In this document: positions 1 to 44,119 of the stretch, piece after piece
Numbering within the stretch: position 1 is the first letter of the stretch
Layout: each line of letters starts with the position of its first letter
Source of the DNA: Paenibacillus sp.
GTDB taxonomy: Bacteria > Bacillota > Bacilli > Paenibacillales > YIM-B00363
Assembly: GCA_031181325.1 (NCBI GenBank)
Contig: JAPSKX010000020.1
Span: 1 to 44,119, forward strand
Direction: 5' to 3'
DNA: 44,119 nt
The notes under the pieces: model-generated
The model's database searches: none
Told to the model about the DNA's origin: nothing
What the model saw: the letters and a program-made list of their open reading frames with translations, nothing else
Position numbers and translations under genes: made by a program

Positions 1-72
1 CTCGAAAAGGGTTCTCGCCCGCTGCGCGATATTACGCTTCGTCTGTTCCCCGTGCTCGGCGGAACGCGGCAT
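1..72 (-). CDS. TetR/AcrR-family transcriptional regulator, N-terminus only
   Basis: Only the first 24 codons are present; the gene runs off the left edge. Reading leftwards from ATG at 72 gives MPRSAEHGEQTKRN followed by IAQRARTLFE. This is the usual first helix of TetR-family DNA-binding domains (TKxxIxxAAxxLF). A strong Shine-Dalgarno (GGAAAAGGGAGG on the minus strand) precedes the ATG. Upstream lie a good sigma-A promoter and a small palindrome, which suggests autoregulation. The ligand and targets cannot be deduced because the C-terminal domain is outside the window. Confidence 0.7.
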   Translation of the reverse strand, partial: MPRSAEHGEQTKRNIAQRARTLFE

Positions 73-98
73 GGTCGACGCCTCCCTTTTCCTAAACT

Positions 99-145
99 GA
101 CCGACCGGTCTAATTAGATTATATCTTCTCCTCGATGGAAAGCAA
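99..145 (-). promoter_or_regulatory. Promoter and probable operator of the TetR gene
   Basis: On the minus strand TTGCTT (145-140) and TATAAT (123-118) are separated by 16 bases. Just downstream, at 99-110, lies GACCG-AC-CGGTC, an inverted repeat with perfect 5-base arms. It sits between the -10 box and the TetR start codon, where a bound repressor would block transcription. Palindromes of the GACC...GGTC type are common TetR-family operators. Binding by this regulator is inference. Confidence 0.5.
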
Positions 146-171
146 AGCGGCAAAAAAAAAGTTGCTGCAGC

Positions 172-225
172 AAAATGCAAAAAGACTGCGAACGCCCTGC
201 CGGGCGCGCAGTCTTTTTGCATTTT
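172..225 (-). terminator. Intrinsic terminator of the exonuclease gene
   Basis: A 19-base perfect stem (172-190 with 207-225) ends in A/T-rich flanks on both strands, so it can work in either direction. The stem is AAAATGCAAAAAGACTGCG, and its loop contains a smaller GCCC/GGGC hairpin. It starts 3 bases beyond the stop codon of the leftward exonuclease III gene. Confidence 0.9.
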
Positions 226-227
226 CG

Positions 228-983
228 CTATTCGCTCAATTCCAAGGTGACAGGGCAATGGTCGCTGCCCATAATGTCGCATTCGATTCCGGCATCGACG
301 AGCCGGGGCGCGAGGCGCTCGGACAAGAGGAAGTAGTCGATGCGCCAGCCGACGTTCCGCTCCCGCACCTTCGGCATGTACGACCACCACGAATAGATGT
401 CCCCGCGGTCGGGATACAGGCGGCGGAACGAATCGACGAAGCCCGATTCCAGCAGCTCCGTCATCTTCCCGCGCTCCTCGTCCGTGAAGCCGGAGTTGCC
501 GCGGTTCGCCTTCGCGTTCTTGATGTCGATCTCCTCGTGGGCGACGTTCAGGTCGCCGCAGACGACGACGGGCTTCTTCGCGTCGAGCTCCGACAGGTAC
601 GTCCGGAAGCGATCCTCCCACGTCATGCGGAAGTCGAGCCGCGACAGGTCGCGGCGCGCGTTCGGCGTATAGACGTTCACGAGATAGAAGTCCTCGAACT
701 CCAGCGTGATGACGCGCCCCTCCGGCTCGGCGTCCTCCTCGAGGCCGTACCGGACCGATAACGGCGACACGCGCGTGAATATCGCCGTGCCGGAGTAGCC
801 CTTCTTCTCGGCGTAGTTCCAATACGATTCGTACCCTTCGAACGGGGACAAGTCGAGCTGCCCTTCCTGCAGCTTCGTCTCCTGCAAACAGAAGACGTCG
901 GCGTCCGCTTGGTTAAAGTAGTTTATAAATCCCTTATTCATACAGGCTCTCAAGCCGTTGACGTTCCATGAGACGAGTTTCAT
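228..983 (-). CDS. exoA: Exodeoxyribonuclease III (AP endonuclease)
   Basis: A 251-residue protein of the Xth/ExoA endonuclease-exonuclease-phosphatase family. It nicks DNA at abasic sites and has 3'-5' exonuclease activity in base-excision repair. The start MKLVSWNVNGLRA at 983 matches the canonical N-terminus and has a GGAGG site upstream; longer in-frame extensions to 1397 lack both. Visible motifs are LQETKLQ (metal-binding Glu), YSGTAIF, GDLNVAHEEIDI (Asp/Asn), SWWSYMP, WRIDYFL and the C-terminal SDHCPV (catalytic His). Length is normal for the family (about 250). It is monocistronic, divergent from the FAD oxidoreductase, and ends at a strong terminator. Confidence 0.95.
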   Translation of the reverse strand: MKLVSWNVNGLRACMNKGFINYFNQADADVFCLQETKLQEGQLDLSPFEGYESYWNYAEKKGYSGTAIFTRVSPLSVRYGLEEDAEPEGRVITLEFEDFYLVNVYTPNARRDLSRLDFRMTWEDRFRTYLSELDAKKPVVVCGDLNVAHEEIDIKNAKANRGNSGFTDEERGKMTELLESGFVDSFRRLYPDRGDIYSWWSYMPKVRERNVGWRIDYFLLSERLAPRLVDAGIECDIMGSDHCPVTLELSE

Positions 984-1081
984 GTTCCGTATCCTCCATC
1001 CGAGTCGTTCCTTCCCTATCATTCTACTACGCCGCGGAAGGCGAAACAAAAACTGAACTACACGACCGATCGCCGAGCCGA

Positions 1082-1087
1082 TACAAT
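1082..1087 (+). promoter_or_regulatory. -10 element for the FAD oxidoreductase gene
   Basis: TACAAT lies 30 bases before the GTG start and 15 bases before the GAGGAGGG ribosome site at 1102-1109. No clear -35 box is seen at the right spacing, so this is only a tentative promoter. Confidence 0.35.
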
Positions 1088-1116
1088 AGGGGGGACAACG
1101 AAGAGGAGGGAAAGCC

Positions 1117-2457
1117 GTGGTAACGTACGAAGCGGATGTCGTCGTATGCGGAGGCGGACCCGCAGGGGTCGTCGCGGCGATCGCGGCCGGCCGGAGCGGC
1201 CGTTCGACGATTTTAATAGAGAGGTATGGGTTCGTGGGCGGCATGTCCACGGCGGCGTTGGTATATCCTTGGATGACGTTCCATACGTCGGAAGGGAAGC
1301 AGGTCATTCGCGGGATCGCGCAGGAGATCGTCGATCGTCTGGCGGCGCGAGGGGCGTCGCCCGGCCATCTTCGGGATACGGTCGGCTTCGTCAGCACGGT
1401 GACGCCTTATAACGGCGAAGTGTACAAGGTGCTGGCGGTCGAGATGTTGAAGGAAGCGGGCGTCGTCACGCTGTTCCATAGCTTCTTGCACGAGACGACG
1501 GTCGAGGACGGGAAGATTCGATCGGTGCGGATCATCGGCAAGTCGGGTACGATCGAAGCGAAAGGGAAGGTGTTCATCGACGCGACCGGGGACGGGGATC
1601 TGGCGTATCTCGCCGGAGCGCCGTGCTCGATCGGACGGGACGGGGATCGGAAGACCCAGCCGATGACGATGAAGTTCCGCATGCGCGGGGTCGACTTGGC
1701 GAAGGTGAAGGCGTACATGATCGCGCATCCGGAGGAATTCTACGAGAAGACGCCGTTCGCGGACCTGGAATCGCTGCCGCTGACCGGCATCATGGGCTTC
1801 AAGAAGCAGTGGCGAGAGGCGAATCTTCCTATCAACCGGGACGCGGTGCTCATGTTCGCGGGGCCGAACGACGATGAGGTGCTCGTGAACACGACCCGGG
1901 TGCAAGGGCTGGACGGAACGAACGTCGCGGACTTGACGGAAGCCGAGCATCTCGGACGGCAGCAGGTGCTTCAGGTCGCGGAGTTCATGACGAAGCATCT
2001 GCCCGGCTTCGAGAAGGCGTCCGTCTCCTCCGTCGGGGCGCAGATCGGCATCCGGGAGACGCGCCGCATTCAAGGCTTGTACACGCTGACCGCGCAAGAC
2101 GTGGTGCAAGGGCGCCGCTTCCCGGATGCGATCGCGCGAAGCGGATATCCGATCGATATTCACGACCCTACGGGCAAGGGGGTTACGGCTGCGTGGGTCG
2201 AGGGCGACGGAGCGTACGACATTCCGTATCGCAGCTTGCTGCCGAAGGGCGTGTCGAACCTGTTGGCCGCGGGGCGCTGCATCTCGACGAGCCACGAGGC
2301 GTTCGCCACGACGCGCCTAACGCCGAGCTGCATGGCGACGGGGGAAGCCGCCGGCGTCGCCGCGGCGATCGCCGTCCGCGAGGGTATCGACCTGTCCGCG
2401 GTCGACGTGGAGGCGCTGCGCCGCACGCTCGCCGCCGCCGGAGCCGTCGTAGAATAA
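1117..2457 (+). CDS. FAD-dependent oxidoreductase
   Basis: A 446-residue soluble flavoprotein of the FAD_oxidored group (Pfam PF12831-like), read from a GTG preceded by GAGGAGGG. The N-terminal Rossmann motif CGGGPAGVVAA (about residues 11-21) binds the ADP part of FAD. A second typical motif, FIDATGDGDLAYLAG (about 153-167), follows. A C-terminal stretch LLAAGRCISTSHEAFATTRL (about 381-400) closes the flavin site. Such proteins are often linked to carbohydrate or organic-acid catabolism, but the substrate is unknown. The gene stands alone between divergent exoA and convergent crp, so context gives no pathway. Confidence 0.85.
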   Translation: MVTYEADVVVCGGGPAGVVAAIAAGRSGRSTILIERYGFVGGMSTAALVYPWMTFHTSEGKQVIRGIAQEIVDRLAARGASPGHLRDTVGFVSTVTPYNGEVYKVLAVEMLKEAGVVTLFHSFLHETTVEDGKIRSVRIIGKSGTIEAKGKVFIDATGDGDLAYLAGAPCSIGRDGDRKTQPMTMKFRMRGVDLAKVKAYMIAHPEEFYEKTPFADLESLPLTGIMGFKKQWREANLPINRDAVLMFAGPNDDEVLVNTTRVQGLDGTNVADLTEAEHLGRQQVLQVAEFMTKHLPGFEKASVSSVGAQIGIRETRRIQGLYTLTAQDVVQGRRFPDAIARSGYPIDIHDPTGKGVTAAWVEGDGAYDIPYRSLLPKGVSNLLAAGRCISTSHEAFATTRLTPSCMATGEAAGVAAAIAVREGIDLSAVDVEALRRTLAAAGAVVE

Positions 2458-2466
2458 GAATGACGA

Positions 2467-2493
2467 AAGAGCCGTTCCCGGGGGACGGCTCTT
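2467..2493. terminator. Bidirectional terminator between convergent genes
   Basis: AAGAGCCGT (2467-2475) pairs perfectly with ACGGCTCTT (2485-2493) around a 9-base loop. It separates the rightward FAD oxidoreductase from the leftward Crp/Fnr gene. Both sides have only short T-tracts. Confidence 0.75.
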
Positions 2494-2510
2494 CCCATTT
2501 TCCGAATGCG

Positions 2511-3197
2511 CTATAGTCCGGCCAGTTCCTTAAGCTTCTTGTGGTCCGGGAGGAAGATGCGCTTCTTCTCCACGACGATGATGCCTTCCTCGGACAGCTC
2601 CTGCAGCACCTTCGTGGCCGATTCGCGCGCCGTGCCGGCGAAGCTCGCCAGCTGCTGATGCGTCATGCGGATATCGACAAGGAGGCCGTCGCCGAGCTTG
2701 ACGCCTCGCTCCTCCGCGAGGCGAAGAATGGTGCGGATGATGCGCGAACGCACGTCGAGGAACGTCAGGTTGTAAATTTGATCGTTCGCGTTCCGCAGCC
2801 GTTGCACCGTCACCTCGAGCAGCTTGATGCACATGCGCGGGTGCTTCTCCATGAATTCGTAGAAGACGGAGCGTTTCATGGTATAAATCGAACAAGACTC
2901 TAACGTTTCCGCGGTCGCGGAGCGGTTTAGAGCCGGTTGAATGACCGCCATCTCGCCGAAGAAGTCCCCGGGTCCGAAGAGCGCCAGAATAATTTCCTTC
3001 TCGTCGTCGAAGCGATAAATCTTCACGACGCCGGATTTGACGACGAACAGCTCGTCCCCGGAATCGCCTTCCATGAAGAGGAGCTTGCCGCGGTTCCACT
3101 TGTTCTCTTGGAACAAGGGAGCGATCGTCCGCAGCTCGTCCTCCGACAAATCCTGAAATAAAGGGACGTTGCGCAATAGCCCGATAAGGGCGCTCAT
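2511..3197 (-). CDS. Crp/Fnr-family transcriptional regulator
   Basis: A 228-residue regulator. The N-terminal cyclic-nucleotide-binding fold (about 12-125) includes GDSGDELFVVKSGVVKIY and FGPGDFFGEMAVI. A C-terminal winged helix (about 150-222) has the recognition region MTHQQLASFAGTARESATKV. The N-terminal cysteines of FNR Fe-S sensors are absent, and the phosphate-binding loop (FFGEMAVIQPALNRSATAE) is close to but not the strict cAMP type, so the effector is uncertain. It lies 39 bases downstream of the HD-GYP gene on the same strand, probably as one operon. That pairing fits control by a cyclic nucleotide, possibly c-di-GMP, but this is inference. Confidence 0.9.
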   Translation of the reverse strand: MSALIGLLRNVPLFQDLSEDELRTIAPLFQENKWNRGKLLFMEGDSGDELFVVKSGVVKIYRFDDEKEIILALFGPGDFFGEMAVIQPALNRSATAETLESCSIYTMKRSVFYEFMEKHPRMCIKLLEVTVQRLRNANDQIYNLTFLDVRSRIIRTILRLAEERGVKLGDGLLVDIRMTHQQLASFAGTARESATKVLQELSEEGIIVVEKKRIFLPDHKKLKELAGL

Positions 3198-3236
3198 GGC
3201 ATTCCCTAGCCTTTCTGCAGCGAGGATGGTTCCTAC

Positions 3237-4349
3237 TTACCCGGCGAACGACCGAAAGTCGCCTACGGACCGGATCATGACGTTGAGATGCCTTGTAAGC
3301 GGAAGGTCGTAGGGGGTCTTCAATTCTTCCCCGTTCGGGGCGGTCAATACGCGTACCGTCGGCCGCTGCAAGCACGACGAGTCGAGGCGGGAGACGACGC
3401 CCTTCTCCCCGGTGTTGAGCGTTACCGTCGTGCCGGGAGGGAAGATCGCCACTTTGTTTCGGAATTGTTCTACCTTACCTCGATCATACGCGCTTTCGAC
3501 GTTCGCGTAAAGATAATCCATCGCTTCGTGCGGCAGCATGGCATTGCGGTAGCTGCGATGGCTGACGAGCGCGTCGTACGCGTCTATCATGCCGATCAGC
3601 TTGGCGTACGGATGGATGTCGTCGCCGCGCAATCCGAACGGGTAGCCGAGCCCGTCGACCCGCTCATGATGCTGCAGCGCGCATTGCGCGGCGACGAGCG
3701 ACACGCTCGCGTCGTCCTTCAGCAGCTTGTAGCCGAGCTCGGGATGGCGGCGGATCGTCCGCAGCTCCTCCTCGGACAGCTTCGTCCGCTTCGTCAGCAG
3801 CGTCTGCGGAATAAGCAGCTTCCCGAGATCGTGGAACAGCGCGGCCGCGCAGACGGTGCTCAGTTCCTCCTTCGCGAGGCCTTCGGCCATGGCGAGCTTG
3901 GTCGCGAAGACGGAGACGTTCAGCGCGTTATTGATGAAATGCTGATCGAGCCGTTCCCCCGTCGCGGCCGTAGAGCGGATATGCACGATCGGCATGTTTC
4001 GATTGTAGACGACGTCGTCCACGATATGCTTCACGCTGTCCGCGACAAGCTGCGAAAACGTGACGATCCGCCCCCCGCCGGCGCCGTTCGCTCGAACGTA
4101 CGCCATGACTTGCTGGAGCGCCCCGTGTACGCGTCGTCGCGTCTCCTCCCGAATCGTCTCCTCGACGATGATGTCCTCGGTTCGCGGATCGTCGATATAT
4201 AATTGATGGACCCCCATGGCTTGCAGGCGATGGATAACGCTCTGGGTCAGCTCGTATCCGTACCCGAGCAGCACTTGTCCTTGCTCCGTAAGCACGGCCC
4301 TCCCCAGCTTCATGCCCGGAGCGCATGATTCGATCGTTACTAATCTCAT
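3237..4349 (-). CDS. HD-GYP domain protein, probable c-di-GMP phosphodiesterase
   Basis: A 370-residue cytoplasmic protein. The HD-GYP domain occupies about 140-310. It shows the signature HDLGKLLIP (metal-binding HD), the RRHPELGYKLL helix, HHERVDGLGYPFGLRG (the GYP motif) and IDAYDALVSHRSYR. All metal ligands expected for c-di-GMP or cGAMP hydrolysis appear present. The N-terminal ~130 residues hold no receiver or membrane segment. A PilZ-like or small beta-rich tail follows the HD-GYP core (about 320-365). The start has a GAGGGAA site. No N-terminal sensor is recognisable. The crp-like gene follows in the same direction. Confidence 0.9.
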   Translation of the reverse strand: MRLVTIESCAPGMKLGRAVLTEQGQVLLGYGYELTQSVIHRLQAMGVHQLYIDDPRTEDIIVEETIREETRRRVHGALQQVMAYVRANGAGGGRIVTFSQLVADSVKHIVDDVVYNRNMPIVHIRSTAATGERLDQHFINNALNVSVFATKLAMAEGLAKEELSTVCAAALFHDLGKLLIPQTLLTKRTKLSEEELRTIRRHPELGYKLLKDDASVSLVAAQCALQHHERVDGLGYPFGLRGDDIHPYAKLIGMIDAYDALVSHRSYRNAMLPHEAMDYLYANVESAYDRGKVEQFRNKVAIFPPGTTVTLNTGEKGVVSRLDSSCLQRPTVRVLTAPNGEELKTPYDLPLTRHLNVMIRSVGDFRSFAG

Positions 4350-4545
4350 GTCTTTCCCTCACACTTCGGAAAACGCTTGAATCGGTCGGCATCCCGCCGC
4401 CGCTTCCGTATTATGTCACAGGAAGCCACGCCGATTCTGTGAGTTGGGTAACAAAACCTACAAAATCGGTCGCGTTCCAGCATGAAATAGTAAATATGCA
4501 CTGTTCAAATGGGGGAAGAATGACTCTGTCGGTCACGAGCGGAAC

Positions 4546-4585
4546 GGAAAAATCCCCGCCGCGCCGGGGGGGCGCAGCGGGGATT
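4546..4585 (-). terminator. Intrinsic terminator of the NlpC/P60 gene
   Basis: On the minus strand AATCCCCGC (4585-4577) pairs with GCGGGGATT (4559-4551) around a GC-rich inner stem, followed by a T-run (TTTTTCC). The remainder of the 250-base gap up to the HD-GYP start shows no gene. I looked there for a c-di-GMP riboswitch and did not find one. Confidence 0.9.
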
Positions 4586-4599
4586 CCGCTTGCAATGCC

Positions 4600-5235
4600 T
4601 TAGTTCAATTGACGCAGCGCCTCGACGACTTCTTCGATCTCGACGGGCTCGCCTTCGTGCTCCGCGGCGAGCTCCGCGGCTTCCGTCGCAAGCACGACGT
4701 CTACCGTGACGGCTTCCGGTTCGGTCGGCGCGGGAGCCGCCGGCGCCGACGCGACGGCCGGAGCCGCAGGCGCTTCCGTCGCGATCGCGACGTATTGCTT
4801 CTCGTCTAAGACGCGCCGCGCCGTGACGTACCGCTTAGAGTAGTAGCTGTCGTCGATCTTCCCGATCGTTACGCCGCGGGAAGAGGAGGAGTGAGCCATC
4901 TTGCCGTCCCCGAGGTAAATCCCCACGTGCGAGATCCCCTTGCCGTCCGTATTGAAAAATACGAGATCGCCGGGGCGAAGATCGCTCTTGGCGACTTTCA
5001 CGCCTTCGGACGCCTGGTCGGCGGAACGCCGAGGCAGGTCGATGCCGAACTGCTCGAATACGTAGCTGGTGAACCCGGAGCAGTCGAAGCCGTTCGTCGT
5101 CGTACCCGCGTACTTGTAGTCGATGCCGACGAGCTTATCGACGGCGGTCTCGAGCTCGGTGGCCGCCGCCGCGCTGCTTGCGAATGCGCCGCAAGCGATG
5201 GAAAGCGCTAACACTAAGGATGCTGCCTTCTTCAA
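4600..5235 (-). CDS. Secreted NlpC/P60 peptidoglycan endopeptidase
   Basis: A 211-residue secreted cell-wall hydrolase. Translation most likely starts at TTG 5235 (LKKAASLVLALS...), because a GGAAGGGG site lies 7 bases upstream and a signal peptide follows directly, with probable cleavage after the ASSAAAA region. An ATG further upstream at 5376 would place the riboswitch inside the coding frame. The NlpC/P60 domain (about 30-140) has the catalytic Cys in NGFDCSGFTSYVF, the His in GISHVGIYLG and the supporting His in KMAHSSSSRG. The C-terminal ~60 residues are Ala/Pro/Glu-rich. It probably cuts D-Glu-diaminopimelate stem-peptide bonds. The upstream c-di-AMP riboswitch ties it to osmotic and wall homeostasis. 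Confidence 0.9.
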   Translation of the reverse strand: MKKAASLVLALSIACGAFASSAAAATELETAVDKLVGIDYKYAGTTTNGFDCSGFTSYVFEQFGIDLPRRSADQASEGVKVAKSDLRPGDLVFFNTDGKGISHVGIYLGDGKMAHSSSSRGVTIGKIDDSYYSKRYVTARRVLDEKQYVAIATEAPAAPAVASAPAAPAPTEPEAVTVDVVLATEAAELAAEHEGEPVEIEEVVEALRQLN

Positions 5236-5250
5236 TGATGTACCCCTTCC

Positions 5251-5382
5251 GATGCCGACGAGGTTAGCTGAAGGGTTCGGTTGAAGGTTCCCTATGATCC
5301 CTGACTGCGGAATCAATTCACCCAAGACTGGTTCCCCCGTATCCCGATCCGACGTAAGGAGCGGGAATTTAGGCAATATCGA
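5251..5382 (-). promoter_or_regulatory. c-di-AMP riboswitch (ydaO/yuaA class)
   Basis: Read on the minus strand, the leader carries the conserved blocks of this class in order: GGGGGAACCAG, TTGGGTGAATTGATTCC, AGGG, ACCGAACCCTTCAGCTAACC and CTCGTCGGC. The outer helix P1 can form between GATATTGCC (5383-5375) and GGCATC (5256-5251). These segments match my memory of the Bacillus ydaO leader closely. The class is a known OFF switch for wall hydrolase and potassium transport genes when c-di-AMP is high. The element ends directly at the Shine-Dalgarno of the NlpC/P60 gene. No separate terminator hairpin is evident between the aptamer and the start codon, so control may be translational. Confidence 0.88.
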
Positions 5383-5660
5383 TTTTTTTCGACTGTTATC
5401 TATTCGACACGTTTCGTCGATATCCTCCTATTCTAGTAAAATATTCAGTAGATAAATTGATAGTGTACGTCGGTCGAAAAAAAGGGGCGATCCTCCGCAG
5501 AATGATAGGATTGGGAGGGGGTTGTAGGGATGCGACGCGTTCGGTCGAGCCGGGACGATCCTCCGGTTCTCGTATCGGCATGGAAGCGAGGGAGGGGAAG
5601 CGGAGGATGCGGTTCGGGGACGGGGGGTGACGGCTAACGGCCGCCGAGGGCGCTTCCAGA
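5383..5660. other. Intergenic region, no gene supported
   Basis: The AT-rich 5383-5470 part should hold the leftward promoter of the riboswitch/NlpC unit; TAGAAT on the minus strand near 5435 is a possible -10, with no convincing -35. The stretch 5480-5660 is GC-rich and purine-skewed, and I see no supported coding or RNA feature in it. Confidence 0.4.
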
Positions 5661-5699
5661 CAGAAAACAGGGGCTGCCCCAAGGCGGGACAACCCCTGT
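5660..5699 (-). terminator. Intrinsic terminator of the membrane-protein gene
   Basis: On the minus strand ACAGGGG pairs with CCCCTGT, with an inner TGTCCC/GGGGCA stem, followed by TTTTCTGT. It lies 10 bases after the leftward stop codon at 5709. Confidence 0.9.
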
Positions 5700-5708
5700 C
5701 TCGATGCG

Positions 5709-6521
5709 TTACCGATTCGCCGACCACAGATGATACTGGGAAGCGATGGTCCACAGCTTCAGCAGCGCGCGCACGATCGGATACGATTGATGAATGAGGA
5801 CGGCGAGGAAGCCGGCCCACCAGAGGGTGAGCGCGCTCGTCGCCAGGCTGACGGCAAGGCCGACCGCGAACGTCAGGGCGGCGAGCAGCGCAATCGGCAG
5901 GGCGCGGCGGGCGAACGTCGCAAGGCCGGCCCAGCCGCCGCGCCCTTCGACGATGCCGAAGCCGACGTACATGAAGGCGAGATCGAGCGCTCCTTGATAC
6001 GCGAGCCACGAAAGCGCATACGGCGCGACCGCCGAGGCCATCGAAGGCCAATCGTAGGCGGTCGAAGCGGCTTCCAAGGCGCGGGGCACGGCCCATAGCA
6101 GCGGCGCGAACGCGAGCAGCGACTGCAGTCCGTACAGGAGCAGGAACGGCTTCGCGTACGTCTTCACGCCGCGGGCGAACGTCTTCCTCGCAGGGTCTTC
6201 GCCGTTCGCCAAGACGTTGTAGATCCCGGCGTTCAGCAGCGGGGTGAGCAGCATGCGGACGAGGAACAGCGTGAGAATCGTCCATGCGTACGGCGCGATC
6301 AAGTCGGTCTTCGTCAGCTGGAATTCCGCCTCCAGCCAGAACAGCCGAGCGGCGGATTCCGACAGCTCGCCCCCGGGGTAGCGGTGCAGCAACGGGACGA
6401 CGATCGATTTGACGTATTTATAGAGCGCGAAGCCCCATCCGTATTGGTACAGGAAGATGAGAAACAACAAGAACCAGCTGCGACGGGCGGCGGTCCAGCC
6501 CGACTGCGCGTACGACCACAT
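5709..6521 (-). CDS. Polytopic membrane protein of unknown function
   Basis: A 270-residue, very hydrophobic protein with about six membrane spans. Likely spans include WFLLFLIFLYQYGWGFALY (about 16-34), the WTILTLFLVRMLL region (about 80-100), LLLYGLQSLLAFAPLLW (about 127-143), the SWLAYQGALDLAFMYVGF region (about 170-187), and two more between 205 and 255. I recognise no catalytic motif or family. A strong GGAGAGGAGG site precedes the ATG. It lies 36 bases downstream of the M1 peptidase gene on the same strand and ends at a terminator, so the two are probably co-transcribed. It may assist or anchor the peptidase, but nothing in the sequence proves that. Confidence 0.8.
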   Translation of the reverse strand: MWSYAQSGWTAARRSWFLLFLIFLYQYGWGFALYKYVKSIVVPLLHRYPGGELSESAARLFWLEAEFQLTKTDLIAPYAWTILTLFLVRMLLTPLLNAGIYNVLANGEDPARKTFARGVKTYAKPFLLLYGLQSLLAFAPLLWAVPRALEAASTAYDWPSMASAVAPYALSWLAYQGALDLAFMYVGFGIVEGRGGWAGLATFARRALPIALLAALTFAVGLAVSLATSALTLWWAGFLAVLIHQSYPIVRALLKLWTIASQYHLWSANR

Positions 6522-6557
6522 GAAGCGCGCCTCCTCTCCGTATTTTCGTCCCGTTCG

Positions 6558-8606
6558 TTACCATACCGCCGTGCCGAACAACGCTTCGAGCAGCTTCGCG
6601 ACGCCCATGGTCCAGCGGGTCTCCAGCTTGTCGTCCACGTCGGTCTTCATGAAGTTGTTGAAGCGCTTATGCTCCAGCACGACAGTGTGCTCCGGATCGA
6701 CGACGACGTGCTTCAGCTTCGCGGCGTGCGGCGGCAGCGTGAAGACGACGCTGTCTTCGGTCCCCGGCCATTCCTCGCGAATCGACTGGCCGTCCTCGAA
6801 GACGAACCGCACGGAGACCGGTCCGTCCTTGCCGCTGCGGCTCGAGACGGTGACGCGGTACGCGTAGGCGCCATCCTCCGCCTTCGTTCGCTCGATCCGC
6901 TCCACGGCGTAGTCGGCCATGCGGTCCCCGTAGACGAACTGGTCGAAGAACGGGGCCCAGCTGCGCTTCGTCACGTCTTCCACAGTCTTCTGGAAGTCGC
7001 CCGTCGACGGATGACGGAACTTCCACCGGTCGAAGTAGGTGCGGAGCACCTTCTTCATCTTCGCTTCGCCGATTTCCTGTTCCATAGCCAGCAGCACGAG
7101 CTTCCCTCGAATGTACACGTTGTCCGCGTAGTGGTCGTGGCTGTCGAAGTTCCAAGCGAAGCGGGTGAGCGAGGCCGGGTTCGTCATGTAGCTCGCTTCC
7201 AGCGTCGTGCTCGGCGTCAGCCCGTATTCGTCCTCCATGAGCTTATCCTCGGCGTAGGAGGTGAAGCCTTCGTCGAGCCACGCCTCCTCGAATTCGTTGC
7301 TCGCGACCATGCCGTACCAATACTGGTGGCCGATCTCGTGCACGACGACGCGTTCGAGCTCGTACCCGACATCCGCCGCGTCGGCCGCCCAAGCGGTGAC
7401 GAGCGTCGGGTATTCCATGCCGCCCGCGCCGCCCGCGCCCGCCGGAGGCACGACGATCGACAGCGTACTGTACGGGTAAGGGCCGTACCACGCGCTGAAG
7501 TGCTCGAGCGACTTCTTCGCGGCATAGAAGTAGCGTTCTTTCAGCTCCAGGTGCTTCGGGTCGAGATACAGCTTGATCTTGACCCCGGGCACGCCAGGCG
7601 CCGAGAAGGGCTCCTCCGCGTACACGAAATTCGGCGACGCCGACCATGCGAAGTCGTGTACGTCGTCGGCGTAGAAGTGGTACGTCTTCGTATTCGCGGC
7701 TTTGTCGACGGTCGCCGGCTTCGGCGGAAAGCCCGTGGCCGCGACGACGTAGTCGGACGGCACTTTGATCTTAACGTTATAAATGCCGAAATCCGCGTAA
7801 TACTCGGAGTTGCCGTGATATTGGTGGGCGTTCCATCCCTCCGCGGTGCGGCCTCGCGTCCCCGCCGGCTCGTAAACCGCGATCTTCGGAAACCATTGCC
7901 CGGCCATGACGAAGTCGTCCTTGTAGCCCATGCGGGCGAACACCTCGGGGAGCTGCACGCGGAACGTCATCTTCAGCGTCACCGTCCCGTTGGGGGGGAC
8001 CGCCTGCGGCAAGCGCAGCTTCGCCAGCGTCTTGTCCGCTTTATTGCCGTCGTCGGGCTGCTCGTAAGCGATTCTGTGCGTCAGATCGAGTCCTTCGGTC
8101 GTCTCGATCGAGGTGATCGTCATGCCGCCGTAGCTGTTCGCCGTCCGCTTATCCTCCCGCAGCTTCCCGCCGGACTCCTTCATGAAGGTCGTCTTGTCGG
8201 ATTCGAACGCGTTCGGATACAGATGGAAGTACAGCTCTTGCACCTTCTGTTGGCCCGGATTGCGCCAGGTCACCGTCTGGGTGCCGTCGAGAACATGGTT
8301 CTCGGCGTCCAATCCCACGCCGATATGATACTCCGCGACTCGCTTGCTGAGCGGCTTCGGCGCGGGCGGCTTCTCGGGGACCGGGGGCGCCGCGGCGTTC
8401 GGGTTCGCGTTCGGCGCCGCGCCCGGATTCGTCTTCGGCGGAGGCGCCTTCTCCGGTCCGGCCGCTCCGAACGTCGCGACTGCCTCGCCGAAGGACACGT
8501 CTCCCGAGGCCGGGACGCCGAGCTCGCCCCACAGCGCGACCCATACCGCGAAGGCGACGCCGGCGATCGCGACCGGGCGCCAGCGGCTTAACTTCATCTT
8601 TTTCAT
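6558..8606 (-). CDS. M1-family zinc metallopeptidase, exported or membrane-anchored
   Basis: A 682-residue peptidase of the M1 (aminopeptidase N) family. The zinc site is HEIGHQYWYGM (His about 423 and 427, catalytic Glu 424) with the third ligand Glu about 446 in WLDEGFTSYAED, the exact HExxH-x18-E spacing. GGMEYPTL about 34 residues earlier is the variant of the GAMEN exopeptidase loop. A basic N-terminus and a hydrophobic stretch (about 13-28) act as signal peptide or anchor. An Ala/Pro/Asn-rich linker (about 45-82) precedes the catalytic part. I chose ATG 8606, since GGGGTG lies 6 bases upstream; GTG 8615 has no ribosome site. It is probably co-transcribed with the membrane protein downstream. 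The substrate is unknown. Confidence 0.9.
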   Translation of the reverse strand: MKKMKLSRWRPVAIAGVAFAVWVALWGELGVPASGDVSFGEAVATFGAAGPEKAPPPKTNPGAAPNANPNAAAPPVPEKPPAPKPLSKRVAEYHIGVGLDAENHVLDGTQTVTWRNPGQQKVQELYFHLYPNAFESDKTTFMKESGGKLREDKRTANSYGGMTITSIETTEGLDLTHRIAYEQPDDGNKADKTLAKLRLPQAVPPNGTVTLKMTFRVQLPEVFARMGYKDDFVMAGQWFPKIAVYEPAGTRGRTAEGWNAHQYHGNSEYYADFGIYNVKIKVPSDYVVAATGFPPKPATVDKAANTKTYHFYADDVHDFAWSASPNFVYAEEPFSAPGVPGVKIKLYLDPKHLELKERYFYAAKKSLEHFSAWYGPYPYSTLSIVVPPAGAGGAGGMEYPTLVTAWAADAADVGYELERVVVHEIGHQYWYGMVASNEFEEAWLDEGFTSYAEDKLMEDEYGLTPSTTLEASYMTNPASLTRFAWNFDSHDHYADNVYIRGKLVLLAMEQEIGEAKMKKVLRTYFDRWKFRHPSTGDFQKTVEDVTKRSWAPFFDQFVYGDRMADYAVERIERTKAEDGAYAYRVTVSSRSGKDGPVSVRFVFEDGQSIREEWPGTEDSVVFTLPPHAAKLKHVVVDPEHTVVLEHKRFNNFMKTDVDDKLETRWTMGVAKLLEALFGTAVW

Positions 8607-8647
8607 GATTTTCACCCCGTTGACAAGCGTCTAGTGGATGTATATGT

Positions 8648-8677
8648 TTGTCCCCCGGGGATTATTTCGGGTACAAT
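8648..8677 (+). promoter_or_regulatory. Sigma-A promoter of ywhD
   Basis: TTGTCC (8648-8653) and TACAAT (8672-8677) are separated by 18 bases. The -10 box ends 38 bases before the ywhD start. It lies in the divergent spacer with the M1 peptidase gene. Confidence 0.6.
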
Positions 8678-8715
8678 AGAAGAAATTCTAACGAAGGCGA
8701 AGGCGGGGTACGCAC

Positions 8716-9213
8716 ATGGAAGTCGGCGGGAAGAAAATCAATGCGCTGAACGTGGTCAGCAACAAGGAGCATAAGGGTTTCGGCGCGGGCTCGATCGATC
8801 TGAACAACGTATCGGCCGTCATTATCGATAAAGACGGAGAAGAAGCTTATATCGATTTAGGCGCGCTCCATGCGAAGAGCAAGGTGGAGAAGGGCGTCAA
8901 GTTTTCGGCGAATAAAGACGACGTGCCGAACGGACGGCGCTGCTGGATCGTATGGATCGCGGTCGACAAGAAGGAAGAGGGGCCGTATTACGCGGGCGCG
9001 ACCGCTTGCGAGATGCTGGTCGATACGGAGGCGCGGCGAGGCTGGAAGGTTCTCGCGGATCACGTCAACAAGATGGATTACGCGATGAAGCGGCGGATCA
9101 TCCTGGACGGGTTGTCCGAAGGGGAGAAGGCGGCGCTGAAGCGCTGCTTGATCGAGTACAACCAGGAGATGTGGGACGCCTCGGAAGGCGAGCTGAAGGA
9201 GAAGCTGGGGTAG
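8716..9213 (+). CDS. ywhD: YwhD-family protein
   Basis: A 165-residue soluble protein that I recognise as B. subtilis YwhD from several shared blocks: GFGAGSIDLNNVS, DLGALHAKSKVEKG, NKDDVPNGR, EEGPYYAGATACEM and HVNKMDYAMKRRI. The family has no established biochemical function. In B. subtilis the gene lies near pbpG-speE-speB. Here that cluster is about 8 kb away, so the neighbourhood has been interrupted rather than lost. It is transcribed alone from its own promoter and ends at a terminator. Confidence 0.8.
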   Translation: MEVGGKKINALNVVSNKEHKGFGAGSIDLNNVSAVIIDKDGEEAYIDLGALHAKSKVEKGVKFSANKDDVPNGRRCWIVWIAVDKKEEGPYYAGATACEMLVDTEARRGWKVLADHVNKMDYAMKRRIILDGLSEGEKAALKRCLIEYNQEMWDASEGELKEKLG

Positions 9214-9227
9214 CAGGGTGCAGGTCG

Positions 9228-9260
9228 ACCGCTTTCGCGCATGACGCGGGGGCGGTTTTT
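9228..9260 (+). terminator. Intrinsic terminator after ywhD
   Basis: ACCGC and inner CGCG pair with CGCG and GCGGT, and the right arm runs directly into TTTTT (9256-9260). Confidence 0.85.
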
Positions 9261-9294
9261 CGCGTGGAGTCGATGGGATGAAGGAGAGTAAACC

Positions 9295-10692
9295 ATGGGC
9301 AAGCCCGACCGCAAGACATTCGTGGACCGTTCCAATCGATTGATCGCGCACATCCGATCGAGTCTCGCCAACGGCACCTATAAGGTGGGGGATTATTTGC
9401 CCTCGGAGGTCGCGCTCGCGGAGCGGTTCGAGCTGAGCAAGAACTCCGTTCGCGCGGCGATGGGGACGCTGGTGGAAGAGGGCTTGATTCGGAAGGTGCC
9501 GCGGGTAGGCACGCAAGTCGCCGCCGTCGGCCGTCCGAACGCGCTGCGCATAGGCGTATATCCGTCGCTGTACGCGGACGCGATGATGCGGGAGCTATTG
9601 GCGTCGTATCGCGCGGAGCATCCCGAGGTCGACGTCGAAGCCGTGACGCTGCCGTATTCGAATCCGGAATCGATCCGGCAGCTGCTGGCGTACGGCGTCT
9701 TGGACGTCGTGTTGTTGAACAATCTGGACTATTTATATTTCAAGGATAACGGGCTGCTAGGGCTGCTCGAGCTATATCCGCCGGAGGAGGCCGCGTTCCC
9801 GTTCTTGAACAAGCTGTTCGCGGAGGCGACGCAGCCGACTCGCGTCCGATTGCGGCCGTTCGTCTTCTCGCCGGTGATTCTGTGCTACAATCGCGATCAC
9901 TTCCGGGAAGCGGGAGCGTTCGAGCCCGACGGCGGTTGGACGTGGGACGATCTGAGGCAGGCGTCAAGAAAGCTGGCCCAAGCGAATCGGTACGGCCTGT
10001 TCTTCCATCTATCGTCCACCAACCGTTGGCCGATCTTTCTGCTGCAGCACGGCGTCTCCTTCGATCGGGAGGGCGGGCTTCCGTCGCCGAAGCCGCTCGA
10101 AGGACTGGAAGCGCTGCGTTCCGTTCGAGAGCTCGTTCACGAGGACGGACTGTTTCCGCTGATGCTCTCGTTCGGCTTGCACGACGTCGAGCTGCTGTTC
10201 AAGCAAGGGAAGGCGTCGGTCATCCTGACGACGTATTACCGGTTGAACGAGCTCGCGGACGCGGAGTTCGCGTTCGACGTCGCGCAGTTGCCGCGTTCAA
10301 GGAACGGCCGAGGAGATACGCTGCTTCTGTGCACCGGCGTCGGGGTAAGCGCTTCGACGGCGCGGAAGGAGGAGGCGGAGCGTCTGGCGGCGCATCTGCT
10401 GTCGCGACAAGCGGCGGAGACGATTCGGCGCGGCACCTTCACGCTTCCGGCCGACAAGCGGGCCGCGGACGAGGCCGCTCCGGAACGGGCCTGCGCGCCG
10501 AGGCGATTCGAGGCATACCGCGAGATCGTTCCGAATTACGCGACGTACGACGAGTTGGGGCTAAGCGTGCAGGAGATCGAGACGTTCGGCAAATGTCTCG
10601 AGCAATACTTCTCGAAATTAGTCGATGAAGAAGGTCTGCTTGAACTATTTCGCTCGCAGGCGAACGAAGGGAAGCCGAGCCCGCCGAGATGA
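9295..10692 (+). CDS. GntR-type regulator fused to a solute-binding-protein domain
   Basis: A 465-residue protein with two parts. Residues about 10-78 are a GntR winged helix, with the signature IRSSLANGTYKVGDYLPSEV then LAERFELSKNSVRAAMGTL and EGLIRKVPRVGTQV. From about 84 to 450 the sequence looks like an ABC extracellular solute-binding domain (SBP type 1): LLASYRAEHPEVDVEAVTLP, WTWDDLRQASRKLAQ and LLFKQGKASVILTTYYRLNE. There is no signal peptide, so the SBP-like part must act in the cytoplasm as a ligand sensor. LacI-type regulators use a related fold, but GntR fused to a type-1 SBP is unusual. The start has an AGGAGAG site. The gene lies directly before the large secreted protein, its most likely target; the sugar or other ligand is unknown. 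Confidence 0.85.
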   Translation: MGKPDRKTFVDRSNRLIAHIRSSLANGTYKVGDYLPSEVALAERFELSKNSVRAAMGTLVEEGLIRKVPRVGTQVAAVGRPNALRIGVYPSLYADAMMRELLASYRAEHPEVDVEAVTLPYSNPESIRQLLAYGVLDVVLLNNLDYLYFKDNGLLGLLELYPPEEAAFPFLNKLFAEATQPTRVRLRPFVFSPVILCYNRDHFREAGAFEPDGGWTWDDLRQASRKLAQANRYGLFFHLSSTNRWPIFLLQHGVSFDREGGLPSPKPLEGLEALRSVRELVHEDGLFPLMLSFGLHDVELLFKQGKASVILTTYYRLNELADAEFAFDVAQLPRSRNGRGDTLLLCTGVGVSASTARKEEAERLAAHLLSRQAAETIRRGTFTLPADKRAADEAAPERACAPRRFEAYREIVPNYATYDELGLSVQEIETFGKCLEQYFSKLVDEEGLLELFRSQANEGKPSPPR

Positions 10693-10694
10693 AA

Positions 10695-10734
10695 CGTCCG
10701 TCTTGCCCCCCCTTAGGGAGCAAGGCGGATGTTT
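10695..10734 (+). terminator. Intrinsic terminator of the GntR/SBP gene
   Basis: CGTCCGTCTTGC (10695-10706) pairs with GCAAGGCGGATG (10720-10731) using two G-U pairs, followed by TTTT. It starts right after the TGA at 10690-10692 and separates this gene from the large secreted-protein gene. Confidence 0.85.
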
Positions 10735-10755
10735 TGCGTTGCGACCATTTTCACA

Positions 10756-10784
10756 TTGCTATTCCATAATTGAATCATTAGAAT
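10756..10784 (+). promoter_or_regulatory. Sigma-A promoter of the large secreted-protein gene
   Basis: TTGCTA (10756-10761) and TAGAAT (10779-10784) are 17 bases apart. Transcription would start about 90 bases before the GTG. The transcribed leader is AT-rich and full of TGAAC/GTTCA motifs, listed separately. Confidence 0.6.
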
Positions 10785-10863
10785 GAACTACAAATGAACC
10801 ACAGGAGTAGTGAAGATTGGTTCATTGGTTTACTATGTGAACTACATGAGTTCCAGTAAGTTC
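10784..10863. repeat. TGAAC/GTTCA motif cluster, candidate operator array
   Basis: TGAACTACA occurs at 10784-10792 and again at 10838-10846. AATGAACCA (10793-10801) and TGGTTCATT (10818-10826) form a perfect 9-base inverted repeat with a 16-base spacer. AGTTCA follows near 10859. The motifs begin at the last base of the -10 box and fill the leader up to about 20 bases before the start codon. This would suit multi-site binding by a repressor such as the adjacent GntR/SBP protein, or an RNA hairpin. No protein-binding evidence exists. Confidence 0.45.
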
Positions 10864-10880
10864 AATTCACACGAAAGGTT

Positions 10881-13800
10881 GTGAAGGGATTGATCCACTA
10901 CGTTGTCCGTCGTTGGAAGAAAGTCGCTTCCGTGGCGCTGGCCGCGGCGTTGGGGGGAGCGCTCGCTCTGCCGGCTGCATCGCTTCCGAGCGCGCAGGCG
11001 TCGGAGCCGATCGTCGTTCCGAGAACGTTCTCGGCTCCGGAGGATCTCGGAACGCAGGTAACGGCGCCGAATACGTTCAACGCCGCATTCGGCACGGAGG
11101 ACGGGAAGGACGTCATGTACACCACGGTCGCGGGATCGGCCGTCCATTCCGCCATCTTCAGCGTCGTCGATCTCGACGCGAACGAAGTCGTCCGCGAGCT
11201 TCCCTTAAGCGGCGGAGGACAGTCCTGGGGGCATGTCATCGACTCGGCAGGCCATGTGTATACCGTAGCGGGCAATGTTTTGTATGCGTATTCACCCGCG
11301 ACGAAGCAGGTTCGCACGATCGGCGTCGTGCCGGAGGCGACTTCGCTGTACTCGATCGTCGTAGACGAGCGGGACCGCGTCTACGGCGGCGGCTATCCGA
11401 GCGGGAAGGTGTTCGTCTACGATCCTGCGACGGATCGGCTCTCGCTGCTGACGGGGCAGCTCGCGGCCGCGCAGCAATACGTCAGAGGCATCGCCTACTA
11501 TGACGGATATTTATACGCGGGGACCGGAACGAAGGGCGGCCTGTTCAAGGTCGATCCGGCGGACGGGACGAAGACGGAGATTCCTTTCCCGGAAAATGCG
11601 CTGTTCGCATCAGGCGACGCTCCCACCGTGTATTCCATGAATGCGGTCGGGCATTACTTGTTCGTGATGATGAGCACGAGCCCGACGTCGCTCTTCATTT
11701 ACGACATGAAGAACGAGCGTTGGGCGAAGGTCGCGGAAAATTACCGGGGGATGTACGTCTCCCCGGCGAAGGACGGCAAGGTGTATTTCCCGGCCGACGG
11801 CGAGCTGAAGTCGTTCGACCTTGCGTCGGAGACGATCGCGGGCACGGGGATCCCGTTCACGACTTACATTCGGACGGGCGCGTGGGTCGAGCTGCAGGAT
11901 CAAGCGCAGTTCCCGGGGACGTCGCTCGTGACGGTGACGTTCAACGGCGCGCCGCTCGTCGCGAATCTCGAGGCGGGCGTCGCGACCAGCCTTCCGTCGA
12001 TCATCTCGGGAACGCCGGTGTCCATTCAATCGATCGTCACAGGGCCCGACGGCAAGATTTATACGACAGGGTATCAGGGGACGAAGGGCGCTCGGTACGA
12101 CATCGATTCCGGCGCGATCGAGCTGTATAAGATGGGGCAGGCCGAGGGGATGATCGCTTGGGGCGACAAGGTCATCTACGGGGAGTATCCAGGGGGCTAT
12201 ATCTACGAGCTCGATACGAAGCTGCCGATCGGCGATCGGAACCCGAAGTCGATCTATCATATCGGCGGTACGCAGGACCGCCCGTTCGCCTTGGCGGCGT
12301 CCGCCGATCGGCTCTTCATCGGGACGATTCCGAAGACGGGCGAGCTCGGCGGCGCATTGACTGTATACGACGGGACGACGTGGAAGGTGTTCGAGGAGAT
12401 GTTCCGGCCCGGCGGCGAGCTTGAAAATCAGAGCGTTATGGGGCTCGCGTACCACGACGGCATGCTGTACGGCTCCACGACCGTATGGGGCGGTCTCGGC
12501 ATCGAGCCGGCGGCGAGCAAGGCGAAGGTGTTCGTCTGGGACGTCGCGGAGGAACGGCTCGCGGCGGCGTTCGAGCCGAACGTCGCGCAATCGGGCGGCG
12601 TCGGCGTTCGCTCCATCGGCGGGTTGACGGTCGGATCGGACGGACTGCTATGGGCGGCCGCGTACGGCACGATCTTCGCGATGGATCCGGCCGACGGCTA
12701 TAAGGTCGTGAAGCAGAAGGAAATCTATCCAACGAATTGGGATTTCAGCCATTATTGGGTGCCGGTGAAGCTGCTCTGGGACCCGAAGGGCGACGGCATT
12801 CTGTACACGACCCTGGGCAGCACCGTGACCGCCGTCGATACGAATACGATGGCGCACGCGCAAGTGCCCGGCACGAAGACGAACTTGATGACGGTCGGGC
12901 CGGACGGAAACTTGTATTTCAACACGGCGGATATGCTGAAGCGGATTGCGGTATCCGAGGAGTTGCCGCCATTGTACACGGACGTCGCGGTGCCGATCGC
13001 GAACGGCGGCTTCGAGACGCGGACGTCCAGCGGGTTGATTTCCGGTTGGGAGAACGTCGGGCAGGTGACGGCCGACAGTTACTACGAAATCAGCGACGCG
13101 CGATCGACGGAAGGCGGCAGCAGCCTGCGGGTGGTCGATCCGCTAGATAAGCAGGAGGTCGGCGTCATCTCGGCGCCGTTCGCCGTGGAGCCGGGCATCG
13201 AGTACAAGGTTTCGGCGGACATCTACTTAACGTCCGGGCGGACGATCGCCGCGATGCGGTATTACGACGAGAGCGGGCAGGAAATCAAGCTGTCGCCGGC
13301 GCCTGCGGCGTATCACCAAGGCCCGGCCGGCGCATGGAGCGCCGCGAGCTTCAGCTCTCTGGCGCCGGCGGGGGCCGCTACGGGCAGAGTCGTCCTGTTC
13401 TGTTCGCTAGGCTGGACGACGGACGCGTATTACGACAATGTGAAGGTGACGAAGAGCGTTCCGTTCGAGCTTCCGCCGGAGCAGCCGGTCGCCGGTCAGC
13501 TGAAGCTGACGAATCCGGGCTTCGAGCAAGGCGAAGGGACGTCGATCCCGGGCTGGACGCTGCGCAATCCCGGCAATTACACGGCCGACGCTTACGCCCG
13601 ATCGTCGTCCGACACGGCGAAGAGCGGCGACCGGAGCTTGCTGCTCTACGATAACAGCACGTCGATCGAAGTGGCGGTCGAATCGGAGCTGATCCCCGTC
13701 GTCGGCGGCAAGACCTATACCGCATCCGTGGATGTGTATCGGGGGGATTATCCGCCGGGGCGCAGCTCCAACCGACCGATTCTGCAGACGCGGTATTACG

Positions 13801-15104
13801 ACGCGAACGGCGCGATGCTGAGCACGAGCGCCGCGCCCGGGCCATGGAGCAAGGAAGCGACCGTGCCGTTGAACCGATGGGGGACGGAGACGCTGACGAA
13901 CGTCGCCCACGCGAACGCGAAATATATGCGCGTGTTTATGGTGATCCCGGCGAGCTATGTAGGCAACGTCTATATCGACAATGCGCAGGTGTCGACGACG
14001 CTCGCGCCGGACGAGGTCGCGTTGCTCCGCATGTACGAAGAGCCCGTGTCGCACGTCGCCGCGGGCGGCGACGTCGTCTTGCGCGCGTCGGCATCCGAGG
14101 GCTCGAGCATTGTCGTGGAAGAGGGCGGCGTCGTCGTGGCAGGGGTTCCCGCCGCCGGTCTCGATACGCCCGTGACCGTAACGGTGCCGTCGCCCGCGGC
14201 GGGCGACCGCGAGTACGACGTGTATGCTTTGAAGGGAATCAGCCGAACGGAGTCGTATGCCGTGTCCACGACGGTGCATGCGCTTAGCGATCTGTCCCTT
14301 CCGTCCGATACAGTGTCGCTGCTGACCGGGGAGACGAAGCCGATTGCGGCGTCGGCCGCTTACGGTCCGTTGTTCGCCGACGTCGTTCCGGAGGTGACCG
14401 TGATTTCCGGAGACGCGGTCGTCGCGAACGGCGACGCGGCGACGGGCGTCTCGGTCGGCGAAGCGGAATTGAGCGTCGCGTACGGCGGCTTGCGGAAGAC
14501 GTTGCGCGTATCCGTTACCGAGGGCGAGTTGGCATCGATTCGGCTTGCGCTGCCGAAGTCGACGCTGGCCGTCGGCGAGTCGGTCGCGGCCGCGGTGTAC
14601 GGCATATACGACAATCCGTTCGTCGGCCCGCGCGAGGTCGTGCTCGATGAGGGCGTGACGTTGACGGCGTCGCCGGACGGCGTCGTCTCGATCGACGGCG
14701 CGGTCGTCACGGGCGCGGCGTTCGGAAGCGCGGTCGTCTACGCCGAGTACGAAGGCTTGTCGGCGTCAGCCGCCATCGAGGTCGAGCGCGGCGGCGGTCC
14801 GCCGGCTCCGAGGCTCGCGGCAATCCGTCTGGAGCTGTCGGATACGCGGATCGACGTCGGTCAGCAGGCGACCGCTCAAGTGTTCGGCGTATATACCGGG
14901 GCGTCGCGGCCGGTCGCCTTGACGGATGAGGTCATTCTCTCCGTCGATGCCCCCGGAATCGTCAGCGTCGACGGCTTGACGCTGACGGGGGTCGGCGAGG
15001 GGCACACGCACGTCCGAGCCGAATACGGCGGGAAGTCCGCTGCCGCCGCGCTCGTCGTGCGAAGCGCGGGCAAGAACGGTCCGAAGCGTTCCGAAGGGGA
15101 ATGA
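10881..15104 (+). CDS. Large secreted beta-propeller / carbohydrate-binding / Ig-like protein
   Basis: A 1407-residue exported protein. Residues 1-40 are a signal peptide with a twin-Arg stretch and the cleavage site SAQA-SEP. About 41-700 is a long run of propeller-like blades with recurring DPATD, YDMKN, DGKIYTTG and VWDVAEE elements. Two galactose-binding-like (CBM4_9-type) jelly rolls begin at NGGFETR (about 707) and NPGFEQG (about 877). A beta-rich domain (about 1040-1135) and three Ig-like (Big_2-like) repeats complete the C-terminus. There is no LPXTG, SLH or membrane tail, so it is probably released or loosely bound to glycan. No hydrolase active site is recognised in the propeller. 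The start codon is uncertain: GTG 10881 has AAAGG only 2 bases away, while TTG 10890 is better spaced. Confidence 0.82.
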   Translation: MKGLIHYVVRRWKKVASVALAAALGGALALPAASLPSAQASEPIVVPRTFSAPEDLGTQVTAPNTFNAAFGTEDGKDVMYTTVAGSAVHSAIFSVVDLDANEVVRELPLSGGGQSWGHVIDSAGHVYTVAGNVLYAYSPATKQVRTIGVVPEATSLYSIVVDERDRVYGGGYPSGKVFVYDPATDRLSLLTGQLAAAQQYVRGIAYYDGYLYAGTGTKGGLFKVDPADGTKTEIPFPENALFASGDAPTVYSMNAVGHYLFVMMSTSPTSLFIYDMKNERWAKVAENYRGMYVSPAKDGKVYFPADGELKSFDLASETIAGTGIPFTTYIRTGAWVELQDQAQFPGTSLVTVTFNGAPLVANLEAGVATSLPSIISGTPVSIQSIVTGPDGKIYTTGYQGTKGARYDIDSGAIELYKMGQAEGMIAWGDKVIYGEYPGGYIYELDTKLPIGDRNPKSIYHIGGTQDRPFALAASADRLFIGTIPKTGELGGALTVYDGTTWKVFEEMFRPGGELENQSVMGLAYHDGMLYGSTTVWGGLGIEPAASKAKVFVWDVAEERLAAAFEPNVAQSGGVGVRSIGGLTVGSDGLLWAAAYGTIFAMDPADGYKVVKQKEIYPTNWDFSHYWVPVKLLWDPKGDGILYTTLGSTVTAVDTNTMAHAQVPGTKTNLMTVGPDGNLYFNTADMLKRIAVSEELPPLYTDVAVPIANGGFETRTSSGLISGWENVGQVTADSYYEISDARSTEGGSSLRVVDPLDKQEVGVISAPFAVEPGIEYKVSADIYLTSGRTIAAMRYYDESGQEIKLSPAPAAYHQGPAGAWSAASFSSLAPAGAATGRVVLFCSLGWTTDAYYDNVKVTKSVPFELPPEQPVAGQLKLTNPGFEQGEGTSIPGWTLRNPGNYTADAYARSSSDTAKSGDRSLLLYDNSTSIEVAVESELIPVVGGKTYTASVDVYRGDYPPGRSSNRPILQTRYYDANGAMLSTSAAPGPWSKEATVPLNRWGTETLTNVAHANAKYMRVFMVIPASYVGNVYIDNAQVSTTLAPDEVALLRMYEEPVSHVAAGGDVVLRASASEGSSIVVEEGGVVVAGVPAAGLDTPVTVTVPSPAAGDREYDVYALKGISRTESYAVSTTVHALSDLSLPSDTVSLLTGETKPIAASAAYGPLFADVVPEVTVISGDAVVANGDAATGVSVGEAELSVAYGGLRKTLRVSVTEGELASIRLALPKSTLAVGESVAAAVYGIYDNPFVGPREVVLDEGVTLTASPDGVVSIDGAVVTGAAFGSAVVYAEYEGLSASAAIEVERGGGPPAPRLAAIRLELSDTRIDVGQQATAQVFGVYTGASRPVALTDEVILSVDAPGIVSVDGLTLTGVGEGHTHVRAEYGGKSAAAALVVRSAGKNGPKRSEGE

Positions 15105-15122
15105 CGAATAAATCGCAAAAAT

Positions 15123-15180
15123 AAGGAAGGGGCTGTTCCCTCAGGCGGTATTCCGCTACTTGAGGGGCGGCCTCTTCCTT
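15123..15180. terminator. Bidirectional terminator
   Basis: A long, imperfect hairpin: AAGGAAGG at 15123 pairs with CCTCTTCCTT at 15171-15180, and an inner CCCTCA pairs with TGAGGG. It separates the rightward secreted-protein gene from the leftward hydrolase gene that stops at 15185. Confidence 0.8.
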
Positions 15181-15184
15181 CGTT

Positions 15185-16009
15185 TCAGCCTTCGCCGCCG
15201 ACATGGCGGTCGAGCCAGCCGACGATGTCGCGCAGTACGTCGTCCCGCTCCGGCTCGTTCATGACTTCGTGGTGCAGGCCCGGCAGCAGTCGCACGTCCT
15301 TGTCCGCGGAGGAGACGCGGGCGCCGAAGTCGAGCGACGGCTCCGGCGCGATGATCTCGTCCGCGCCGCCGTGCAGCAGCAGCAGCGGAAGCGAGATCGC
15401 GCCGGCTTCGGCGAGCGCCGCCGCCTGCGCGCGGAGCAGCTCGTTATAGAAGCGGACGCTCGCGACGTACACCATGAGCGGGTCTGCGGCGGTCGCGCGC
15501 GCGATGTCTTCGCTTCGCGTGACGCGCTGCTCCTTCAGGCCGCTCGGCATGCGCAGCCGGGGCAGCACGCCGTCGAGCCGCCGGCCGAGCGCCTCCTTCC
15601 ACGCCGGGATCGGGAAGCGGAGCCGGAAGGCGGGCGACGTCAGGACGGCGCCTGAGAGCAGGCCGGCGATCGGCGACGTCTGCAGCAGCCGGGCGGCGAT
15701 GAGCCCGCCCACGCTGTGGCCGAGCAGGAACAGCGGCGCGTCCGGCCGTCTCTCGCGGGCGGCCTCGATCCAAGACGCGGCGACGTCGACGAAGGCGTCG
15801 AACCGGTCGATATGGCCGCGCAGCCCGCCGGAGCGGCCGTGCCCCGGCAAGTCGCCGGAGACGACGTCGTACCCGGCGGCGTTGAGCGCCGCGGCGACGT
15901 GCGCGTACCGGCCGCAATGCTCGCCTTGGCCGTGGACGAGCGCGACCGTCGCCTTCGCGGGCGACGCCGCGTCCAGCAGCCAATCCTTCCGATAAACCTC
16001 TCCTGTCAT
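15185..16009 (-). CDS. Alpha/beta hydrolase, monoacylglycerol lipase-like
   Basis: A 274-residue cytoplasmic hydrolase of the Hydrolase_4 / lysophospholipase group. The oxyanion region VALVHGQGEHCGRY (about 21-34) precedes GDLPGHGRSGG. The nucleophile elbow is FLLGHSVGGL with Ser in GHSVG (about 98). The acid is Asp in LLLHGGADEII, and the catalytic His is in GLHHEVMNEP. I start at ATG 16009, preceded by GGAGG at 10 bases; the longer frame to 16066 lacks a ribosome site. These enzymes cleave monoacylglycerols or lysophospholipids, but the substrate is unproven. It is monocistronic, and the AT-rich islet begins just beyond its start. Confidence 0.88.
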   Translation of the reverse strand: MTGEVYRKDWLLDAASPAKATVALVHGQGEHCGRYAHVAAALNAAGYDVVSGDLPGHGRSGGLRGHIDRFDAFVDVAASWIEAARERRPDAPLFLLGHSVGGLIAARLLQTSPIAGLLSGAVLTSPAFRLRFPIPAWKEALGRRLDGVLPRLRMPSGLKEQRVTRSEDIARATAADPLMVYVASVRFYNELLRAQAAALAEAGAISLPLLLLHGGADEIIAPEPSLDFGARVSSADKDVRLLPGLHHEVMNEPERDDVLRDIVGWLDRHVGGEG

Positions 16010-16249
16010 ACCATTTTCGCCTCCGTTACAATTCCTAGTTGCTCTCATACTATAAGGTTTCGGCACAAAAGAAAACGAGAAGTTGTCTCGGGTGCGGGCA
16101 GTTCCTAGTCATGTGACGTTTCTCTCAGGTCTAAGGTAAGGAACCTAATGAATGAAATGGAAATAAATAGACAAAGTTACAATTAAATAGTTTATAATGG
16201 GTATATTTGGAAGTAAGATATAGGTATTGATTTAGAAAAGGAGCTTAAT
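16010..16249. other. Boundary spacer into an AT-rich islet
   Basis: No gene is visible. Base composition shifts from GC-rich to clearly AT-rich at about 16,090 and stays so to about 17,400. On the minus strand TATAGT near 16050 may be the -10 of the hydrolase. On the plus strand TAGACA (16168-16173) and TATAAT (16193-16198), 19 bases apart, may drive the metalloprotease pseudogene. No insertion-sequence ends or attachment-site repeats were found. Confidence 0.45.
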
Positions 16250-16717
16250 ATGAACAAGTATACTAAGCTATTTACAGCATTAGTCATTGTATCGATGTTC
16301 TCTGCCTCTTCAGTATTTGCGTCTCATGGACATAGCACACACTACGATAAATACTTACTCTACTCTCCATTCTTGGGAAAGTTATTCAGGCTCTCCATTT
16401 GCCTTTTCTGAAGTGTCCGAATCCAGTGCAAACCTAATCATTCGGAGCGATGATTATGGAATATAGGTTGGGATGGTATTGCCTATCCAACACGGTCGCC
16501 CAAAGAAATAAGGATTAATGAAGATGCATACCTCAACTGGAGTTTCCCGCTTGAGAATTATGTATTAGTAATAGCGCATGAAATGGGTCACGTATTCGGT
16601 CTTAAACATTATGATTGCCCGACGGATGAAGAAATTATGGAACACGGATATGGTGGCAGTTATTCTAATCCAGTATTGGGTGAGGGCGATAAAGCCGGAA
16701 TTGCAAGTATATATTAA
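16250..16717 (+). pseudogene. Matrixin-like secreted zinc metalloprotease, frameshifted
   Basis: A strong site (AAAAGGAG) and ATG 16250 open a signal peptide, MNKYTKLFTALVIVSMFSAS with SVFA following, then the frame hits TGA at 16409. The conserved middle (HSWESYSG, AFSEVSESSANLIIRSDDYG) continues in another frame from about 16344 to TAG 16464. From about 16466 the original frame resumes with GWDGIAYPTRSP and IAHEMGHVFGLKH to TAA 16717. HExxHxxGxxH plus the downstream EIMEHG (Met-turn) is the metzincin zinc site, here complete. Repaired, the product would be about 155 residues, a minimal matrixin. Two compensating indels suggest either real decay or two sequencing errors. AT-rich composition and codon use differ from the flanks. 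Confidence 0.8.
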
Positions 16718-16739
16718 CGAATAATGAAAGGGGAATATT

Positions 16740-17375
16740 ATGAACAGGGTACTATATGGATTAGCAGTTGCAGTTTTCATCTTCGTTACTGGTTGTTCTC
16801 AACACACTTCCACGTTGGGAAAAGCGCCTGAAGACGGGAGAGCATCTTTATTCACGTCCGATCAATTTAATGGGATAGAGAACCTAGCCAAGGCAACACC
16901 AACTGTAATCATGGGGAGTGCGGTCGGCGAGGGAGAAATAATCGATTATCAAGATATCAAATTTGTAAAAACGCAGTTTATGATTACTGAAGTGCTTAGG
17001 GACGAAATGAGCAGGGATGTCGACAATAATCGGGAGATTACATTACTTCAAACATATTCGGAAGATGATCCTGAACTTCCAAAGGGTCAGGAGATGTTGT
17101 TATTCGTTGAACCCTATGTCGGTCCAATTCTTGAAAATGCTTATGTAATTAAAGGATTATCGCAAGGTCAGTATACCGTCGATTCGGAAAACAAGGTTCA
17201 TTCAAAGTCTACGATATTTCATGAGGACGATCATCGTTCTGCCATGAGCGTTAATGCAGTGAAAGAAGTATTGATAAATAACAAATATACTCCGGAAGTG
17301 AAGAAAAAAAGAAGTGAAAGTCAAATCGAGGAAGAATCCAGGAAAGAAGTTGAATTACATGAGATCAATAAATAG
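16740..17375 (+). CDS. Lipoprotein of unknown function in the AT-rich islet
   Basis: A 211-residue predicted lipoprotein. The signal peptide MNRVLYGLAVAVFIF leads to the lipobox VTGC with Cys 19, so it should be lipid-anchored outside the membrane. The mature part (about 50-160) is a small alpha/beta region with VIMGSAVGEGEIIDYQ, FMITEVLRDE, LPKGQEMLLFVEPY and YVIKGLSQGQYTVD. The last 30 residues are charged and probably helical. I do not recognise a family. It follows the metalloprotease pseudogene by 22 bases with its own AAAGGGG site, so the two were probably one operon. It may serve as inhibitor, partner or immunity factor, but that is speculation. Confidence 0.75.
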   Translation: MNRVLYGLAVAVFIFVTGCSQHTSTLGKAPEDGRASLFTSDQFNGIENLAKATPTVIMGSAVGEGEIIDYQDIKFVKTQFMITEVLRDEMSRDVDNNREITLLQTYSEDDPELPKGQEMLLFVEPYVGPILENAYVIKGLSQGQYTVDSENKVHSKSTIFHEDDHRSAMSVNAVKEVLINNKYTPEVKKKRSESQIEEESRKEVELHEINK

Positions 17376-17427
17376 ATTGGAAATAAGTAGTCCGTTAAGG
17401 AAACGGTATTCATAGTAAAAGTCCGCT

Positions 17428-17467
17428 AAGCGGCCTTAGTCCATCCATTGGACTGAGGCCGCTTTAT
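17428..17467 (+). terminator. Intrinsic terminator of the lipoprotein gene
   Basis: AAGCGGCCTTAGTCC (17428-17442) pairs with GGACTGAGGCCGCTT (17450-17464) around a 7-base loop, followed by a weak T-tract. It marks the right end of the AT-rich islet. Confidence 0.85.
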
Positions 17468-17547
17468 CTCAGACCGTGTTGCGTTATATGTTGCTTTCTA
17501 CTATCCCGACGACATTGGACCGCCTTCTGCCTGCGGCAAGGCAACGA

Positions 17548-17577
17548 AGAAAACCGGGAAGCCTATGAGGCTCCCCG
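17548..17577 (-). terminator. Intrinsic terminator of the class A PBP gene
   Basis: On the minus strand CCGGGGAGCC pairs with GGCTTCCCGG, followed by TTTTCTT. It lies 20 bases past the leftward stop codon. Confidence 0.88.
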
Positions 17578-17597
17578 GCGGAAACGCAATATGCGGC

Positions 17598-19685
17598 TTA
17601 ACTGTTCCACCATCGCTTCAGATCGTCCCACCAGTTGCGCTCTTGGTCTTGATGCGGAGCGTCCTGCTGCGACGGCAACGGCTCGGCGCCGTGTCCCGCG
17701 CACGCCTCTTGCGGCTCCGTGCCCGCGATGAACGATTCCAGCCGCGGATTCGGGCAATCGGCGGTCGCCAGCAGCCCCGTCGCCGGGTCGATGTAGACGG
17801 TCGTGACGCCCTCCGGCACCGCGAACAGCTTCGGAGGCACGGCCGACAATGTCTTCTCGGTATACTCCGCGAAGATCGGCGAAGCGGTGTGCGCTTCGAT
17901 CGACGTGACGGCGCGGCCCTTGTCGTAGCCGACCCAGACGGCCGTCGCGAGCTCCGGCGTGAAGCCGACCATCCATGCGTCGGTATTCGTCGTGCCCGTC
18001 TTGCCGGCGACCGGCCGCTTCAGCAGGTCGGACACGCGCCGCCCCGTGCCGCCGTCGTCGAAGACGCTCTGCATCAGATGCGTCAGAATGTACGTGTATT
18101 GCGGCGGAACGACCTGCTCCTCCCGCGGCTTCGCCTCGTACAGCACGCGGCCGTACATGTCCTCGATGCGCAGGATGGCCGTCGGCTCCCGCCGGACGCC
18201 CCCGCCCGCGATCGTCGCGAACGCGGACGCCATCTCGTACGGGCTGACCGGGTACGTCCCGAGCGCGAGCGACGGCAGCGGCTCCATCTCGCTCGTAATG
18301 CCGAGGCGGCGGGCGGTGTCGATCACCTTCTCCGGTCCGACCTGCATGATCGTATTCACCGCGTAGATGTTGTCCGACTTCGAGATCGCGTACCGCAAGT
18401 CCACGAGCTTGTTCGGGTACTTATTGTTGTAGTTCTGCGGCGAATACGTTTGGCGTCCCTCGTCGTACGTGAAGACGGTCGGCTCGCTCATGAAGCGAGT
18501 GACGGCGGTGAAGCCTTCTTGCTGCAGCGCGGTTAAGTACAGGATCGGCTTGAAGGAAGATCCCGGCTGCCGCGTCGTCGCGAACGCGCGATTGTACTGA
18601 TTTTCCTCGTAGTTCCGTCCGCCGACCATCGCCTGGATGTGTCCGTTGCGAGGGTCGATCGAGACGAGCGCGGCCTGCAGCTCCTCGTGCGGCGCCAAGT
18701 ACTTGGCGACCGCCGCCTCCGCGGTCTCCTGCGCGTGCAGATCGAGCGTCGTAAAGATGCGCAGTCCCCCGGAGTCGTACAGTCGTTCGTCGATGCCGAG
18801 CTTCCCGACGGCGACGTTCCTGACATAGTCTCGGAAGTAGGGGGCTTTGGAGGACTCCTTTTCCGAGAGGGGCTTCAGGTCGAGCGGTTCCGCATACGCC
18901 GCCGCCGCCTGCGCGTCCGTGATAACGCCCTGCTCGGCCATCGTCGTTAGCACGAGCTTCTGCCGGGAGCGGGATCGCTCGTAATCCATGTGCGGCGAGT
19001 AATATTTCCAACTCTTCATGACCCCGGCGAGCATGGAAGCTTCGGACAACGACAGCTCGGAGGCGCGCTTCCCGAAGAACAGCTCCGAGGCGGCTTCGAT
19101 GCCGTATGCGCCGTGGCCGAAGTAGATCTGGTTCAGGTACATCGCCAGGATTTCGTCCTTCGTGTACGCCATCTCGAGCTGCAGGGCGTACATCGCCTCT
19201 TTGATTTTCCGCGTGAACGTCTTCTCATGCGTGAGGAACAGGTTGCGGGCGAGCTGCTGCGTCAGCGTGCTGGCGCCTTGACCGTTCGCGTCGAGCGTGC
19301 GGATGTTGTTCCAGATCGCGCGGGCGAGCCCTCTGGGGTCGATGCCGAAATGCCGATAAAACCGCTTATCCTCGATCGCCAGCGTCGCCTTCAGCATGTC
19401 CGGCGCGATCTCGTCGAGGCCGACGATGTGACGGTTCTGCCCGCCGTGGAACGAGTCGATGAGCGAGCCGTGCACGTCGAGCAGCTCGGTCGATTGCGTG
19501 AACGACACCTGCGGCATCGGCTGCACGCGGAGGTACAGCAGCAGCCCCGCGAACGAGACGGCGGCGAGAACAAGCATCGTAACGGCGAAAACGATAAGCC
19601 GCTTCGCGACCCGCAAAAAGCGCAGGAGCGGAGCGGTTTCGCGGTGCGGCGCGAGGCGCGGCGGGTGATTCAACGGTTCGTCCAT
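17598..19685 (-). CDS. pbpG: Class A penicillin-binding protein (transglycosylase/transpeptidase)
   Basis: A 695-residue bifunctional peptidoglycan synthase. It has a cytoplasmic tail, one membrane span (about 30-52), then a GT51 glycosyltransferase domain with catalytic Glu about 105 in IEDKRFYRHFGID, GASTLTQQLARN and KIKEAMYALQLE. The transpeptidase domain has GSSFKP (nucleophile Ser about 376), SKSDN (SxN) and GKTGTTNTDAW (KTG). The C-terminal tail is short and ends WWDDLKRWW. The divergent position next to speE-speB matches B. subtilis pbpG (PBP2d), which acts in spore wall synthesis. The symbol rests on that synteny; another class A paralogue is possible. Confidence 0.9.
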   Translation of the reverse strand: MDEPLNHPPRLAPHRETAPLLRFLRVAKRLIVFAVTMLVLAAVSFAGLLLYLRVQPMPQVSFTQSTELLDVHGSLIDSFHGGQNRHIVGLDEIAPDMLKATLAIEDKRFYRHFGIDPRGLARAIWNNIRTLDANGQGASTLTQQLARNLFLTHEKTFTRKIKEAMYALQLEMAYTKDEILAMYLNQIYFGHGAYGIEAASELFFGKRASELSLSEASMLAGVMKSWKYYSPHMDYERSRSRQKLVLTTMAEQGVITDAQAAAAYAEPLDLKPLSEKESSKAPYFRDYVRNVAVGKLGIDERLYDSGGLRIFTTLDLHAQETAEAAVAKYLAPHEELQAALVSIDPRNGHIQAMVGGRNYEENQYNRAFATTRQPGSSFKPILYLTALQQEGFTAVTRFMSEPTVFTYDEGRQTYSPQNYNNKYPNKLVDLRYAISKSDNIYAVNTIMQVGPEKVIDTARRLGITSEMEPLPSLALGTYPVSPYEMASAFATIAGGGVRREPTAILRIEDMYGRVLYEAKPREEQVVPPQYTYILTHLMQSVFDDGGTGRRVSDLLKRPVAGKTGTTNTDAWMVGFTPELATAVWVGYDKGRAVTSIEAHTASPIFAEYTEKTLSAVPPKLFAVPEGVTTVYIDPATGLLATADCPNPRLESFIAGTEPQEACAGHGAEPLPSQQDAPHQDQERNWWDDLKRWWNS

Positions 19686-19772
19686 GGGAATCGCTCCTTC
19701 GATCGGAATCGAATCGGGAAAATGATGCCTCTCTCCCCATTATGGGACGAAGCGGAGCGGGCTATACTTTGG

Positions 19773-19800
19773 TTGCATTTTCGGGTCAGTTCTCTATAAT
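19773..19800 (+). promoter_or_regulatory. Sigma-A promoter of speE-speB
   Basis: TTGCAT (19773-19778) and a perfect TATAAT (19795-19800) are 16 bases apart. The -10 ends 83 bases before the speE start. It lies in the divergent spacer with pbpG. Confidence 0.65.
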
Positions 19801-19883
19801 ACATCTTGTGGTTTCGCAAGGAAAAATGTAGGCGAAGCGCGAATGAATGAAGGACGGATTCGAACGAAAAGAGGGATCGATCG

Positions 19884-20711
19884 ATGGATTTATGGTATAC
19901 GGAGAAGCAAACCGACAACTTCGGCATTACGATGAAAGTGACGAAAACATACGAAAACGAACAAACGGACTTCCAGCATCTCACGATGATCGAGACGGAA
20001 GAATGGGGCACGATGCTGACGCTCGACGGCATGGTCATGACGAGCGTGCGCGACGAATTCGTCTATCATGAGATGGTGGCGCATCCGGCGCTCGTGACGC
20101 ATCCGAACCCGGAGAGCGTGCTCGTCGTCGGCGGCGGCGACGGCGGCGTCATCCGCGAAGTGATGAAGCACCCGAAGGTGAAGAAGGCCGTGCTCGTCGA
20201 CATCGACGGGAAGGTTATCGAATATTCGAAGAAGTACCTGCCCACGATCGCGGGCGAGCTGGACAACCCGCGCGTCGAAGTGATCGTCGGCGACGGGTAC
20301 ATGCATATCGCGCAGCATAAGAACGCGTACGACGTCATCATGGTCGACTCGACGGAGCCGGTCGGTCCGGCGGTCGAGCTGTTTTCCAAGGGGTTCTATC
20401 AAGGAATTTACGAGGCGCTGAAGGAGGACGGCATCTTCGTCGCGCAGACGGACAACCCTTGGTTCAAGGCGGACCTCATTCAGACGGTCAACCGCGACGT
20501 GAAGGAAATCTTCCCGATCGTTCGCGTGTACGGCGCCAACATCCCGACGTACCCGAGCGGTCTCTGGACGTTCACGATGGGCAGCAAGAAGTACGATCCG
20601 CTCGAAGTAGCGGTCTCGTCGATCCCGGAGTTCGAGACGAAGTATTACACGCCTCGTCTGCACGCGGCGGCGTTCGTGTTGCCGAAGTTCGTGGAGGACC
20701 TGGTGAAATGA
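19884..20711 (+). CDS. speE: Spermidine (polyamine aminopropyltransferase) synthase
   Basis: A 275-residue enzyme that transfers an aminopropyl group from decarboxylated S-adenosylmethionine to putrescine. Motifs are [20 protein letters not shown] with DGMVM following, [21 protein letters not shown] (dcSAM site), [16 protein letters not shown] and [10 protein letters not shown] with the catalytic Asp. Length is typical of the short bacterial enzyme. GAGGG precedes the ATG. Its stop codon overlaps the speB start in ATGA, so the two are translationally coupled. Confidence 0.95.
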
Positions 20712-21577
20712 AAATCGATCAAGCGTATTCGGGCAACGTCTTCATCTTAAGCTCCGAGGATTACGAATCGGCGCAGGCGGTCATCTACGGCATGCCGATG
20801 GATTATACGGTATCGTTCCGCCCGGGCTCCCGCTTCGGTCCGGCGGCGATCCGCCGCTCGTCGATCGGTCTCGAGGAGTACAGCCCTTACTTGGACAAGC
20901 ATCTCGAGGAAGTTCGGTACTTCGACGCGGGCGACCTGCTGCTGCCGTTCGGCAACGCGGCGCGCTCGCTCGACCTGATCGGCGAGTACGTGCAGCGGCT
21001 GCTGAACGACGGCAAGGTGCCGGTCGGCCTCGGCGGCGAGCACCTGGTGTCGTGGCCGGTCATTCGCGAGGTGTTCGCGAAATACCCGGATTTGAAGATC
21101 ATCCACATCGACGCGCACGCGGACCTTCGGGAACAGTACGAAGGGGAGCCGCTGTCGCATTCGACGCCGATCCGCAAAGCCGCGAACCTGATCGGCGGCA
21201 AGAACGTATACCAGTTCGGCATCCGCTCGGGCATGCGCGAGGAATTCGCGTGGGGCCGCGAGAACGTCAACTTCTTCCCGTTCGACGTATTGGAGCCGCT
21301 GCAGAAGGTGCTGCCCGAGTTCGAAGGCAAGCCGGTGTACGTGACGATCGACATCGACGTGCTCGACCCGTCGGCGGCCCCGGGCACGGGCACGGCGGAG
21401 GCGGGCGGCATTACGTCGAAGGAGCTGCTCGCCGCGGTGCACGCGATCGCGGGCTCCGGCGCGAACGTCGTCGGCTTCGACCTCGTCGAGGTCGCGCCGA
21501 TCTACGATCCGACGGAGCAGACGCCGATCGTCGCCGCGAAGCTCATCCGCGAGATGCTGCTCGGCTTTTTGAAATAA
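20708..21577 (+). CDS. speB: Agmatinase
   Basis: A 289-residue ureohydrolase that splits agmatine into putrescine and urea, feeding the upstream SpeE. The start ATG at 20708 overlaps the speE stop. The binuclear manganese site is visible: His in [23 protein letters not shown] and [20 protein letters not shown]. The signature region [16 protein letters not shown] near the C-terminus is complete. Length and motifs fit Bacillus SpeB, and it shares a promoter and terminator with speE. Confidence 0.95.
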
Positions 21578-21581
21578 GGTG

Positions 21582-21619
21582 ACGGCCCCCTCGGCTTGGG
21601 CGAGGCGGGCCGTTTTTTT
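21582..21619 (+). terminator. Intrinsic terminator of speE-speB
   Basis: ACGGCCC at 21582 pairs with GGGCCGT ending at 21613, with an inner CCTCG/CGAGG stem, followed by seven T residues. Confidence 0.93.
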
Positions 21620-21738
21620 CGTGCACGCAAGACTATAGTCCGGGCGTCCGCTCGACCTCGAACGATGGCGCCGGCTGCGCGATTCGCGAAATAATGGGGA
21701 ATAGCGAGCGACCCGGATAATGGGGAGAGTCGATCTCT

Positions 21739-21803
21739 CGGAATGACGAAGCGCAGCGCCGGAACGGAATGACGGCGTGCGACGGATCGGAGGCGGAATG
21801 ACG
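21739..21803 (+). repeat. Three short CGGAATGACG repeats
   Basis: CGGAATGACG occurs at 21739-21748, 21765-21774 and 21794-21803. The third copy contains the ATG of the DedA gene. Apart from these the 178-base gap after the speB terminator shows nothing I can name. Confidence 0.4.
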
Positions 21804-22415
21804 TTGGAGGCGTTGGCGTGGTTGGAGCGGGTGTTCGATCAATACGGGTATTTGGTGCTGTTGATCGGCCTGCCGGTCGATTTCATCGCGTTGCCGCTGC
21901 CGCCGGGGCAGACGACGCTCGCGTACACGGGATATTTGATCTCCCGAGGGACGCTCGCGCCGATCGCGGCGATCGCGGCGGCGTTCTTCGGGGCGTCGAT
22001 CGGCGTGACCGCGACGTATGCGATCGGGTATCAAGCGGGGGCGAGGCTGCTGGACCGGTTCGGCAAGCGGCTCATGATTCGCCCCGAGGTGCTGGAGAAG
22101 ACGCGGGGCTATTACGAGCGTTACGGCAATAGATTTTTATTCGCCAGCTTCTTCCTCCCCGGCGTGCGCCAATTCGCGGGGTACGCCGTCGGCATGCTGC
22201 GGGTGCCGTACCGCACGTTCGCGATCTACGCGTATTCCGGAGCCGCTTGCTGGACCGGGGCGTTCATCGCGATCGGGTACGCGTTCGGCGAGCGGTGGGA
22301 GGCGGTATTCGCGCTGGTCGAGCGATACTTGGTCTACTTCGGCGCCGCGGTCGGACTGGCCGTCGCGGCGTATGTCGCGGCACAGCTGTACCGAAGGCGG
22401 CGGAAGCCGGGGTAG
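21798..22415 (+). CDS. DedA-family membrane protein
   Basis: A 205-residue DedA/VTT-domain protein. This family includes undecaprenyl-phosphate flippases and other membrane-homeostasis proteins. Typical features are PVDFIALPLPPGQTTL near residue 28 (family E/D-x3-P-x-P-x2 loop), the re-entrant region FFGASIGVTATYAIGYQAG, and FFLPGVRQFAGYAVGMLRV (family G-R-F-x-P-x3-R-x2-xx-xAG, here PGVRQFAGYAVG). Four to five hydrophobic segments follow. I chose ATG 21798, with GGAGG upstream, over GTG 21777. Which lipid carrier it moves cannot be told. Confidence 0.88.
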   Translation: MTLEALAWLERVFDQYGYLVLLIGLPVDFIALPLPPGQTTLAYTGYLISRGTLAPIAAIAAAFFGASIGVTATYAIGYQAGARLLDRFGKRLMIRPEVLEKTRGYYERYGNRFLFASFFLPGVRQFAGYAVGMLRVPYRTFAIYAYSGAACWTGAFIAIGYAFGERWEAVFALVERYLVYFGAAVGLAVAAYVAAQLYRRRRKPG

Positions 22416-22425
22416 CGCGCGAAAC

Positions 22426-22502
22426 AAGCGTAGAAATGAGGCTAATTCGGCGAAGTCCGCCGGAACTGCCATAATAAGCGCAAAAGTGAGGCTAAATCGG
22501 CG
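22426..22502 (+). repeat. Two 27-base direct repeats, 50 bases apart
   Basis: AAGCG...TGAGGCTAATTCGGCG at 22426-22452 and AAGCG...TGAGGCTAAATCGGCG at 22476-22502 agree at 23 of 27 bases. They fill the 94-base gap between the convergent DedA and AraC genes and run to within 8 bases of the AraC stop. They contain no clear hairpin with T-run. They may be a small dispersed genomic repeat; other copies would have to be found elsewhere. Confidence 0.6.
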
Positions 22503-22509
22503 GACCGGT

Positions 22510-23346
22510 TCACCCCAAGAACAACTGCCGGAACTGGCTCGGCGTCATGCCCTCCTGCTGCTTGAACAGCTTGATGAAGTAACTCGTGTGCGCGTACCCG
22601 ACGCGTCGGCCGACCTCCGCGACGGCGAGCGACATGTCGGCGATCAGCAGCTCCTTGGCGCGGCGCAGCCGATGCTTCGCCACGTACTCGAACGGCCGCA
22701 TGCCGAACGAACGCCGAAACAGCGCGCAAGCGTACTGCGGCGTCACGCCGAGCGAGCCGGCGAGGTCGTCCAGCGACAAGTCGTCGGCGTACCGCTCCTC
22801 GATGAGCCGCAGCATCGGCGCGATGCTCTGCAGATGCTGCTGACGGGAGCCGCCGGCCTTGAACGACGCCCGCTTCGAGAGATCGAGCAGCAGGCGGTAC
22901 AGCAGCGCCGACCCCTCGTACCCCCGCAGCGGATCGCCGCCGGCCATGACCTGCTGCGCGCGTTCCAGCTGCTCGTGCAGCTCCTCCGGCTCGGACACCG
23001 TAAATACGCCGGATTCGCGCAGCTGCAGCCGTTCGAGCAGCTCGGGCACGAGACTGCCTTGGAACGTCACCCACTTCACGCTCCACGGCTCCTGTACGGG
23101 GTAATACCGATGGGGAACGCGCGCGTACAGCAGCATGCCCTGTCCCTCGGCGATGTCGGCGACCGTATCCCCGAGCTCGAGCCTCCCGACCCCGCCCAAA
23201 CACTGCAGCCACTGGAACGAAAAGTACCCCTCCGCCCGGTCGATCCGGTCCTGATTGACCCATCCGCCCGCGCTCGTCAAATACATAGGCAGCTGCAGCT
23301 CCAACTCGGTCAACACCGGAAAGTAGTTCGTATCTCGTATGTCCAT
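22510..23346 (-). CDS. AraC-family transcriptional regulator
   Basis: A 278-residue regulator (starting MDIRDTNYFP) with an N-terminal cupin sensor (about 15-140, including VPHRYYPVQEPWSVKWVTFQG) and a C-terminal AraC double helix-turn-helix (about 180-275, including LDDLAGSLGVTPQYACALFRR, slightly shortened here, and VGYAHTSYFIKLFKQQEGMTP). I prefer ATG 23346, with GGAG just upstream. ATG 23376 would add 10 residues but has no ribosome site and would lie almost on the transcription start. It is divergent from the GH42 beta-galactosidase, which is its probable target, so a galactoside is a plausible ligand. Confidence 0.9.
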   Translation of the reverse strand: MDIRDTNYFPVLTELELQLPMYLTSAGGWVNQDRIDRAEGYFSFQWLQCLGGVGRLELGDTVADIAEGQGMLLYARVPHRYYPVQEPWSVKWVTFQGSLVPELLERLQLRESGVFTVSEPEELHEQLERAQQVMAGGDPLRGYEGSALLYRLLLDLSKRASFKAGGSRQQHLQSIAPMLRLIEERYADDLSLDDLAGSLGVTPQYACALFRRSFGMRPFEYVAKHRLRRAKELLIADMSLAVAEVGRRVGYAHTSYFIKLFKQQEGMTPSQFRQLFLG

Positions 23347-23379
23347 CCGCTCCGACCCCCATCCGAAGATCTTCATATT

Positions 23380-23434
23380 GTTATACTAACAAGAAAATAA
23401 TGCGATTGATACCGCGTCGATCCGAGGCTATGAT
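23380..23434. promoter_or_regulatory. Divergent promoters of araC-type gene and beta-galactosidase
   Basis: Rightward: TTGATA (23406-23411) and TATGAT (23429-23434), 17 bases apart, ending 42 bases before the beta-galactosidase ATG. Leftward: TATAAC (minus strand, 23385-23380) is a probable -10 for the AraC gene without a clear -35. The short shared spacer fits mutual control by the AraC protein. Confidence 0.65.
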
Positions 23435-23476
23435 ACGCGTATACTACTATTTTCCACGATAAGGGTGTGCGCGGCA

Positions 23477-25495
23477 ATGGCTTACAAGCAGCGAAGCATG
23501 TGGTACGGCGGGGATTACAATCCCGATCAATGGCCCGAGGACGTATGGGCCGACGATATGCGCCTCATGAACAAGGCGGGCGTGAATATGGCGAGCGTCG
23601 CCATATTCAGCTGGGCGAAGCTGCAGCCGACGGAAGAGACGTACGACTTCGAGTGGCTCGATCGGCTGATGGACTTGCTGCACGAGCGGGGCGTCCGGGC
23701 GGACCTGGCGACCGCGACGGCGAGCCCGCCGGCGTGGATGGCGAAGAACTACCCCGAATCGCTTGCGATCGACGAGAACGGCGTGCCCTACGGGTTCGGC
23801 TCCCGCCAGCATTACAACCCGAACAGCCCGATCTACCGCAAGTTCGCGTCGGCGCTCGTAAGGAAGCTCGCGGAGCGGTACAAGGAGCATCCGGCGCTCG
23901 AGATGTGGCACGTCAACAACGAATACGCCTGCCATGTACAGCGGGATTACAGCGACATCTCCGAGCGGAAGTTCCGCGAATGGCTGAAAGCGCGGTACGG
24001 CACGATCGAGGAGCTGAACGAGCGGTGGGGCACCGCGTTCTGGAGCCAGCGGTACGCCGCGTGGGACGAAGTGCCGCTTCCGAAGCATACGCCGACGTTC
24101 CCGAACCCGGGGCAGGAGCTCGATTACGCGCGGTTCATGGACGATTGCATCTTAGAGCTGTATCTCATGGAAAAGGAAATCCTGAACGAAGTCACGCCCG
24201 ACGTTCCGGTCATGACGAACTTCATGGGCTTCTTCAAGCCCCTGAATTATTGGAAGTGGGCGCCGCATCTCGACGTCGTGACGTGGGACAGCTACCCGGA
24301 CCCGCACGAAGGACGTCCGGTCCATGCGGCGATGGCGCATGACCTGATGCGCAGCCTGCGGGGCGGACAGCCGTTCCTCCTGATGGAGCAGGTGACGGGC
24401 CAGGTCAACTGGCGGCCGCGCAACGCTCTGAAGCGGCCGGGCGTCATGCGGCTGTGGAGCTACCAGACGATCGCGCACGGCGGCGACGGCATCCTGTTCT
24501 TCCAGTGGCGGCAGTCGCGAGCCGGCGCGGAGAAGTGGCACGGCGCGATGGTGCCCCACGGCGGCGAGGAGACGCGCATCTTCCGCGAGGTCGAGCGGCT
24601 CGGGGGGGAGCTGAAGCGGCTGGACGCCGTCGTCGGCAGCAGAGTCCAAGCGCAAGCGGCGATCGCGTTCGATTGGGACAACTGGCGGGCGCTCGAGCTG
24701 CCGTCGAAGCCGAGCGCCGACGTGAAATACGTTGAGCAGGTCGAGGCGGTGTACCGGGCGCTGCACCTCGCGAACATCGGGGTCGACTTCGTGAAGCCGA
24801 CGGACGATCTAAGCGCATATAAACTCGTGGCGGCGCCGGCGCTCTACATGACGACCGCCGAGGCGGCGGCCAACCTAGAATCTTATGTGGAACAAGGCGG
24901 CACGCTGCTGACCACGTTCTTCAGCGGCATGGTCGACGAGAACGACCGCGTCCATCTCGGCGGATACCCGGCCCCGCTGCGGAAGCTGCTCGGTCTGACG
25001 GTCGAGGAGTTCGACGCCATGGCGCCGGGCGCTTCGAACCGGATCCGCTCGACCGGCGCGAAGGCGTGGCTCCGCGGCGAGTGGAGCGCGGAGCTCTGGG
25101 CGGACGTCATCCGCCTCGAAGGCGCCGAAGCGCTCGCGACGTTCGCGGACGACTTCTACGCGGGCCGGCCGGCCGTTACGGCGAACGCCTTCGGCAGGGG
25201 CAGCGCGGTGCATGTGGGCACGTTCGCCGAGCAGCCGTTCCTCGACGCGCTCGTCGCGGGCCTCGCCGCCGAAGTCGGTCTGAAGCCGGCGATCGAAGCG
25301 CCGGAGGGCGTAGAGGCGACGGTCCGCAGCGGAGCGAACGGCACGTTCACGTTCCTGCTGAACCACTCGGGTCAAGCGGCGGACGTTCGCCTGCCGGAGG
25401 GACGCTATACGGACACGCTCGCCGGAACGTCATACGCCGCCGGAGAAGCGCTGCGTCTCGAGCCGAACGGCGTCGCCGTCCTGAAGCACGAATAA
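23477..25495 (+). CDS. Beta-galactosidase, glycoside hydrolase family 42
   Basis: A 672-residue cytoplasmic GH42 enzyme that releases terminal beta-galactose. The N-terminal signature MWYGGDYNPDQWPEDVW is diagnostic. The acid/base is Glu about 149 in WHVNNEYACH, and the nucleophile is Glu about 304 in LLMEQVTGQ. A trimerisation domain (about 385-590) and a small C-terminal beta domain ending GVAVLKHE follow. There is no signal peptide. I start at ATG 23477, with AAGGGTG about 8 bases upstream; GTG 23465 touches that site. Natural substrates of GH42 in soil bacteria are often plant galactooligosaccharides. No transporter gene is adjacent. Confidence 0.93.
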   Translation: MAYKQRSMWYGGDYNPDQWPEDVWADDMRLMNKAGVNMASVAIFSWAKLQPTEETYDFEWLDRLMDLLHERGVRADLATATASPPAWMAKNYPESLAIDENGVPYGFGSRQHYNPNSPIYRKFASALVRKLAERYKEHPALEMWHVNNEYACHVQRDYSDISERKFREWLKARYGTIEELNERWGTAFWSQRYAAWDEVPLPKHTPTFPNPGQELDYARFMDDCILELYLMEKEILNEVTPDVPVMTNFMGFFKPLNYWKWAPHLDVVTWDSYPDPHEGRPVHAAMAHDLMRSLRGGQPFLLMEQVTGQVNWRPRNALKRPGVMRLWSYQTIAHGGDGILFFQWRQSRAGAEKWHGAMVPHGGEETRIFREVERLGGELKRLDAVVGSRVQAQAAIAFDWDNWRALELPSKPSADVKYVEQVEAVYRALHLANIGVDFVKPTDDLSAYKLVAAPALYMTTAEAAANLESYVEQGGTLLTTFFSGMVDENDRVHLGGYPAPLRKLLGLTVEEFDAMAPGASNRIRSTGAKAWLRGEWSAELWADVIRLEGAEALATFADDFYAGRPAVTANAFGRGSAVHVGTFAEQPFLDALVAGLAAEVGLKPAIEAPEGVEATVRSGANGTFTFLLNHSGQAADVRLPEGRYTDTLAGTSYAAGEALRLEPNGVAVLKHE

Positions 25496-25599
25496 TCGGA
25501 AGCACCTTGCAGCAGCCCGTCGCGCCTCCCGCGGACGGCATCCCTCGATTCGGGACGCCGTTCGCCCGCCGATGGGCTCTTCGCGTGCGTCCGCCCTGG

Positions 25600-25629
25600 T
25601 TGCAAAGGGGAAGAGCGTTGGAGTACACT
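25600..25629 (+). promoter_or_regulatory. Sigma-A promoter of ywiB-argS
   Basis: TTGCAA (25600-25605) and TACACT (25624-25629) are 18 bases apart. The -10 ends only 7 bases before the ywiB ATG at 25637, so transcription would start at or next to the start codon. No Shine-Dalgarno is present in that gap. The 100 bases before it, after the beta-galactosidase stop, show no obvious terminator. Confidence 0.55.
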
Positions 25630-25636
25630 GAAAACC

Positions 25637-26062
25637 ATGAATGAACACAAACGGAACGTCCGCGTTCGGTTGACCACCGTAAACGACGGACAAGAACACG
25701 TCGTCGATACGGACGGCGAAGCGTACGTACGGCGCGGTCATACGTATATTCGATACAAGGAGACGTCCCGGGATCTCGCCGGCGTCACGACGATCGTGAA
25801 GCTCGGCGCCGGCGGCATCGCCGTGCTGCGCCAAGGCGCGGTGCGCGCGGAGCAGCGATTCGTGCCGAACGGTCTCGCCGTCGGCTATTACGAAACCGCG
25901 CAAGGCGCGTTCCCGCTCGAGACGCGTACGAGCCGCGTCGACGTCCGCTTCGCGGACGGGCTCGGCACCGCCGCATGGGAATACGAGCTATGGGTCGGCG
26001 GCGCGGAAGCGGGACGGTTTCAAGCGAACTTGGACGTGCAGGAGGCGGAGGAAGCAAGATGA
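25637..26062 (+). CDS. ywiB: DUF1934 protein (YwiB family)
   Basis: A 141-residue small beta-barrel protein of the DUF1934 family. Recognisable parts are [46 protein letters not shown] and the C-terminal [20 protein letters not shown]. In B. subtilis ywiB stands directly before argS, as here, and the two overlap by ATGA (26059-26062). Its function is unknown; the calycin-like fold suggests binding of a small hydrophobic ligand. There is no ribosome site upstream of the ATG, and the probable promoter abuts it, so the message may be leaderless. Confidence 0.85.
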
Positions 26063-27735
26063 ACGCATTGGAGCTGCAAAAACGGAAGGTGACCGAGGCG
26101 CTTCGGCAGGCGGCGTTGAGCGCAGGGCTCGTCTCGGAGGCGGAGCTGCCGGTCATTACGCTCGAGGTGCCGAAGGAGAAGGCGCACGGGGATCTCGCGA
26201 CGAACGTCGCGATGCAAATGACGAAGGCGGCGAAGAAGCCGCCGCGGGCGATCGCCGAAGCGCTGCTGGCGGCGCTCGACGGCGCGGCGGCCGGCGTGGA
26301 ACGCGCCGAGATCGCGGGCCCGGGCTTCATTAACTTATTTATGGACAAGTCGTACCTGCGCGAGATCGTCGTCGAGGCGGTTCGCCAGGGCGAGGACTAC
26401 GGGCGGACGAGCTTCGGCGGCGGCAAGAAGGTGCAGGTCGAGTTCGTCAGCGCGAACCCGACGGGCAGCCTCCATCTCGGCCACGCCCGAGGCGCGGCCG
26501 TCGGGGACGCGCTGTGCAACGTGCTCGACTTCGCAGGCTACCAAGTCGACCGCGAATATTACATCAACGACGCGGGCAATCAGATCGCGAATCTAGCGTA
26601 CTCGATCGAAGCGCGATACAAGCAGGCGCTCGGGCAAGAGGCGGCGATGCCGGAGGACGGCTATCACGGCGAGGACATCGTGACGTTCGGCCGCGAGCTC
26701 GCCGAGGCGAGAGGCGACGAGCTGCTGAAGCTGCCGGACGCCGATCGGTTCGCCTTCTTCCGCCGGTACGGCCTCGAGCGCGAGCTCGATAAGATCAAGC
26801 GCGACCTCGAGCGGTTCCGCGTCCGCTTCGACAGCTGGTTCAGCGAGACGTCGATTTATACCGACGGCCTCATTGCGCCGACGCTCGCGAAGCTGCGGGA
26901 GAACGGGCACATCTTCGAGCACGAAGGCGCGACGTGGCTGCGGACGACGCCGTTCGGCGACGACAAGGACCGCGTTCTGATCAAGAACGACGGCTCGTAC
27001 ACGTACTTGCTGCCGGATATCGCGTATCATCTGAACAAGTACAGCCGCGGCTACGATCGCATGATCAACATCTGGGGCGCCGATCACCACGGCTATGTGC
27101 CGCGCATGAAGGCGGCGATGGAGGCGCTCGGCGAGGACCCGGCGAAGCTGACGGTGCTTATCGCGCAGATGGTAAGCTTGTACCAAGGCGGCGAGAAGGT
27201 CAAGATGTCGAAGCGGACCGGCAAGGCGGTCACGATGGAAGATCTGATGGACGAAGTCGGCGTGGACGCGACGCGGTATTTCTTCGCGATGCGCAGCACC
27301 GACTCTCACCTCGACTTCGACATGGACCTCGCCGTGTCCCAATCGAACGAAAATCCGGTGTTCTATGTACAATACGCGCATGCGCGCATCTGCAGCGTAT
27401 TCCGCCAAGCGGAGGAGAAGGGCGTCGTCGTGCCGTCGTCGACCGACGGCGTCGACCTGTCGCCGCTCGCGTCGGAAGCGGCGTACGATCTGCTTCGCAA
27501 GATCGGCGAATTCCCGGCGGAGGTCGTCGAGGCGGCCGAGTCGATGTCGCCGCACCGCGTCGTACGGTACGTCTTCGAGCTGGCTTCTCAGTTCCACAGC
27601 TTCTATAAGGCGGAGCGGGTGCTGACCGAGGACGAGGCGGAGACGCGGGCGAAGCTCGCGTTGTTCCTCGCCCTGAAGCACACGTTCGCGAACGCGCTGC
27701 GTCTCATCGGCGTGCATGCCCCCGACCGGATGTAA
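26059..27735 (+). CDS. argS: Arginyl-tRNA synthetase
   Basis: A 558-residue class I synthetase that charges tRNA-Arg. It has the N-terminal Arg-specific domain (about 1-85), the HIGH-type motif [15 protein letters not shown] (about 135-149), the Rossmann catalytic core with [13 protein letters not shown] in [19 protein letters not shown] (about 377-395), and a C-terminal DALR anticodon-binding domain ending HAPDRM. The start ATG 26059 overlaps the ywiB stop and has GGAGGAAG upstream. No T-box leader is present. Its terminator appears to lie inside the convergent subtilase gene. Confidence 0.96.
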
Positions 27736-27749
27736 CGGCCGGGGAGCGC

Positions 27750-28910
27750 CTACTTCTTCAAGTGCCGGAAGGCGCGCACCGCATCGAGGCGGCCCGGATA
27801 ACGGGCCGCTTTTTTCGGCAGCTTCAGCGGCGTCTGCGCCGCGGCGACGAGCCGCTTCGCCTGCAGCGGCGTCATGCTCGGCCGCGCGGCCATCGCCAGC
27901 GCGAGCACGCCCGTGACGTGAGCCGTCGCCATCGACGTGCCGTTCATCTCGTGGTAGCGCCCCTTCGGCCACGTCGACAGCACGTTCTCGCCCGGCGCGA
28001 ACACATCGATGCGCTTGCCCCGGTTGCTGAACGGGGCGATGCCGCCCTTCGCGTCGATCGCGCCGACGCTGATCGTCTGCGGGAACCGCGCGGGGTAGTC
28101 GATGAAGCCGCGCCGCCCGTCGTTGCCCGACGAAGCGACGATTATGACGCCGGAGCGCTTCGCGTTCTTGACCGCTTCCAGCATCGACTCGCTGCGCTGC
28201 TTCATGCCGAAGCTCATATTGATGATATGGACGCCATGGTGCACGCACCAGTCGATCCCCTTGATGATGTCGGACACGAACGCCGAGCCTTCGTGGTCGA
28301 ACGCCTTGACCGGCAGGAGGACGGCGTGCGGCGCGATGCCCGTCATGGCGAAGCGGCCGGTCGCCGCGATCGTGCCGGCGATATGCGTGCCGTGCCCGTT
28401 GTCGTCGAACGGCGGCGTGCGCGGGTGAACCAGATTGACGCCGCGGGAGAGGACCGGCGCGAGATCCGGGTGGTGGAAGTCGACGCCGGTGTCGATGACG
28501 CCGATCTTGACGCGGTCGCCGAGCGAATGCTTCCAGACGGCGGGCGCGCGCACGGCGCGGACGCCGGTCGGGACGAACGGCCGCTTGACGCGGCTCGGGG
28601 CGATCGCCGAACCGGAGCCTTGCTTCGGCAGCGCATGGACCGACACGGCGACGTCCTCCTCTACCGCGACGAAGCCGGCGAAGCGCCGAAGGAAGGCGGA
28701 AGGCAAGGCGCCTCGGTACGAGAACGCATGGATGAGCGGCAGCGGCCGGACGGACGCGAGCTTGCGGAAGACGCCCTTGGACTGTTGGATCGTCTTGGCG
28801 ATGCGCGCGTAGTCGGCGGCGTTACCCAAACGGAGGATCTGACGTCCGGAGCCTCCTTTATGGCGGGATAACGCCTGATGGAGCATTTTCACGAAGACAA
28901 CGGCTTCCAT
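27750..28910 (-). CDS. Subtilisin-family serine peptidase (S8), AprX-like
   Basis: A 386-residue subtilase. The catalytic triad is complete: Asp about 139 in IGVIDTGVDFHHPDL, His about 174 in NGHGTHIAGT, Ser about 326 in NGTSMATAHVTG. The oxyanion Asn lies in VASSGNDG. The first ~95 residues resemble an I9-like propeptide (SFYR...FVAVEEDVAV pattern) but there is no signal peptide, so it is probably intracellular like B. subtilis AprX. I use ATG 28910, preceded by GGGGGGAAA; the longer frame to 29147 has no ribosome site. It converges on argS with a 14-base gap, and its 3' codons contain the argS terminator. Confidence 0.88.
   Translation of the reverse strand: MEAVVFVKMLHQALSRHKGGSGRQILRLGNAADYARIAKTIQQSKGVFRKLASVRPLPLIHAFSYRGALPSAFLRRFAGFVAVEEDVAVSVHALPKQGSGSAIAPSRVKRPFVPTGVRAVRAPAVWKHSLGDRVKIGVIDTGVDFHHPDLAPVLSRGVNLVHPRTPPFDDNGHGTHIAGTIAATGRFAMTGIAPHAVLLPVKAFDHEGSAFVSDIIKGIDWCVHHGVHIINMSFGMKQRSESMLEAVKNAKRSGVIIVASSGNDGRRGFIDYPARFPQTISVGAIDAKGGIAPFSNRGKRIDVFAPGENVLSTWPKGRYHEMNGTSMATAHVTGVLALAMAARPSMTPLQAKRLVAAAQTPLKLPKKAARYPGRLDAVRAFRHLKK
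27789..27815 (+). terminator. argS terminator inside the convergent subtilase gene
   Basis: GCGGCCCG (27789-27796) pairs perfectly with CGGGCCGC (27802-27809) around a 5-base loop, followed by TTTTTT (27810-27815). It lies 53 bases past the argS stop and within the last codons of the leftward subtilase gene (encoding KKAARYPGR). Confidence 0.85.
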
Positions 28911-29180
28911 GTGCTTTCCCCCCAACGCGCGATGTAGCTTCTTTCCGTAATTGCTCACAGGGAAAGGAATGTCACATTGTATGAGTTCGCGGGGACGGAG
29001 GGATGAGCGTTCGCCGTTTTTTCGAGAAATGGGCGAGAATACGTAGCGCCCGGCGCGGCGCGTCATACAATAAGGAGAGAGTTGAGAAACTCCCGATTCC
29101 CGGACGCCGGCGGCCCGCTCGGGCGCCGGCGAAGCGGATACAGTCAAGGCGAAGGGATATTCCCTTCGCCTCCGCCGTTT
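28911..29180 (+). other. Intergenic region with a possible small RNA
   Basis: No convincing gene lies between the subtilase start and the rpoE promoter. TACAAT near 29067-29072 could be a -10. About 75 bases on, GGCGAAGGGA (29148-29157) and TCCCTTCGCC (29161-29170) form a perfect 10-base stem with a 3-base loop, followed after a few bases by TTTTT (29178-29182). This could end a short non-coding transcript. A 71-codon frame at 29003-29218 reads through the hairpin and has no family features. Confidence 0.35.
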
Positions 29181-29197
29181 TTCCGGGGGGAGGCCAG

Positions 29198-29226
29198 TTG
29201 CTTTTTTCTAAAAAATAGGTTTTACT
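29198..29226 (+). promoter_or_regulatory. Sigma-A promoter of rpoE
   Basis: TTGCTT (29198-29203) and TTTACT (29221-29226) are 17 bases apart in an AT-rich segment, about 90 bases before the rpoE start. Confidence 0.5.
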
Positions 29227-29317
29227 AAGATGTGAAAATGGAAAGGGTAGCAGTATACATATTCTCTTCCGCCCGGCGCCTGCGTCGTGCCAGAGAACCG
29301 AAAGGGTTGTGCATACC

Positions 29318-29893
29318 GTGAGCGAGTACAAGCTGAAGTTTACGCCCGACCAGGCGAAGGAGATTCCGATGGTCGACGTGGCGTTTGAAATCTTAAAGGC
29401 GGCCAATACGCCGTATTATTATCGGGATCTGATGCGGGAAATCGCGAAGTTCAAAGGTCTCTCCGAGGAAGAAGCGAAGGAAGTCATGGCGCAGGTATAT
29501 ACGGAGATCAACATCGACGGCCGCTTCGCGTGCGTCGGTCAGAATCTGTGGGGCCTGAAGCGCTGGTATCCGGTCGAGAAGGGCGACGAAGCGGTCGCCG
29601 GCGGCGCGAAGCGTCCGCGCATCATCAACGACGAGGACGACGACGACGACGACCTGTACACGGAGGAAGAAGAAGAAACCTACGACGGCGATCGCGAGGA
29701 AGGCGAGGATTTCGACGCGCTGGACGAGGATCGCGACGAGTTCATCGAGGAAGAAGAGGAAGAGGTCGAAGAAGAGCTGGACGACGACGACGCGGAGGAC
29801 GACGCCGACCTCGACGAGGACGCGGAGGAAGACGACGCGGACGATGCGGCCGACGACTTCGACGACGACTTCGAGGCCGACGACGACAAGTAA
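29318..29893 (+). CDS. rpoE: RNA polymerase delta subunit
   Basis: A 191-residue Firmicutes RNA polymerase subunit that promotes recycling and promoter selectivity. The folded N-terminal HARE-HTH domain (about 10-85) shows MVDVAFEILK, YYYRDLMREIAKF, QVYTEINIDGRFACVGQNLWGLK and RWYPVEK. The C-terminal ~95 residues are almost only Asp and Glu, the nucleic-acid-mimicking tail typical of delta. I choose GTG 29318 because the alternative GTG 29309 lies only 2 bases from AAAGGG; both are in frame. As in B. subtilis it precedes pyrG. Confidence 0.93.
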   Translation: MSEYKLKFTPDQAKEIPMVDVAFEILKAANTPYYYRDLMREIAKFKGLSEEEAKEVMAQVYTEINIDGRFACVGQNLWGLKRWYPVEKGDEAVAGGAKRPRIINDEDDDDDDLYTEEEEETYDGDREEGEDFDALDEDRDEFIEEEEEEVEEELDDDDAEDDADLDEDAEEDDADDAADDFDDDFEADDDK

Positions 29894-29918
29894 GCGAAGG
29901 GGAAACCCGACGGTTCTT

Positions 29919-29952
29919 CCAAGAGGGGGATGTATTGACATGCTCCTCTTGG
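29919..29952. repeat. Inverted repeat enclosing the pyrG -35 box
   Basis: CCAAGAGG (29919-29926) and CCTCTTGG (29945-29952) are perfect 8-base arms. Between them lies the pyrG -35 TTGACA. It could be an rpoE 3' hairpin without a T-run, or a DNA operator. Confidence 0.5.
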
Positions 29953-29974
29953 CAAGGTAAACTATCTTTTGGGC
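29935..29974 (+). promoter_or_regulatory. pyrG promoter with GGGC initiation site
   Basis: TTGACA (29935-29940), a 17-base spacer and TAAACT (29958-29963) form a near-consensus sigma-A promoter. Seven bases later is GGGCTT (29971-29976). Starting a transcript with GGGC is the hallmark of B. subtilis pyrG, where low CTP makes polymerase stutter and add extra G residues. Confidence 0.85.
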
Positions 29975-30032
29975 TTCAGCCGGATATTGGTTACATGATA
30001 AAGTGCCCCGCTCCCGCGGGTGTCACTTTTTC
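29971..30032 (+). promoter_or_regulatory. CTP-sensing transcription attenuator of pyrG
   Basis: The 131-base leader holds an intrinsic terminator: AAAGTG (30000-30005) with CACTTT (30024-30029), inner CCCGC (30007-30011) with GCGGG (30016-30020), then the T-run with TTTCTTT. Its 5' side is C-rich (CCCCGCTCCC). In B. subtilis the poly-G 5' end made by reiterative initiation pairs with such a pyrimidine tract and prevents termination when CTP is scarce. The same layout is visible here; the mechanism is inferred by homology. Confidence 0.78.
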
Positions 30033-30059
30033 TTTGTTTATTAAGCGGAAAATTCGTAA

Positions 30060-31703
<1,644 letters not shown>

Positions 31704-31715
31704 TTTAATGTAGAA

Positions 31716-31762
31716 AAAGGTTGCCCCGTAGCGGATTTTGTCGCATGGCGGCGACCTTTTTT
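31716..31762 (+). terminator. Intrinsic terminator of pyrG
   Basis: AAAGGTTGCC (31716 onward) pairs with GGCGGCGACCTTT, with inner pairs, and ends in TTTTTT. Confidence 0.88.
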
Positions 31763-31800
31763 CCATCTATGGAAAATGAGCGGTTTTTTTGAAAAACACA

Positions 31801-31854
31801 GAAGGAATATGTGTCCGGGGCGCGAACTATATTGGGTAACAGTCGGATTGTCAA
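31801..31854 (+). promoter_or_regulatory. Probable sigma-H promoter and Spo0A box of spo0F
   Basis: GAAGGAATA (31801-31809) fits the sigma-H -35 consensus RnAGGAWWW exactly. After 11 bases, CGCGAACTA (31821-31829) fits the -10 consensus RnnGAATWW with two deviations. TTGTCAA (31848-31854) resembles a Spo0A box (TTGTCGAA-like) downstream. B. subtilis spo0F is controlled by sigma-H and Spo0A~P, so the arrangement is expected. Binding is not shown. Confidence 0.6.
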
Positions 31855-31894
31855 CCTTCCAGTCTTGGGGTTGACGACGGGAGGAGAAGCCATT

Positions 31895-32290
31895 ATGCCT
31901 AACAACAAAGTACTCATCGTGGACGATCAGAATGGCATCCGCGTGTTGCTCACGGAAGTTTTCAGCAGCGAAGGTTACAAGACGTATCAAGCCTCCAACG
32001 GTAAACTCGCCTTAGACATCGTACGGAACGATAAGCCGGATCTCGTGCTCTTAGACATGAAGATTCCCGGCATGGACGGGTTGGAAATTCTGAAACATAT
32101 CAAGAAGATCGACGCCGGCATCAAGGTGATCATGATGACGGCTTACGGCGAGCTCGACATGATCAAGGAAGCGACGGAATCGGGAGCGCTCATGCACTTC
32201 ACGAAGCCGTTCGATATCGACGAGCTGCGCACGGCGGTCAACGATCAGCTCCGCGGCCGATCGTCCTCGCGCCTCGCGATGGAGAAGTAA
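31895..32290 (+). CDS. spo0F: Sporulation response regulator Spo0F
   Basis: A 131-residue single-domain receiver with no output domain. It takes phosphate from sensor kinases and passes it to Spo0B in the sporulation phosphorelay. The key residues fall at the same numbers as in B. subtilis Spo0F: Asp 10 and Asp 11 in [12 protein letters not shown], phospho-acceptor Asp 54 in [11 protein letters not shown], Thr 82 in [13 protein letters not shown], His 101 and Lys 104 in [18 protein letters not shown] precedes ATG 31895. It sits between pyrG and fba, the conserved location. Confidence 0.96.
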
Positions 32291-32335
32291 GAAGGAACGC
32301 GGCGATTTCCGTCCATACCATTCGCGGCGCGATTG

Positions 32336-32344
32336 TGTTATAAT
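32336..32344 (+). promoter_or_regulatory. Extended -10 promoter of fba
   Basis: TGTTATAAT (32336-32344) has a perfect -10 with the TGn extension. No good -35 is seen. The leader to the GTG start is about 85 bases. Confidence 0.6.
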
Positions 32345-32431
32345 TTGCTTCGGGTCGCGTCCGACGGACAAGTATTGCGTGCTTCGGGCACGGCCTTCGA
32401 ATAGGAGATACATACTAGGGAGGTTATACTT

Positions 32432-33286
32432 GTGCCGCTTGTTTCAATGAATGAATTTCTACCGAAGGCGAAAGCCAACAAGTTCGCCGTCGGTCAGTTC
32501 AACATGAACAATCTGGAGTTTGCGAAAGCCATTACGGAAGCCGCTATGGCGGAGAAATCCCCGTTTATTTTCGGCGTGAGCGAAGGCGCGTTGAAATATA
32601 TGGGCATCGAGTATACGGTCGCGATCGCGGAAGCCGCGGCGAAGCAATCGGGTCTGCCGATCGCGCTTCATCTTGATCACGGCAGCACGTTCGAAGTCGC
32701 GATGAAGTGTATTCGCGCGGGCTTCTCGTCCGTCATGTTCGACGGTTCGCATCACTCGTTCGAAGACAACATCCGCCTGACGAAGGAAGTCGTGAAGGCC
32801 GCTCGCGCGATGGGCGTGTCCGTCGAGGGCGAGCTCGGCACGATCGGCGGCGTCGAAGACGATATCAGCGTCGACGAGGCGGATGCCGCGTTGGCGAAGC
32901 CGGAAGAAGCGATTCGCTTCTACGAGGAGACGGGCGTCGATTGCGTCGCGATCGCGGTCGGCACGGCGCACGGCATGTATAAGGGCGAAGTGAAGATCCG
33001 TTACGACATCATCGAGGAAGTGGCGAAGGCCATTCCGGTGCCGATCGTGCTGCACGGCGGTTCGGGCGTGCCGGACGAGGCGATTCGTCTCTCGATCGCG
33101 GCCGGCGTCGGCAAGATCAACGTCAACACGGAAAATCAAGTCGCATGCACCGACGCGATCCGCGAAGTGCTGAACAAGGACGCGAAGGTATACGATCCGC
33201 GGAAATACCTCACGCCGGCGAAGAACGCCATGGTCGAGGTCGTCCGTTCGAAGATTCAATTGTTCGGCAGCAGCAACCAGGCGTAA
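32432..33286 (+). CDS. fba: Class II fructose-1,6-bisphosphate aldolase
   Basis: A 284-residue zinc aldolase of glycolysis and gluconeogenesis. The zinc and catalytic residues are visible: LHLDHGSTFE (catalytic Asp and first His), VEGELGTIGG, GTAHGMYKG (His) and VLHGGSGVPDE (His), then GVGKINVNTENQ for phosphate binding. It starts at GTG with AGGGAGG at 7-8 bases. Length and sequence fit Bacillus FbaA. The spo0F-fba-murA order is conserved, although the transaldolase gene found between fba and murA in B. subtilis is missing here. Confidence 0.96.
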   Translation: MPLVSMNEFLPKAKANKFAVGQFNMNNLEFAKAITEAAMAEKSPFIFGVSEGALKYMGIEYTVAIAEAAAKQSGLPIALHLDHGSTFEVAMKCIRAGFSSVMFDGSHHSFEDNIRLTKEVVKAARAMGVSVEGELGTIGGVEDDISVDEADAALAKPEEAIRFYEETGVDCVAIAVGTAHGMYKGEVKIRYDIIEEVAKAIPVPIVLHGGSGVPDEAIRLSIAAGVGKINVNTENQVACTDAIREVLNKDAKVYDPRKYLTPAKNAMVEVVRSKIQLFGSSNQA

Positions 33287-33312
33287 GCAACGAAACAAGC
33301 GTCAGGCGAAGC

Positions 33313-33371
33313 GGGGAAATTCATTCGACGGACCATTCCGGCGCCGAGTGGTTTCCCTGTCTCTTTTTTTT
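33313..33371 (+). terminator. Intrinsic terminator of fba
   Basis: GGGGAAA (33313-33319) pairs with TTTCCC (33352-33357), with an inner CATTCG/CGAGTG helix, followed by CTCTTTTTTTT. Confidence 0.85.
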
Positions 33372-33379
33372 CTAACCGG

Positions 33380-33414
33380 AAACCTCGCCGAATCATGGGA
33401 GCGGCGGGTTTTTA
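33380..33414 (+). terminator. Second terminator-like hairpin before murA
   Basis: AAACCTCGCCG (33380-33390) pairs with CGGCGGGTTT (33402-33411) around an 11-base loop, followed by TTATTC. It lies 20-odd bases upstream of the murA start and just before its ribosome site, so it could be an attenuator as well as a backup terminator. Confidence 0.6.
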
Positions 33415-33438
33415 TTCGAGCAGGGGGAACAATGACGA

Positions 33439-34698
33439 ATGACGGATAAGCTCATGATCGCCGGCGGACGGCCGCTGCGCGGAACGGTAACGATCAGCGG
33501 CGCCAAGAACAGCGCGGTAGCGCTCATTCCCGCGGCGCTTCTCGCCGAGACGACCGTCGTCTTGGACAATCTGCCCGATATCAGCGACGTCGCCATCTAC
33601 GCGGAATTGCTCGAGGAGCTGGGCGCGAAGGTGCAGTATCGGGACGGACAGATGACGATCGATCCCAGCGGACTGCGATCGAAGCCGCTTCCGAACGGGA
33701 ACGTCAAGAAGCTTCGGGCTTCGTATTATTTAATGGGCGCCCTGCTGGGCCGATTCGGCGAAGCGCTCATCGGCATGCCGGGCGGCTGCAACTTCGAGCC
33801 TCGCCCGATCGATCAGCATATCAAGGGATTCGAAGCGCTCGGCGCATCCGTCGAGAACGAGCACGGCTCTTACCATATCGCGGCGAAGTCGCTGCGAGGC
33901 GCTAAGATTTATCTGGACGTCGCCAGCGTCGGCGCGACCATTAATATTATGTTAGCTTCCGCTCGCGCGAGCGGAGTCACGATTATCGAAAACGCGGCGA
34001 AAGAGCCTGAAATCATAGATGTGGCAACCTTGTTAAGCTCCATGGGCGCGAGGATCAAAGGCGCGGGCACGGAAACGATTCGGATCGAAGGCGTCAAGGA
34101 GATGCACGGCTGTCGGCATTCGATCATCCCGGACCGCATTCAAGCGGGTACGTATATGATCGCTGCCGCGGCGACGTCCGGCGATGTGCTGGTGGACAAT
34201 GTCATCCCGAAGCATATGGAGGCGCTCACGGCGAAGCTGCAAGAGATGGGCGCGCACGTGTACGAGATGGACGAAGCGATTCGCGTCGTCGGACAGCCGG
34301 ATTATGCGCACATCGACGTGAAAGCGCTCGTCTATCCGGGGTTCGCGACGGATTTGCAATCGCCGATGACGAGCCTGCTGACGCGCGGCAACGGCGTCAG
34401 TATCCTGACGGACTACGTCTACAGCAGCCGCTTCAAGCACGTACCGGAGCTGCAGCGCATGGGCGCCAACATCCGCGTGGAAGGGCGTTCGGCCATCATC
34501 CAGAAGAGCGTGTTGAACGGAGCGAAGGTGCGGGCGACCGACCTGCGCGCCGGCGCGTCGTTGTTCGTCGCGGGACTGATGGTTCCGAACGGCGGGGTGA
34601 CGGAGATTTCCGGATTCGATTACATTCAACGCGGGTATGACATGCTTACGGACAATCTGACGCGCCTTGGCGCCGAAGTGTGGCTCGAGCGCGAATAG
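33439..34698 (+). CDS. murA: UDP-N-acetylglucosamine 1-carboxyvinyltransferase
   Basis: A 419-residue enzyme for the first committed step of peptidoglycan synthesis, transferring enolpyruvate from PEP to UDP-GlcNAc. [20 protein letters not shown] near the N-terminus and Cys about 117 in [20 protein letters not shown] mark the active site (the fosfomycin target). [16 protein letters not shown] and [14 protein letters not shown] follow. It resembles the B. subtilis MurAB/MurZ paralogue, including its place between fba and rho. The residue pair FE after the active-site Cys replaces the usual hydrophobic-Gly. AGGGGGAA precedes ATG 33439; an earlier ATG at 33432 closes after five codons. Confidence 0.95.
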
Positions 34699-34773
34699 AA
34701 CCGAGCGTTCTCGTCTATAACTTGAGTGATAGGATTCACGCAATGCTATTTTCATAAGAAATGTGGTGGTTGT

Positions 34774-36183
34774 TTGAGTACGGATCTAACGCTGACCGAC
34801 TTGGAAGCGATGAAGCTGACGGAGCTCTACAAGCTCGCGAAATCGTATCAAATTCCTTATTACGGGCAGATGAAGAAGAAAGAGCTGGTGTTCTCGATCC
34901 TGCGAGCCCAAGCGGAAAAATCGGGACTGTTGTTCATGCAGGGCGTGCTTGAGATTTTGCCGGAAGGCTTCGGCTTCCTCCGGCCGATCAACTACTTGCC
35001 GAGCTCCGAGGATATTTACATCTCGGCTTCGCAGATTCGAAGGTTCGATCTTCGGTCGGGCGATCTGGTGTCGGGCAAGTGTCGGCCTCCCAAGGAGAGC
35101 GAGCGCTACTTCGGTCTGCTGCACGTGACGGCGGTCAACGGGGAAGACCCCGAGACGGCCTCCGAAAGACTTCATTTCCCCGCGCTTACCCCATTGTATC
35201 CGCAGGAGAAAATCGTCTTAGAAACCGCCCCTAACGAAATTTCCACCCGCTTGATGGACCTGTTCACGCCGGTCGGCCTCGGGCAGCGCGGCTTGATCGT
35301 CGCTCCGCCGAAAGCCGGGAAGACGCTGCTGCTCAAGAAGATCGCCAACAGCATCTCGAAGAACTATCCGGATATCAAGCTGTTTATTTTGCTGATCGAC
35401 GAACGTCCGGAGGAAGTGACCGACATGCAGCGCTCCGTCGATGCGGAAGTCGTCTCTTCGACGTTCGACGAGGTGCCGGAAAATCATATCAAGGTGGCGG
35501 AGCTCGTGCTGGAGCGGGCGCTGCGTCTAGTCGAGCATAAGAAGGACGTCGTCATTTTGCTCGACAGCATTACGCGTCTTGCGCGCGCGTACAATCTCGT
35601 CGTGCCGCCGTCCGGCCGCACGTTGTCCGGCGGCGTCGATCCGGCCGCGTTCCACCGCCCGAAGCGATTCTTCGGCGCGGCGCGCAACGTGGAAGAGGGC
35701 GGCAGCCTCACGATTCTCGCGACGGCGCTCGTCGAGACGGGATCGCGGATGGACGATATCATCTACGAAGAATTCAAGGGCACGGGCAACATGGAGCTGC
35801 ATCTCGACCGCAAGCTCGCCGAACGACGCGTGTTCCCGGCGATCGACATTCGCCGGTCGGGGACGCGGCGCGAGGAAGTGCTCCTGACGAAGGAAGAGCT
35901 CGACAAGGTGTGGGCGATCCGCAAGTCGATGCAGGATTCGCACGAATATACGGAAGCGCTGCTGAAGAAGCTCGCGGACACGAAGACGAACGAAGAGTTC
36001 CTGAAGACGATCGAGACGAAACGCAGCAGCGCCGCCGCAGGCGGTTCGTCGAGGAGCGGAACGGCCGCCGGTACGGCAAGCTCGGCGGGCGCTACCGGCT
36101 CCGCGGCTTCCGCTTCCCCGGCCTCCCGGTCCGCCGGCGCGCGCAAGTCGAGCGCGGCCGTCGGCACGCAGCCGAGAACGTAA
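34774..36183 (+). CDS. rho: Transcription termination factor Rho
   Basis: A 469-residue hexameric RNA helicase. The Rho_N helical part (about 1-50, [20 protein letters not shown]) precedes an RNA-binding cold-shock fold (about 55-125, [20 protein letters not shown]). The ATPase has Walker [16 protein letters not shown] (about 176), Walker [18 protein letters not shown], and the Q/R-loop region [21 protein letters not shown] start at TTG 34774, with GGTGG at about 5-6 bases. The last ~58 residues are a low-complexity Ser/Ala/Gly tail not expected in B. subtilis Rho (about 427 residues). No intrinsic terminator separates it from the radical SAM gene. Confidence 0.95.
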
Positions 36184-36198
36184 CGATCCCGAAGCCGC

Positions 36199-36246
36199 AA
36201 CGAAGAGGGTAACGAAGAAGGTAACGATGAAGGTAACGAAGAAGGT
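36199..36246 (+). repeat. Four 12-base tandem repeats with Shine-Dalgarno-like cores
   Basis: Units AACGAAGAGGGT (36199-36210), AACGAAGAAGGT (36211-36222), AACGATGAAGGT (36223-36234) and AACGAAGAAGGT (36235-36246) follow one another between rho and the radical SAM gene. Each holds a GAAGRRGGT core resembling a ribosome site. The third unit, by one base change, contains an in-frame ATG (36227). Confidence 0.85.
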
Positions 36247-36256
36247 GAAGGGTTCC

Positions 36257-37504
36257 ATGCAATTGGTTTACGCGGATGCGGAGGGCAACGTATACGATCA
36301 TCCCGACTACGTCGCGCTCGGGCGCGGCGGGGACGCGATCACGGATATCCTGGAGGAGGAGCTCATTCCGCTTCCGGAAGGGGCGACGCTCGTGTCGCTG
36401 CCGGGGACGCGCCCCGTCGCGGCGGACGCCGAAACGGGCGAGATGGTGCGCCTCGACGAAGGCGACGTCTTCGCGGTCGGCGCCCTGCTGCCGCAAGGCT
36501 ACACCCGCTTGCTGCTCCCCGGGTATGTGAAGCGTCCGGGCGCGGAGCCGCTGCCGTTGTTCGGCTACTCGGCCGTCGTCTGGAAGGACGGCGGCTTCCA
36601 CGTCGCGGCGCGGCAATCGGACGATCCGGAGCGGTGGAATCCGAAGAACTGCGACGTGAATCTGTTGGAAGCGGGCGTTAAGCGGCTGACCGAGACGTAC
36701 CCGGACAACCGATTGTTCCAGCACTTGTCTCACTGCGCGCTCGGATACGAATGTCTCACGGCGTCGAACACGTTCCTGCAGCGGTGGGAAGGGGCGGTGC
36801 CGGTCTCGTTCTCCTGTAACGCAGGCTGCTTCGGCTGCATCTCGGAGCAGCCCGACGACAGCGGATTCCCGGCGCCGCAGACGCGGCTCAAGTTCAAGCC
36901 GACGGTGGACGAAGTCGTGGAGATCATGCTCGAGCATCTTCGGACGCCGGAGAGCATCATCTCCTTCGGGCAAGGCTGCGAAGGCGAACCGGCCACGCAA
37001 GCGCCGACGATCATCGAGGCGATCAAGCGCGTGCGGGCGAAGACGAGCCTCGGCTATATCAACATCAATACGAACGCGGGGCTCAGCGATCATATCCGCG
37101 GCATCGTGGACGCGGGCCTCGACCTGATGCGCGTCAGTACGATCAGCGCATTGGACGAGCATTATAACGCATACTATAAGCCGCGCGGCTATACGCTGAA
37201 GAACGTCGAGAAGTCGCTCGTCTACGCGGAGAGCAAGGGCGTCTACACGTCGATCAATTACTTGATCTTCCCGGGCGTCACCGATCGCGAGGAGGAGCTC
37301 GAGGCGATGATCGAGTTCGCGCGCCGGACGAAGCTGAAGCTGATCCAGCTGCGCAACCTGAACATCGATCCGGAGAGCTACCTCGCGATCATCCCGAAGC
37401 CGCAGGGCGAGCTGCTCGGCATGAAGCAAGCGATCGAGATTCTCGAAGCGGAGCTTCCCGACGTGAAGATCGGCTCGTATACGCATGTGCCGGCTAGGAC
37501 TTGA
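36257..37504 (+). CDS. Radical SAM protein of unknown function
   Basis: A 415-residue protein from ATG 36257 (MQLVYADAEGNVYDHP); an in-frame ATG at 36227 adds 10 residues coded by a tandem repeat. The first ~170 residues are a non-SAM domain with HLSHCALGYECL. The radical SAM core has CNAGCFGC (CxxxCxxC, Cys about 187, 191, 194), which should hold a 4Fe-4S cluster. SFGQGCEGEP is the GGE-like SAM motif, and NINTNAGLSD, LMRVSTISALDEHYNAYY and TSINYLIFPGVTD complete the barrel. No SPASM or B12 domain is evident. It lies between rho and rpmE, probably in the rho transcript. I know no characterised relative; a modifying role in translation or RNA metabolism is only a guess. Confidence 0.85.
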   Translation: MQLVYADAEGNVYDHPDYVALGRGGDAITDILEEELIPLPEGATLVSLPGTRPVAADAETGEMVRLDEGDVFAVGALLPQGYTRLLLPGYVKRPGAEPLPLFGYSAVVWKDGGFHVAARQSDDPERWNPKNCDVNLLEAGVKRLTETYPDNRLFQHLSHCALGYECLTASNTFLQRWEGAVPVSFSCNAGCFGCISEQPDDSGFPAPQTRLKFKPTVDEVVEIMLEHLRTPESIISFGQGCEGEPATQAPTIIEAIKRVRAKTSLGYININTNAGLSDHIRGIVDAGLDLMRVSTISALDEHYNAYYKPRGYTLKNVEKSLVYAESKGVYTSINYLIFPGVTDREEELEAMIEFARRTKLKLIQLRNLNIDPESYLAIIPKPQGELLGMKQAIEILEAELPDVKIGSYTHVPART

Positions 37505-37523
37505 CAAGTCGAATATTGTCTTG

Positions 37524-37552
37524 TTGCAAACGGCGCCGGTGCGTGATATAAT
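37524..37552 (+). promoter_or_regulatory. Sigma-A promoter of rpmE
   Basis: TTGCAA (37524-37529) and a perfect TATAAT (37547-37552) are exactly 17 bases apart. The leader to rpmE is about 58 bases. Confidence 0.85.
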
Positions 37553-37560
37553 CACATACG

Positions 37561-37617
37561 CTATGAATTTTACTCTGGATCGACCATAGATTCAGGGCGG
37601 AAAGAGGGGACTCCCAC
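37561..37617 (+). promoter_or_regulatory. Possible structured leader of rpmE
   Basis: Two alternative helices are possible: CTATG (37561-37565) with CATAG (37585-37589), and CTGGATC (37575-37581) with GATTCAG (37588-37594), 7 pairs with one G-U. Ribosomal protein L31 genes in several phyla have autoregulatory leaders; I cannot confirm that this is one. GGAAAGAGGGG is the ribosome site. Confidence 0.35.
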
Positions 37618-37815
37618 ATGAAAACTGCGATCCAACCGAAATATAATGTGACGACGGTAACGTGCGCTTGCGGCAATTCGTTCGAAACCGGCTCCGTAAA
37701 GCCGAATCTTCGAGTCGAAATTTGCTCCAACTGCCATCCGTTCTTCACCGGGAAGCAGAAGTTCTTGGATGTCGGCGGCCGCGTCGACAAGTTCAAGAAG
37801 AAATACGGCATCTAA
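37618..37815 (+). CDS. rpmE: 50S ribosomal protein L31, zinc-binding form
   Basis: A 65-residue ribosomal protein. [10 protein letters not shown], then [11 protein letters not shown] with Cys 16 and Cys 18, and [16 protein letters not shown] with Cys 36 and Cys 39 identify the zinc-containing (C+) L31. The C-terminal [10 protein letters not shown] is typical. The zinc form is usually replaced by a non-zinc paralogue during zinc starvation. Its place after rho agrees with B. subtilis. It ends at a terminator hairpin shared with the next gene's ribosome site. Confidence 0.96.
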
Positions 37816-37833
37816 TCTTTACCAAGCATATGG

Positions 37834-37880
37834 AGGCGCCTCGGCCGGGTACGATAACGGCAGGAGGTGCCTTTCTTCTT
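37834..37880 (+). terminator. rpmE terminator overlapping the next gene's ribosome site
   Basis: AGGCGCCTC (37834-37842) pairs with GAGGTGCCT (37864-37872) with one G-U, plus inner GCCG/CGGC, followed by TTCTTCTT. The 3' arm contains AGGAGGT, the only Shine-Dalgarno of the lipoprotein gene starting at 37881. Confidence 0.75.
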
Positions 37881-38273
37881 ATGAAGCGCAATCGAAACAG
37901 AGCGGCGATCCCGCTGACCTTGCTGCTGCTTACCGGCTTGCTGTCGCTTACCGGCTGCGGAAGCGAGCCGAATCATATGGAGGCGAACCGGTACGCGGAG
38001 GACGGATACCTCGGGATGAGCAACTCCAATCCGAATTTCCGCACGAACCCGTCGCATCATAATTACTCGAAGGACCGTCAGCTGATGCGGCAAGCGCTGC
38101 GGGAGATGGATCTCGACAAGAGGGCGTCGATCCTCATGAGCGGCACGAACGTCACGGTCACGATCCACCTGGACGATCTTACGCCGGAAGAAGCCGCCGC
38201 GATTCGCTCGGACGCGTATCTGCTCCTGAAAGGGAACGCGCCGCGATACGATTATCAAATCCGGTTCGAATAA
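37881..38273 (+). CDS. Small lipoprotein, possibly sporulation-related
   Basis: A 130-residue predicted lipoprotein. The signal peptide RAAIPLTLLLLTGLLSL ends in the lipobox LTGC (Cys 26). The mature protein has a polar linker (PNHMEANRYAEDGYLGMSNS) and a small alpha/beta domain (about 65-130) with LMRQALREMDLDKRASILMS and TVTIHLDDLTPEEAAAIRSD. That pattern faintly resembles YhcN/YlaJ-type spore lipoproteins, which I cannot confirm. AGGAGGT lies 12 bases upstream of ATG, inside the rpmE terminator stem. Expression therefore depends on read-through and on opening of that stem, unless a separate promoter exists. Confidence 0.7.
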   Translation: MKRNRNRAAIPLTLLLLTGLLSLTGCGSEPNHMEANRYAEDGYLGMSNSNPNFRTNPSHHNYSKDRQLMRQALREMDLDKRASILMSGTNVTVTIHLDDLTPEEAAAIRSDAYLLLKGNAPRYDYQIRFE

Positions 38274-38300
38274 CCGGGGGAGGGAATGCTTGGACAAGCC

Positions 38301-38330
38301 TTGCTATTTCCCCCGCGAATGAAGTATACT
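38301..38330 (+). promoter_or_regulatory. Promoter of the SRP RNA
   Basis: TTGCTA (38301-38306) and TATACT (38325-38330) are 18 bases apart. Transcription would start about 38337-38338, matching the predicted 5' end of the RNA. Confidence 0.7.
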
Positions 38331-38337
38331 TAAGTTC

Positions 38338-38440
38338 GGTCGGGGCCCTCGCAATGGGTGCCTACGAACCCGGTCAGGTCCGGAAGGAAGCAGCCGTAAG
38401 TAGGATGTCTCATGTGCCGGGGTTCCCGGCCTCTTCATTT
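38338..38440 (+). ncRNA. ffs: Signal recognition particle RNA, small type
   Basis: The universal SRP domain IV core is unmistakable: GGTCAGGTCCGGAAGGAAGC then AGCC (38375-38398). Flanking strands pair as a long hairpin: CCTAC with GTAGG, CGCAATGGG with CTCATGTGCCGGGG, and GGGGCC with GGCCTC at the base. The RNA binds Ffh (and FtsY transiently) to target membrane proteins. It is about 100 nucleotides and lacks the upstream Alu-like domain of the ~270-nucleotide B. subtilis scRNA. The ends are estimated from the promoter and the helix. As in Bacillus it lies near dnaX. Confidence 0.92.
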
Positions 38441-38469
38441 TTAAGGCATACATACGCTTCGTTCGGCCG

Positions 38470-38500
38470 CGCTCCGTCGCGACCGGGCGGGGCGTTTTTT
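38470..38500 (+). terminator. Intrinsic terminator after the SRP RNA
   Basis: CGCTCCGTC (38470-38478) pairs with GGCGGGGCG (38486-38494) using two G-U pairs, followed by TTTTTT. The mature SRP RNA end lies about 40 bases earlier, so 3' processing is implied. Confidence 0.8.
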
Positions 38501-38578
38501 CTTTGCGCGTAGAAGGAAATGGCGCGAAGGGAGGCGAAAAGTAACAAGAAACCGGTTAAATAAAAGGCGGTGTTCGGC

Positions 38579-40003
38579 ATGCTGGAACCACATCGGTGGA
38601 CAATCCGAACGACGAATCGAAAGGATGAATTGACGCGCATCTTCGAAGGCTTGTTTCTGGTTCTTGACGATGAAGGCCATATCCTGTATGCGCAGACGGA
38701 TTTGGCCTCGGTCCTCGGTCAGCATTCGGGGGATATGACCGGCAAGCCGATCGTCCGGTGGATCGGTCGTCCCGCCGCTTTCGCCGACGTCCTGGCCGCC
38801 GCCGCTTCCGAGACGAGGCCGACCTTGGAGCTGAAATTGCCGGGCGGCGCATCCCTGACGACCGAATATGCGGTGTTCTGCCTCGAGGGAACGGCGCCGG
38901 CGCGGTACGTCTTGGCGCTGCATCGGCTGAACGGCGATGCGAAGCTAAGCTTGCTGCAGCGGTTCGCCGGCGCCTTCATGCAAGACGTCAATCTCGGCGT
39001 ACTGCTCATCAATCCGGACTTCGAGCTCGTCGAGATCAGCGACACGGCTTGCCGTATCCTCGGGTTTCGCCGAGATACGGCCATCGGTCGGTCGATGGAC
39101 GACGTGTTCGAGGGCGTTCCCGTGCCGCACCGATTCGTGCAGCGCACGCTGCTCGACGGCATGACGGTGAAAAATCACGCCGTGTCCTGGACGAACGACC
39201 GAGAGCGCTTCGAGCTCATTATGGACACGAGCTTGCTGCGGGACGGAGAGGGACGGGTCGCCGGCGCGTACGTCATTTTCAAAGACGTCTCGAACTTGCG
39301 CTCGCTCGAACAGCAAGTGCAGCGCAGCGACCGGCTCGCCATGATCGGGCAGATCGCCGCCGGCACGGCGCACGAGATCCGCAATCCGCTGACGTCGATC
39401 AAGGGCTTCCTTCAGGTGTTTAAGAAATCCCTCGGAGAACAGGGGATGACGAAGGAGGTCGGTTACGCGGAGCTGATGCTCAGCGAGATCGATCGGATCA
39501 ACGATTTGGTGAGCGAGTTTCTGTTGCTGAGCAAGCCGAAGCATACGACGTTCGCGCGAACCGATGTCGCCTCCGTCATTCGGGAAATCCTGCCGATCAT
39601 TAACAACGAAGCGATCCTGCACGGCGTTACGGTGGAATACCGGTCGGCGCTGGATCTTCCGCCGGTCGTCGCCGATCGGGAGCTGCTGAAGCAGGTGTTC
39701 ATCAATCTCAGCAAGAACGGCATCGAGGCGATGGCCGCCGAGGGCGGTACGCTCACGATCACCGAGAAGACGGATAAAGCCGAGCAGCGGTTGAACGTCT
39801 ACGTTCAAGATACCGGACCCGGCATTCCGCCGTTTTTGATCGATAAAATTTTCGACCCGTTCTTCACCACGAAGGAGGAAGGCACCGGTCTCGGCCTGTC
39901 GGTGTGCCAGCGCATCGTGCACGATATAGGCGGTACGCTGCGGGTGTCGTCGAAGGGGTACGGAACGATCTTCGTCGTCTCGATCCCTTACGCCAAGGAG
40001 TAA
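38579..40003 (+). CDS. PAS-domain histidine kinase, probable sporulation phosphorelay kinase
   Basis: A 474-residue soluble sensor kinase with no membrane span. It has one or two PAS folds (about 15-110, and about 125-245 with GVLLINPDFELVEISDTACR and DVSNLRSLEQQV). The dimerisation/phosphoacceptor helix GTAHEIRNPLTSIKGFLQVF (His about 265) is very close to KinA-KinE and other Spo0F-directed kinases. The ATPase has NLSKNGIEAM (N box), DTGPGIPP (G1), FFTTKEEGTGLGLS (F/G2). I use ATG 38579, with AAGGCGG upstream; GTG 38570 is too near that site. spo0F lies 6.3 kb upstream. No response-regulator gene is adjacent, as expected for an orphan phosphorelay kinase. Confidence 0.88.
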   Translation: MLEPHRWTIRTTNRKDELTRIFEGLFLVLDDEGHILYAQTDLASVLGQHSGDMTGKPIVRWIGRPAAFADVLAAAASETRPTLELKLPGGASLTTEYAVFCLEGTAPARYVLALHRLNGDAKLSLLQRFAGAFMQDVNLGVLLINPDFELVEISDTACRILGFRRDTAIGRSMDDVFEGVPVPHRFVQRTLLDGMTVKNHAVSWTNDRERFELIMDTSLLRDGEGRVAGAYVIFKDVSNLRSLEQQVQRSDRLAMIGQIAAGTAHEIRNPLTSIKGFLQVFKKSLGEQGMTKEVGYAELMLSEIDRINDLVSEFLLLSKPKHTTFARTDVASVIREILPIINNEAILHGVTVEYRSALDLPPVVADRELLKQVFINLSKNGIEAMAAEGGTLTITEKTDKAEQRLNVYVQDTGPGIPPFLIDKIFDPFFTTKEEGTGLGLSVCQRIVHDIGGTLRVSSKGYGTIFVVSIPYAKE

Positions 40004-40061
40004 ACCGGCTTCGCGCCGGACGACGGGCTGCCGCTCGCCCTGTTGCGATCTCGGACGAACT

Positions 40062-40069
40062 GGTATAAT
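40062..40069 (+). promoter_or_regulatory. Extended -10 promoter of dnaX-ebfC-recR
   Basis: TGGTATAAT with the TGn extension and a perfect -10 (TATAAT 40064-40069). TTGCGA lies 15 bases further upstream, a short spacing, so the extension probably matters. Confidence 0.65.
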
Positions 40070-40132
40070 AAGATGGATCATGAGGAGCGCTGCCTCAGGC
40101 GGCGGCAACCGAGGAAGTCAGAGGGGAAGCGT

Positions 40133-41923
40133 ATGGCGCGCATGGCGTTGTACCGCGCATGGCGGTCACAGACGTTCGAAGACGTTATCGGACAACAGCA
40201 TATTACGCAGACGCTTCAGAATTCGATCCGCGAGGGCCGGCTTTCGCACGCGTATTTGTTCAACGGGCCGCGGGGCACGGGCAAGACGAGTACGGCGAAG
40301 ATTTTGTCGAAGGCGGTCAACTGCGAGCGCGGCCCGTCGCCGGAGCCTTGCAACGAATGCGACGCTTGCCGTCGGATTACGTCCGGCGCGTGCATCGACG
40401 TCAGCGAGTTCGACGCGGCCTCGAACCGGGGCGTGGAAGAAATTCGCGACATTCGGGACAAGGTGAAGTATGCGCCGACCGAGGTTCGATACAAGGTGTA
40501 CATCATCGACGAGGTGCACATGCTCACGACGGAGGCGTTCAACGCGCTCTTGAAGACGCTGGAAGAGCCGCCGGAGCATGTGTTGTTCATACTGGCGACG
40601 ACGGAGCCGCATAAGGTGCCGGCGACGATTCTCTCGCGCTGCCAGCGCTTCGACTTCCGGCGCATTACGCCGGTCGAGCAGGCGGGTCGGATGCGCCGCA
40701 TCTGCGAAGCCGAAGGCATCGAGGCCGACGAGGAGGCGCTTGCGCTGATCGCCCGGCTGTCGGACGGCGGCATGCGGGATGCGCTCAGTCTGCTCGACCA
40801 AGCGACGTCCTTCGCGACGGGGCGGGTGACGGCGGACGAGGTGCTCGCGATGACCGGCGGCGTCGCCGGCGAACAGTACGGCTTGCTCGCCGAAGCGGTA
40901 GCGAAGCAAGATGTCGGCTTCGTGCTCGACTTCGTGGATAAGTTGATGCGGGACGGGAAGAGCGCGGATAAGTGCCTGGAAGGGTTCTTGTCCTACCTGC
41001 GCGACTTGCTGCTCGTGAAGCTCGTCCCGGGCTCCAATGCGGTGACCGACCGCTTGGCGCCCGCCGAACGGGAACGGCTCTCGGCGGTGGCGGCGGCGTT
41101 CGCGAACGACCGGCTGTTCCAGATGATCGACACCGTGAACGGTTATCTCGGTGAGATGAAATACGCCGCGATGCCGCAGACGATGCTCGAGGTCGCGCTG
41201 CTGAAGCTGTGCGCGCCGGGGCCGGGCGCGGCTGCGGCTGCGCCGTCGGGTGCGGCTTCGGCGGCTGCCGGCGGCGTGGCGGCGGCCGCATCGAGCGGGG
41301 CCGAGCTGAGCGGCCTGTCGGCGGAGCTGCGGCGGCTCGCGGCGCGAGTGGAGCGGCTCGAGTCGCGCCCGGCCGCGCCGGCGGACGGCGGCGGCTCGGC
41401 GGGAGGATCGGCGCCCGCCGCTGCCCCGAAGCCCGCGCCGCCGCCGCCGAAGCCGATGAAGACGCCCGCCGCGCTGCAGCCGTTCCTGGCCTCGCGCGAA
41501 TCCGAGCCGTATCGGCTCGCGATGCGCGAATGGCCCGCGGTGCTGCAACGCGTGAAGGAGCGGAAGATTACGGTACACGCTTGGCTCGTCGACGGCGAAC
41601 CGGTGTCGGCGACGGAAGACGTCGTGCTGGTGGCGTTCAAGAATACGTTCCACCGGGATACGACCGAGAAGCCGGCGAACAAAGAGTTGATCGAGAGCGC
41701 GATGGCCGAAGTGTTCGGGCGTCCGTTGCGATTGGCGACGATGCTGCTGAAGGACTGGAAGGCGGCGGAGGAATCGGCCGCGGGCACGTCCGCGCCGCCG
41801 GAGGTGCTGGAGCTGACGCCGGACGACGGCGCGGAAGGCGAAGGCGGCAAGAAGTACAAGGAAGATTGGATCAACGAGGCGATCGATGTGTTCGGCGAAG
41901 GCCTCGTCGTGGTGAAAGAGTAG
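40133..41923 (+). CDS. dnaX: DNA polymerase III gamma/tau subunit
   Basis: A 596-residue clamp-loader ATPase. [20 protein letters not shown], Walker [15 protein letters not shown] (about 42-55), the zinc module [25 protein letters not shown] (Walker B) and the sensor [19 protein letters not shown] are all present. A low-complexity Ala/Pro linker (about 365-445) separates domain III from the tau C-terminus (about 450-590), which binds polymerase. No A-rich slippery site for a shorter gamma product was noticed. ATG 40133 follows GAGGGG; a second ATG at 40142 is also possible. It leads the conserved dnaX-ebfC-recR operon. Confidence 0.96.
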
Positions 41924-41972
41924 CTGCATTTTCGAAACCAATCAAATTCTTATTCCTGTGAGGTGCTGTACG

Positions 41973-42323
41973 ATGATGAAGGGCGGAAATCGAGGCGGCT
42001 TCGGCGGCGGCGGCGGCAATATGAACCAGATGTTAAAGCAAGTGAAGAAGATGCAAGAGCAGATGATGAAAGCGCAAGAGGAGCTTGCGCATAAGACGAT
42101 CGAAGGCACGGCGGGCGGCGGCGTCGTAACGGTCGTCGTCAACGGGCAGAAGAGCGTCTTGTCCGTGACGATCAAGCCGGAGGCGGTCGATCCGGACGAC
42201 GTCGAGATGCTGCAGGATCTCGTCTTGACGGCCGTGAACGACGCGCTCGCGAAAGCCGAAGAGCTGGCGAACCAAGACATGGGCAAATTCACGGGCGGCA
42301 TGAATATCCCGGGATTGTTCTAA
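41973..42323 (+). CDS. ebfC: YbaB/EbfC-family nucleoid-associated protein
   Basis: A 116-residue DNA-binding protein of the YbaB/EbfC family. A Gly-rich N-terminus is followed by a coiled helix [20 protein letters not shown], the beta-sheet [21 protein letters not shown], and a C-terminal helix [14 protein letters not shown]. It forms dimers that bind DNA and may affect recombination together with RecR. AGGTG lies 7 bases upstream of ATG 41973. It sits 49 bases after dnaX and 13 before recR. Confidence 0.94.
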
Positions 42324-42336
42324 GGAGACGTTCTTT

Positions 42337-42936
42337 TTGTTCTACCCGGAACCGATAGCGAAATTAATTGATTCCTTCAGCAGATTGCCCGGCGTCGGTC
42401 CGAAGACGGCGGCTCGATTAGCGTTCTATGTCCTTCGGATGAAGGAAGAAGACGTGATGAACTTCGCCAAGGCGCTCGTGAACGTGAAGCGTAACCTGCT
42501 GTACTGCTCCGTATGCTGCAACATTACGGACACGGACCCGTGCCGCGTCTGCTCCGACAAGCAGCGGGATCGCTCGGTCATTTGCGTCGTGCAGGAGGCG
42601 CGGGATCTCGTCGCGATGGAGCGGACGAAGGAGTATCACGGCATGTACCATGTGCTGCAAGGCGCGATCTCTCCGATGGAAGGCATCGGGCCCGACGACA
42701 TTCGGGTGGCGGAGCTGCTTCGGCGGCTCGCCGACGACGAGGTACAGGAGCTGATTCTCGCCACGAACCCGAATATCGAGGGAGAGGCGACCGCGATGTA
42801 CTTGTCCCGGCTCGTCAAGCCGTTCCAGTTGAAGGTGACGCGCATTGCGCACGGCCTGCCGGTCGGGGGCGATCTGGAATACGCGGACGAGGTTACATTG
42901 TCGAAGGCGCTGGAAGGAAGACGAGAATTGAATTGA
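42337..42936 (+). CDS. recR: Recombination protein RecR
   Basis: A 199-residue recombination-mediator protein that loads RecA with RecO. It has a helix-hairpin-helix ([20 protein letters not shown]), a zinc finger ([16 protein letters not shown], residues about 55-72), and a Toprim domain ([33 protein letters not shown]) ending with [20 protein letters not shown]. It starts at TTG 42337 with AAGGAG upstream. The length is canonical. It is the last gene of the dnaX operon and ends at a strong terminator. Confidence 0.96.
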
Positions 42937-42976
42937 AGACGCGCGGGACGGCCGGATACGGCTTATCGCGGTTCAT

Positions 42977-43007
42977 GGCCCGGGGCGGAGCGCCTCGGGC
43001 CTTCTTT
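42977..43007 (+). terminator. Intrinsic terminator of dnaX-ebfC-recR
   Basis: GGCCCGGGGCG (42977-42987) pairs with CGCCTCGGGCC (42991-43001) with a 3-base loop, followed by TTCTTTT. Confidence 0.92.
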
Positions 43008-43119
43008 TGCGTTCGCGGTTCGGTATGGACAGGTTAGGGTTCTATTTCGGCAGGCTCGTTCTTATATCTATATAGAGCCCGGATTGTCCGGGTATCTTCC
43101 AGATAACGGGGGACGGGAC

Positions 43120-43482
43120 ATGCAAGCGATGTGGAAGCGGTGGACGGATCAGGTCAAGGATGTAGGGAGCAGGGTGCGCGAGAACATGGGGAAAAGGAGA
43201 CGCCCCGACGCCTTCCCGCCCGCCGGGAACGAGCACGAGGCGCTGCTCCGGGAGCTGCGCATCGCGCATCGGGAATGGGCGTGCGCGCAGCATCGACTCG
43301 ATCATGTGCTCGGCGACGACGAGATCGATTACGCGATCTTCGCGCTGGAGACGGCCGAGAAGCGGTACGGCATGCTGCTCAAACAAGCGAAAGCGATGAA
43401 GGCGACCGGGTTCGGCGTATATGCGAATTCGACGAGCACGATTCGTTCGGCGGCGGGGAAAGGCGCTACGTTGAAGGGGTGA
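43120..43482 (+). CDS. yaaL: DUF2508 protein (YaaL family)
   Basis: A 120-residue basic, mostly helical protein. The conserved part is LLRELRIAHREWACAQHRLD and DDEIDYAIFALETAEKRYGM, the DUF2508/YaaL pattern. The function is unknown. The recR-yaaL-bofA order matches B. subtilis. ATG 43120 is preceded by GGGGGAC; the frame can be extended to 43084 without a ribosome site. A CCCGGA/TCCGGG hairpin (43078-43092) lies just upstream. The bofA gene follows 7 bases later, so the two are co-transcribed. Confidence 0.82.
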   Translation: MQAMWKRWTDQVKDVGSRVRENMGKRRRPDAFPPAGNEHEALLRELRIAHREWACAQHRLDHVLGDDEIDYAIFALETAEKRYGMLLKQAKAMKATGFGVYANSTSTIRSAAGKGATLKG

Positions 43483-43489
43483 TGCGAAC

Positions 43490-43759
43490 ATGATGACATC
43501 GATTTGGTTTTGGGTATTCGTCGCTTCGATCGTCGGACTTCTTCTGGTCGTTCTGCGCCAACGCCTGGGATTCCGCTGGCTGGGGGCCGCCGCGCTCAAC
43601 GTCGTCGTCGCGGGCCTACTTCTCTATTTGCTCGGATTGGCCGAGCCCTATACGCACTTCCACTTACCGATCAACATGGTCACGATGACGACCGTCGCCG
43701 CGCTGGGCGTGCCGGGGTTGGCCGCTTTGGTCGGGTTGAAATTATTGGTGATCGTTTAA
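43490..43759 (+). CDS. bofA: Pro-sigma-K processing inhibitor BofA
   Basis: An 89-residue membrane protein with two or three hydrophobic segments (about 4-24, 30-48, 66-88). The C-terminal signature LPINMVTMTTVAALGVPGLA followed by ALVGLKLL is characteristic of BofA. In B. subtilis BofA holds the SpoIVFB protease inactive in the outer forespore membrane until the sigma-G signal arrives. Its presence is strong evidence for an endospore former. GGTGATGCGAAC precedes ATG 43490. Confidence 0.93.
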   Translation: MMTSIWFWVFVASIVGLLLVVLRQRLGFRWLGAAALNVVVAGLLLYLLGLAEPYTHFHLPINMVTMTTVAALGVPGLAALVGLKLLVIV

Positions 43760-43772
43760 GGAGATTAAGGTG

Positions 43773-43897
43773 TTGACTTCGAGATTTGGGCTGTGATATA
43801 TTATTGCTTGTCGTCGTGAGAACGGCGTCGCCGAAATGAAGAGGCGACACGGTGGCAAGTTTTACCGGTTGCAACGAAGTTTCGGATGTGGTACATT
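43773..43897 (+). promoter_or_regulatory. Tandem rRNA promoters P1 and P2
   Basis: P1: TTGACT (43773-43778), 18-base spacer, TATATT (43797-43802) with a TGn extension. P2: TTGCAA (43869-43874), 17-base spacer, TACATT (43892-43897). Two stacked promoters are usual for Bacillales rrn operons. The leader to 16S is about 100 bases and includes CCTTGAAAACTGAAC (43927-43941), a common antitermination/processing-region sequence. Confidence 0.7.
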
Positions 43898-44002
43898 AGT
43901 CTTCCGGCCTTGAGCCGACAGCTTGTTCCTTGAAAACTGAACATGAGCACATATGCTTAAAGTAATAAAGCTAGCTTGTAATGAGCGCAGTTGAACTACC
44001 CT

Positions 44003-44119
44003 TTTTGGAGAGTTTGATCCTGGCTCAGGACGAACGCTGGCGGCGTGCCTAATACATGCAAGTCGTGCGGACTTTGTCCTTCGGGGCAAGGTTAGCGGCG
44101 GACGGGTGAGTAACACGTA
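44003..44119 (+). rRNA. rrs: 16S ribosomal RNA, 5' end (partial)
   Basis: The conserved start GGAGAGTTTGATCCTGGCTC at 44007 onward, followed by GGACGAACGCTGGCGGCGTG and CCTAATACATGCAAGTCG, is diagnostic. The gene continues past the right edge; only about 117 bases are present. The GTGCGGACTTTGTCCTTCGG hairpin (V1 region) and GACGGGTGAGTAACACGTA fit Paenibacillaceae. The exact 5' end is estimated. Confidence 0.98.

Follow-up and report, generated by a model that had tools for sequence, protein, structure and literature searches.

The stretch of Paenibacillus sp. DNA analyzed here (the window; 44,119 nucleotides, contig JAPSKX010000020.1 of assembly GCA_031181325.1) encodes a regulator in which a GntR DNA-binding domain is joined to a solute-binding-protein (SBP) fold, and a large secreted protein is encoded just downstream. 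The locus raises the question of what such a regulator senses and which gene it controls. The features that bear on the answer are collected in Table 1.

Table 1. Features of the regulator-propeller locus (positions in the window)
Feature	Position	Strand	Remarks
GntR-SBP regulator, 465 aa	9295..10692	+	winged helix, linker, solute-binding fold
GntR DNA-binding domain, residues 14-75	9334..9519	+	recognition helix SKNSVR with Lys49-Asn50
Solute-binding-protein fold, residues 81-463, putative sugar sensor	9535..10683	+	Pfam, AlphaFold, structure comparison
Promoter-like TTGCTA-17-TAGAAT of propeller gene	10756..10784	+	consensus match only, 9/12
Putative operator 1, GAACTACAAATGAACCACA, 11-bp-period direct repeat	10785..10803	+	directly after -10 box; core identical in two same-genus orthologs
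Putative operator 2, GAACTACATGAGTTCCAGT, weaker	10839..10857	+	second site
Secreted protein, 1407 aa, putative target gene	10881..15104	+	propellers, CBM_4_9, signal-peptide-like N-terminus (by eye)

The architecture that an earlier note had read at 9295-10692, i.e., a GntR helix-turn-helix fused to a complete type-1 solute-binding fold and lacking a signal peptide, is real, as both Pfam matches and recurrence of the fusion in other genomes (below) indicate. Specifically, two Pfam families exceeded their gathering scores: PF00392 (GntR) at residues 14-75 (54.9 bits against a cutoff of 27, E 6.7e-15) and PF01547 (SBP_bac_1) at residues 98-374 (48 bits against a cutoff of 26, E 2.3e-12). Of the 12 Pfam families listed at E<=0.1, SBP_bac_1 and SBP_bac_8 matched the C-terminus, and none was an FCD, UTRA or aminotransferase effector domain, Peripla_BP or SBP_bac_5. 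A profile of 54 regulator sequences found 5f7v (the Listeria SBP Lmo0181) as best match (E 1.6e-39) along with sugar-binding proteins of ABC transporters, while its N-terminus also matched GntR repressors such as YvoA. At the structure level, the AlphaFold model (pLDDT 89.6, pTM 0.81) aligned over residues 81-463 with 1eu8 (Z 37.2, rmsd 3.1 A, 369 residues aligned), with many other sugar SBPs being similar, and 5f7v was a Foldseek match to it (E 2.1e-21); the predicted C-terminal fold, on which the note had staked its proposal, therefore matches periplasmic binding proteins. Invariant residues of the SBP part across 54 paralogs include P110, D137, Y198, N199, R244 and P333. No signal peptide is found in the first 13 residues of the sequence, and with the GntR domain starting at residue 14 there is no room before it for an export signal. 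Moreover, the frame is kept at 75% identity, in identical gene order, in two genomes of the same genus and is therefore not a chance open reading frame.

Several known regulators share part of this design. The sensor of AraR is of the GalR/LacI kind, whereas that of the GntR-SBP regulator has the SBP_bac_1 fold, the maltose-binding type of ABC transporters. As described in the accessible part of the literature, AraR of Bacillus subtilis is similar in combining a GntR winged helix with a sugar-binding, periplasmic-protein-like domain in a one-component sugar regulator. SgrR and DsvR (enteric bacteria and Vibrio) likewise carry an N-terminal helix-turn-helix and a C-terminal solute-binding domain and are cytoplasmic, according to the accessible part of PMC13060122; they show that cytoplasmic regulators can make use of an SBP domain, but differ in having SBP_bac_5, a non-GntR DNA-binding domain and single regulators instead of paralog arrays. 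Transporter SBPs have the fold in common with the regulator, which unlike them has no export signal or lipobox and, in the window, no permease match among the five genes on each side of it, whereas permeases do stand beside several paralogs. GntR proteins are divided by effector domain into the FadR, HutC, MocR, YtrA, AraR and PlmA types, and in the accessible portions of these descriptions none of the six has an SBP_bac_1 sensor, which agrees with the suspicion that this effector domain is unusual for the family; a survey of GntR companion domains mentions none either in its accessible text. Literature searches (with subscription journals mostly outside their scope), including one directed at GntR regulators of polysaccharide use in Paenibacillus, found no paper on a GntR-SBP fusion. 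What emerges is a one-component regulator of the GntR family that differs in its sensor, is paired with a secreted protein and has a putative operator of regular 11-bp direct repeats; it would belong to a GntR subfamily that we did not find described.

How widespread is the fusion? Three strong regulator paralogs and one weaker were found in the window's own genome, and regulators were present in three of six genomes of the genus, at 3, 10 and 9 copies (E<=1e-30). Across the order, 92 of 296 sampled genomes had a regulator match at E<=1e-40, the fusion being full length and, in most of those listed, in a single open frame (a few count one stop, as at the frame end); these order-wide surveys scored up to five regulator and up to four propeller candidates per genome. 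Among 398 genomes sampled from the phylum, three matched the regulator at E<=1e-25, all of them in the window's order. With a sensitive profile 17 of the 398 matched at E<=1e-40, and the 14 outside the order all start at profile position 74 or later, i.e., they are SBPs without the GntR part, so no full-length GntR-SBP fusion was found outside the order in this sample. The fusion is restricted to this lineage in the samples searched, and the named relatives of the regulator are Paenibacillus species. As far as this sampling goes, the fusion therefore appears to have arisen in Paenibacillales.

The neighbors of these fusions, which the earlier note had suggested looking at, include paralogs of the secreted propeller protein. 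The linkage counts are confined to the three genomes in which every candidate was scored. There, each of the 22 regulators (E<=1e-30) had a propeller paralog no more than 16 kb away, where about 1.2 would have one by chance; per genome the counts were 3/3, 10/10 and 9/9, with about 0.1, 0.5 and 0.6 expected. Within 5 kb the counts were 2/3, 7/10 and 6/9, and conversely 24 of the 29 propellers were within 16 kb of a regulator. Propeller paralogs are multiplied in the same genomes as the regulators; a further genome of the genus has a propeller paralog (L066, G004:C14) and no GntR-SBP match at E<=1e-30. Furthermore, the distance matrices of the partners were correlated over 23 adjacent pairs (the 23 of 56 regulators with a propeller frame of 580 aa or more no farther than 8 kb away): the Mantel Pearson r was 0.56, which none of 5000 permutations reached, and the Spearman coefficient was low (0.24). 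The two families are thus linked.

Gene surroundings were counted at those 46 of the 56 loci for which 6 kb of DNA or more was available, and the resulting neighbor figure of 25/46 is biased upward, as some stretches were drawn wide to take in a known propeller. Around the paralogs are encoded ABC permeases, SBPs, two-component systems, heparinase II/III-type and family 8 polysaccharide lyases, an esterase and sugar-modifying enzymes, and the regulator-propeller pairs often lie inside polysaccharide-lyase/ABC-transporter clusters. The window pair, with no adjoining ABC transporter, two-component system or lyase, is flanked by unrelated genes (YwhD, an M1 peptidase, an S33 hydrolase and a penicillin-binding protein), in an order kept in two related genomes. 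The note had proposed a self-contained sense-and-secrete unit: the tie to the secreted neighbor is supported by the linkage and by a putative operator next to the neighbor's promoter, but "self-contained" is less certain, many paralogs sitting in larger clusters. The pairing of paralogs and the 11-bp rule described below go beyond what the note had seen.

The secreted neighbor itself probably binds a glycan. Residues 31-705 were modeled with a pLDDT of 90.3 as tandem beta-propellers, which span about residues 41-695 and are followed by a CBM_4_9 domain at residues 706-797 (Pfam). Single propellers, e.g., 2qc5 (Z 28.4), were closest in structure, while over the whole propeller length the likeness was to the sensor domains of the heparin-sensing BT4663 and BT4673 (Foldseek to 3ott, E 4.1e-19; profile to 3va6/3ott, E 2.5e-13). 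Those Bacteroides hybrid two-component glycan sensors belong to polysaccharide-use loci and have tandem propellers like the protein here; their propellers, however, are the sensor half of a membrane kinase, whereas here the propellers form a separate secreted protein in which Pfam found no kinase domain, and the proposed sensor is the SBP domain in the cytoplasm. Two observations on the family are added: i) a QDRPFA motif (435-440) and an NQS motif are nearly invariant in 34 propeller paralogs, where they could belong to an active or binding site; ii) a 2114-aa frame near the weakest regulator paralog of the window's own genome (L070:10558-16902) matches the propeller family as a giant relative.

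Candidate binding sites were sought in the 112 regions flanking 56 regulators that share less than 70% identity (94 unique sequences reduced to one per 70%-identity cluster), after dropping duplicate loci, tblastn pieces that start after query residue 45 or score below 60 bits, and frames outside 380-560 aa. A pattern-free period test was used because an ACYA pattern applied to 20-kb loci had missed the non-ACYA paralogs. Direct repeats of period 11 occurred in 38 of the 112 regions, compared with a mean of 15.4 +- 4.2 regions for 22 other spacings (highest 25, at 10 bp) and 11.8 +- 3.4 (maximum 22) in 100 dinucleotide shuffles. ACYA pairs told the same: 28 were spaced at 11 bp in the flanks, while each of the other spacings between 5 and 30 had 0-7 and shuffles had 2.5 +- 1.4 at 11 bp, and none at 11 bp was present in 77.7 kb of coding DNA. 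Intergenic DNA adjoining the regulators held 14 such pairs vs a background of 2.0 per spacing, while other intergenic DNA held five vs 2.9, three of the five being upstream of propeller genes or operons. Thus 11-bp direct repeats are enriched beside the regulators, though in 25 of the 56 non-redundant loci neither flank had one (7-of-8 rule). Other paralogs have different half-sites at the same 11-bp period, e.g., TACATCA, TGACTCA and AACATAA.

Judging from these sequence patterns, the regulator probably binds the 11-bp direct repeats. An argument against this is that GntR operators are palindromes more often than direct repeats. Precedents are nevertheless given in the accessible parts of the literature: the MocR proteins GabR and PdxR, thought to act via head-to-tail dimers, NanR with its (GGTATA)3-repeat operator, and FarR and NagQ. 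The MocR and NanR effector domains are aminotransferase-like or FadR-type, unlike that of GntR-SBP, and those descriptions, as far as accessible, contain no 11-bp spacing rule. The known GntR consensus has TGGT/ACCA boxes in its accessible description, and the TGGT-type boxes of the candidate sites found here would fit it.

In the window, the "motif-rich leader" of the earlier note turned out to contain direct-repeat boxes (10785-10857) that recur beside related regulators. Operator 1 is predicted to start at 10785, one base after the end of the -10 box (10784), and the G003 ortholog also has a second site downstream of the first. A 15-bp element, ACTACANNNNNACCA, which is an ACYA direct repeat of 11-bp period, recurs downstream of the window regulator and its orthologs. 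When 28 sites were placed relative to the end of the -10 box, many lay at -46/-45, at -3 to +4 or at +15 to +17, i.e., next to the -35 box, next to the -10 box or shortly after the start; four of the 28 had no promoter match, and some others were scattered. In the window's own genome (5.08 Mb), the propeller promoter holds the sole exact match to the operator pattern. Allowing up to two mismatches gave 24 matches vs 32 for a reversed control, which reveals no wider regulon in this genome; the one-mismatch matches were at C194:37133 and C274:4806, and only the exact match is informative because the weaker ones do not exceed the control. An inverted TGGTTCA box (10818-10824) between the two putative operators could represent a third box. 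In the DNA separating the regulator and propeller genes no intrinsic terminator was predicted, although by eye a hairpin and a run of T can be made out at about 10697-10738.

We consider it probable that the regulator is a one-component, sugar-responsive repressor of the secreted glycan-binding propeller protein and acts via the 11-bp direct repeats. Under such a mechanism the GntR winged helix of the cytoplasmic protein would bind TRGT/ACYA half-sites that are repeated head to tail 11 bp, or one helical turn, apart; the solute-binding fold would release the DNA on closing around a carbohydrate, which is probably an oligosaccharide taken up by the cell. With the operator directly after the -10 box, transcription of the propeller gene would be blocked until the ligand is present, and derepression would lead to production of the secreted tandem-propeller, carbohydrate-binding protein. 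The regulator belongs to an expanded Paenibacillales family with up to ten paralogs per genome, each linked to a propeller paralog. Repression is proposed because of the position of the site, and a sugar is the predicted ligand because of the fold and the gene company of the paralogs.

That the repeats are bound by another regulator, of the AraC/YesN type or a response regulator, with the GntR-SBP site lying elsewhere, appears unlikely. Direct repeats with a 10-11-bp period are commonly bound by AraC-type regulators and response regulators, an 11-bp period being usual for the AraC and OmpR/PhoB types, some of which occur in related clusters, and several regulator paralogs have genes for AraC-type response regulators and for histidine kinases next to them. 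However, the window neighborhood has no AraC-type or response-regulator gene, the repeats are concentrated in the intergenic DNA adjoining the GntR-SBP gene, one site type goes with Lys49 (though not phylogenetically independently), and the boxes match the TGGT/ACCA core of GntR sites as accessibly described. An activating role of the regulator is likewise improbable: sites of some relatives abut the -35 box (-45/-46 from the -10 end), a position that can suit activators, but in the window, as in its closest relatives, the site follows the -10 box immediately. Moreover, most GntR proteins are repressors. We give little credence to the SBP domain being only a dimerization or structural module that senses nothing; the window locus does lack a dedicated transporter, but the fold is full and of high confidence, its residues include invariant ones across 54 paralogs, and SBPs are usually monomers. 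Finally, an annotation artefact, by which a transporter SBP gene was mis-joined to a GntR gene, is refuted by recurrence of the same full-length fusion in 92/296 genomes of the order, common as plain SBP genes are beside the paralogs.

If the regulator is indeed a sugar-responsive repressor, it and its relatives would make up a family of switches that respond to sugars and have a DNA code that can be read, in the large genomes of soil bacteria, for which regulation of glycan use is poorly mapped. The operator rule would then allow targets to be predicted from sequence, the pairing would hint at a function for a large secreted propeller family, and the modular SBP-plus-GntR design might be usable for sugar biosensors.

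As for the code itself, an ACYA site was found with 18 of 27 regulators that have Lys49 and with two of 29 that do not, and only two phylogenetically independent pairs were obtainable for this comparison; a Lys49 specificity code in the recognition helix is therefore a suggestive hypothesis that lacks phylogenetic independence. A broader proposal, to which we assign somewhat less than an even chance, is that these proteins may be a further GntR subfamily, confined to Paenibacillales and binding head-to-tail on 11-bp direct repeats. Its up to ten paralogs per genome would be insulated by the recognition-helix code (Lys49 for ACYA; Asn49 for others, e.g., GACTCA or ACATCA), and each would control its own secreted tandem-propeller glycan-binding protein, as a Gram-positive counterpart of the Bacteroides systems that pair a sensor with surface-glycan proteins.

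Further repeats were observed at individual loci. In L064 and L069 (G002:C6 and G003:C42), whose clusters hold the most diverged regulators (recognition helix SRVSVR), ATACAAGT/ATACATGT repeats of 11-bp period lie upstream of a heparinase-type lyase, and in L064 also upstream of a permease gene. The SNASVR-type regulators of L132, L134 and L135 share a TGACYCATA direct repeat of 11-bp period after the gene, which is exact in L132 and L134 and looser in L135. In L056 (10742-17661), two tandem propeller genes and a short propeller-like frame are upstream of the regulator, and two ACCAGA-type operator sites precede this run of propeller genes.
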